Shown here: positions 1-38,395 of the stretch, piece by piece
How the letters are laid out: every line of letters begins with the position of its first letter
Numbering within the stretch: the first letter of the stretch is position 1
From: a virus
Virus record (IMG/VR): IMGVR_UViG_3300005827_000107
Coordinates: 1-38,395 of that record
DNA: 38,395 bases
Reading direction: 5' to 3' (one strand)
Position numbers and translations under genes: made by a program
The notes under the pieces: generated by a model
Seen by the model: the letters and a program-made list of their open reading frames with translations, nothing else
What the model was told of the DNA's origin: nothing
Database searches by the model: none

Positions 1-28
1 AGGTCATGCAGTTGTAAGCAAGGGCAAC

Positions 29-124
29 GCCTAACAAAGCGTGAACCCGACTTGAAACTACGTGCCTAAAAAATATAGTTGTCTTGCGTTCCCCATTTCA
101 AGCGGGTTACGCAAACCGTTGGGC
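29..124 (+). other. attC: Integron attC site 1 (96 bp)
   Basis: Recombination site used by an integron integrase. The inverse core GCCTAAC (29-35) and the core GTTGGGC (118-124) pair with one G-T wobble. Inside them, 39-57 pairs with 91-112 over GCGT, AACCCG and CTTGAAA, leaving two unpaired bases (G43 and A50) on one arm, which is the extrahelical-base pattern that directs recombination of folded single-stranded attC. The variable terminal part is about 58-90. Bases 1-28 are the end of a preceding cassette; an in-frame stop for its gene could be TAA at 15-17. Structure was judged by eye. Confidence 0.88.
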
Positions 125-148
125 GGAAGCCCGCAAAAAGGAGTAGTG

Positions 149-367
149 ATGAAAAAAGAAAACGGTTCGCCCGATGTCCACATTATTTACCATAGCGCTC
201 GCTGGAATGTGTACTGGAATTTATTTAAGCATGGCTATCGGTCTTGGGAAGTCAATTTTCGCAAATCACAGGTTGTAGGTGATTACACAGTTTGGGTATC
301 GTTTGGCATTGGTCAATTCTCAATGTCATTCCGCCCAACACCGCGTGCACTGGACGGCGGACAGTAG
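149..367 (+). CDS. Cassette gene, unknown 72-aa protein
   Basis: Small gene filling the cassette between attC1 and attC2. The ATG at 149 is preceded by AAAAAGGAG (135-143). An upstream in-frame start at 62 would lie inside attC1 and is rejected. The product is basic and aromatic-rich (HIIYHSARWNVYWNLF near the start) with no signal peptide or membrane segment, and I do not recognise a family. The stop codon lies inside the attC2 stem, as is common in cassettes. Expression probably depends on a promoter further upstream in the array, because none is obvious here. Confidence 0.65.
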   Translation: MKKENGSPDVHIIYHSARWNVYWNLFKHGYRSWEVNFRKSQVVGDYTVWVSFGIGQFSMSFRPTPRALDGGQ

Positions 368-440
368 CCGAAAATTTAGTAGGTTGCGCGTTCTGGTGGT
401 GTCTGTTCAATCCCGCCGCCAGTAAAGCAAACCGTTGGGC
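333..440 (+). other. attC: Integron attC site 2 (108 bp)
   Basis: Inverse core GCCCAAC (333-339) is perfectly complementary to core GTTGGGC (434-440). The inner arm 349-360 pairs with 413-423 (ACTGG then CGGCGG) with A354 left unpaired as an extrahelical base. The loop part of about 50 bases differs from attC1 in length and sequence, so the cassettes were not made by local duplication. It overlaps the end of the 72-aa cassette gene. Confidence 0.88.
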
Positions 441-447
441 AGGTCTC

Positions 448-771
448 ATGTTTGAACTCGAAAATATCACAAAAACAATCCTTAGCGAAATTGCTATGCC
501 GAAGTTGAAACAGTCCGACATAGCAAAAACTTACGCTCTTGCAATCACGAGCGATGAAAAGATTGATTGGTCAGAAATCAATCAGGCAATCATAACGCGG
601 TGGTCTCGCAGTGGTTTGAACCGTGTAAAACAAATGGCATGGCACATTATCGCGCCTGCCCAACAAAGCGTGCACACCGACGCTGAGGAAGTAGCGGCAT
701 CTACAGGCAGTTTACAAGCCTTAGCAGTTATCAAATCTCAAATCGAAGTCACCCCGCCTCAGCGCGGGTGA
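448..771 (+). CDS. Cassette gene, unknown 107-aa protein
   Basis: Gene of the cassette between attC2 and attC3. The ATG at 448 lies 8 bases after the core site. Only a weak ribosome site (GGGCAGG) precedes it, typical of cassettes with very short leaders. The first ~65 residues look like a folded soluble domain with a KIDWSEINQAIITRWSRSG stretch; the last ~37 residues are read through attC3 and probably add little function. No family recognised. There is no stop before attC3, so the natural C-terminus is encoded by the recombination site itself. Confidence 0.6.
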   Translation: MFELENITKTILSEIAMPKLKQSDIAKTYALAITSDEKIDWSEINQAIITRWSRSGLNRVKQMAWHIIAPAQQSVHTDAEEVAASTGSLQALAVIKSQIEVTPPQRG

Positions 772-786
772 CGCCAACCGTTGAGA
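658..786 (+). other. attC: Integron attC site 3 (129 bp), atypical core
   Basis: Inverse core GCCCAAC (658-664). The stem pairs GCGT (668-671) with ACGC (771-774), CAC with GTG (768-770), CCG with CGG (765-767), and CGCTGAGG (681-688) with CCTCAGCG (757-764), leaving G672, A676 and A680 unpaired. The right core reads GTTGAGA (780-786), which breaks the final pyrimidine of GTTRRRY. That may weaken or fix this site as the array end, since what follows is phage sequence with no further attC. Confidence 0.8.
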
Positions 787-803
787 TTACAAAAGGAGCA
801 TAT

Positions 804-1001
804 ATGGACATTTTAGAAAAGATAAAATCTGCGCAGAATAAACTGCGGGCGACGCAAATCAATTGGCAGGAGGAATGTCTGTTTGATTGTGATGATATTT
901 TGACTGAGATTATTCACGAACTTGAAAAAAGCAAATTTAAGAGCGCGGCGGTTTATCATGTATTGGAAGTGGATTCGCCTGGTGATCCGCCTTTGGGATA
1001 A
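804..1001 (+). CDS. Unknown 65-aa acidic protein at array/phage border
   Basis: The ATG at 804 is preceded by AAAAGGAG (791-798) with ideal spacing. The product is mostly helical (MDILEKIKSAQNKLRATQ at the start) and soluble; no family recognised. It sits directly after the attC3 core but has no attC of its own, so it is either a cassette that lost its attC or the first gene of the phage backbone. A promoter-like repeat begins right after its stop. Confidence 0.6.
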   Translation: MDILEKIKSAQNKLRATQINWQEECLFDCDDILTEIIHELEKSKFKSAAVYHVLEVDSPGDPPLG

Positions 1002-1002
1002 G

Positions 1003-1180
1003 ATTTTGACTCTTGCGGATTGGCATATTGTTTGTTAAAAATAACTTGTCCACCCATGTTTCCTCCCTTGAATGGTGGTGGCTGGCGACAGTCACCACCG
1101 AGGGAATGGGAAAATAAGCGTGCCTTTTGATAAGGCGATTTACGGAGATAAGCGCCCGATGGTTCTTTTACCATCGGGTT
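1003..1180 (+). repeat. Direct repeat, copy 1 (promoter-leader unit)
   Basis: Shares three blocks with 2349-2470 in the same order: ATTTTGACTCTTGCGGA (1003-1019), TGTTAAAAATAA, then GCGTGCCTTTTGATAAGGCG (1118-1137) with GGAGATAAGCGCCCGATG (1144-1161). Copy 1 carries about 70 extra bases between the second and third blocks, including a hairpin with GGTGGTG/CACCACC arms. The copies flank the phosphoesterase and the 40-aa gene. Confidence 0.8.
1013..1041 (+). promoter_or_regulatory. Putative promoter, copy 1
   Basis: TTGCGG (1013-1018), a 17-base spacer, and TAAAAA (1036-1041). The same two boxes with the same spacing occur at 2359-2387, which raises confidence. A further TTGACT at 1006 is also conserved and could be part of an activator or phage-specific element. 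Confidence 0.5.
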
Positions 1181-1187
1181 CTTTTTA
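1118..1187 (+). terminator. Structured leader with terminator/attenuator hairpin, copy 1
   Basis: Hairpin 1 is GCCTT-TTGAT-AAGGC (1122-1136). Hairpin 2 pairs CCCGATGGT (1155-1163) with ACCATCGGG (1170-1178) and is followed by TTCTTTTTA, an intrinsic terminator shape. The phosphoesterase ATG comes only 3 bases after this T-run and has no Shine-Dalgarno sequence, so read-through here would decide its expression. Compare copy 2, where hairpin 2 has compensating base changes. Confidence 0.6.
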
Positions 1188-1189
1188 TT

Positions 1190-2227
1190 ATGACAAAGAA
1201 ATGGAAATTTTGGACTGAGAAAGAGACAAGTCAATTATGGGATTTGTGGATCAAGCAGCCCGCCGATATTCAGATGAAGAAGTTTTCTGACGATTTCGCG
1301 CCGATCTTAAAACGGGATTCCAACTCGATACGAATGAAGCTGCGCGAATTGACCAGGGCGCGGCATGGGAATATTCCAGAGAGTGAATTTGGTTCGTGGA
1401 ATACCCAGCCCAGGGTGGAGGGAGATGCGTTCATTTTGATGGATGCGCACATTCCATTCCATCACGCTGATTTTATCAATCGGTGCGTGGCGCTTTGCAG
1501 ACAGTGGGGAATTCAAAATATGATATTAGGCGGCGATGCGCTGGACCTGCACGCTTTCAATAAGTTCCCCGAAAATTTTGAGAATGACGATAAACGGGTG
1601 ATCGACAGCAGATTGCAAAGGGAATTGATCGCGTTTTCGGAAAAGTTAAACGCGAAACAGCGATTGGAGCTTCAGGATAAGCTAGTAAATGCGGAAGTGG
1701 AATCGGGGAATATTTCGGAGGAGATCCGTGAAAGCCGTTTGGTGTTGAAGGCTTTTGCTGAAACGTTTGAGAATGTAGTATGGCTGATGGGCAACCATGA
1801 ACAGCGTGTGACACGCATTTTGGAAAAGGCGCTGGATGCGGCAAGCCTGGCGCGGTTATTCGGGGCGGATGATCCGCGCTGGACGGTGAGCGGATATTAT
1901 TGGTGCGAGTTGATAAGCGGCGGAATCAAATGGCAGGTGGAACATCCGATGAATACGGGCAAAGGTTCGAGCAGGCGGCTGGCCCCGAAATATGGATGCA
2001 ATATCATTATGGGACACAACCATCATTTTTGTGTGATGACCGATCCGAGCGGGCAGTATCTGGCAATTGAACCAGGCATGGGCGCGGATGAAAGCAAAAT
2101 GGGTTATGTAATGCAGCGACACAATGCAATGGATATACACATGAACGGTTCGGTGCTGATCCGAAACGGAAAGCCAACTTTGCTCAATCGGTTTACCGAT
2201 TGGGATATGCTGATGAGATTGAAGTAA
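1190..2227 (+). CDS. Calcineurin-like metallophosphoesterase with N-terminal DNA-binding-like region
   Basis: A 345-aa enzyme of the metallophosphatase fold. The metal-site motifs are all visible: DAH (85-87), GGD (114-116), GNHE (201-204) and GHNHH (275-279). The first ~65 residues resemble a SANT/Myb-type helical region (WTEKETSQLWDLW). Family members cleave phosphomono- or diesters; in phages their targets are usually unknown. The start at 1190 is chosen because the upstream in-frame start at 1127 would translate through the conserved leader hairpins. The gene is flanked by the two direct repeats and could be a swappable accessory module. The substrate cannot be told from sequence. Confidence 0.85.
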   Translation: MTKKWKFWTEKETSQLWDLWIKQPADIQMKKFSDDFAPILKRDSNSIRMKLRELTRARHGNIPESEFGSWNTQPRVEGDAFILMDAHIPFHHADFINRCVALCRQWGIQNMILGGDALDLHAFNKFPENFENDDKRVIDSRLQRELIAFSEKLNAKQRLELQDKLVNAEVESGNISEEIRESRLVLKAFAETFENVVWLMGNHEQRVTRILEKALDAASLARLFGADDPRWTVSGYYWCELISGGIKWQVEHPMNTGKGSSRRLAPKYGCNIIMGHNHHFCVMTDPSGQYLAIEPGMGADESKMGYVMQRHNAMDIHMNGSVLIRNGKPTLLNRFTDWDMLMRLK

Positions 2228-2349
2228 TGTGCCTGCGGTGTATGTACTATTATGTAAAGATGATTCGCGCGCGCAAGAAGGAAAACCGTGTGATGTGGCG
2301 CAGGAAGCTGGCGGCGCATAAAAAGATTTGTAACGAGAAGGAATTATGA
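2227..2349 (+). CDS. 40-aa Cys-rich basic protein
   Basis: Its ATG overlaps the phosphoesterase stop (TAATG), so it is probably translated by coupling. It contains CLRC (residues 2-5) and H31-x3-C35, a possible CCHC zinc site, with many Lys/Arg in between. It may bind nucleic acid; no family recognised. Its stop lies at the start of repeat copy 2. Confidence 0.5.
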   Translation: MCLRCMYYYVKMIRARKKENRVMWRRKLAAHKKICNEKEL

Positions 2350-2358
2350 TTTTGACTC

Positions 2359-2387
2359 TTGCGGACTGATTTAATTCATGTTAAAAA
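2359..2387 (+). promoter_or_regulatory. Putative late promoter, copy 2
   Basis: TTGCGG (2359-2364), 17-base spacer, TAAAAA (2382-2387); identical boxes and spacing to copy 1. It is the best candidate promoter for the structural operon that starts with the holin-like gene. Confidence 0.5.
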
Positions 2388-2399
2388 TAATCAATTGAT

Positions 2400-2470
2400 G
2401 CGTGCCTTTTGATAAGGCGTTTTTCGGAGATAAGCGCCCGATGACTGTTAAATGTCATCGGGCGCTTTCT
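2400..2470 (+). terminator. Structured leader with terminator/attenuator hairpin, copy 2
   Basis: Hairpin 1 is identical to copy 1. Hairpin 2 is a perfect 14-bp stem, AAGCGCCCGATGAC (2432-2445) with GTCATCGGGCGCTT (2454-2467), ending in TTTCT. Two base pairs near the loop differ from copy 1 but remain paired, which supports a real RNA structure. It would attenuate transcription into the whole structural operon unless an antitermination step exists. Confidence 0.65.
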
Positions 2471-2491
2471 ATTATCCAACAGGAGATTGAA

Positions 2492-2770
2492 ATGGAAATA
2501 TTCAAAATCGTTTTTGAAAATGCTTCAGTGGCGGGAATCCCGCTTTTGGCTTTTGTGCTCGGTCTGGTGCAGTGGATCAAATCCTTCGGGCTGGCTGGCG
2601 CACAGGTGAAAGTGGCTTCGATGGCTGTGGGAATTCTGCTCGGCGTTGGTTATCAGTTCAGCGTGGGCGCGCCTGTTGATTTTCAGGGCTGGTTCGCGGT
2701 GGCGGTCTTCGGCGTTGCGCTGGGTTTGGTTGCCAGCGGTTTATATGACGCGCAAAGTCCCACAAAATAA
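2492..2770 (+). CDS. Holin-like small membrane protein
   Basis: A 92-aa protein with two or three hydrophobic segments (about residues 12-30, 44-60 and 66-85) and a short hydrophilic tail, matching the size and shape of phage holins, which form membrane holes to time lysis. The ATG at 2492 follows CAGGAGATTGAA. It is the first gene after leader copy 2 and precedes another small membrane protein. Holins share little sequence, so the call rests on topology and position. Confidence 0.6.
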   Translation: MEIFKIVFENASVAGIPLLAFVLGLVQWIKSFGLAGAQVKVASMAVGILLGVGYQFSVGAPVDFQGWFAVAVFGVALGLVASGLYDAQSPTK

Positions 2771-2781
2771 TTATTGAAATC

Positions 2782-2837
2782 GGCGGGCAGGCTGTCTCAA
2801 TTTCAGCTTGAATATCAGGGCGCGCTGCCCGCCTTTT
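2782..2837 (+). terminator. Inverted repeat with T-run before next gene
   Basis: GGCGGGCAG (2782-2790) pairs with CTGCCCGCC (2825-2833), followed by TTTT. The 34-base loop is long for a strong terminator. As at 1190, the next ATG follows shortly with no clear ribosome site. Confidence 0.4.
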
Positions 2838-2850
2838 CCTCTGGCCTTTT

Positions 2851-3153
2851 ATGAACGAATCGACCTTGAACCTTTTATTGCAAATTCCGCTGGCGGGTGT
2901 GGTGGTGCTGGTGGTGGTGCTTTTCCTGAAATACCAGGAAAAGATGGTGAACCAGATGATCACCTTTATGCAGCAACAAGCGGATACGAACCGCGAGTTT
3001 CTGAAGACGCAGCGCGAACAAACCAATTCAGCCATCAGCCGTTTGGCGGAAGAGCAAAAGGTTCTGTCAAAAAATCTTTCTGAAATGGTCGGTGTGATCT
3101 CGAATGTAACGGCGCGGCTGGAAGGCAAGACGCGCAGAAACAGGAATGCGTAA
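2851..3153 (+). CDS. Membrane-anchored coiled-coil protein (lysis-associated?)
   Basis: A 100-aa protein with one N-terminal membrane segment (about residues 8-27, VVVLVVVLF) and a long polar helix with heptad character to the end. This shape is seen in XhlA-like and other holin-associated phage proteins. There is no clear ribosome site at 2851. It lies between the holin-like gene and a small SH3-like gene, which supports a lysis role. Alternative: a membrane protein of the virion or an exclusion protein. Confidence 0.55.
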   Translation: MNESTLNLLLQIPLAGVVVLVVVLFLKYQEKMVNQMITFMQQQADTNREFLKTQREQTNSAISRLAEEQKVLSKNLSEMVGVISNVTARLEGKTRRNRNA

Positions 3154-3155
3154 TT

Positions 3156-3485
3156 ATGAACGCAAGATATTTATTGATCGTCAAAGTTCCAAGAGGATTG
3201 ACCGTGCGTAATACGCCGCGTCCGCAATCGATGGGCGGGATCGCAATGCGCAATGTGGCGGTTGGGACTTCGCTCGAAGCGTATTCGATCCATAACATTG
3301 ACGGCGTGGATTATGCGCGGCTGGTGCCGCAGAACCCGCAGCGGCCTGAGTGGGTGCGCGTGGCGGAGGCGGATCGTTCCATCGTTTATGTGGATGTGAT
3401 CGACCTGGGCAATACCGACCCTGCCGCAGATACCGCTGCCGCGTTGAATCGGGTTGCCGATGCGATCCTTTTGTTGAAATCATAG
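3156..3485 (+). CDS. SH3b-like domain protein
   Basis: A 109-aa protein. Residues 10-80 look like a bacterial SH3 domain (GLTVRNTPRPQSMG, then alternating strands ending in WVRVAEADRSIVYVDVIDL), a fold that often binds cell-wall or protein ligands. The tail (residues 85-109) is a short amphipathic helix. It may bind the cell wall in lysis or be a small structural part. No enzyme domain is attached. Confidence 0.55.
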   Translation: MNARYLLIVKVPRGLTVRNTPRPQSMGGIAMRNVAVGTSLEAYSIHNIDGVDYARLVPQNPQRPEWVRVAEADRSIVYVDVIDLGNTDPAADTAAALNRVADAILLLKS

Positions 3486-3494
3486 CAGGCAAAA

Positions 3495-4118
3495 ATGCCA
3501 GTTCAAAAACCTGAGTATCAATTGACGTTTGCATTAGAGATTGAAGAACCTGTCACGGTTGAGGGTTCGGAAATTTCTGTTTTAACGTCTGAAGAAGTCC
3601 GTTTGCGCTCCGAGACGGCAAGACAGACTTTGGAGAAACTCGGCGATTTGAAATGGATTGAAGAATACAACCGTTTGCGCGATGGCGGATGGCCGTGGCG
3701 CGTGGCGGCTTATATCGCCTGGGCAAGTTCGCCGCGTAACAGCCGAAACCCAAAAACACAGGATGAGCTGGCTTATAAGCATTTGGGATTGACCAGCGAC
3801 CGCGCGATTGCCACATGGCGCAAGAAGAACCCTGCCATCGATGAAATGGTTGCGCTGTTGCAGACTTCGCAGTTATGGGACCACCGCTCGGATGTGATCT
3901 CTGCGCTGACCGAGAACGCCACAAAGCCCGATTACAAAACCCATAACGACCGCAAACTATTTTTGGAAATGACGGGTGATTACATCCCTGCCGCAAAACT
4001 GGCGGCGATGATCACAAAGAACGGATTTACCAAGAATGATCTGGCCGATATGAGCGATGAGGAATTGCTTGCCATGGCAAAAGGCTTGCGCGATGCGCCC
4101 AAGGATGAAGAGGAATAA
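3495..4118 (+). CDS. Terminase small subunit-like protein
   Basis: A 207-aa protein directly before the large terminase, sharing TAATG with it. The middle contains a helix-turn-helix-like stretch (LTSDRAIATWRKKNPAIDE, about residues 98-116) followed by a region like those of phage small terminases and related DNA-binding proteins. It would bind the packaging site and recruit the large subunit. The acidic C-terminus (DAPKDEEE) fits a partner-binding tail. Function rests partly on position. Confidence 0.7.
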   Translation: MPVQKPEYQLTFALEIEEPVTVEGSEISVLTSEEVRLRSETARQTLEKLGDLKWIEEYNRLRDGGWPWRVAAYIAWASSPRNSRNPKTQDELAYKHLGLTSDRAIATWRKKNPAIDEMVALLQTSQLWDHRSDVISALTENATKPDYKTHNDRKLFLEMTGDYIPAAKLAAMITKNGFTKNDLADMSDEELLAMAKGLRDAPKDEEE

Positions 4119-5680
4119 TGCTGAATGCTTCGCCGCTGACGTTGAAACAAAAAAGACACAATCCCGTTGACGCGGGATTGATGGCTGTTCAACGCGAGCA
4201 GGCGCGGCGGCATTTGATTGACTTTGCCATGTATCTCAATCCGCGATACCAGCGGACTGCGGCGCATGAGTTGATCGCCTCCAAATTGGAACAGGTGGAG
4301 CAGTATATTGTCAGCGGCGGACGGGTTGGCATTGGACGCCTGATGATCTTTATGCCTCCACGACACGGTAAAACGGAATTATCGAAACTATTTCAGGCGT
4401 GGTTTTTGGGGCGTAACCCTGACATGCGTGTGATCACCACTTCCTATTCTGCGGACCTTGCAAACGATAATTCGCGGGCTGTGCGCGATATGGTGATGAG
4501 CAAAAATTATGCAGGCGTGTTCGGCGCATTGGCAAGCCAAAAGATCAGCGTTGAAATTTCGGACGATGCGCGTTCGGTGGCGGCATGGAATTTGAAGGAG
4601 CCGCATCGGGGCGGGATGCTGGCGGCAGGCGTGGGCGGCGGTATTACAGGACGTGGCGCGCACTTGCTCAATATCGATGATCCGTTCAAGAACCGCGATG
4701 AAGCCAGCTCAGACCAGCAGAGGAAGCGCGTGCTTTCCTGGTATCGGTCAGTGGCGTACACCCGTTTGGAGTACGGCGGGGCGGTAGTGCTGATCAATAC
4801 GCGCTGGGATCAGGAAGATTTGAGCGGCGAACTTTTGAAACATTCCGTCTCTGATGAAATGGGCGACGATTGGGATGTGGTCTTTTTGCCCGCGTTCGCC
4901 TTGGCGGAAGACGAATACCCAAAGACGGATGAGGATTTTAGGGAGAATCTGCTGAGGGGTATCTATATCCCCAAAGGCGGCGACCCGCTGAAACGGTCCG
5001 CAGGTGATGCGCTTTGGCCTGATAAATACGATGCGCTGCGGCTGGAGCACATCCGCGCGAATACGCTGGATTATGAATTCGCGGCGCAGTATCAACAGAT
5101 GCCGAGGCTGGCGGTCGGGAACTTTTTCGATGATTCGGATTTTCAGATCGTGGAACGCGCGCCTGAGAATTTGCGCTGGTTCCGTTATTTGGATCTGGCG
5201 CTGGGTGAGTCGGAAACGAGCGATTACAACTCGACGATTGCCGTGGCGCTGGATGAGGCGAGCGGAAATATTTATCTGCGGGATCGGTTGAAGATCCGCA
5301 ATCTGGACGAATATTTTTTGCGCTGTAAATCGCTGATGCTGAGCGAGCGCGAACGCGGCGTGGTCTGGGGCGTGGAAGATGTGGCGTTCCAGCGGCTGGT
5401 GTTCCGTGACTTTATCAAAAGTCCCGAATTGGCGAATATCGCGATTATGAAGATCAAGCCGAACGGTGACAAAGTGGAGCGGGCGCGGTCGTGGCAGTTG
5501 CGGGCGAAGGAAGGCAAGATCAAACTGGTGCGCTCGGTTTGGAATAACGATTTCATCCGTGAGGCGGCTTCGTTCCCAGGCGGGCGGCATGACGATGATG
5601 TGGACAGCGTGAGCGGCGGCATTGAGATGATCGCACGGTTCAACAAGCCGCAGAAATCTGCGAAGAGTTATCAGGGATAG
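4118..5680 (+). CDS. terL: Terminase large subunit
   Basis: A 520-aa DNA-packaging motor. The ATPase half shows Walker A PPRHGKTE (80-87) and Walker B LLNIDDP (183-189). The RNase H-like nuclease half shows an acidic residue in YLDLALG (Asp359), a mid motif VWGVEDVAF and a late HDDDVDS motif. Length and motif order match full-length phage TerL. It pumps DNA into the prohead through the portal encoded next. It starts within the stop of the small subunit (TAATG), implying coupled translation. Confidence 0.95.
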   Translation: MLNASPLTLKQKRHNPVDAGLMAVQREQARRHLIDFAMYLNPRYQRTAAHELIASKLEQVEQYIVSGGRVGIGRLMIFMPPRHGKTELSKLFQAWFLGRNPDMRVITTSYSADLANDNSRAVRDMVMSKNYAGVFGALASQKISVEISDDARSVAAWNLKEPHRGGMLAAGVGGGITGRGAHLLNIDDPFKNRDEASSDQQRKRVLSWYRSVAYTRLEYGGAVVLINTRWDQEDLSGELLKHSVSDEMGDDWDVVFLPAFALAEDEYPKTDEDFRENLLRGIYIPKGGDPLKRSAGDALWPDKYDALRLEHIRANTLDYEFAAQYQQMPRLAVGNFFDDSDFQIVERAPENLRWFRYLDLALGESETSDYNSTIAVALDEASGNIYLRDRLKIRNLDEYFLRCKSLMLSERERGVVWGVEDVAFQRLVFRDFIKSPELANIAIMKIKPNGDKVERARSWQLRAKEGKIKLVRSVWNNDFIREAASFPGGRHDDDVDSVSGGIEMIARFNKPQKSAKSYQG

Positions 5681-5722
5681 TGCAAGGATGAAGGCTGAAT
5701 GATGAAGGATGAAAAATAAATA

Positions 5723-7096
5723 ATGAGCATTCAAGATTTGACACTGGCTTTCAAAACACTGCGGGCGAAACATGATCCGTATTGCGCGCTGTTTAACTAT
5801 TACGACGGCGAGCAGCCGCTGGTATATACGGCAAAACGCTTGAATGAAATCTTCAAAGACCTTGACGCTTATTTTGCGGAGAATTGGTGCTCGGTGGTTG
5901 TGGATGCGACACAAGACCGCATCAACCTGCGCTCCATTCAGATCGAAGGCGCGGCCAATGCCAAATGGCAGGATATATGGACTGCTTCGGAGATTGGGCT
6001 GGAAAGCGACGATGTGCATGAGGCGGCATTGGTGACGGGCGAAGGTTATTTCATCGCCTGGCCTGATGAGACGGGTCAAATGCAGGGCTATCATAACGAC
6101 CCGCGTCTAGTCCATTTGTTCTATGAATATGCAAATCCGCGCGTGAAGCGGTTCGCGGCAAAAATGTGGGTCGATGAATCGATGCGCTGGAAAATGACGC
6201 TGTATTATCCCGATCATTTGGAGTATTACGAGACACTCTCAAAGGCTGAGAATGTTGCTGACGCTTCAGCATTCCAACCTTCGGCCGAATTTAGCGCGGT
6301 CAATCCCTACGGCGAAGTGCCCGTGTTCCATTATCGGCAGGGCAAGCGCAAGGTGAAGAGCGACCTGAAGAACGTCATCCCGATGCAGAATGGGATCAAT
6401 AAACTTTTGACCGATATGATGGTGACGGCTGAATTCATGGCGTTTCCGCAGAGATATATCATCTCGAACGCGGATGTGCAGGGCAAGCTGAAGAATTCGC
6501 CAAATGAGGTTTGGGATCTGCCTGCGGGCGATGGGATGAGCCAGCAGACACAGGCTGGTCAATTTGAAGCGGCAAAACTTGAGAATTATTTACGGAGCAT
6601 TGATTCGCTGGCGACTGCGGTTTCATCGATCACGCGCACGCCAAAACATTATTTCTTTCAGGTGGGCAGTAATCTTTCGGGTGAGGCATTGATCGCCATG
6701 GAAGCGCCGTTGAATAAAAAAGCGCAGGACCGCATCGACCGCTATGAACCTGTCTGGAAGGATGTGGCGCGGTTTATGCTGAAGGCCAGCGGTACGACTG
6801 TGGACCCGAAACGCATTCAGGTTAATTTCGATAAACCCGAAACAATCCAGCCGCGCACGACGGCTGAGACACGGCAGATGAATGTCAACGCGGGTGTGAG
6901 CCTTACAACCGTATGGCGTGAAGAAGGCAAAACCGAGGAGTGGATCAAGCAGGCTTTGCGCGATAAGGAAGCGGACGCGGCGCGGACTCAATCCACACTG
7001 GCGAGCGGATTGTTGCAGGCTGAAAGAAACTTCAACAGCGGCCAGAATGTGCAAAGAACTGACATGCAGAATATGCAGGATATGCAAGGTGTCTAA
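5723..7096 (+). CDS. Portal protein
   Basis: A 457-aa protein of the SPP1-gp6-like portal type, forming the ring through which DNA enters and leaves the head. Typical features are the N-terminal region with NYYDGEQPL, the central VFHYRQGKRKVKSDLKNV stretch, and the long C-terminal helix region. An AAGGATG ribosome site lies upstream. Its stop overlaps the start of the MuF-like gene (TAATG). Order terminase-portal-MuF-scaffold-capsid is classic. Confidence 0.93.
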   Translation: MSIQDLTLAFKTLRAKHDPYCALFNYYDGEQPLVYTAKRLNEIFKDLDAYFAENWCSVVVDATQDRINLRSIQIEGAANAKWQDIWTASEIGLESDDVHEAALVTGEGYFIAWPDETGQMQGYHNDPRLVHLFYEYANPRVKRFAAKMWVDESMRWKMTLYYPDHLEYYETLSKAENVADASAFQPSAEFSAVNPYGEVPVFHYRQGKRKVKSDLKNVIPMQNGINKLLTDMMVTAEFMAFPQRYIISNADVQGKLKNSPNEVWDLPAGDGMSQQTQAGQFEAAKLENYLRSIDSLATAVSSITRTPKHYFFQVGSNLSGEALIAMEAPLNKKAQDRIDRYEPVWKDVARFMLKASGTTVDPKRIQVNFDKPETIQPRTTAETRQMNVNAGVSLTTVWREEGKTEEWIKQALRDKEADAARTQSTLASGLLQAERNFNSGQNVQRTDMQNMQDMQGV

Positions 7097-8073
7097 TGCC
7101 TGAAGGCGAAATTGTAAAAGTTGCCAGAGCACAGAAAGCCCGCATTCTAGCGCGTGAGGCGGAGGAAATGCGCCTGATGACGCGGCGCTGGCTGGATGTG
7201 GAAATGGCGCTTGAAGCGGAGATGCTGAAGACCGTCATCGCGTTGAACGGCGAAGGCATTGTGACCGAGGCCATGATCCTGCGCAATACGAGATTTCAAA
7301 CGCTGATGTATCAATCGCGGGCTGAGTATTCCAAGTACGCTGATTTTATGGAAGAGAGTGTCAGCGCATTGCAGGCGCAGAATGTTTCGCAAGGCGTCAC
7401 CGATGCTTATAAGATTTTGAAGATCGGAAGTTCAGCGGCTGGCGTGGGCGTGACGTTTGACAAGTTGAATGTGAATGCGATCAATTCTTTTATTGGATTC
7501 TCTGGTGATGGAAGTCCGCTCAAAAGTTTATTGATGAAATCCTACGGCGAAGCGGTGAACGGAATTATGCGCGAACTGACGGTAGGACTGGCGAAAGGCG
7601 AAAATCCGCTGAAGGTTGCCAAACTGATGGCAGACGGTTTCGGGATCGGTCTGGAGCGAGCGTTGACCATTGCGCGCACTGAACAACTGCGGGCTTACCG
7701 CATGGGTACGATGGAGCAATACCGCGAAAGCGGCGTAGTGGCTGAATATAAACGACTGGCCACCAAAGACGATAAGACCTGCCTGGGTTGTTTGTTCGCC
7801 GATGGAGATACTTATTCCACGGCTGAGGAATTCGCGGAGCATCCGAACGGGCGGTGTGTGCTGGTGCCTGTGGTGCGCGGCGCGCCTGATCTGCAATTTG
7901 AAACGGGCAAGGAATGGTTCCAGAATTTGAGCGAAGACCGCCAGCGCGCTATTTTAGGTCCGCAGCGGTTTGATGCCTGGCAGAGCGGCACTCCATTGGA
8001 TGCCATGAGCACGTTGAAGACCGATTCCACCTGGGGCGGGAGTTTTGTCCCGACGCCTGTAAAAGATTTATAA
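7096..8073 (+). CDS. Head morphogenesis protein (SPP1 gp7 / Mu gpF-like)
   Basis: A 325-aa minor head protein. The C-terminal ~120 residues carry the MuF signature: RTEQLRAYRMG, then TCLGC and HPNGRCVLVPV, a Cys/His cluster typical of the family. The N-terminal part is helical. These proteins bind the portal and sit inside the head. Coupled to the portal gene through TAATG. Confidence 0.9.
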   Translation: MPEGEIVKVARAQKARILAREAEEMRLMTRRWLDVEMALEAEMLKTVIALNGEGIVTEAMILRNTRFQTLMYQSRAEYSKYADFMEESVSALQAQNVSQGVTDAYKILKIGSSAAGVGVTFDKLNVNAINSFIGFSGDGSPLKSLLMKSYGEAVNGIMRELTVGLAKGENPLKVAKLMADGFGIGLERALTIARTEQLRAYRMGTMEQYRESGVVAEYKRLATKDDKTCLGCLFADGDTYSTAEEFAEHPNGRCVLVPVVRGAPDLQFETGKEWFQNLSEDRQRAILGPQRFDAWQSGTPLDAMSTLKTDSTWGGSFVPTPVKDL

Positions 8074-8115
8074 AATGAATTACGGGTGTGATGCCCGATA
8101 AAAAAGGAGAACGAG

Positions 8116-8673
8116 ATGTTCAAGAAACAAAGTTTATTGTTTGATGAAAGTGGTGCAGGCGGAGGATCCGCGCCTGCACAGCCTGATGCCGCTACTCAAC
8201 AGGAAGGCGAGACGCTGACCTTTGATACATGGTACGGCAAGCAGGACGAAACAATCAAAGGTTTATTGGAAGGACATACCAAAGGGCTGAAATCGGCTTT
8301 GGATTCCGAGCGTGAGACACGCAAGGTGTTCGAGAAGCAGGTCAAAGAACTGGCGGTCAAAGCGGAAAAGGGTTCCGAGGCGGAGAAACACCTGACCGCT
8401 CTTTCGGAACAGCTTGATCTGGAGAACAAACGCGCGGCTTTTTATGAGCAGGCGTATGCGCTCGGCGTGATCGACATCAAATCCGCTTTTGTCCTTGCGA
8501 CCAGTGAACAATTGTTCGATAAGAAAGGCAATCTGGATGTTGAAACATTCAGGACACGCTTTTCTTACATGCTGAAAACACCCATCCCGAAAGGGAACGC
8601 GGGCGACGGAGCGCAGGCTTCCAACACCGCACAATCCATGAATGACCTGATCCGCAGAGCGGCAGGTCGCTAA
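8116..8673 (+). CDS. Capsid scaffolding protein
   Basis: A 185-aa, highly charged helical protein with a coiled-coil centre (about residues 60-115) directly before the major capsid gene, matching DUF4355-like phage scaffolds that direct prohead assembly. It has a Gly/Ala/Pro/Gln-rich linker near residue 14-30 and a short basic C-terminus (LIRRAAGR) that would contact the capsid shell. Ribosome site AAAAAGGAG. Confidence 0.8.
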   Translation: MFKKQSLLFDESGAGGGSAPAQPDAATQQEGETLTFDTWYGKQDETIKGLLEGHTKGLKSALDSERETRKVFEKQVKELAVKAEKGSEAEKHLTALSEQLDLENKRAAFYEQAYALGVIDIKSAFVLATSEQLFDKKGNLDVETFRTRFSYMLKTPIPKGNAGDGAQASNTAQSMNDLIRRAAGR

Positions 8674-8691
8674 TAACTAAGGAGCTATAAA

Positions 8692-9654
8692 ATGCCATTC
8701 AATAGCGTTATCTCCCGCAGCAACGCGGACGCACTGATCCCCGAAGTGGTTTCCAATGAAATCCTCGGCGGAGTTTACCAATCCAGCAGCGCCATGAAAT
8801 TTGCGCGCAAGCTCAACAACATGCCCACCAACCAGACACGGATGCCTGTGGTTTCCGCTTTGGCGACTGGCTATTTTGTCAACGGCGATACGGGCCTGAA
8901 ACAGACCACCAGCATGGAATGGTCGAACAAGTACATCGATGCGGAAGAGATCGCGGTCTTTGTGCCGATCTCAGAGGCTGTGCTTTCAGATTCCAATTAT
9001 GACATCTGGGGCGAAGTCAAAGCCGCTTTGGTGGAAGAGTTCGGGCGCGTGATCGATGCCGCTGTGTTCTACGGCACGAACATCCCCGCCAGTTGGACAA
9101 CCAACCTGAATGGCGCTGGCTTGATCGCTGGCGCAAATACCGCTGGCAATTTGATCAGCGCCGCAGCTTATACCGACCTGTATGAAGCCATTCTCGGCGA
9201 AACAGGCGCGGGTGTTTCTGGTCTGTATGGCTTGCTTGAAGCCGATGGCTACCGCGTAACTGGCAATGTTGCACCTGTAACCATGATGCGCAAGCTGCGC
9301 AACGTGCGCGATGCCGATGGTCAGCCGATCTTCAAATCCTCGATGCAGGAAAGCACGCAATACCTGCTCGATGGTTCCCCGATTGATTTCCCAACCAACG
9401 GCGCTATCTCTGACACATACAAACTCTTGAGCGGTCAGTGGAACAAACTGGTTTATTCCATCCGCCAGGACATGACCTTCAAGATTTTCGATCAGGCTGT
9501 TTTGCAGGATGCTGGCGGAAATATCATCTACAACCTTGCCCAGCAAGACATGGTCGCCCTGCGCGCTGTCATGCGCCTCGGCTTTGCGCTTCCGAAACCT
9601 GTGACCCGTCTCGATAGCGGATCAGGCTTCCCGTTCGCAGTGTTGACCGCCTAA
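8692..9654 (+). CDS. Major capsid protein (HK97 fold)
   Basis: A 320-aa protein with the HK97-type pattern: N-arm, then PVVSALATGYFVNGDTG, an EIAVFVPISEAVLSDSN spine-helix region, VIDAAVFYGTN, and a C-terminal P-domain strand (ALRAVMRLGFALPKP). Strong ribosome site AAGGAG. No protease gene is visible between portal and capsid, so prohead maturation may not need a separate protease. It will be the most abundant virion protein. Confidence 0.92.
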   Translation: MPFNSVISRSNADALIPEVVSNEILGGVYQSSSAMKFARKLNNMPTNQTRMPVVSALATGYFVNGDTGLKQTTSMEWSNKYIDAEEIAVFVPISEAVLSDSNYDIWGEVKAALVEEFGRVIDAAVFYGTNIPASWTTNLNGAGLIAGANTAGNLISAAAYTDLYEAILGETGAGVSGLYGLLEADGYRVTGNVAPVTMMRKLRNVRDADGQPIFKSSMQESTQYLLDGSPIDFPTNGAISDTYKLLSGQWNKLVYSIRQDMTFKIFDQAVLQDAGGNIIYNLAQQDMVALRAVMRLGFALPKPVTRLDSGSGFPFAVLTA

Positions 9655-9669
9655 TAATCCCCCACCCGA

Positions 9670-9690
9670 CCTCCCCCAATTTGGGGGAGG
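9670..9690. repeat. C/G-rich palindrome after the capsid gene
   Basis: CCTCCCCCAA (9670-9679) and TTGGGGGAGG (9681-9690) are perfect arms around one base. It lies between the capsid gene and the next ribosome site. It may stabilise or trim the mRNA, or be a mobile short palindrome of the host. Confidence 0.7.
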
Positions 9691-9712
9691 AGGACGGCAA
9701 AGGAGAAATATT

Positions 9713-10333
9713 ATGTCCCTTTATCCCTATAACCCCAACGTGGCGCATTATGCGCAGACAGATATTCTGGGGAAGTACAACACCCGCATGGTCCCTGTCA
9801 GTTATTCACCAGGCGGTTTGGCTGCGAGCGATGATGACCGCTTTGTCGTTTCGGCGAATATGAAAGTTGGCGCTTATACGATTGCTACTTCGGCAATGCC
9901 CGAAGCGACCGTGGCGCGCAAACTGTTGATCACCGTGACGCAGGTGGGCGGCGTGAACGATACGATGGGCACGCTTGCCATTGTAGGCACTGACCTTGCA
10001 GGCGAAGCGCTCAGCGAGACCATCGCCCCGACCGCGAATTCAACCAAGACCACCGTCAATGCCTTTCTGACTGTGACCAGTATCACTGGCGCGGGCTGGG
10101 TGCGTGATGGCGCTGGCGGAACTGAAGACACGATCAAGATCGGAACTTCGGAAGCCTTTGGCCTGCCCGATAAATTGGGCGATACCGCGCAGATCCTTTT
10201 TGCCTCGCACAACGGCACGAAGGAAGCAACCGCTCCGACCGTGACGGTCAGCTCTTCCGTGCTGGCACAAAATACCGTTGACCTGAACACCTCGCTCAAC
10301 GGTTCGGCTGTGATCGTTTATTACCTTGTATAA
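9713..10333 (+). CDS. Head-associated structural protein (decoration candidate)
   Basis: A 206-aa, Ala/Thr/Val-rich beta-type protein with no Cys and no membrane segment. It sits right after the capsid gene, where decoration or head-fibre proteins are common. The pattern VARKLLITVTQVGGVNDTMG resembles uncharacterised phage structural proteins. Ribosome site AAAGGAG. Exact role not determined. Confidence 0.6.
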   Translation: MSLYPYNPNVAHYAQTDILGKYNTRMVPVSYSPGGLAASDDDRFVVSANMKVGAYTIATSAMPEATVARKLLITVTQVGGVNDTMGTLAIVGTDLAGEALSETIAPTANSTKTTVNAFLTVTSITGAGWVRDGAGGTEDTIKIGTSEAFGLPDKLGDTAQILFASHNGTKEATAPTVTVSSSVLAQNTVDLNTSLNGSAVIVYYLV

Positions 10334-10345
10334 AGGAGAAATGCA

Positions 10346-10750
10346 ATGTCTGTTTCAACCACCCTCACCGATCAGCGCGGACTGTTCAAGATCGTTTTGA
10401 CAGGCGCGACCTCGACCGCAAACGCGGGCCTCGGCACTGTTGCCAACCCCGAAGGCGTCAAACTCGGCATCCTGCGCACCTACCTCTACGCGCGCACGGG
10501 TTCCACTGGCGCGGCAAACCTTGATGTTGGCGTGACCACCGTCGCCGCCAAAGGCACTGACATCCTCAGCAGCTTTGACGCCATTCAAGCCACCATCGGC
10601 GGCAAATTGTTCTATTGCCAGGCTGTACCTGTCAATGAGACCGAAGATGCTGTGGTCTGGGCCGCTGATACCTACATCACGTTCACAGGTTCGGCTTCCA
10701 CCGCTGGTTTGGATGCGGATCTGTACGTGGAATATATCCGCCTCGCATAA
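10346..10750 (+). CDS. Virion structural protein (decoration-like)
   Basis: A 134-aa beta-rich protein with a composition similar to the preceding gene (Ala, Thr, Gly, Val). The ATG at 10346 follows AAAGGAGAAATGCA. It probably coats or stabilises the head. No enzyme motif seen. Confidence 0.55.
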   Translation: MSVSTTLTDQRGLFKIVLTGATSTANAGLGTVANPEGVKLGILRTYLYARTGSTGAANLDVGVTTVAAKGTDILSSFDAIQATIGGKLFYCQAVPVNETEDAVVWAADTYITFTGSASTAGLDADLYVEYIRLA

Positions 10751-10761
10751 CCCCACCCCAG

Positions 10762-10787
10762 CCCCTCCCCGAAAAAACGGGGAGGGG
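10762..10787. repeat. C/G-rich hairpin repeat
   Basis: CCCCTCCCCG (10762-10771) and CGGGGAGGGG (10778-10787) around an A6 loop. Same style as the 9670-9690 palindrome. No T-run follows, so it is not a classical terminator on the + strand. Confidence 0.7.
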
Positions 10788-10802
10788 TAAATGGAGAGAA
10801 CC

Positions 10803-11219
10803 ATGGCAGCTACCGCCGCACAGATCGCCCAATTGAGACGCATGACCGCAGAGCCTACATCGGCAGTTTATGACGATGCAACTCTGGCTTTGTATATTGA
10901 GCGTTTCCCCTGCGTGGATGAGAACGGCGAAAGTCCGCGCGTTGAGTCTACAAGTATTTTCGGCGCAATGATGGACAATCCTGACTGGACTCCGACCTAT
11001 GATCTGCATTCCGCAGCGGCGGCCATCTGGGAAGAAAAAGCGGCGGCCTATGCTCCCAAGTTTGACTTTACGGCAGACGGAGCCAGTTATTCGCGCGATC
11101 AACAGCACGACCACGCCATGCAGCAGGTACGGCATCATCTTTCGCGGCGCAACCCGAAAGCGATTGTGCTTGTGCCCGATCTGGCGCGCGAACGCACGCA
11201 TGAGACCAACCAGGCATGA
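10803..11219 (+). CDS. Head-tail connector (adaptor) protein
   Basis: A 138-aa protein in the usual place for the gp6/gp15-like adaptor that binds the portal from below. The start at 10803 is preferred because GGAGAG (10793-10798) stands just before it; an ATG at 10791 lies inside that ribosome site. Early residues (AQIAQLRRMTAEPTSAVYDD) and the helical pattern match adaptor proteins of small siphoviruses. Confidence 0.65.
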   Translation: MAATAAQIAQLRRMTAEPTSAVYDDATLALYIERFPCVDENGESPRVESTSIFGAMMDNPDWTPTYDLHSAAAAIWEEKAAAYAPKFDFTADGASYSRDQQHDHAMQQVRHHLSRRNPKAIVLVPDLARERTHETNQA

Positions 11220-11611
11220 GAGACGATTTCGCTTTTACCGCTGACGAACTGGATTGTATGCGTGAGACGCAGACCGATCACATGCTGGATGAGTGCGTGA
11301 TCCTGTCTTATTCCGCTGGCACGGTGAACGCCTTCAACGAGGCGGATGCGCCGATCTACACAGCGGGCGATGCCATCATCTGCGGGCTCGATATGCGTTC
11401 TGGTTCGGAGCGTCACGCCCCAGAGATGACCGTGATCGAATATGACGGCGTGCTGCGTTTGCCGTTGAATACGTCGCTCAAGGAAACCGACCGCGTGCGC
11501 ATTATCAGCCGTTTTGGGGAGTTTCACGAATTCCCGACCTATGAGATCGTTTCACCAATCCAGCAGGGACCGTCGGGCTTGCGCATCATTCTTAGGAAAC
11601 TTGTTCTATGA
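11216..11611 (+). CDS. Head closure / head-tail joining protein
   Basis: A 131-aa protein whose start overlaps the previous stop (ATGA). It ends in a beta-rich domain (LKETDRVRIISRFG, then YEIVSPIQQGPSG) like the head-closure stopper family (SPP1 gp16-like). It would seal the packaged head and link to the tail. Confidence 0.65.
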   Translation: MRDDFAFTADELDCMRETQTDHMLDECVILSYSAGTVNAFNEADAPIYTAGDAIICGLDMRSGSERHAPEMTVIEYDGVLRLPLNTSLKETDRVRIISRFGEFHEFPTYEIVSPIQQGPSGLRIILRKLVL

Positions 11612-12063
11612 GCGGCAAAAAATATTCCATGAAACAGTTTTCAGCGGCGTTGAAAAAAATGGCCGCGAACGTGCGCGGAGAAACGCTGGCAAAATCCGCG
11701 CTGGCTGGCGGATATGTGCTGGAGGCTCATGCCAAAGTCAATGTGGTGAACACGTTCAAGAACGTGACAGGCAATTTGGCAAACAGCATTCAAACCGTTT
11801 TGGAAAGTTCCAGCGCAGACCGCGCGGTCGTTTCTGTTGGACCTACCGCCATTTATGGCCGCATTCAGGAATTGGGCGGCACGGTCAAACCGTTGACCGC
11901 TAAAAAATTGCACTGGGTCAATGAGAACGGCGAGCACCGCAGCGCTTACGAAGTGACCCTGCCAGCGCGCCCATACATGCAGCCCGCCGCCGAAGACAAC
12001 GAAGATGCCATATGGCAGACCGTTGCGAACAATCTCAAAATTGAGATCGAAGGTTCGATATGA
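11608..12063 (+). CDS. HK97 gp10-like neck/tail protein
   Basis: A 151-aa protein with the gp10-like pattern: basic N-terminal helix, GPTAIYGRIQELGG near residue 77-90, then a PARPYMQPA motif near the C-terminus. These proteins join head and tail or cap the tail. It overlaps its upstream neighbour by ATGA and its downstream neighbour by four bases. Confidence 0.8.
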   Translation: MSGKKYSMKQFSAALKKMAANVRGETLAKSALAGGYVLEAHAKVNVVNTFKNVTGNLANSIQTVLESSSADRAVVSVGPTAIYGRIQELGGTVKPLTAKKLHWVNENGEHRSAYEVTLPARPYMQPAAEDNEDAIWQTVANNLKIEIEGSI

Positions 12064-12476
12064 GTTTATTGACCGCTCTCACATCCCATTTGTTGAACGC
12101 CTCCAGCATTTCCGCGCTGGTGGGCGCGCGCGTTTACCCTGAGAAAATGCCATCTTCCACCAGCGCCGCGCCCAACACCCTGCCGTTGGTGACGTATCAA
12201 CTGATCGACGAGCCTGTCATCACCACGCACGCCAATAACAATATTTTCAAAGCGCGCGTGCAGATCGATGCCTGGGGCGGCAGTTACAAATCCGCGCAGA
12301 CCGTGGCAGATGCGCTGTTCGATACGCTTCAGGGCTATCACGGCGCGCTGGGCGACCAAACCGTGGAGGTGGGCGGCGTGTTTCGCAGAAGCCGCCGCGA
12401 TCAGAGCGATGAAGCGGTTGAACTCTTCCGCGTCAGCCAGGATTTTGTTTTCAATTACAGGTCAAACGATGGCTAA
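12060..12476 (+). CDS. Tail terminator protein (DUF3168-like)
   Basis: A 138-aa protein with DUF3168 features: an N-terminal helix, ARVYPEKMPS, LPLVTYQLIDEP, a strand with VQIDAWG, and FRVSQDFVFNY at the end. It caps the tail tube during assembly. Position after gp10-like and before the tube gene fits. Confidence 0.8.
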   Translation: MSLLTALTSHLLNASSISALVGARVYPEKMPSSTSAAPNTLPLVTYQLIDEPVITTHANNNIFKARVQIDAWGGSYKSAQTVADALFDTLQGYHGALGDQTVEVGGVFRRSRRDQSDEAVELFRVSQDFVFNYRSNDG

Positions 12477-12687
12477 AAAATCAAATCAGAAAGCGCAATC
12501 CGCGCCCGCAGTGGCGGAGGAAAAACTTTACACGACCGTATTATGGAAGGGCGTAAAGCAGGTCTTCAGGTGCGAGAAGTGCGGCACGAATCGAGACGAT
12601 AAAGACTCGATGATCGAACACGTCCTTTTGCATTTTCCGCTCAGAGATCAGGAAAAAATATTCAATCAATTGGTACAGGAGAATTAA
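12469..12687 (+). CDS. Small C2H2-type zinc-finger protein
   Basis: A 72-aa protein overlapping the tail terminator by 8 bases in another frame. Residues ~37-58 read FRCEKCG, then HVLLHFP, giving Cys-x2-Cys and His-x4-His spaced like a zinc finger. A Lys-rich N-terminus precedes it. Zinc fingers are unusual inside a tail operon; it may regulate late expression or be a small tail factor. Function unknown. Confidence 0.65.
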   Translation: MAKKSNQKAQSAPAVAEEKLYTTVLWKGVKQVFRCEKCGTNRDDKDSMIEHVLLHFPLRDQEKIFNQLVQEN

Positions 12688-12690
12688 CCA

Positions 12691-13074
12691 ATGGCTAACC
12701 CCACAGCAATCACCGTTCAGGAAATCAAGGCTCCGTTTGCCGCCATTACCGCAAACTCGGCTGATTTCACCTTCGCGGCTGGGACCATCACAGACGGCGA
12801 TACCTTCGTCTGCACGGGCCGCGAGCTTTTGCTTTTTCAAAACACAGATGTCGGTGCAGTCACTGTCACCATCACTTCGGTCGATGATGAAAAGGGACGC
12901 GCGGAAGACATCACCAGTTATTCGCTCGGCGCGGGCGAATTCGCGGTCTTCGGCGTAGGGTTGACCAATGCCAAGGGCTGGAAGTCCACCAGCGGCACGA
13001 TCCGCATTACGGTCAGTGATGCCGATCTCAAAGTTGCCGTGCTGCGCCTGCCCGCTGGCTACCCTGGAGGTTAA
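12691..13074 (+). CDS. Virion structural protein, Ig/beta-type
   Basis: A 127-aa beta-rich protein without Cys except one, preceded by AGGAG. Composition and position between tail terminator and tail tube suggest a virion or tail surface protein. No family named with confidence. Confidence 0.5.
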   Translation: MANPTAITVQEIKAPFAAITANSADFTFAAGTITDGDTFVCTGRELLLFQNTDVGAVTVTITSVDDEKGRAEDITSYSLGAGEFAVFGVGLTNAKGWKSTSGTIRITVSDADLKVAVLRLPAGYPGG

Positions 13075-13076
13075 CC

Positions 13077-13508
13077 ATGTCTAGCAGCGCATTTTGGGCA
13101 TACGGCTCAACCCTTCAACTCGGCGACGGAGCCACCACCGAAACATTCACCAGCATTGCGGAGATCACCGAACTGACCCCGCCTTCCATGTCACGCGATG
13201 ACATTGATGTGACCTCGCACACTTCCGCCGATGGATACCGCGAATTCATCTCAGGGATGCGGGATGCGGGCGAAGTGACCTTCAAAGCCAACTGGCTCCC
13301 GACCAATTCCACGCAGGATGCCACCACAGGCATTCTCGAATCGTTCAATGACAACGCGAACCACAACTGGAAGATCATCCTTCCGAACACGTTGATCACC
13401 ATCAGTTTCAGCGGTTTCATTACCGCCTTTGAGCCTGACCTGCCCATCGAAGAACAGGGACAACTTTCCTGCACCATCAAGGTCTCAGGCAAACCCACCA
13501 TCGCATAG
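13077..13508 (+). CDS. Major tail tube protein
   Basis: A 143-aa protein with the tube pattern: FWAYGSTLQLGDG at the start, ITELTPPSMSRDDIDVTSH (typical of lambda gpV/TP901-type tube proteins), and a strand ending LSCTIKVSGKPTI. It polymerises into the tail tube. Followed by the two chaperone frames and the tape measure gene, the standard long-tail order. Confidence 0.88.
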   Translation: MSSSAFWAYGSTLQLGDGATTETFTSIAEITELTPPSMSRDDIDVTSHTSADGYREFISGMRDAGEVTFKANWLPTNSTQDATTGILESFNDNANHNWKIILPNTLITISFSGFITAFEPDLPIEEQGQLSCTIKVSGKPTIA

Positions 13509-13519
13509 AAAGGTTTTAC

Positions 13520-13909
13520 ATGGCGCTTTCACGTGACCAAATCTTAAGCAAGAACGATATTGACATCAAAGAGATCGACGTTCCCGAATGGGGCGGCTCG
13601 GTCTTCATCCGCCAGTTGACACGCGGCGAGCAGGATAATTATCTTAAACGTCAGTACGGCGAAACCAAACTAACGCAGGATAACAAGGCAAAGAACCAAC
13701 AGATCAGCGCGGTCAACATCTACGGCCACGACGCCTATCTGGTGGCGTGCGGCGTGTGCGATGAAGAAGGCAAACCGCTCTTCAAGGCTGATGACATCGA
13801 AGCTCTCAAGAAAAAGAACGGCGCGGTCATCGGGCGCATCGCGGTCGAGATCGTCAAATTCAGCGCCATGCAGAGCGACGTGACGCCCGAAGAGGAAATA
13901 AAAAACTAA
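13520..13909 (+). CDS. Tail assembly chaperone, short form (gpG-like)
   Basis: A 129-aa product of the zero frame. It has a beta-hairpin N-terminal part (EIDVPEWGGSVFIRQLTRGEQDNYL), a pattern shared by gpG-like chaperones that coat the tape measure before tube assembly. It ends with AAA AAC TAA, where the last two sense codons form part of the slippery site described at 13900-13951. Confidence 0.85.
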   Translation: MALSRDQILSKNDIDIKEIDVPEWGGSVFIRQLTRGEQDNYLKRQYGETKLTQDNKAKNQQISAVNIYGHDAYLVACGVCDEEGKPLFKADDIEALKKKNGAVIGRIAVEIVKFSAMQSDVTPEEEIKN

Positions 13910-14256
13910 TTGCCAGCCCCGACCGATTATTTGAGCATCGGCTGGGGCTGGCTCTGCACAAAAGCATTGGCGAGATCCGCGCCCTGCCCTATCCCGAATA
14001 CCGCTCATGGGAATTGTTCTACCTGCTCGAACCGTTCGGCTTTCCAGATGAAGAATACCGCACCGCTGCCGCGCTGACTTTGCTCTACAACATCAACGCG
14101 GGCAAGGGCAAAAATAAAGATGTAAAAGATTTCATGCGCGATATGCCCAAGGCAGTGCTGGCAGAGTTTACCCAGCCTAAAGGAATTGAAGCCTTTGACG
14201 AAACCCAGCGCAGAAGATTGATCGAGCAGATCAAAAAGGATTTTGGAATCAAATGA
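13520..14256 (+). CDS. Tail assembly chaperone, long form by -1 frameshift (gpGT-like)
   Basis: If ribosomes slip back one base at 13900-13906, translation continues from codon CTA at 13906 through 14256. The new segment reads LIASPDRLFEHRLGLALHKS and then IGEIRALPYPEYRSWELFYL, a typical T-domain region, with no stop before 14254. The whole fused product would be about 245 aa. Without frameshifting, the downstream frame's first ATG is at 14014, cutting off this conserved part, so the fusion is the likely functional form. Overlaps the tape measure start by 4 bases. Confidence 0.88.
13900..13951 (+). promoter_or_regulatory. Programmed -1 frameshift signal
   Basis: Slippery heptamer A AAA AAC (13900-13906), in the zero frame and immediately before the TAA stop. 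After a 6-base spacer comes a stem-loop: CCAGCCCC (13913-13920) pairs with GGGGCTGG (13944-13951), with an inner stem CCGAT/ATCGG. Slippery site, spacer and stimulator all match known -1 signals. Confidence 0.9.
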
Positions 14257-15758
14257 CAACAGCCGCCACAATCATTGCCGAATTGATATTAGATGCCTCT
14301 GGCTTTCAGGGTGATATGGATAAAGCCACCAAGTCTGCCGATGCCTTCGCGCAGAAAATGCAGAAGGTTGGCAAGGATATGCAGCGCGTCGGGGCGGGCA
14401 TGACCGTTGCGCTGACCCTGCCCATCGTAGCTTTCGGCGCCGCCGCTGTCAAAGAAGCGATGGCAAGCGAAGCCGCGATTGCGGACCTCGAACAGACGCT
14501 GAAATCCACAGGCAGCGCAGCGGGCGTAACCTCAAAAGAAATTCAAGACTATGCCAACAAAATGCAAATGCTGACTAAGTTCTCAGACGATGAGATCATT
14601 TCAGGCAATGCCATGCTGTTGACGTTCACGAAAATCGGCAAGGAAGTATTTCCCGCCGCGTCTGACGCCACGCTGGACCTGGCTCAAAAATTCGGCATGG
14701 ATCTTTCTCAGGCATCGGTGATGCTCGGCAAAGCATTGAATGATCCCGTGGCGGGTGTGGGAGCCTTGCGCCGCATCGGTGTTGCGCTCAGCGCGCAGCA
14801 GGAACAACAGATCAAAGATTTTATGGCGGTCAATGACATCGCCAGCGCGCAGAAAGTCATCCTCGACGAATTAGCCGTGGAAGTGGGCGGCATGGCGCAG
14901 GCGTTCGGTGGAACTGCCGCAGGCAAGATGGCAATTTTCAACAATCAGCTTGGTCAACTCAAAGAGGCGCTTGGCAATGCCATCATCCCGACCCTGATTT
15001 CCTTTATGCAGGCTATCACGCCATTGATCCAATCTCTGGCCGCCGCTCCGCCCTGGGTGCAAAAACTGGTCGTGGGTTTGCTGGCATTGGTCGCCGCCGC
15101 AGGCCCGTTGATCTCCATCCTCGGCACGCTGGCAACGGTCATCGGCGCATTCGGCACAGGCGGAGCATTGGCGGGCGTAGGTACGTTCATCACTGCCACG
15201 TTATTGCCCGCATTGGGTTCGCTGTTTACCTTTATTACAGCCACTGCCATTCCCGCCATCTTTGCATTTGTGGCCGCCAATATCGCATGGATCGCTCCGT
15301 TGTTGCTGATCGCCGCCACGGTCTATCTGGTGTATCTGGCTTTCAAAAATAACTTTGGCGGAATTACTACCACGGTCAAAAACCTGTGGGGCATTATCAA
15401 ATGGGCGTTCAGTGGAATTGTAAAAGCGATCAGCACGGTCATTATGGCAACGTTGAAAATGATCGCCACATTTGCAAAGGTCAAACTTCCCAAGGCGCTC
15501 ACACCAGGCTCACCGACTCCGTTCGAGATGGGCTTGCGCGGAATCACCTCCGCGATGGATACGCTCTCGAACCGTTCCCTGCCGAATATGCAGACCAAAC
15601 TGAACGCATCCGCCGCTCCGTCGATGGCTGGATCTGGCTCGAACAGCCAGATCAATTATCAGGATAATCGCCGCTTCAATTCGGGCATCTCCGCCACCGA
15701 CCGCAAGAACATCAATAACGATACCAAAAAGACTTTGACCATGGCAATGGGTTTATAA
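14253..15758 (+). CDS. Tail tape measure protein
   Basis: A 501-aa protein with an N-terminal tape-measure pattern (ELILDASGFQGDMDKATKSA), long helices, and a hydrophobic central block (about residues 240-385) that probably enters the host membrane on DNA ejection. The family rule of about 1.5 angstrom per residue would give a tail near 75 nm, short for a siphovirus. Located directly after the chaperones. Confidence 0.92.
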   Translation: MTTAATIIAELILDASGFQGDMDKATKSADAFAQKMQKVGKDMQRVGAGMTVALTLPIVAFGAAAVKEAMASEAAIADLEQTLKSTGSAAGVTSKEIQDYANKMQMLTKFSDDEIISGNAMLLTFTKIGKEVFPAASDATLDLAQKFGMDLSQASVMLGKALNDPVAGVGALRRIGVALSAQQEQQIKDFMAVNDIASAQKVILDELAVEVGGMAQAFGGTAAGKMAIFNNQLGQLKEALGNAIIPTLISFMQAITPLIQSLAAAPPWVQKLVVGLLALVAAAGPLISILGTLATVIGAFGTGGALAGVGTFITATLLPALGSLFTFITATAIPAIFAFVAANIAWIAPLLLIAATVYLVYLAFKNNFGGITTTVKNLWGIIKWAFSGIVKAISTVIMATLKMIATFAKVKLPKALTPGSPTPFEMGLRGITSAMDTLSNRSLPNMQTKLNASAAPSMAGSGSNSQINYQDNRRFNSGISATDRKNINNDTKKTLTMAMGL

Positions 15759-15759
15759 A

Positions 15760-16185
15760 ATGACATCCACCTTCAAAATTGCATTACTCTCCGCAGGCAC
15801 AAATCCCGCCAGTTGGACAGCGGTTTCGACCCTGCTTTCCAACGGCGGAGATATTGACCAGCTCCCCGATTGGTCGTTTACGCCCTATCCCGAATTCACC
15901 GAGCGCGGCGACGGTGGGCGCAGCGGGCAGGGTTTGCCCGTTGCCGCATGGCGCTGGAAAGCCCTCAGAGCCGAACAACGTGAGAATTTACGCGACTTTT
16001 GCTCCGCGCTTTCGGCAGAAGTCTATATACAGACGCCCACCAACGAAACCACATCAGGCGCGCGCGTCTGGAAGAATTACCGCTGTCAAATGCTATGGAT
16101 GCCCGTCGATGAAAATACCTTCGACGCCATCAACACCACGCAGGATGTCGATCTCGAATTCCGCATGTGCGTAGAGGTTCCATAA
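15760..16185 (+). CDS. Minor tail protein
   Basis: A 141-aa protein between tape measure and tail tip, rich in Trp and Arg (PVAAWRWKALRAEQRENL). Position suggests a distal-tail or tail-tip adaptor part. No family assigned. Its stop overlaps the next start (TAATG). Confidence 0.55.
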   Translation: MTSTFKIALLSAGTNPASWTAVSTLLSNGGDIDQLPDWSFTPYPEFTERGDGGRSGQGLPVAAWRWKALRAEQRENLRDFCSALSAEVYIQTPTNETTSGARVWKNYRCQMLWMPVDENTFDAINTTQDVDLEFRMCVEVP

Positions 16186-19106
16186 TGGCGCATGTGTTAT
16201 CCGCTCCCGAACTGGTCAAGGTCCGCACGCAGGGCAACGCCAGCAAAAAATATTTGGGCATTGCTCAATACAATACGGTTTACACTGCGCGCGTTAATCA
16301 ATCCTTTACCACCACCGATATGATCACCGAAATCATTTATGACACAGGCTCAGGCACGCTGGCAAATGTCAAAACGGATATGGTTATGTATGTGGGCAGC
16401 GCGGCAGGTTTGCACGACCTCGGCATGGTGCGCATTCGCAAAGCTCCATCCGCCACCGTTTTCTATATCGGCACGGTTTCAAATATCTCTTGGGCGGATA
16501 ATCTTTTTTTGACCGTGGTCGATGATTTCCAACTGATGAATAAGACCGTTCATATCCTTGCAGGCGTTTCTTACATGGATGTGGATGTCGCCTATTCAGA
16601 CCAATATGCAGATTTTGACCCTGTGCCCGTCATGGGCAGCCACAACGCTGGCTTTTTGGATGAGACCACAGGCCAGATCGCGTTCACAATGGGCGCATCC
16701 GCTGACACCGACGCATGGGTGCTGGGATCCTCGATCACATCCTACCTTTGGGAGTGTCCCTCGGCGTTATCCATCAGCGATGCAACGATCAAAAACCCTG
16801 TCATCACATTTAATTCTGTGGGTACGCATCCTGTTTATCTCACCGTTACCGCCGCCAATGGCAAGACCGCTTTTGGCGTGCGCTATTGTCTGACGTATAA
16901 CCTCGTCAATATGCCCATCACTGATTTTGAGATCAGCAATCGCTCGGCAGATTATGACAAGGGCGGCTGGAGCTTTGAGGTGCAGATCAATTCAGGCGTT
17001 ACGTCAGCTACGGTCAGAGATAAGGCGCTGTGTATTTTATTCAGTCAAAACTATATCGGGCAGGCATTGGGCACCCGTCCAGCGCCCATCACAGGCGCAG
17101 AGAATGTGGACTGCGTGGGGTATATCGGCGCGTTCAATACCACGCAAGATTATCAAAAGGGTGCGGTTTCGTTCACGGTTGACGGCGCGCAGGAATTGCT
17201 CAAAAAAATGCCGTCCTATCCGATGACGCTCAACTTCGCTTCGAGCACATCCACAATTTGGGAAGATATGCCCTTGCTGACCGTCACGCGCATGTTGTGG
17301 CAATATTTCCACTGGCGCTCAACTGCCACCAAAATTATGGATATTATTTTGCCGCCTGATGCAAAATACATGCCGTCTCTGACCATCAGCGACGAAGATT
17401 TATATTCCCAACTGCGCGATATGGCATGGATCAGGCTGTTTGCCAATATCGGCGTGGATGCGTATGGACGTTTATTCTGTGAGACCGATCCGCAGATGGT
17501 GCAATTACCAAGCCGTAACTGGCCGATTGTGATGCGGATTGAGGATCAAGACTGGCGTGCGGAATTGGAAACGGACGCAGATACGGAAAATCAAAAATCA
17601 ATCACCTTCAGCGCGGGTTTATACGTCAACAGTTCAGGCGGAGCATCCACGTTTTTCAGCATGTCGCCTGGGCATGTGGCAAACCGTTTCGGCGAAAGTG
17701 TTTCCATCATGGATGAACTTCCGCTGGTCAATGACCAGACCGAATCTAATGATCTGTGCGGGCTGTATGCGGGCTGGCAAAACCATCTGCAATATATCTC
17801 CCTCGGCTTTAATGCAAACTTGCGCGCCATTGATCTTTTCCCGCGTCAATATTTTTCGATCAACCTTCTCAGCGCAGACGATCCGCGCGGATTTGGTTAT
17901 GACGGAAATCTCATTCCGCGCAAGATCAGCTATGAACACAACCCAAAAACGGGCTACGAATCGCCCGCCGTTGATTTTGAGTGTGAGACTTTTCCAGAAA
18001 TTGCCGTGAATGGCGATGTGCCCGCAGAGACAGGCATCGACGATTGGGATACCAGCACTCCATTGGATGCTGATTTTGTAGATGTGCCCGACTTCCTCGA
18101 TCTCGATACGCCGCCCACCGAAGAAAACCTGAACCTGCCTTCAACCGTGGTCATTGCCTCCGATGATTTTGGCGTGTTGTATTCCACCAACATCAACAAC
18201 GGCGACATCTCAAAGATCGTTTGGCAATCCATGAACAGCGGATTGACCCCGACCGATATTTCATTCATAGAAAAGATTGTTGTCACGCCGAACGGCACGA
18301 TCTACGTCAAAACGCTCAACAAGGTTTTCGCGGCCATCAAAACAGGCGGCACATTCAAGCAGATCGCCAGCTCCACAGATTTCCCTGGACTGGGTGATAT
18401 ATACGACATTGCGGTCAATCCGCTTAAGAGTGATGAGATTGCCATGATCGGCGGCGAAGCTGGCGGGTTCAACCAGCAAAAAATAAAACTTGCCAATTAT
18501 TCAGGCATTACCACAACAGCCAGCCACACCAACGGCTATCATTACCGTCCTGTTATTACTTTTGCAAACAATAAATGGTATGTGATCGGCTCTGATATTT
18601 TTGCCGTACAAATTTTATCCTTCAATAATGCGGGCTTGTCTGGAGTGCCTACCTCCGTTTTTGCGCCTACCACTGGACAGGATCAATTCATTGTCACGGC
18701 TGGCTCGCAGGACCTTGTTTTCTTCTGGAATTCATCGGCTACAGATTACAAATTCACCACCGACCCTGTGGATACCTTCACCGCGCTATCCATCAACGTT
18801 GACCAATTCGCCCGCACGCCTCAATCCATATCTCCATCGCCCACAGGCCAGTACATCATGGCAGCCGATGGCACTCTTAGCACGCCCAAAGTTTCCACCG
18901 ATAGCGGCGCAAGCTGGACCACCACCGCGCTGGCAGTCGGTCCGCGCATTTGGGAAAACTGCAAAGACAATAACCGCTGGTTATTTGGGAGCGGTGCAAA
19001 TATCAAAATCACATTGGATCGCGGCGCAACAGACATCAACCTGATCGGCAATCTGCTCTACATCGCCCCACTGATCAATATAGTGGGCATAAGGTTCATC
19101 AAATGA
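16185..19106 (+). CDS. Tail tip/baseplate protein with PKD-like and propeller-like regions
   Basis: A 973-aa protein. The start at 16185 is chosen for the TAATG overlap; an ATG-like start six codons earlier is less likely. Residues ~190-240 look like a PKD/Ig domain (ITFNSVGTHPVYLTVTAANG). The middle resembles tail-hub proteins. The last ~300 residues contain repeated motifs such as FGVLYSTNINNG and STDSGASW that recall BNR/sialidase-type propeller blades. It probably forms the tail tip and contacts the host surface. Confidence 0.7.
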   Translation: MAHVLSAPELVKVRTQGNASKKYLGIAQYNTVYTARVNQSFTTTDMITEIIYDTGSGTLANVKTDMVMYVGSAAGLHDLGMVRIRKAPSATVFYIGTVSNISWADNLFLTVVDDFQLMNKTVHILAGVSYMDVDVAYSDQYADFDPVPVMGSHNAGFLDETTGQIAFTMGASADTDAWVLGSSITSYLWECPSALSISDATIKNPVITFNSVGTHPVYLTVTAANGKTAFGVRYCLTYNLVNMPITDFEISNRSADYDKGGWSFEVQINSGVTSATVRDKALCILFSQNYIGQALGTRPAPITGAENVDCVGYIGAFNTTQDYQKGAVSFTVDGAQELLKKMPSYPMTLNFASSTSTIWEDMPLLTVTRMLWQYFHWRSTATKIMDIILPPDAKYMPSLTISDEDLYSQLRDMAWIRLFANIGVDAYGRLFCETDPQMVQLPSRNWPIVMRIEDQDWRAELETDADTENQKSITFSAGLYVNSSGGASTFFSMSPGHVANRFGESVSIMDELPLVNDQTESNDLCGLYAGWQNHLQYISLGFNANLRAIDLFPRQYFSINLLSADDPRGFGYDGNLIPRKISYEHNPKTGYESPAVDFECETFPEIAVNGDVPAETGIDDWDTSTPLDADFVDVPDFLDLDTPPTEENLNLPSTVVIASDDFGVLYSTNINNGDISKIVWQSMNSGLTPTDISFIEKIVVTPNGTIYVKTLNKVFAAIKTGGTFKQIASSTDFPGLGDIYDIAVNPLKSDEIAMIGGEAGGFNQQKIKLANYSGITTTASHTNGYHYRPVITFANNKWYVIGSDIFAVQILSFNNAGLSGVPTSVFAPTTGQDQFIVTAGSQDLVFFWNSSATDYKFTTDPVDTFTALSINVDQFARTPQSISPSPTGQYIMAADGTLSTPKVSTDSGASWTTTALAVGPRIWENCKDNNRWLFGSGANIKITLDRGATDINLIGNLLYIAPLINIVGIRFIK

Positions 19107-21247
19107 AGCTGAGACAAACACAAAGAGCGTTCAAAAAATTGCTTGACCAAAACGAAGCGGTTGAAATTCCCGCTTTTCTCGGTGATCTCAATGGCACGGT
19201 CAAGGCAGATAATGACGGCAATGTCTATGTTGTGCTTTTCAACGGAGAAGTGCATATTGCCCGCAACAGCGTCACGCCGCCCATTCCGCGTTTGCCTGTG
19301 CTGGTGGGGAAATATAAGGGCGATATTCTGCTGAGTGTCATCCGCGCGCGTGATGTGTATGCCGAAAAGCCTTATTTGGATATTCCCGCTCACGCCACGA
19401 AAACCCATCAATGGCCCGCGTATGATACGCTCTGGGTGCGCGGCGAGCAGATGCTCCCTGGCTTGGCCGCTCCCGCAGGCGGGCTGATCATCAATTTCTA
19501 CGGCTTTATTTATTATCTCAACGGCTGGCATATTCTCGACAACCAAACCATCGATATGACCAGCCATATCCCAACCAGCGGCGCAAATTGGGTATTGGCT
19601 CAAGGTGATAGCACTGGCTCCATTACTTATGTAAACGGTGCCACAGTCGCAGCGCGTGAATTGTTGACCTACGAAGACATCCCCGCCGCAACTGCCGAAA
19701 ATAAACCGCTCTTTGCGATTAAGATGTATTTGGGTCAAACTCAGATCGTGAAGAATTTATCCAGCACCGACATTGCAGATCTGCGCTGGGGCGGGCTGGC
19801 TTCGGGAATTCCATCCTTCTCGATCTCCCCTCTCACCGCTGATCTTGATTTTGATGGCTATAAAGCCATTGCAATGGCCTGTGATAATGGCGCAACTCTA
19901 CCAACATCACCGAGCCAGGGACAATGGTTTTTGCACACTCCCACAGGGCGCAGCGTATTAATGCAATATATCAGCGGGGCATGGGTTTCGATTTATTCGT
20001 TTGGGACGATCACATTGTATGTTGATACTACTGGCACAAATACACCTGGCAATGGGTACGCATCGGGAGCCTCCGCATTTCAAACAGTTCAATATGCGTT
20101 GAATTTTCTCCCCGCCTCTGGATCAAATGTCAATGTCACAATCAATGTTGGCAGTGGAACATTCAACGAATTGCTTTCGATTAACAATCGTTATTTCAAT
20201 ATATCCATACAAGGGACAGCCACAAGCCTATATAGCGGAACGATTTCCTCCGCATCTTCTGGGGCGGACGATCAAAGGGCTACGATTACCGACACATCAG
20301 CCGCATGGGTTGTAAATACATACAAAGGGAAATTTGTGCTTGTGGGGTCAACGTATTATCCAATCTATGCTAATACAAGCGATACTCTAACACTGGCATC
20401 CACATCTAGCGGAGCTGTTCTTTCTGGATCATATTCTATTGTCAATTGCACATCCATCATCAATATCAATGGTGGATCGTCAACGCATACATTGACAACA
20501 AAAACAACCGTAACGATGACGCTTATGAAATTAACTTCAACATCCACGGCCAGCAACATGATTAATCAGCAGGTATTTAGTGCTTTAACTTTAACCTCAT
20601 GTATGATTATTCTGAATATTAACCGTGGATTTGTAAATTTACAAAATTCATCTCTAACTATTAACCGTTGTTATATAGAGATCAACGACAGCATAAGGAC
20701 ATTTTACACTTCTAATTTTACATCGTTTACCTCTTTATCAAGTAGTTATATTCGTAATACTAATTTAAGTTTGACCAATATTGAATTTTCAATTACATCT
20801 GGCTCAACTTTATTAATGGCAGCCTGTTCCACTTTTGAATCTTTTGGCACTGTGTTTTCAGTGGGCGGCTTGCTCGACATGAGAGGTTCATCCAATAATG
20901 GACAGCATCATTTTGAAAACTGCACAACCGCCATCGCTGTTTCAACTGGCGGACTGGTGATTGGAGATACGAACGCAGTTTACACTAATACAACCAATAG
21001 AGTTTTGCACGCATGGCAGTTGGGAGAAATAACATTTTCAAAATATTCAACCGATATGTCGCCAGTGCTGATCGTCAAACAGGAAGCGCAATTTCAAAAA
21101 ATAACTGGACAAACAGCATCCATTGGCGAAACAAAAACCGATGTGCAGGGAAGCGGCAAGCGGATTTATGGAGTGATCCACACCACTGAAGGAATAGATG
21201 CGCCTGGCAACCCAACCATTGCAGACGTATGGATCGACACAAATTAA
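19103..21247 (+). CDS. Tail fibre with beta-helix domain
   Basis: A 714-aa protein overlapping the tail-tip gene by ATGA. The first ~290 residues are a phage attachment region; from about residue 310 the sequence turns into short repeated strands (LYVDTTGTNTPGNGYASGASAF, then many Ser/Thr/Asn-rich turns) typical of right-handed beta-helix fibres and depolymerases. It ends with a short domain of the form GNPTIADVWIDTN. The beta-helix part is markedly AT-rich relative to the N-terminal part, suggesting domain exchange. No catalytic residues can be assigned by eye. Confidence 0.72.
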   Translation: MKLRQTQRAFKKLLDQNEAVEIPAFLGDLNGTVKADNDGNVYVVLFNGEVHIARNSVTPPIPRLPVLVGKYKGDILLSVIRARDVYAEKPYLDIPAHATKTHQWPAYDTLWVRGEQMLPGLAAPAGGLIINFYGFIYYLNGWHILDNQTIDMTSHIPTSGANWVLAQGDSTGSITYVNGATVAARELLTYEDIPAATAENKPLFAIKMYLGQTQIVKNLSSTDIADLRWGGLASGIPSFSISPLTADLDFDGYKAIAMACDNGATLPTSPSQGQWFLHTPTGRSVLMQYISGAWVSIYSFGTITLYVDTTGTNTPGNGYASGASAFQTVQYALNFLPASGSNVNVTINVGSGTFNELLSINNRYFNISIQGTATSLYSGTISSASSGADDQRATITDTSAAWVVNTYKGKFVLVGSTYYPIYANTSDTLTLASTSSGAVLSGSYSIVNCTSIININGGSSTHTLTTKTTVTMTLMKLTSTSTASNMINQQVFSALTLTSCMIILNINRGFVNLQNSSLTINRCYIEINDSIRTFYTSNFTSFTSLSSSYIRNTNLSLTNIEFSITSGSTLLMAACSTFESFGTVFSVGGLLDMRGSSNNGQHHFENCTTAIAVSTGGLVIGDTNAVYTNTTNRVLHAWQLGEITFSKYSTDMSPVLIVKQEAQFQKITGQTASIGETKTDVQGSGKRIYGVIHTTEGIDAPGNPTIADVWIDTN

Positions 21248-21262
21248 ACAGGAGAATCAATA

Positions 21263-22066
21263 ATGACAATCACAACTTTGGACGGCGCACTGGCGGGCAT
21301 GACCTATCCGCGCGAATTTGTAAAAGGATTAACAGGCACAATGGTTGCGGGGCGTCCGCATTCGCTTTTTTATCTGGCGGGTATTCCTGGGGCGGGTGTT
21401 GCTCCCACACCTGGCATTGGCGGCGAATTGCTCACAACGCTTTCAGGGCAGATCCCATTTTCAAATCCCGTCAGCGGCAATACTTATCTTTCCCGCTTTC
21501 AGGCACAGGCCACCATTGGCGGCACGCTCTTATTATGTGACCGCCTTTGGCAAAACAGCGGCATTGATGTCACGCTAACAACCGAGCAGGTTTTTACGGG
21601 TTCGGCGGCGATCCCATCCCGCGACGCAAATGGTGCGGCCAATGGCGACCAGGTTTATGCAGGAATTGAAGTCTCAACCGTTACCGCTGCGGGCACTCCG
21701 ACCATCACAGTGAAATATACCAATCAGTCTGGGACAACAGGCAAGACCGCAACCAACATCGTTTCAACAGTTGCTTCTTCCATCGCTGGCACGTTCTACC
21801 CGATAGGACTCGCGGCAGGCGATACAGGCATCCAAAAAGCTGAAAGTATCCAACTTTCCGCCACATGGACAAGCGGCACGATCCACACCGTTTTATATCG
21901 CGTGCTGGCGCGCCTTGAATTACAAGCGCAGATCGGCAACGCCATTGATGCGCTAACTGGTGGATTCCCACGGCTGTATAACAACACTGTGCCGTTTTTG
22001 ATCTTCATCCCCAACACAACGACCACAAGCAATATCAGCGGTCAAGTTATTTATTCACAAGGATAA
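21263..22066 (+). CDS. Virion structural protein
   Basis: A 267-aa beta-rich protein (Thr, Gly, Ala) with the start ITTLDGALAGMTYPREFVKG. The pattern is common in uncharacterised structural proteins near phage tail fibres. Ribosome site AGGAG upstream. Role not determined; could be a fibre or baseplate part. Confidence 0.55.
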   Translation: MTITTLDGALAGMTYPREFVKGLTGTMVAGRPHSLFYLAGIPGAGVAPTPGIGGELLTTLSGQIPFSNPVSGNTYLSRFQAQATIGGTLLLCDRLWQNSGIDVTLTTEQVFTGSAAIPSRDANGAANGDQVYAGIEVSTVTAAGTPTITVKYTNQSGTTGKTATNIVSTVASSIAGTFYPIGLAAGDTGIQKAESIQLSATWTSGTIHTVLYRVLARLELQAQIGNAIDALTGGFPRLYNNTVPFLIFIPNTTTTSNISGQVIYSQG

Positions 22067-22070
22067 TCCC

Positions 22071-22220
22071 ATGCAGATCGGTGATGTGGTTATTGTTCGT
22101 GCCCCGTTCAACTATTTGTTTCAAGGCGTTTATGTGATCGAAGCCATCAAAGAAGATGGCACATGCGTTATTGATACCGACCGAGATTTCGACCCAAAGT
22201 TTTTGGAGCTGGTTGAATGA
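22071..22220 (+). CDS. 49-aa small protein in tail operon
   Basis: Begins MQIGDVVIVRAPFNYLF after AAGGATAATCCC and ends by overlapping the next ATG (ATGA). It looks like a small SH3-type barrel of five short strands with a conserved-looking VIDTDRDFDPKFLELV end. Spacing and overlaps on both sides support a real gene. Function unknown. Confidence 0.6.
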   Translation: MQIGDVVIVRAPFNYLFQGVYVIEAIKEDGTCVIDTDRDFDPKFLELVE

Positions 22221-22660
22221 CCACTCTCCCGAATAGATCATTAACTGGTTGGAATCTATCGCGCAAAAAGGGCTTGCGTCTTATTGGCCTGCATAAAAAT
22301 GGACTGTCTAATAACTACGAGCCTGCCAAATACTTAATGTTTGGCAGCACTGGCCGCCGCATCAAAATGTGGGACGGCTCCGCATGGCGGCGTGTGGGTT
22401 GGTGGAATGATACCGTTGCCATAAAAAGCGCAAGTTACACACTCACTCAGGATGATCGGGTGGTTGTTTTTACCGCCACCGCAACCGCCACACTTCCACC
22501 CGCCACAGGCAGCGGACAAACCTATCGGATTATTTGCCGCTCTGGAACACTTACCATTGACGCGAATCTTAGTCAAACTATCAAAGGCGAATTAACGCAA
22601 ATCATCGGCGCGGGTGAAGATTTAATAATTACTGATACCGCAATAGGAGTTTGGGAATGA
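22217..22660 (+). CDS. Tail fibre-like small protein
   Basis: A 147-aa protein. The N-terminal region is basic with WDGSAWRRVGWWND, a motif often found where fibre domains meet; the C-terminal half (ATATLPPATGSGQTYRI) is a beta-strand domain seen in many phage fibre proteins. Overlaps neighbours on both sides by ATGA. Confidence 0.6.
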   Translation: MTTLPNRSLTGWNLSRKKGLRLIGLHKNGLSNNYEPAKYLMFGSTGRRIKMWDGSAWRRVGWWNDTVAIKSASYTLTQDDRVVVFTATATATLPPATGSGQTYRIICRSGTLTIDANLSQTIKGELTQIIGAGEDLIITDTAIGVWE

Positions 22661-23910
22661 CACTCATCAATCAATTTGCCATAAAAGACGGAGCAAATCT
22701 GGACGGTTTTTCCCGCCTCCGAACATCCGATCCAACTACGCTTTGGGCTGTTCAGTCACAATACAACACAAACTCGCTGATGATGGAGAGCGGCGCAACT
22801 GGAACGGGCGTCGCACCAAGTCATTCTGCAAATACGCGCCTGATTTCATTATCTGCAACTGCTGGATCTGGAACATCATTCATTCAAAGTTATCAATACA
22901 TTCCGTATGAGCCTGGCAAAAGTCAATTAATCAAAGTGACAGGCGTAATGGGTGCGGCTGTTGCAAGCGCCGTGGTTGACGCTGGATCATTTGATGCTAA
23001 TAACGGGCATATATTCAGGCAAAACGGAACAAGCGGCTTGCAATTTATTCAACGTTCATCCACCTCTGGCAGTATAGTTGATATACCCGTCAATCAATCG
23101 GCATGGAGTGAAGATAAAATGGACGGCACAGGGCGCAGCGGCATAACCTTAAACGCTCTGAAAGATTTTATCCTTGTCATTGACCTGCAATTTCTAGGCA
23201 TGGGACGTGTCCGCATGGGATTCGACATTGCTGGCGAAATTTGGTACGCTCATCATTTTGAAGCCGCAAATATATTGGATGTTCCATACATGCAAACGGC
23301 CACTCTGCCAATTCAGATGCTTGTAACTGCCGCATCAACAGCCACCACTAAGACAGCATATTTCAAATGCGCCAGCGTTGAATCAGAAGGCGGCACATTT
23401 GAAGCGGATGCGTTTTCCATGTCCACACCTGAAGCGACAGAGACAGCCGCCAGCGGAGCAAGAACGCATCTTCTATCCCTCCGCCCAAAAACAACGTTCA
23501 ACGGCATTACCAACCGAGAAACATTTCAACTTACTGGTTTAAGTATGATCGTCACTGGCGCAAATCCAGTGTTTTGGGAGCTGTGCATCGGTGCAACAAT
23601 CGCAGCCTCCACCTGGGCAGACGTAAACACAACCTATTCCGCGTTTGAATATACAAGCGTTCGAGGCGCATTCACAAATCTGACCAATGGTCTGGTAATT
23701 GCATCGGGGCATCTGGCAGGAACAGGTGTTGGCGCAACTCCGCCAACCGTTACTCCTATCAATCTTGCGCCAATATTATCGGCAAAATATCCAATTACCA
23801 TTGATCGTGCAGGCGCGGTTCGGTCATTAGGTACAATGTCATTATTAGTTTCTGGCATTGGTGGAGTTTCAGTCACTAGAGCCAGTGCAAATTACAAAGA
23901 AGTAAGATAA
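22657..23910 (+). CDS. Virion structural protein, last gene of late operon
   Basis: A 417-aa beta-rich protein. The start at 22657 is supported by AGGAG (22645-22649) and overlap with the previous stop; the earlier TTG at 22651 is less likely. The N-terminal region (FSRLRTSDPTTLWAVQSQYN) resembles proteins found in several environmental phage tail clusters. Probably a tail or appendage protein. It ends just before a bidirectional terminator. Confidence 0.6.
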   Translation: MTLINQFAIKDGANLDGFSRLRTSDPTTLWAVQSQYNTNSLMMESGATGTGVAPSHSANTRLISLSATAGSGTSFIQSYQYIPYEPGKSQLIKVTGVMGAAVASAVVDAGSFDANNGHIFRQNGTSGLQFIQRSSTSGSIVDIPVNQSAWSEDKMDGTGRSGITLNALKDFILVIDLQFLGMGRVRMGFDIAGEIWYAHHFEAANILDVPYMQTATLPIQMLVTAASTATTKTAYFKCASVESEGGTFEADAFSMSTPEATETAASGARTHLLSLRPKTTFNGITNRETFQLTGLSMIVTGANPVFWELCIGATIAASTWADVNTTYSAFEYTSVRGAFTNLTNGLVIASGHLAGTGVGATPPTVTPINLAPILSAKYPITIDRAGAVRSLGTMSLLVSGIGGVSVTRASANYKEVR

Positions 23911-23946
23911 ATAAAAAGACCGTCAAAAGACGGTCTTTTTATTTAT
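23907..23946. terminator. Bidirectional intrinsic terminator
   Basis: AAAAAGACCGTC (23913-23924), loop AAAA, GACGGTCTTTTT (23929-23940), with ATAAAT/ATTTAT extending the symmetry. It separates the convergent late operon and the integrase operon and has U-runs on both strands. Confidence 0.93.
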
Positions 23947-25531
23947 GTGACATAGTTTTCTCGAAAGAGATACTGTGTCTATATATTGGTGCCCCCACGG
24001 GGCCTTGTGACGTAGACACAGTCGCAAAATAGAACGTGATTTTACCGTAAATTTCATTCCCTGTGCGGATCGTTTCCACTTCATAGATAAACCCCAGCAG
24101 GGTTTGGCGAATGGATGTTCTATCTTCTTTTTCAAGATGTTTCTGGATAGCCTCCGCCGAGCGGATAGCCTGTTCGCGCGTTGGGATCAAAATTGGCGGA
24201 ATCACCTGTGTTTTCAATTTCTCAATTCGTCCGAGCAGTTCCGCTTCCTGCGCTTCAAATGCCGATAGTTTTTTAATCAACGATGGGCTATGACCTGTCT
24301 CAGCGACGGCATTTGTCAGATTGGTGATTGCCCTTCGGACGGTGGCAAGCTGCGCGGCGTGTGATTCGATCTCTTCCTCCACATGCTCCCGCTGACCTGA
24401 TTGATTCTCCGACACAGCCCGCATCACATTGATCAGATTATCAGGGTTGGAAAAAAATTCCTTTACCTTTTCGATCACCATATCTTCAAGCAATTGCGCA
24501 GGGATCATCTTTGCCGCGCATGATTTTCGGCGCTTGGCTTGTGTGCAGGCATAGCGCCGATATTCGCTCCCGTTGCGCTGGTTCGACGTATGCCCATAGT
24601 GCGGCGAATGGCACAGCCCGCACTTTGAAATTCCAGAAAGCACATACACCCCGCTTTGTCTGCGCGGATGTCGTTTACTGGTTGTTGTCTTTTGCGCGCG
24701 CGCGAACTCTTTTACAACTTCCTGCACTTTATCCCATAATTCGGCGCTGACCATCGGCTTGCAATAATTTTGGATGACCAGATCGGCATAATGCAATTCG
24801 CCCTTATAAATTGGATTTGTAAAAAATGTCAGATACGAATTAGCCGCTCCGAATAACTTCACTTCAGCATGGATCGCCTTCATCGGCTTTCCCTCTGCCC
24901 GCATCTGAAATGCCCTTTTCACTCGCACTTGAAATGCCTTATCGGGAACCCACTTGTGGGCAATGTGTTCGGTCTTATCCCGCCGCTCGCCAATGCGCAC
25001 CAGCTCCCGCTTAAATCCGCGCGGAGGTGTGCCAGGCACGCATCCATATTTCTGCACCAGGTCACGCAGACCGCGTTTCGCGTCGATGCTGGTCTGCCGC
25101 CGTTTTTCTTCATTGCTCATGTCAATGAAGAACTCCACGAACCGACCGTAATTTCCTTCAGGCACTTGATCGTTCAACGAGTGGATCACAATCCCCAGCC
25201 GCCTGATATTGATCTTATGCAGTTGCGCGTCGTCGATGTCGCGTGCGAACCGCGCATAATTCCACAGGATGATTCCGTTCGGGCGATGATCTGGCGACAG
25301 GAACGCATCGATCATCGCCTTGAACTGATCCCGTCCATCAACAGTCCCTCCGCTTTTGGCATCGTCGCAGTAATTATTCCGCAGGATCAACCCATGCAGT
25401 TTACAGAACGATTGGATCTCGCTCAATTGCTGATCTGTGGACTGGTCTTGCTTCATTCCCCCGCTATCCCGCCGATATGAATCGACCACCGACCCAGGCG
25501 GAAGTGTGGATGGGGGAGGTAGATAACTCAT
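23939..25531 (-). CDS. int: Large serine recombinase (phage integrase)
   Basis: A 530-aa site-specific recombinase. The catalytic region shows Y19-x-R21-x-S23 with S23 the nucleophile, and YARFARD (92-98) in the place of the conserved Arg motif. A recombinase domain follows (TPPRGFKRELV), then a zinc ribbon with Cys304, Cys307, Cys329 and Cys338, and a coiled coil (about residues 370-445) that controls directionality in this family. It likely inserts the phage DNA into the host attB. Its ATG overlaps the stop of the DUF4236 gene (ATGA), so it is expressed in the lysogeny operon. The final ~25 codons contain the dyad at 23972-24022. Confidence 0.93.
   Translation of the reverse strand: MSYLPPPSTLPPGSVVDSYRRDSGGMKQDQSTDQQLSEIQSFCKLHGLILRNNYCDDAKSGGTVDGRDQFKAMIDAFLSPDHRPNGIILWNYARFARDIDDAQLHKINIRRLGIVIHSLNDQVPEGNYGRFVEFFIDMSNEEKRRQTSIDAKRGLRDLVQKYGCVPGTPPRGFKRELVRIGERRDKTEHIAHKWVPDKAFQVRVKRAFQMRAEGKPMKAIHAEVKLFGAANSYLTFFTNPIYKGELHYADLVIQNYCKPMVSAELWDKVQEVVKEFARAQKTTTSKRHPRRQSGVYVLSGISKCGLCHSPHYGHTSNQRNGSEYRRYACTQAKRRKSCAAKMIPAQLLEDMVIEKVKEFFSNPDNLINVMRAVSENQSGQREHVEEEIESHAAQLATVRRAITNLTNAVAETGHSPSLIKKLSAFEAQEAELLGRIEKLKTQVIPPILIPTREQAIRSAEAIQKHLEKEDRTSIRQTLLGFIYEVETIRTGNEIYGKITFYFATVSTSQGPVGAPIYRHSISFEKTMSHK
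23972..24022. promoter_or_regulatory. attP: Candidate attP dyad inside the integrase 3' end
   Basis: A 51-bp imperfect palindrome: ACTGTGTCTA (23972-23981) and TAGACACAGT (24013-24022) are perfect arms, and GCCCC/GGGGC form an inner pair around the centre near 23997. By eye, 16 of 25 half-site positions match. Size and symmetry fit attP sites of large serine integrases, which often lie beside the gene. No experimental or comparative support here. Confidence 0.45.
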
Positions 25532-26238
25532 TTCAAACTTTCGCAGGCTTGCCCATCGTTATTCTGATCCAGCTTGTGAATATCTCCAACTCCCTGACCT
25601 GAACAGTAATCAAAACATATTTGCGCTGAGTTCTGCGAAGCAAAATCTGAACAATTGAGCGTATCGCCTGAACATGAGCAGGCGGCTGAATCATTATATT
25701 CAAACACTGGCATGGTATTCATAATAAATGGCGTTTGTGTTGGCTCAATCGTCCATGTGGGTGCAAGTGTCACAGGCGGCAGCATGGTCGCTGTGTTTAA
25801 TATAAATGGCGTTGCGGATGGCGGCGCAGAGATCATCGTTTGCGTTTGCGCTCGTGCTGCGGTGCTGGCGATAATTTCTTGAATACTTAATTGCGCTTCA
25901 GCCGTGGGCGTGCTGATGTTTGTCTCTCCGCTGACGGCATATATGCCAAGGCAAATCATCAGCCCAACGCACACAACAGAACAGCTTATAAATCCCACAA
26001 TTGTATTGATCAGGCTGTTTGATGCCGCGCCTTTTGTTGTTCCTGATGATTGATTGCTTGATTTACTTGGGGTAAAAGATAATCCAGTTCCAGGCAGTCC
26101 AACGGTCGGACGAATTCCCCGTTTCCCAATATTCAAAGTCGCCCCTGGCTTCCCAACTGACATGCTCATTCCGCGCTTGCTAAGATTTAAGCGCATCCCC
26201 TTACCAAGTGAAAATATTTTACGAAAGCGAAACCCCAT
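25528..26238 (-). CDS. DUF4236 membrane protein with Excalibur-like C-terminus
   Basis: A 236-aa protein. Residues 1-55 match DUF4236 (MGFRFRKIFSLGKGMRLNLS, then GKRGIRPTVGLPGTG). A Ser-rich linker leads to one membrane segment (about 78-102), then a Thr/Pro-rich outer stalk, then a Cys-rich domain (about 186-234) ending LDQNNDGQACE, the calcium-site pattern of Excalibur domains. So it likely crosses the membrane with the Excalibur part outside. Encoded between repressor and integrase, it is a candidate lysogenic-conversion or superinfection-exclusion gene. Confidence 0.8.
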   Translation of the reverse strand: MGFRFRKIFSLGKGMRLNLSKRGMSMSVGKPGATLNIGKRGIRPTVGLPGTGLSFTPSKSSNQSSGTTKGAASNSLINTIVGFISCSVVCVGLMICLGIYAVSGETNISTPTAEAQLSIQEIIASTAARAQTQTMISAPPSATPFILNTATMLPPVTLAPTWTIEPTQTPFIMNTMPVFEYNDSAACSCSGDTLNCSDFASQNSAQICFDYCSGQGVGDIHKLDQNNDGQACESLK

Positions 26239-26429
26239 TATTTATCCTTTTTTATTCGTTCTGGATCGGTCGCAATCAATAGCCCGATGGGAAAAACGAT
26301 AAAAATAAGAAATAAAACTTCCCACCCTTTAGTCGCTTCAAAAGCGGTAAATTGCAATAGAAACGCAAAGGTGAATATTATTAATCCGATGGCAATAAAG
26401 ATTATCTTTTCGCGTTTAGTAAAAGCCAT
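26238..26429 (-). CDS. 63-aa membrane protein with two membrane segments
   Basis: The start at 26429 shares TAATG with the upstream stop; the stop shares TAATG with the DUF4236 start. Two hydrophobic segments (about residues 8-26 and 34-52) with a charged KREK start and PERIKKDK end. No family recognised. Coupling suggests it works with the DUF4236 protein in the membrane of the lysogen. Confidence 0.7.
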   Translation of the reverse strand: MAFTKREKIIFIAIGLIIFTFAFLLQFTAFEATKGWEVLFLIFIVFPIGLLIATDPERIKKDK

Positions 26430-26656
26430 TATTTCACCCAATGCGCTGGGTATATCTGATAGGTCAGCCAACGCCCGTAATTAAATTTAATATGTTCAAG
26501 GATTTGAAACAAGGTGGGAGAAGAGTGCCACATCACCCGCGCATAGATCCACACCTTTTGCGCAGGCGTCAAATATTGCCATGCCCTATTTAGGTTTGTG
26601 AGCCGTTCCTCGCTTTGGTGATTTTTGAATCCGCTTCTCTGTATTCTCTGCTTCAT
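26429..26656 (-). CDS. 75-aa protein related to the repressor C-terminus
   Basis: Overlaps the repressor gene by 71 bases in another frame, and is coupled by TAATG to the membrane-protein gene. It contains LTNLNRAWQYLTPAQ, similar to LQNLNRVWKFLPEEV in the repressor, so it may derive from a partial duplication of the same domain. Basic and Trp/Tyr-rich. It might modulate the repressor, but that is a guess. Confidence 0.6.
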   Translation of the reverse strand: MKQRIQRSGFKNHQSEERLTNLNRAWQYLTPAQKVWIYARVMWHSSPTLFQILEHIKFNYGRWLTYQIYPAHWVK

Positions 26657-27002
26657 ATTTTGCCGCTTCCTGAGAGATTTTCATCTGCACTTCTTCAGGC
26701 AGAAATTTCCAAACACGGTTCAAATTTTGCAATTGCTTATCAGGACGTGGAAATTCCAATACATCATAAATCTCATCGCCTAACTTTTCTGCCAGCACAT
26801 GAATGTATTTATCGGTCTTTGGAATGTGACCAGTCAGCCAATCATCAACAAGCGGCTGACTAATCTTTACTTCATAAGTGTTTTCAGAAAGCCAGCGCGC
26901 AAACGCGCTAATGGAAGATATTTTTTTGGGCTGGTTGTTTTCCCATTCTTTATATCGTTCCAATAAGTAATCCTTGAACATACGCTGCATCTTAGTGATC
27001 AT
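26586..27002 (-). CDS. Repressor-like HTH protein (CI position)
   Basis: A 138-aa protein with a Cro/CI-type helix-turn-helix at about residues 28-72 (ISAFARWLSENTYEVKISQP, then VDDWLTGHIPKTDKYI). The C-terminal part is helical and basic. Divergent from a Cro-like gene with operators between them, and first in the operon that ends with the integrase, it is the likely lysogeny repressor. Exact start uncertain: ATGs at 27002, 26990 and 26981 are all possible and no strong ribosome site is present, so it may be leaderless. Confidence 0.78.
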   Translation of the reverse strand: MITKMQRMFKDYLLERYKEWENNQPKKISSISAFARWLSENTYEVKISQPLVDDWLTGHIPKTDKYIHVLAEKLGDEIYDVLEFPRPDKQLQNLNRVWKFLPEEVQMKISQEAAKYEAENTEKRIQKSPKRGTAHKPK

Positions 27003-27020
27003 TTTAACCTAAAAACTTTC

Positions 27021-27040
27021 TTGTCACGTTCACTTGACAA
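27021..27040. promoter_or_regulatory. Operator-like inverted repeat in the switch region
   Basis: TTGTCA (27021-27026) and TGACAA (27035-27040) form an 8-base-spaced dyad. It overlaps the -35 box of the rightward promoter, so a bound repressor would block it. Confidence 0.55.
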
Positions 27041-27062
27041 AATAAAGCAAAGGGTGTATTTT
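27034..27062 (+). promoter_or_regulatory. Rightward early promoter
   Basis: TTGACA (27034-27039), 17-base spacer, TATTTT (27057-27062). It points at the Cro-like gene and is overlapped or flanked by two operator-like palindromes. Confidence 0.65.
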
Positions 27063-27077
27063 AAGCATATATAAAAC

Positions 27078-27093
27078 TTATGCACGTGCATAA
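27078..27093. promoter_or_regulatory. Perfect 16-bp palindromic operator
   Basis: TTATGCACGTGCATAA is fully self-complementary. It lies downstream of the -10 box and just before the AAGGA ribosome site of the Cro-like gene, a typical repressor position. Confidence 0.65.
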
Positions 27094-27106
27094 AACAAGG
27101 ATAAAT

Positions 27107-27400
27107 ATGGAACTTACATTTCAAGAAGTCGTCAAAGAATATCGCCGCTCCAAAGATTTATCCGTTCGCGGCTTCGCCGAATACCTCACCGAAGGCATAT
27201 CCAACACCTCTCTTTCAGGTCAAACCATCTCCCGCTGGGAAACCGAGAAGATCAGCGCTCCAGACCTTTACCTTTTATTGAATATCTTTACCACCTACAC
27301 CGACGACCGCATGTACTTCGCAATTGCCGCGCTCAAAGCTGTCCTGCCTCATGTTTTTGACAGCGGCCTTCTCACCTTCCACATCCCAACAACCAAATAG
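27107..27400 (+). CDS. Cro-like HTH regulator
   Basis: A 97-aa protein; the start at 27107 follows AAGGATAAAT, while an upstream in-frame ATG at 27080 would begin inside the operator palindrome. The helix-turn-helix is at about residues 18-60 (LSVRGFAEYLTEG, then SGQTISRWETEKISAPD). First gene of the rightward early operon, facing the repressor. It should switch the phage toward lytic growth, as Cro does. Confidence 0.78.
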   Translation: MELTFQEVVKEYRRSKDLSVRGFAEYLTEGISNTSLSGQTISRWETEKISAPDLYLLLNIFTTYTDDRMYFAIAALKAVLPHVFDSGLLTFHIPTTK

Positions 27401-27406
27401 CAATGA

Positions 27407-27568
27407 ATGATCACAATCGAACTATCGGTCGAATTCACGCCCCTCCCTCCTGAAATGGAAGAAGCATACTGGGCATCCATCCGCTGGTTCGCAAACATCA
27501 TCATCGCTGACTTACAACAAGAATACAACGAAAGTTTAAAACTGTCAGAACTTGAAGAGGAAAAATGA
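27407..27568 (+). CDS. 53-aa early protein
   Basis: Begins MITIELSVEFTPLPPEMEEA, acidic and helical at the end. It has no clear ribosome site but its stop overlaps the next ATG (AATGA). No family recognised. Confidence 0.5.
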   Translation: MITIELSVEFTPLPPEMEEAYWASIRWFANIIIADLQQEYNESLKLSELEEEK

Positions 27569-27642
27569 AAGCAGAAATCCTTCTCATCATCATAGTAATT
27601 GGCGTCATCCTCCTGGTCTTATTGGGGATTCTATGGAAATAA
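27565..27642 (+). CDS. 25-aa single-pass membrane peptide
   Basis: Starts in the stop of the previous gene (ATGA) after GAGGAAAA and encodes almost only a membrane segment, MKAEILLIIIVIGVILLVLL then GILWK. Its end overlaps the start of the next membrane gene. Tiny size makes it uncertain, but spacing and composition support translation. Confidence 0.45.
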   Translation: MKAEILLIIIVIGVILLVLLGILWK

Positions 27643-27830
27643 AAATACTTACCCTTATTCTCATCGGCGTGGTCATACTCGTATCCGTCATGCTTTTCTG
27701 GAATGAGTACGCAGCCATGAAAGCAAAAGTCACCGACATCGAAAAACGATTATCCGTGCTGGAAGTTAGTCAAAACAACGGATGCCCTACGCCGCCATGG
27801 ATGCCATACTCGACGCCCGAGCCGCCCTGA
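27633..27830 (+). CDS. 65-aa membrane protein with coiled coil
   Basis: One membrane segment (about residues 5-23) followed by a short coiled coil (AAMKAKVTDIEKRLSVLEVS) and a Pro-rich tail. Overlaps both neighbours. Similar in plan to small phage membrane proteins of exclusion or lysis type; role unknown. Confidence 0.55.
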   Translation: MEIKILTLILIGVVILVSVMLFWNEYAAMKAKVTDIEKRLSVLEVSQNNGCPTPPWMPYSTPEPP

Positions 27831-27937
27831 ACAAACAAAAAGAAGAATTTCAATTTCACATAGACCTCATCGAAAACGCAGAAGCCCATCTCAGCAAAGC
27901 CATGAAAGTTGGCACCAAACAAGACAAAGGAGAATGA
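27782..27937 (+). CDS. 51-aa helical protein
   Basis: Starts in another frame inside the previous gene and reads MPYAAMDAILDARAALNKQK then a charged helix. The internal ATG at 27797 is an alternative start. The end carries AAAGGAG, the ribosome site of the next gene. Function unknown. Confidence 0.45.
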   Translation: MPYAAMDAILDARAALNKQKEEFQFHIDLIENAEAHLSKAMKVGTKQDKGE

Positions 27938-27939
27938 AC

Positions 27940-28074
27940 ATGAAATACCACTATGACCGCCCGAACAACAAATGGAACGTCTTCCAGATCATCGACGGCC
28001 ACGAAATCTTCATCCAGGCATTTGACACCCTCGAAGAAGAAAAAGACTTCATCTCCATAAACAACTGGAAATAA
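27940..28074 (+). CDS. 44-aa small protein
   Basis: Follows AAAGGAGAATGAAC. The sequence MKYHYDRPNNKWNVFQIIDG suggests a small beta-hairpin domain. It ends before a 133-base gap. No family recognised. Confidence 0.55.
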   Translation: MKYHYDRPNNKWNVFQIIDGHEIFIQAFDTLEEEKDFISINNWK

Positions 28075-28207
28075 CCCTCCCCTGTGATTTGCGGGTTCTT
28101 GGTCCCGTAATCTCCTCCTTAATCAAAGAGACTGTTTATCCGCTTTATAGGGCCAACGCTGCGTAAAAACGGAAACCAATTCAAGGAAAAAAAAGGATAG
28201 GTGAACA

Positions 28208-28657
28208 ATGGCAACTCAAGAAGAAATCAACAAACTCAAAGAAAACTGGGAAAGCGATCCGTGTTGGGATATTGAAGATACTGAAGGCTTTGAAGCGCAT
28301 CACGATGAACTTCTTGCCTATCATCAAGCATGGAGAATCAAATGGGAAGTTGCCCACGCTGAAAAAGAAAATGCCCGCGCTGATAAAGTCCGCGTTGAAA
28401 CTGGCGTCGTAGACAAATACATTGTCTCAGCCCTCAACACATGGAACGAAATCGAGCGCATGGTATCCAGTCTGGATCGCTATATTCACGAAATGGGACA
28501 GGTTGAAGATCAAGTAAAAATTGAACTCATGCAGGCACAGATCCGCGCCACCCTCCTTCAAGCCGCCCAACTCAAACGCATCGCCGATACCCTTGAAAAA
28601 ATTGAAGGCATCGACAGCCTTCAGGAAACCGTCCGCATCTGGGGAAGTGAGAAATGA
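28208..28657 (+). CDS. 149-aa coiled-coil protein
   Basis: Preceded by AAAAGGATAGGTGAACA. Rich in Glu, Lys and Ala with long helices (about residues 35-135) and no membrane segment. Early-operon position between small unknown genes and a tyrosine recombinase. No family recognised; could be an accessory or anti-host factor. Confidence 0.6.
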   Translation: MATQEEINKLKENWESDPCWDIEDTEGFEAHHDELLAYHQAWRIKWEVAHAEKENARADKVRVETGVVDKYIVSALNTWNEIERMVSSLDRYIHEMGQVEDQVKIELMQAQIRATLLQAAQLKRIADTLEKIEGIDSLQETVRIWGSEK

Positions 28658-28725
28658 CCCTTCTCACCCTGCTCGCACTTGTCACAATCATTCTCATCAT
28701 CGACCACCGCACCTTCACACAATGA
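28654..28725 (+). CDS. 23-aa membrane peptide
   Basis: Starts in the stop of the preceding gene (ATGA) and ends overlapping the next ATG (AATGA). MTLLTLLALVTIILII then DHRTFTQ; almost entirely one membrane segment. Overlaps on both sides are the main support. Confidence 0.45.
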   Translation: MTLLTLLALVTIILIIDHRTFTQ

Positions 28726-28916
28726 TCTTCGCACTCATTTACCTGATCCTTCTCAACTGGTGCATCGTCTCATTCATCTACGCAGCCATCAAACGCAGCG
28801 AAGCGGGCATAGAAACATTCACAGTCTGCACACCGCTTATCTACCTCAGCTTTTACTACAACCAATATGAACTGATCGGAGTATTCCAATGGTTTCACTT
28901 ACTACCCAGAATATAA
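28722..28916 (+). CDS. 64-aa membrane protein
   Basis: Two hydrophobic segments (about residues 2-22 and 35-60). Coupled upstream by an overlapping stop/start and overlapping the tyrosine recombinase start by 28 bases. Function unknown. Confidence 0.55.
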   Translation: MIFALIYLILLNWCIVSFIYAAIKRSEAGIETFTVCTPLIYLSFYYNQYELIGVFQWFHLLPRI

Positions 28917-29815
28917 CCCTCACCACCTGGCAAGACGCATTCAATCAGCACCTCTGCCAAACATACAGCGCCAGCGCCACCATTCGCACAGCCCAGCAGC
29001 ACATCAACGTATTTGAAAAATGGTATCAAGCCCAATTCGATCAGGAATTCCAACCCACAAGCATCACCAACTACGCCTTGCGCCTCTACCAAAAACACTC
29101 GCTTGAAATCGCCCGCGTCAGCCCCAACACATGGAATTCCCGCCTGTGGGCGCTCACCATCCTCACCAGTTGGATAGAAACCCAAAACGGCGCATCTTAC
29201 TCCAACCTGTTAGTTGGTCTCAAAAACAAAGAGCAGGGCATCCGCCCAAGCAAATACCGCAGCCTATCTGACAAAGAGATCCACGACCTCATGCAGCAGA
29301 TCGAGCGCAACATTCGCGGATCAGTCACAGCCTTTGAACATCAAACCAACAAACGCGATTCCGCACTCATCACCATCATGGTCCGCGCAGGACTCCGCGT
29401 CGCAGAAGTCGCCGCCCTCGATCACACAGACCTTACCATCAACGAACGCTCAGGCAGTGTCCGCGTCCGCAATGGCAAAGGCAACAAAGAACGAATCATC
29501 CCGCTCAACAACGAAGCACGAACAGCACTAAATGAACTTATTGGAAATACTTCTGCTGCTGCCTTATTTAGTGGCAAAAACTCGGCCCGCCTCACAACCC
29601 GTCATATCGAACGCATTGTCAGCTACATCGGCTCCCAGATCGGCATCCCAGACATGAGTCCGCACTGGCTGCGCTTCACCTTCGCCAAGGCGCTGGAACG
29701 CAAAGGCATAGCCATTGAAATGATCCGCGACCTGCTGGGTCACAACAGCATCGAAACCACCAGGCGATACCTCCGCAGTTCCTTCGACGACCTGCAAGCA
29801 GCGGTTGAGATATAG
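28889..29815 (+). CDS. Tyrosine recombinase, XerC/XerD-like
   Basis: A 308-aa recombinase with a SAM-like N-terminal domain and the full catalytic set: Arg170 (AGLRVAEV), Lys near 197-200 (GKGNKER), His259-x2-Arg262 (HWLRFTF), His285 (LLGHNS) and Tyr294 (TRRYLRS). The usual LRHTFA motif reads LRFTFA. GGAG lies before the start. It sits beside the candidate origin and could resolve multimers of a circular replicon; integration is the alternative, but a serine integrase is already present. Confidence 0.85.
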   Translation: MVSLTTQNITLTTWQDAFNQHLCQTYSASATIRTAQQHINVFEKWYQAQFDQEFQPTSITNYALRLYQKHSLEIARVSPNTWNSRLWALTILTSWIETQNGASYSNLLVGLKNKEQGIRPSKYRSLSDKEIHDLMQQIERNIRGSVTAFEHQTNKRDSALITIMVRAGLRVAEVAALDHTDLTINERSGSVRVRNGKGNKERIIPLNNEARTALNELIGNTSAAALFSGKNSARLTTRHIERIVSYIGSQIGIPDMSPHWLRFTFAKALERKGIAIEMIRDLLGHNSIETTRRYLRSSFDDLQAAVEI

Positions 29816-30153
29816 CACAGCCAGCCAACTGCTAGACAGTAGTCCATGCCGCCGCCTAGTGAATAAGCAGAAGTAGAAAAAATCATAAAGTTCACCAATC
29901 TATATGCGGATGCCCTCACAGGCACGCAGGCACACAGAAAAGAGCATGGCAAGGTCGTAGAACAAGCATTATGCGACACAAAAGGCATGATACCAGTTGA
30001 AACTAGCGGTTAGATTGGGCAATAAGCATATAGATTTATGTCGCATAAAGTGACAGACAGATCATTTTGAGAGGGGGGGGACTTTCAAAATGATTTGGGG
30101 GGCGGGTGGCTGGCAACGGATGCCCACATACTGAGCAATTTTTGGAGAAACGT
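29816..30153. other. Non-coding region, candidate replication origin or recombinase site
   Basis: 338 bases with no gene. It holds an inverted repeat TTATGCGACA (29969-29978) / TGTCGCATAA (30039-30048), one copy of a TAACCGCTAG motif on the minus strand (30003-30016), and a hairpin with ATCATTTTGA (30061-30070) / TCAAAATGAT (30085-30094) whose loop has eight Gs. The + strand changes here from C-rich to G-rich genes. These features fit an origin or a site for the adjacent tyrosine recombinase. Confidence 0.45.
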
Positions 30154-31317
30154 ATGAATAGTTTTGCAGATTTTATCGAGCAAGTGAGAGATGCTAATCC
30201 AATTGAGGATGTGCTGGCGGCGGATGGAATTTCTCTGCGCGGGCATGGGCGTTTGCGCACGGCTCAAAAACACGACAGCATGAAGGTGCGAACGGATTAT
30301 GGACGTGTGTTTTGGTATTCGCAGAATTGGAATGGGGATGTATTCGGGTGGGTGATGCGCGAGAAAGGATGTGATTTCAACGGGGCGCTTGAACTGCTGG
30401 CGAGACGGGCAAATATTGAAATGCCGAAATTCGCGGCTCGTGATGAGGGTGTTATTTTGCGGGCGCGTGCTACTGCTGATGTTTTTTCGGTGGCGGCGAA
30501 TGTTTTCCATCGGTGGCTGGTGGGGGACAAGGAGCGCGGGGTGGAGGCGGATGCCGATGCGCTGGCTTATGCGCGCGGGCGAGCATGGACTGATGAGACG
30601 ATCAATGCTGAGTTGATCGGTTTTTCTGGAAGGAAGAGCGCGGCACAGGTGGCGGATATGAAAGGGGAGTTCTCGATGTGCGGGATCGATATTTTTTCTC
30701 CTGCTGCTGTGGCGGTGTTGGGGTTCCAAGGGGATGTGGATAAGTGGGGGCGTGAGAAGGGCGTGCGCGACCATGAGGATTTCGATGAGGATTGGATCTT
30801 GAAGGGGCGCATTCATGGATTGATGGATACACCTGGAATTATTTATGCACATCAGCACAAAGGCGGTGTGAATTATTTGAGCCGCAGACATCTGCCTGGA
30901 TTTGACAAGATCCATGACAGGGAAACTGGAAAGGATCGGGATTGGAAGTCTTTTAATCCTTATAAGTTGCTGGCTGGAATGAAGCAGCCTTATTTCAACC
31001 ATTGCCATCGGATGGATAAGCCGTTGATCGGTGTGGAAGGGCAGGGGGATGCTGTGACATACAGCCAGTGGGGGTATGGGGCAATCGCATTTTGCGGTTT
31101 GATGGGCAATATTTCGGAGGCTTCGACTGAGGATGCCGAGAGAATGCGGGCTTTGGCGGCGATGATCAATAAACACCCTGCGTTTTATCTTTTCATGGAT
31201 GACGATGAAGCTGGTCAGAAGACGGTACGGCTGGCGGCAAAACTTTTAGGGCCGAAAATGTTAGTAGGACGCATGACCAGGCTTGTGTCACGTGATGAGG
31301 CGAACAATGTCGAATAG
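30154..31317 (+). CDS. DnaG-like primase with TOPRIM domain
   Basis: A 387-aa protein; the start at 30154 follows GGAG and avoids an upstream in-frame ATG at 30106. The first ~90 residues resemble the CHC2 zinc domain in layout (IEDVLAADGISLRGHGRL, then VFGWVMREKG and FNGALELLA) but lack the zinc-binding Cys residues. The TOPRIM part shows the acidic site VEGQGDA (Glu295) and MDDDEAG (348-354). It would make RNA primers for replication. Next to a helicase gene and overlapping it by 11 bases. Confidence 0.85.
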   Translation: MNSFADFIEQVRDANPIEDVLAADGISLRGHGRLRTAQKHDSMKVRTDYGRVFWYSQNWNGDVFGWVMREKGCDFNGALELLARRANIEMPKFAARDEGVILRARATADVFSVAANVFHRWLVGDKERGVEADADALAYARGRAWTDETINAELIGFSGRKSAAQVADMKGEFSMCGIDIFSPAAVAVLGFQGDVDKWGREKGVRDHEDFDEDWILKGRIHGLMDTPGIIYAHQHKGGVNYLSRRHLPGFDKIHDRETGKDRDWKSFNPYKLLAGMKQPYFNHCHRMDKPLIGVEGQGDAVTYSQWGYGAIAFCGLMGNISEASTEDAERMRALAAMINKHPAFYLFMDDDEAGQKTVRLAAKLLGPKMLVGRMTRLVSRDEANNVE

Positions 31318-33238
31318 CAAAGCGATGATCAAGGACGCAAATGCCCAATTGCAGGATTGGTCTGCGAAGGGATTCAGCATAGAGAAACAAAAGGCAAGCG
31401 TTGAAGGCTGGCTGAAAAACGCTGAGATGTATTTGATGGTGTGGGCGAATGAGATCGGCGAGATGCAATCGCTGAAGGATAAGGGCGAGGCGCTGAATTA
31501 TTTCTTCAAGCTGGCAGTTGCTGAACTTTCGGCGGAGGACCGCGCGGGATATAAGGCGGCGTTATGCACGGCGTTGAATATCAAGGCTACTGAATGGACT
31601 GAACGGCTGAAGGCTTTGAGCGACGCGGCGAAAACTGCGAAAGAGGATGATGAGCCTGAGACGGTAACGATCATGGGCGGGTGGTTCCCAGATGATGAGA
31701 CGGAAAATAGCGGCTGGTTGTTGGAGCCGTTCTATGACAAGAACGCAGATACGACCCGCTGGGCATACGCGCGGATCAGCGATATGGAAAACGATGTGCG
31801 TGAGATCGGCGTGGATGACTACAAGACGATTGACGGCAAGAAGTATGTGCCGCTGATGGATGAAAACATTAAATACGGGACGATCATTTTGCCGAGCGGG
31901 TTGGGTCCGTTGAAAAGCACAAGCGAATTGATCTGTGAAGTGGACAAGTTTGTGCGGAAGCATTTTCTAATGGATGAGGCTTCGCGCTATAAGCTCTCGG
32001 CGACTTACGCGGTTTTTACGTGGGTATATGACAGCTTTGATGCGCTGAATTTTCTGCGGGCGATGGGCGGGAGCGGTTCTGGGAAAAGCGATCTGATGTA
32101 TTTGATCGGGCTGTGCTCGTATCGGTTGATGGTGACGCTTTCGGTTTCTTCCACTGCTTCCTATAAAGGTCTGGCGCATTTATACAAGGGTACGCTGTTC
32201 ATTGATGAGGCGCAAGACTTGATGAAGAAGGACGATGGGACGATGCGGTCATTGTTGAAGGGGCGGGCAACGAAGCGGTATGCAAATGTGGTGAATATGA
32301 TGGAGGTTCATTCGCCGAATGGAAAGACGTTTGTGCCTTCGACATCACAGGTTTATGGCCCGACGCTGATCACGATGTACGGGGCGTTTGATGATGCGGG
32401 TATTGAGAACCGCTGTGTGAGCTTTGCGCTGAGCCAGCGCGATACTCTGGAACTGGACCGCGTGGGAATTGAGCCTGGCTACTATCCGCCTGAACTGGAT
32501 GAGCAGGCAGACCGAATTCGCGGGATGCTGCTGCATTGGAGATTGAAGACGTGGAAGAAGAAGATCGAGCTGACACCAGAGGAACGGGCGCGGCCTGAGA
32601 ATAAGTTGAGCGATCCGCTGGTGAGTCCGCGTGTGAACCAGGTGATGCGACCGATGAAGGTTTTGGCGGTGAAGGAAAACGACCGCGAGCTGCTGGCTGA
32701 ATTGAAGATGATCGGGCAGGCCAATTATGAGGATGAAATGACGAAGCGCGCCAGTTCATTTGAGGCGATCATTTTGCGTGCGGTGATCGCGGCGGATACA
32801 AGGACTGGATATGCCGATAAGGTGAAGGAGGGGAGGCTCGGCAAGCTGGGAACGGTGCGTTATATCCTCTATAAGGAACTGGCGCTGATCACGAATGAGA
32901 TATTGGATTCGGAGAACCTGGCTGACGGGCAGGTGGACGATAAGAAAAAGAATTCGGTGAAGACGCGCACTATCGGCGAGATATGCCGAGAAACTTTCAG
33001 GATGCCAGTGGCGCGGACAGGCGACGGGTGGGCGGTGGTGCTTGATCAGGATCGGATCGAGATGGGCAAGCTGCGGTTTGGTCTGGACCGTGAGGAAGCG
33101 GAAGCCAAGGCTGAAGGCGAGAAAAATTCGGTGGGCGCAGCTCCAATGGTGAAAGCGGATGAGCAATTGAACTTTGAGGATGGCCCTGTGGCGGCGCAGG
33201 CAGTTTGGAATGAAGAAACACAAGATTGGGAGTTTTGA
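31307..33238 (+). CDS. P-loop replicative helicase-like ATPase
   Basis: A 643-aa protein with Walker A GGSGSGKS (254-261) and Walker B LFIDEAQD (297-304), plus a sensor-like region further on. The N-terminal ~240 residues are a separate domain (EPFYDKNADTTRWAYARISD) as in DUF927-type and related phage or plasmid helicases. Paired with the primase, it is the probable replicative helicase. Start at 31307 chosen over an earlier ATG at 31283, which lies further inside the primase gene. Confidence 0.75.
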   Translation: MSNSKAMIKDANAQLQDWSAKGFSIEKQKASVEGWLKNAEMYLMVWANEIGEMQSLKDKGEALNYFFKLAVAELSAEDRAGYKAALCTALNIKATEWTERLKALSDAAKTAKEDDEPETVTIMGGWFPDDETENSGWLLEPFYDKNADTTRWAYARISDMENDVREIGVDDYKTIDGKKYVPLMDENIKYGTIILPSGLGPLKSTSELICEVDKFVRKHFLMDEASRYKLSATYAVFTWVYDSFDALNFLRAMGGSGSGKSDLMYLIGLCSYRLMVTLSVSSTASYKGLAHLYKGTLFIDEAQDLMKKDDGTMRSLLKGRATKRYANVVNMMEVHSPNGKTFVPSTSQVYGPTLITMYGAFDDAGIENRCVSFALSQRDTLELDRVGIEPGYYPPELDEQADRIRGMLLHWRLKTWKKKIELTPEERARPENKLSDPLVSPRVNQVMRPMKVLAVKENDRELLAELKMIGQANYEDEMTKRASSFEAIILRAVIAADTRTGYADKVKEGRLGKLGTVRYILYKELALITNEILDSENLADGQVDDKKKNSVKTRTIGEICRETFRMPVARTGDGWAVVLDQDRIEMGKLRFGLDREEAEAKAEGEKNSVGAAPMVKADEQLNFEDGPVAAQAVWNEETQDWEF

Positions 33239-33557
33239 GTTTATGAACATTTATGAACATGATGAACCAGTTTTCGGGATGCGGGCTGATTTTGAAAATT
33301 TTCAAATTTTTTCCAGTGCTACATGCGTTTTTATGTTCATAATGCTTCATATAGTTCATAAATTTGATTATGCGAAGCGGTTTTTGATGATTTTGGACGA
33401 TTTGAGCAATATCTCAATCTATTTAATGAACCAGATGTAGGTTTATGAAGAAGGGTTTATTAAGCGTTTTTTTTTGAAAGTGCCTTTCTTTTTCTTCTAA
33501 TGTATGAACATGGAAAACAGGCGTACTTCATAGATGTTCATTAAAAAGGATGTGAAT
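33239..33557 (+). repeat. AT-rich iteron-like array (TTATGAACAT)
   Basis: Two tandem 10-bp repeats TTATGAACAT (33241-33260), further copies or near copies at 33503-33511 (TATGAACAT), inverted at 33333-33342 (ATGTTCATAA) and 33534-33544 (ATGTTCATTAA), and partial forms near 33353 and 33425. The 319-base stretch has no convincing gene and is AT-rich. It fits a replication origin with iterons or a multi-site operator controlling the next genes. Confidence 0.65.
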
Positions 33558-33791
33558 ATGTCAGACAATTCAAATTCGATAGCGGTTAGGCAGTTTGTGG
33601 CGATTGTGCGGGGTGAAATCTCTGTGCATGTGCCGAGGAATGAGTTTCAGACGGTGCAGGTGGGCAAGGATGAACGGTATTGCCTGCGGTGCTGCGCTGT
33701 GCGGGTGTGGGATCTGTGGCGCGGGAAGCATGAGGGGCTGGAGTTCCTGCTTGGCCGCTGCCGCGCGTGCGGTTTGGAGAAGACATTATGA
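33558..33791 (+). CDS. 77-aa zinc-ribbon protein
   Basis: The start at 33558 follows AAAAAGGATGTGAAT. Two Cys pairs, CLRCC and CRACG, about 29 residues apart form a probable zinc ribbon. Overlaps the next start (ATGA). Likely binds nucleic acid; no family assigned. Confidence 0.65.
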   Translation: MSDNSNSIAVRQFVAIVRGEISVHVPRNEFQTVQVGKDERYCLRCCAVRVWDLWRGKHEGLEFLLGRCRACGLEKTL

Positions 33792-34156
33792 GCGCGGTGA
33801 TCGTTTGTACGAATTGCGGCGAAGGTTATGTTGCCAGGCGTTGGGTGGAGCGCGGTTGGTGCCGAAAGAAGGAATGCAGAAAAGCGGCAAATATTGAGTA
33901 TTTGCATCGGTCGCTGGGTTTGGCAAAAGTGCGGCCTGTGGATCTGCGGCAGGCGATCCTTCGGCGGGTGAAGGCGCTGGAGGTGGTGAATGATCCGCTG
34001 GATGTAGGCGGGTTTGCGAAGGGTACGGTTTTTATTCAGGAGCATTGGGAGCGGATGTTGTTCAATTTCAGCTTTACGCCTGGGACTATTTTGAAGGACA
34101 GTCAGAACAGACTTTACGAGTTTCGAGTGAAGGATATGGAGGTTGAATATGCCTAA
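33788..34156 (+). CDS. 122-aa protein with N-terminal zinc-knuckle
   Basis: The start at 33788 shares ATGA with the previous gene. N-terminus has VCTNCGEGYVARRW and CRKKECRK, a four-Cys site often seen in small phage DNA-binding proteins. The C-terminal ~60 residues may form another domain (YEFRVKDMEVEYA). Unknown role in the replication/maintenance operon. Confidence 0.6.
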   Translation: MSAVIVCTNCGEGYVARRWVERGWCRKKECRKAANIEYLHRSLGLAKVRPVDLRQAILRRVKALEVVNDPLDVGGFAKGTVFIQEHWERMLFNFSFTPGTILKDSQNRLYEFRVKDMEVEYA

Positions 34157-34424
34157 TATTGTTGATACGACGAAGGTCAGCGGCGAGTTATTGCACCAGA
34201 TGGGGCTGCGCGGCGAGGTGGCGATGTGGAGCTTTGACGGTTTTGATTATTGGTGGGTTGAGGATGTGCTGTGGTGCGCACGGATCAAGCGGTCAGAGCC
34301 TGAATTGACCAAGGATGAATTGAAGCTGGGGCGGACAATCACTTATTTGATGCTGTTGATTTTTGCAGGTGAGGTTTCGTGTTGTTTGACATTTATCTTT
34401 TGGGCGCTTGGAGGTATGCGATGA
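34149..34424 (+). CDS. 91-aa protein with C-terminal membrane segment
   Basis: The start at 34149 follows GGAGG (34138-34142). The first ~60 residues are soluble (VAMWSFDGFDYWWVEDVLWC) and the last ~25 are hydrophobic. Overlaps the next gene by ATGA. Function unknown. Confidence 0.6.
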   Translation: MPNIVDTTKVSGELLHQMGLRGEVAMWSFDGFDYWWVEDVLWCARIKRSEPELTKDELKLGRTITYLMLLIFAGEVSCCLTFIFWALGGMR

Positions 34425-35095
34425 CTGAGGCGAGGAATTGGAAGTGGATGATCCCTGGCATGGCGCTGGGTTTGGCGATGCTGTTGACGCGGTTTTTGCT
34501 GATGTCGCCTACTGATTGGGTGCGCTGGCTGGCTGTGATGCCTGGATTTATTTCGGCGATGTGCGCGATTGCGGCAATCGGCAATCTGGTGGATTATCGG
34601 CGGGAGCAGAGCACAGGAATGTTTGAGCGCAGACGCAGGGCTATGTCGCTGACACCACTTTCGGCGGAGTTGGATGCGGCGCGGGGTGTGCATCCTGATG
34701 TGGTGAAGGTGCTGATCAATGAGCGGCATCGGGTTTGGATGTTGAAAAGCGGTGTGAGGTCTGAGGGGATCAATCCGCATTCGGTTTTGTTCGGTGCGCC
34801 CGATGTGACGGATTCATTCCTGATGTATTTTCTGCAATCTTCGACGGATAGCACGGTGATGCCGAAGCGGTTGCTGGTGGAAGGTCGAAAGAATAGGTTT
34901 GATCCGTGGGGGGCGGTGGATGAATATACGATGTATGACCATTTGCTGGCGCTGTTGGAGAAGCAGGGAAAGGTGGTGAAGTGGAGCGAGTTTTCACAGT
35001 TCGAGTGGTGCGATCCGTGGACGCCTGCGCTGGTGGCTGAGGATTTTGGTCTGGAATGGGAAGCTGAGTCGGTTGAAGAAGTTGCTGAAGTATAA
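34421..35095 (+). CDS. 224-aa protein with two N-terminal membrane segments
   Basis: The start at 34421 overlaps the previous stop; an earlier TTG at 34379 is rejected. Membrane segments lie at about residues 9-28 and 34-54, followed by a soluble domain of ~165 residues ending in an acidic tail (EAESVEEVAEV). No family recognised. It precedes the actin-like gene and could anchor replication or partition at the membrane. Confidence 0.6.
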   Translation: MTEARNWKWMIPGMALGLAMLLTRFLLMSPTDWVRWLAVMPGFISAMCAIAAIGNLVDYRREQSTGMFERRRRAMSLTPLSAELDAARGVHPDVVKVLINERHRVWMLKSGVRSEGINPHSVLFGAPDVTDSFLMYFLQSSTDSTVMPKRLLVEGRKNRFDPWGAVDEYTMYDHLLALLEKQGKVVKWSEFSQFEWCDPWTPALVAEDFGLEWEAESVEEVAEV

Positions 35096-35113
35096 AAATT
35101 CAAGGAGAAAACA

Positions 35114-36091
35114 ATGGATACAAAAATGAATTCGGTTGGTTTGGATGCTGGCATGGGCGCGATCAAGATGTGGTCTGAGGCTGGCGGGTTGGATATGCTT
35201 TCGCAGGTGGCGACGAATGGCGGAGGGCATTTGGACGGGATGATCGGGTTGAAGGCGGCTGTTCGTCCGCTGATGATCGAGACTGCGGACGGCGAATTTT
35301 ATGTTGGGGAACGGGCGCACAATTACGGGCGGCCTGTGGAGAATATGAATTTTGACCGCTTCGGCGGAAGCCCTGAAATGCGTGTGATGGTGTACGGAAC
35401 ATGGACACGTTACATGCAACAGCACGGCGCTTTCGATGCTCCGCTTTCGGTGATGGTTGGTTTACCGCTTCAGACGATGGGCGAGAGTTTGAAAGAAAGC
35501 CGTTTGCAGATCCGCCGCTGGATGATGGGTCAGCATCGTTGGAAGGCTGATGGTGTGGAGTTTGCGCTGGAGGTGGGGCGCGTGCGTTGGAATTCCCAGC
35601 CTGTGGGCGCGTTGTTTGATTATGTGATGGATTTTAACGGTAATCCTGTTGAGGGACATGAGCGGGCGCTGCGTGATGAAACTGCGATCTTGAGCGTTGG
35701 GTTCAACACGCTTGAATTGATGGTGGTGCAGAACCAGACGGTGAATGAACGTTTTACGGCTGGCGCAAAATTGGGCGTTCGCCGCCTGCTGGATTTGGTG
35801 AGCAAGAAATATTCGCTCGGCGAGTTGGATGTGATGCTGAGAGGCGGAAACCTGAAATATAAAGATAAGCTGCCGATCTGGGCAAGCGAAGTGAACGGCA
35901 TGATCGAGGATACGTGGGGCGAAGATTTGAGCCGCTTTGCGGGTGTGCTGGTGGTGGGCGGTGGTGCGCTGTTGTTAGGTCCATCTTTGAACCTTGTGGC
36001 TGACGGCGTGAATAAGGCTGTGCTGAGCGATAACCCTGTGCAGAGCATTGCGCGCGGGTTATATAAGCTGGATATGAAGAATAAAGGATAA
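35114..36091 (+). CDS. ParM/Alp-like actin homologue (DNA segregation)
   Basis: A 325-aa protein of the actin ATPase fold. Phosphate-1 loop GLDAGMGAIK (9-18), phosphate-2-like SVGFNTLELMV (194-204) and adenosine motif VLVVGGGALLL (278-288) are in the right order. Such proteins form filaments that push plasmid copies apart. Ribosome site AAGGAG. Followed by a small ParR-like gene, as in type II partition systems. Some phages use similar proteins inside the cell, so that alternative stays open. Confidence 0.8.
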   Translation: MDTKMNSVGLDAGMGAIKMWSEAGGLDMLSQVATNGGGHLDGMIGLKAAVRPLMIETADGEFYVGERAHNYGRPVENMNFDRFGGSPEMRVMVYGTWTRYMQQHGAFDAPLSVMVGLPLQTMGESLKESRLQIRRWMMGQHRWKADGVEFALEVGRVRWNSQPVGALFDYVMDFNGNPVEGHERALRDETAILSVGFNTLELMVVQNQTVNERFTAGAKLGVRRLLDLVSKKYSLGELDVMLRGGNLKYKDKLPIWASEVNGMIEDTWGEDLSRFAGVLVVGGGALLLGPSLNLVADGVNKAVLSDNPVQSIARGLYKLDMKNKG

Positions 36092-36096
36092 GGCTG

Positions 36097-36369
36097 ATGG
36101 CTCGTAAAAAGAAAGTTGGTGTGGCTCGGCATTTGCATATTGATCCCTATATCTGGCCTGGCGAGGATGCGCGGCGCGATAAGTTGCTAGCTTGGTATGA
36201 GTCTTTACCCGCGCGCCAGCGGACAAAAATGGTCGTTGACCTGCTCGTGGCTGCGATCCACGGTGAGTTGGGTGTGGCAATCGCTGCGGATATGAGCGAT
36301 GAAAATGCGGCGGCGAATAAATCTGCGCTTGAAGAATTGTTGATGAACATGGCGCAGGATGAGGAATAG
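36097..36369 (+). CDS. ParR-like adaptor/DNA-binding protein
   Basis: A 90-aa protein 5 bases after the actin-like gene. The basic N-terminus with RHLHIDPYIW, the helical centre (RTKMVVDLLVAAIHG) and the acidic C-terminus match the usual layout of ParR-type ribbon-helix-helix proteins that bind centromere repeats and cap ParM filaments. The call depends on size, layout and neighbour. Confidence 0.6.
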   Translation: MARKKKVGVARHLHIDPYIWPGEDARRDKLLAWYESLPARQRTKMVVDLLVAAIHGELGVAIAADMSDENAAANKSALEELLMNMAQDEE

Positions 36370-36370
36370 T

Positions 36371-36411
36371 AATTTAACCGCTAAAAATGGATAAATCAAT
36401 TTAACCGCTAG
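36371..36411 (+). repeat. Direct repeats AATTTAACCGCTA, candidate centromere
   Basis: AATTTAACCGCTA at 36371-36383 and AATTTAACCGCTAG at 36398-36411, 27 bases apart start to start. A third copy with one change lies inverted at 30003-30016. Located right behind the ParR-like gene, they may be ParR binding sites. Confidence 0.5.
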
Positions 36412-36416
36412 ATAAA

Positions 36417-36493
36417 CTCCCCCACTCGGCTTTGATGTTTGTGTGTGCGCTCAGGATATACGCGGGAATGGGCATCGGGCTGAAGTGGGGGAG
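36417..36493. repeat. Inverted repeat with 57-base loop
   Basis: CTCCCCCACT (36417-36426) and AGTGGGGGAG (36484-36493) are perfect arms, with GATG/CATC extending the pairing inward. It may be a hairpin element separating the partition genes from the downstream operon. Confidence 0.5.
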
Positions 36494-36523
36494 GGGAAGA
36501 AAATTGATGTGTGTGAGGCTGTG

Positions 36524-36973
36524 ATGATCAAAGTTGTTGAAAATATTTTGAGAGATGACGGAATGAAGTTCGTGAAAGTTGTGAGTTCTTTGGATGTGAA
36601 AATTCCGCTTGGGAAATTTGTCCCAGGCTATTTGGTGAAGTATGTTCCGCATTATATCCATGCGGCGCAGGCGGTAAATGATGAACTTGGCATTATGACA
36701 ACTGTTTTTGAGTTCCCCATGCTGGGGCCAGTGGATGTAGTGCAGGGTGACGGGGAGTTGAAAAAATTCTTTGTTGTGCATCGCAGGTACGGGCGGAGTG
36801 TGAGCGATTGCGTGCGGATCGGGATGGATGGGTGGCTGCATGGGACGGGTTATCACGCGCAGTTTGGATATGTCCGCAGTTTGCCGAGCGGTGTGGAGTG
36901 CGGGCGTGAGGCGTTTGGCGTAATGGTGTTCGAGGCGGAGTGGATGTTATCTGATTGTGTGGCTGTACGATAA
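36524..36973 (+). CDS. 149-aa unknown protein
   Basis: The start is uncertain: ATG at 36524 has GAGG nearby; GTG at 36509 follows a strong purine-rich site GGGGAGGGGA. The product is soluble with mixed alpha/beta content (VDVVQGDGELKKFFVVHRRY). No family recognised. It precedes the Cys-rich gene and intI, on the same strand and with the same G-rich coding bias. Confidence 0.55.
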   Translation: MIKVVENILRDDGMKFVKVVSSLDVKIPLGKFVPGYLVKYVPHYIHAAQAVNDELGIMTTVFEFPMLGPVDVVQGDGELKKFFVVHRRYGRSVSDCVRIGMDGWLHGTGYHAQFGYVRSLPSGVECGREAFGVMVFEAEWMLSDCVAVR

Positions 36974-37001
36974 ATGAGTTGTATTGCGATTGGAGGTCGT
37001 G

Positions 37002-37298
37002 ATGAAAGAATGGAAATGTAAGCGGGGGCACATTATCGGATATATCAAGGAGGTAAACGGCACAACGCAGTTGATGGTGCTGCGAACTGCGCTGGATATG
37101 AATATTGAGAAACCAAGCGAAGTTGATTTATTGGGGCCTTTGAGCGGGAGTATGAATGTGACCTGTTCTGCGTGTGGTGATGTGCGTCCGTGGGTGATCT
37201 CGGTCGATGCGCTGCTGGATCTTTTCCTGCGGTTGGAAAATAAGAAGGCGTTCGAGTTTTCGGTTAGGTTGCTGGAGAAGGGCAGAGGTGAGGCATGA
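37002..37298 (+). CDS. 98-aa zinc-ribbon-like protein coupled to intI
   Basis: The start at 37002 follows GGAGG (36991-36995). CKRGH near the N-terminus and CSACG further on can form a zinc site. The stop overlaps the intI start by ATGA, so translation of intI likely depends on this gene. Unknown function; possibly a regulator or DNA-binding partner. Confidence 0.62.
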
Positions 37299-38269
37299 GT
37301 CAATTTCTTAATTCGATCCGCGAGAAGATCAGGATCAAGCATTATTCATATAAAACTGAAAAGGCTTATGTAGATTGGGCTGAACGTTTTATCCGATTTC
37401 ATAAACTACGCCATCCTGCGGAGATGGGTTTGGATGAGGTCGAGAAGTTTATATCTCATCTTGCGATTGAGCGGCATGTGAGCGCATCCACTCAGAATCA
37501 GGCTCTTCATGCGCTGTTGTTCATGTATGAGCATGTGATCGGTGTGAAGTTGGGAAATGTGCAGGCGGTACGCGCAAAGAAATCACATCATATTCCAACT
37601 GTATTATCGCAGGATGAAGTAAAGAAAATTCTTGGGCGGTTGAACGGCGTGTATTACATCATCGGGCGTTTGCTTTATGGAAGCGGAATGCGGTTGATGG
37701 AATGTATGCGCTTGCGGGTGAAGGATGTCGATTTTGACCTGCGAACGGTGACAGTGCGCGATACAAAATCAGACCGTGATCGGGTGACAGTTTTGCCGTC
37801 TTCGGTGATCGATCCGCTGCGGACGCACCTGAAGCGGGTTGCCATTCAGCATGAAGAGGATCTGCGCCTTGGGTACGGTTCGGTGGAAATGCCTGGCGCG
37901 CTGGCTGTGAAATATCCGAAGGCGGAATATGAATGGGGCTGGCAATATGTTTTCCCTGCTGGGAAGTTTTCCACCGATCCGCGCAGCGGAATTGTTAGAC
38001 GGCATCATTTATTTGAAACCAGCGTTCAGAAGGCGGTCAGGCGTGCGGCAGTTGAATCAGGAATTTCAAAGCCTGTGGGTCCGCATACGCTGAGACATTC
38101 GTTCGCAACTCATCTGTTGCAGGAAGGATACGATATTCGGAAAATACAGGAATTGCTCGGTCATCAGGACCTCAAAACCACAATGATTTATACACATGTG
38201 GCAAATGTTTCGGCAGGGGTTAGATCACCTGCTGATTTATTGGATATTAGTGACCCTGTGGGTCTCTAA
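37295..38269 (+). CDS. intI: Integron integrase
   Basis: A 324-aa tyrosine recombinase of the IntI type. Catalytic residues: Arg133 (GSGMRLME), Lys158 (DTKSDRD), His264-x2-Arg267 ([11 protein letters not shown]), His290 (LLGHQD) and Tyr299 (MIYTHV). It also has the IntI-specific extra segment between patches II and III (about 205-240: [18 protein letters not shown]), absent from Xer and phage integrases and needed to bind folded attC. Starts within the previous stop (ATGA), so it is part of a phage-side operon. Its G-rich strand bias matches the neighbours. It would insert and excise cassettes at attI and attC. Confidence 0.95.
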
Positions 38270-38275
38270 ATATGA

Positions 38276-38282
38276 GTTAGGC
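38276..38282 (+). other. attI: Core site GTTAGGC, candidate attI
   Basis: A perfect GTTRRRY core 7 bases after the intI stop, in the same orientation as the attC cores at the left end. There is no matching inverse core within about 130 bases upstream, so it is not an attC and fits an attI core. Cassettes would then follow to the right, beyond the window. Confidence 0.55.
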
Positions 38283-38331
38283 GTTTTGTTGCGCGGTCAA
38301 AAACTCGTGATAAATTGGGCTCTCCAAACCC

Positions 38332-38360
38332 TTGACACGTTGTACAACGTGTAGTAAGAT
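38332..38360 (+). promoter_or_regulatory. Strong promoter overlapped by an 18-bp palindrome
   Basis: TTGACA (38332-38337), 17-base spacer, TAAGAT (38355-38360). The palindrome ACACGTTGTACAACGTGT (38335-38352) covers the spacer and part of the -35 box, the usual place for a repressor of the TetR type. It would drive the first cassette gene outside the window. Confidence 0.7.
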
Positions 38361-38370
38361 AGGGGTATAA

Positions 38371-38389
38371 GTTGATAGGCGCTATCAAC
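38371..38389. promoter_or_regulatory. Inverted repeat near the transcription start
   Basis: GTTGATAG (38371-38378) and CTATCAAC (38382-38389) around GCG. It lies about 10 bases after the -10 box, so it may be a second operator. Confidence 0.5.
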
Positions 38390-38395
38390 AAAATC

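Follow-up and report, generated by a model that had tools for sequence, protein, structure and literature searches.

The window analyzed here is the whole of IMG/VR virus record IMGVR_UViG_3300005827_000107 (38,395 bases, classed linear), and it raises the question of whether a tailed phage can persist as a plasmid with the help of an actin-based partition system. Genes for the terminase, portal, minor head, major capsid and tape measure proteins bear out the initial annotation of a tailed phage, and these virion genes occur together with plasmid replication and partition genes, which is the gene content of a phage-plasmid. We consider it probable that the window derives from a temperate siphovirus-like phage in which positions 30154-36411 form a maintenance block, a judgment made jointly with the explanation that we favor as a whole, namely a type II (ParMRC-like) partition system whose centromere is minimal, carried by a temperate phage that can persist as a plasmid.

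An actin-like protein and its candidate adapter

The 325-aa actin-like protein (ALP) scores above the gathering thresholds of PF17989 (34.8 bits) and PF21522 (31.6 bits), matches phrog_691, "partition protein" (E 2.5e-27), and gives a profile match to pCBH ParM (E 2e-7). These family matches agree with the earlier call of a ParM-like actin and identify the ALP as the actin-superfamily ATPase motor that a type II partition system requires. The small protein encoded beside it (90 aa) has no family match and no PDB relative, and its AF2 model (pLDDT 58) is too poor to test for the ribbon-helix-helix fold expected of such adapters. Jointly with the actin, its assignment as a ParR-like adapter is well supported by position, conservation and a change matched with the neighboring repeats, and the ParR-like partner with direct repeats that had been proposed from the sequence is thereby upheld.

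Relatives of this cassette came from several sources. Virus Rctr41k (KX853513), a partial genome whose ALP and ParR are annotated as hypothetical, was found by tblastn; its ALP is about 60% identical to that of the window, and it shares with the window the ALP, ParR, site pair, IntI-type integrase and a syntenic phage module. A literature search found no paper naming this virus. Profile scans yielded two IMG/VR contigs (L003, whose contig is also G001, and L004) and an Anaerolineales MAG contig (L005) with an ALP 93% identical to that of the window. The single window ALP used as a query did not retrieve close relatives, nor were any found in the plasmid collection. The motif RHLHIDPY is invariant in the small partner of Rctr41k, L003, L004 and L005, and the partner gene is adjacent to alp except in L003, where a methyltransferase-type gene lies between the two, and in L002, which has an extra ORF there. 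The gene order shared among these phages is serine integrase, Xer, primase-helicase, ALP, ParR and terminase.

Table 1. Features of the window, with coordinates, strand and basis or position.
Feature	Position	Strand	Basis or position
Large serine integrase, 530 aa	23939..25531	-	PF00239, PF13408, PF07508 above cut-off; phrog_95 E 1e-60
Xer-like tyrosine recombinase, candidate resolvase	28889..29815	+	PF00589; TIGR02224/NF040815 sub-threshold
Left arm TTATGCGACA	29969..29978	+	Exactly 35 nt before central site
Third, inverted ParR-type site CTAACCGCTA	30004..30013	-	Upstream of primase
Right arm TGTCGCATAA, inverted copy of left arm	30039..30048	+	Exactly 35 nt after central site
DnaG-type primase (CHC2-like and Toprim)	30154..31317	+	Profile matches; homologs
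P-loop ATPase/putative helicase, 643 aa	31307..33238	+	Relatives have it fused to the primase; overlaps primase stop
AT-rich intergenic repeat cluster (TATGAACAT)	33239..33533	.	Candidate origin or operator region
Actin-like protein (ALP; ParM/Alp family), 325 aa	35114..36091	+	PF17989, PF21522, phrog_691, pCBH ParM
ParR-like adapter, 90 aa, RHLHIDPY class	36097..36369	+	18 further loci have homologs; class agrees with that of the sites
ParR-type site 1 TTAACCGCTA	36374..36383	+	Directly after parR
ParR-type site 2 TTAACCGCTA	36401..36410	+	27 nt from site 1
Conserved hairpin (CTCCCCCAC...GTGCGCT...GTGGGGGAG)	36416..36497	+	Between sites and next gene
Integron-integrase-family tyrosine recombinase	37295..38269	+	TIGR02249 442 bits, cut-off 265

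The replication module and recombinases

Both replication genes named in the initial annotation find support. In the primase, Toprim and CHC2 zinc-finger matches fall just below or under the cut-off, and phrog_6444, "DNA primase," is matched at E 1e-11. The helicase-like protein has no family match in the profile search, but it carries the Walker motifs A (GGSGSGKS) and B (LFIDE), and its homologs are the C-terminal halves of fused primase-helicases of 940-1080 aa, which occur with tyrosine recombinases in Anaerolineales genomes. Its AF2 model has a pLDDT of 34, and protein and HMM searches with the helicase and primase against phage records, plasmid records and the PDB returned nothing useful. 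A programmed frameshift between the two genes was rejected, as no slippery site was seen and the genes show a simple ATG/stop overlap. A primase-helicase is present in every cassette-bearing record searched for it, a tally in which the G205 copy is cut by the contig edge and Rctr41k has a partial match only, at another place.

The gap that follows the helicase gene (33239-33560) has a GC content of 0.32 versus 0.50 and holds five TATGAACAT sites, four exact and one with a mismatch, where shuffled sequences average 0.19 sites and none of 1000 shuffles reaches five. The repeats noticed earlier are thus real, and since their orientation is mixed the label "iteron-like" is a fair one. The syntenic gap in L003 carries other repeats (GGTGAACATCA/TGATGTTCACC), with TGAACAT as the common core, and a replication origin in the AT-rich repeat gap is plausible. 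The Xer-like gene is kept upstream of the primase both in the phages and in Anaerolineales elements, and was found in the longer of the related records, while the serine integrase reported for the window was recovered with all three of its Pfam families above their cut-offs (Table 1).

Paired sites beside the alp-parR cassette

A pair of sites at 27-28 nt spacing lies beside the ALP-parR cassette in 19/19 phage-type loci, window included, and its position varies, either after parR or before alp. As in the window, a TTAACCGCTA pair follows parR in Rctr41k and L005, and likewise in L003 with one change per site, and in L004 it precedes alp. When 2.9 million viral contigs were scanned for two TTAACCGCTA copies with 16-19 nt between them, the only ones retrieved were the contig of L004 and a new one, that of L007 (contig G004), both ALP-ParR phages; L007 encodes a divergent ALP (38% identical) and a ParR directly upstream of the site pair. 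The pair was absent from about 200 Anaerolineales genomes, apart from G003, where it is on a phage contig, and G152, where a single match inside a host-type coding gene was discarded as chance. At the level of sequence, direct repeats therefore lie in cis beside the operon and are matched to the adapter, as expected of a type II centromere, and the two decamers form a minimal predicted centromere that may be among the smallest known.

The hairpin beyond the sites scores 79-91 bits in six loci, with four stem pairs changed on both sides, and has no match in Rfam. We rejected it as a part of every centromere, as it is absent in L004, L098 and L101, where the pair is upstream of alp; hairpin matches in L017 and L018 (23 bits) were attributed to chance.

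Joint change of ParR class and site

The hairpin scan brought in two further loci (L015 and L016) in which ParR has RxRxDGY in place of HxHxDPY and the sites read TTAACCGTCA/TTAACCGCCA. If the sites are read by ParR, a TTAACCGYCA pair on any other contig should go with an RxR ParR, and this prediction held: the corresponding scan gave 13 contigs, 11 of them new, and all 13 encode an RxRxDG ParR beside the pair as well as a large terminase. An ALP is present in 12 of the 13, and in the remaining contig the pair lies 459 nt from the contig start. Overall, RHLHIDPY (HxH) ParRs accompany TTAACCGCTA-type sites with CTA or CTG in 6/6 loci, and RxRxDG (RxR) ParRs accompany TTAACCGYCA, i.e., YCA, in 13/13 loci. 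The site scans did not select on ParR class; even so, the 19 loci do not represent 19 independent events, since site pattern partly guided how the groups were assembled and the loci share descent. Read from these sequences, ParR and its sites have changed together. By analogy with ribbon-helix-helix proteins, we infer that H12 and H14 of ParR (R and R in the other class) would face the DNA. Adapter-site specificity is reported as the basis of plasmid incompatibility in Clostridium perfringens ParMRC plasmids (PMC9426499), which gives the predicted switch in specificity a precedent among plasmids.

A third, inverted site ahead of the primase

A further copy of the site, inverted and reading CAATCTAACCGCTAG, is found on the minus strand upstream of the primase (Table 1), and G001 and G004 have it in the corresponding position. 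It is the center of a three-part element with 35/35-nt start-to-start spacing in five phages (the window, G001, G004, G207 and G217). In G207 and G217, which have RxR ParRs, the central site reads CTAACCGCCA, that is, the central decamer switches from CTA to CCA along with the ParR class. Both arms have changed together in G217 (TTATGTGACA/TGTCACATAA), and in G209 the arms are kept and the center is not recognizable. The fused primase-helicase phages G002, G206 and G208 instead carry a compact GCRACATAA-N7-TTATGTYGC close upstream of the primase, which also occurs in the Anaerolineales genome elements G022, G148 and G104 (the G104 copy being imperfect), and a Xer-type recombinase gene lies upstream of the compact sites in those examined. 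The inner sequence of the arms, CATAA/TTATG, looks dif-like, and multimer resolution may therefore be possible.

Through the predicted ParR site at the primase, partition and replication seem to be connected. A stronger proposal, which we regard as possible although somewhat doubtful, is that ParR acts as a shared switch between the two-site centromere and a rigid element (arm, 25 nt, ParR site, 25 nt, arm) at the primase promoter; partition would then directly gate replication initiation or multimer resolution. For the third site only, the element with arms at +/-35 nt might alternatively be a Xer recombination or replication-initiator site in which the ParR-like decamer is incidental. The compact element at the same place in relatives, its upstream Xer-type gene and the dif-like arms are all in line with that account, but an incidental decamer does not fit with the switch that follows ParR class in G207 and G217, and we consider it rather unlikely.

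Comparison with known systems and alternative explanations

Similarly to ParMRC of R1, pSK41 and pCBH ParM, the cassette has a motor gene of the actin family, then a small adapter gene, and short direct repeats, and the repeat unit is 10 bp as in pSK41, whose parC is a series of such repeats (PMC4911067). It differs in having two sites only, 27-28 nt apart, often followed by the conserved hairpin, and the window ParR is without detectable sequence relation to known ParR. Known parC is upstream of parM, whereas the pair here is usually downstream of parR; in pSK41, a rearranged parRC that places parC after parR was still functional (PMC4911067). Two sites are also few beside the repeat arrays of pSK41 and of alpS (see below), a point against reading them as a centromere.

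The ParM plasmid prophages of Bacillus, e.g., phage B83, are proven to be circular and carry replication, Xer-like recombinase and partition genes (PMC6669507, PMC8026635). A siphovirus-type genome, a ParM-like protein, a small adapter and a Xer recombinase are common to these phages and the window, which differs in its Chloroflexota association, in a primase-helicase rather than a RepA-like initiator, in keeping a serine integrase and in having a third adapter-type site ahead of the primase. The phage-plasmid lifestyle suggested by the initial annotation is thus supported by the actin/ParR pair and a gene set like that of proven plasmid prophages, but every virus record that was checked carries a linear classification, and neither terminal repeats nor circularity was found in any contig. 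Since no record has end repeats, we infer the circular plasmid prophage rather than observe it. Contig breaks differ on one circular map (parR/terminase in the window, helicase/alp in G002, Xer/alp in Rctr41k) and therefore fit a circular or circularly permuted molecule; the window contig itself spans the integrase region and has phage genes to either side of it. The further suggestion, that the phage could either integrate or persist as a plasmid, is plausible because the serine integrase and the plasmid functions are conserved together in four records, of which the window is one, but an extrachromosomal form was not observed. The host is probably a member of the Anaerolineales (Chloroflexota), judging by one 6.5-kb MAG contig and the spread of homologs.

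A phage actin need not mean a plasmid state, with AlpC/AlpA of CGP3 cited as a case (PMC8026635), and AlpC of this Corynebacterium prophage serves viral DNA replication (PMC4446434). The main alternative is thus that ALP-ParR anchors or transports phage DNA in the lytic replication of an integrating phage and does not serve plasmid inheritance. The conserved serine integrase would suit such a role, as would the third ParR-type site, which ties the system to replication, and the AlpC/AlpA/alpS precedent likewise combines a phage-encoded actin with a DNA adapter and has a site consensus, TTAAnnG, that fits TTAACCG, a short likeness that may be chance (PMC4446434). However, AlpAC has the adapter gene first and alpS comprises 24 repeats upstream (PMC4446434), whereas the window has the motor and then the adapter, as in ParMRC, and only two repeats, which across the loci are mostly downstream. 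Moreover, Xer and the primase-helicase travel with the cassette, as in plasmid prophages (PMC8026635), and overall we view an AlpC-like role as unlikely. Far less probable still is that the repeats serve a recombinase (of the integron-integrase type or Xer) or a repressor and not ParR. An integron-integrase-family gene does lie 0.9 kb downstream of the repeats, some of which fit a GTTRRRY core on the other strand, but an integron-type integrase exceeds the TIGR02249 cut-off in only 2/6 related records as opposed to a TTAACCGCTA pair in all six, on which grounds integron-integrase sites were rejected, and the site sequence follows ParR class at two separate places.

In the type II partition that we favor, the split primase-helicase would replicate circular phage DNA, and ParR dimers would bind the two TTAACCGCTA sites adjoining the alp-parR operon, the predicted two-site centromere. 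ParR would then link this DNA to filaments of ALP; if the filaments act as in ParMRC, they would separate or position the copies. At the third site ParR may occupy the primase control region, adjusting replication or providing another anchor. Multimers would probably be resolved by the neighboring Xer-like recombinase, and the serine integrase would offer chromosomal integration as an alternative.

Implications

What appears to be new here is a predicted two-site centromere conserved within a group of phages, the way it changes together with ParR, and the putative third site at the primase. Actin-based DNA segregation is thereby extended to a Chloroflexota-associated phage group. The switch between HxH with CTA and RxR with YCA looks like a system of incompatibility among phage-plasmids and is addressable by single substitutions. 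With a ParR-type site at the primase, the coordination of partition and replication becomes directly testable, and, if true, the link from adapter to primase would be a new form of segregation-replication coupling.

Sequences Flanking the alp-parR Cassette

The hairpin that follows the ParR sites has an invariant GTGCGC loop region and a covarying lower stem at all six loci tabulated for it, and has no match in Rfam; it may be either a structured element of a 5' UTR or a component of the centromere. For the two small genes beyond it, a family search returned no matches.

Features around the actin-like protein (ALP) gene alp in the window and related loci
Feature	Location	Strand	Remarks
alp	window 35114-36091	+	
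Conserved hairpin	window 36416-36497; also L003, L005, L007, L015, L016		between ParR sites and next gene
Two small genes	window 36524-36973, 36984-37298		downstream of site region, likewise in several relatives
Integron-integrase-family recombinase	window 37295-38269; L002 4680-5678		TIGR02249, 442 bits
FtsK/SpoIIIE-like ATPase gene	L004 811-2013		sub-threshold Pfam match
DNA-methyltransferase-like gene	L003 10972-11627		insertion between alp and parR
Methyltransferase-like ORF	L002 2317-2604		insertion between alp and parR
Extra single CTAACCGCTA site	L003 9674-9683	-	upstream of alp

In the phage contig L004, the ATPase gene lies immediately 5' of the site pair. The linkage of alp and parR is kept in contig L003 and locus L002 despite the inserted methyltransferase-like genes. 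The site pair is most degenerate in L003, the carrier of the extra single site. The phage-borne recombinase of the window is common to Virus Rctr41k.

ALP Homologs in Anaerolineales-Related Genomes

In a putative alignment to ParM, the window ALP reads SVGFNTLE around residue 194, where the second phosphate motif of actin is expected, and the usual aspartate is missing; from its sequence, this protein may have a different ATPase cycle. A genome survey identified ALP homologs in approximately 24 of 201 Anaerolineales-related genomes (e.g., L021, L022, L026, L027, L031, L038); downstream of several of these homologs comes another small ParR-like protein, often with a tyrosine recombinase after it. 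The loci with these other ParR-like proteins do not have the TTAACCG pair, and they point to a broader family of modules for actin-based partition.
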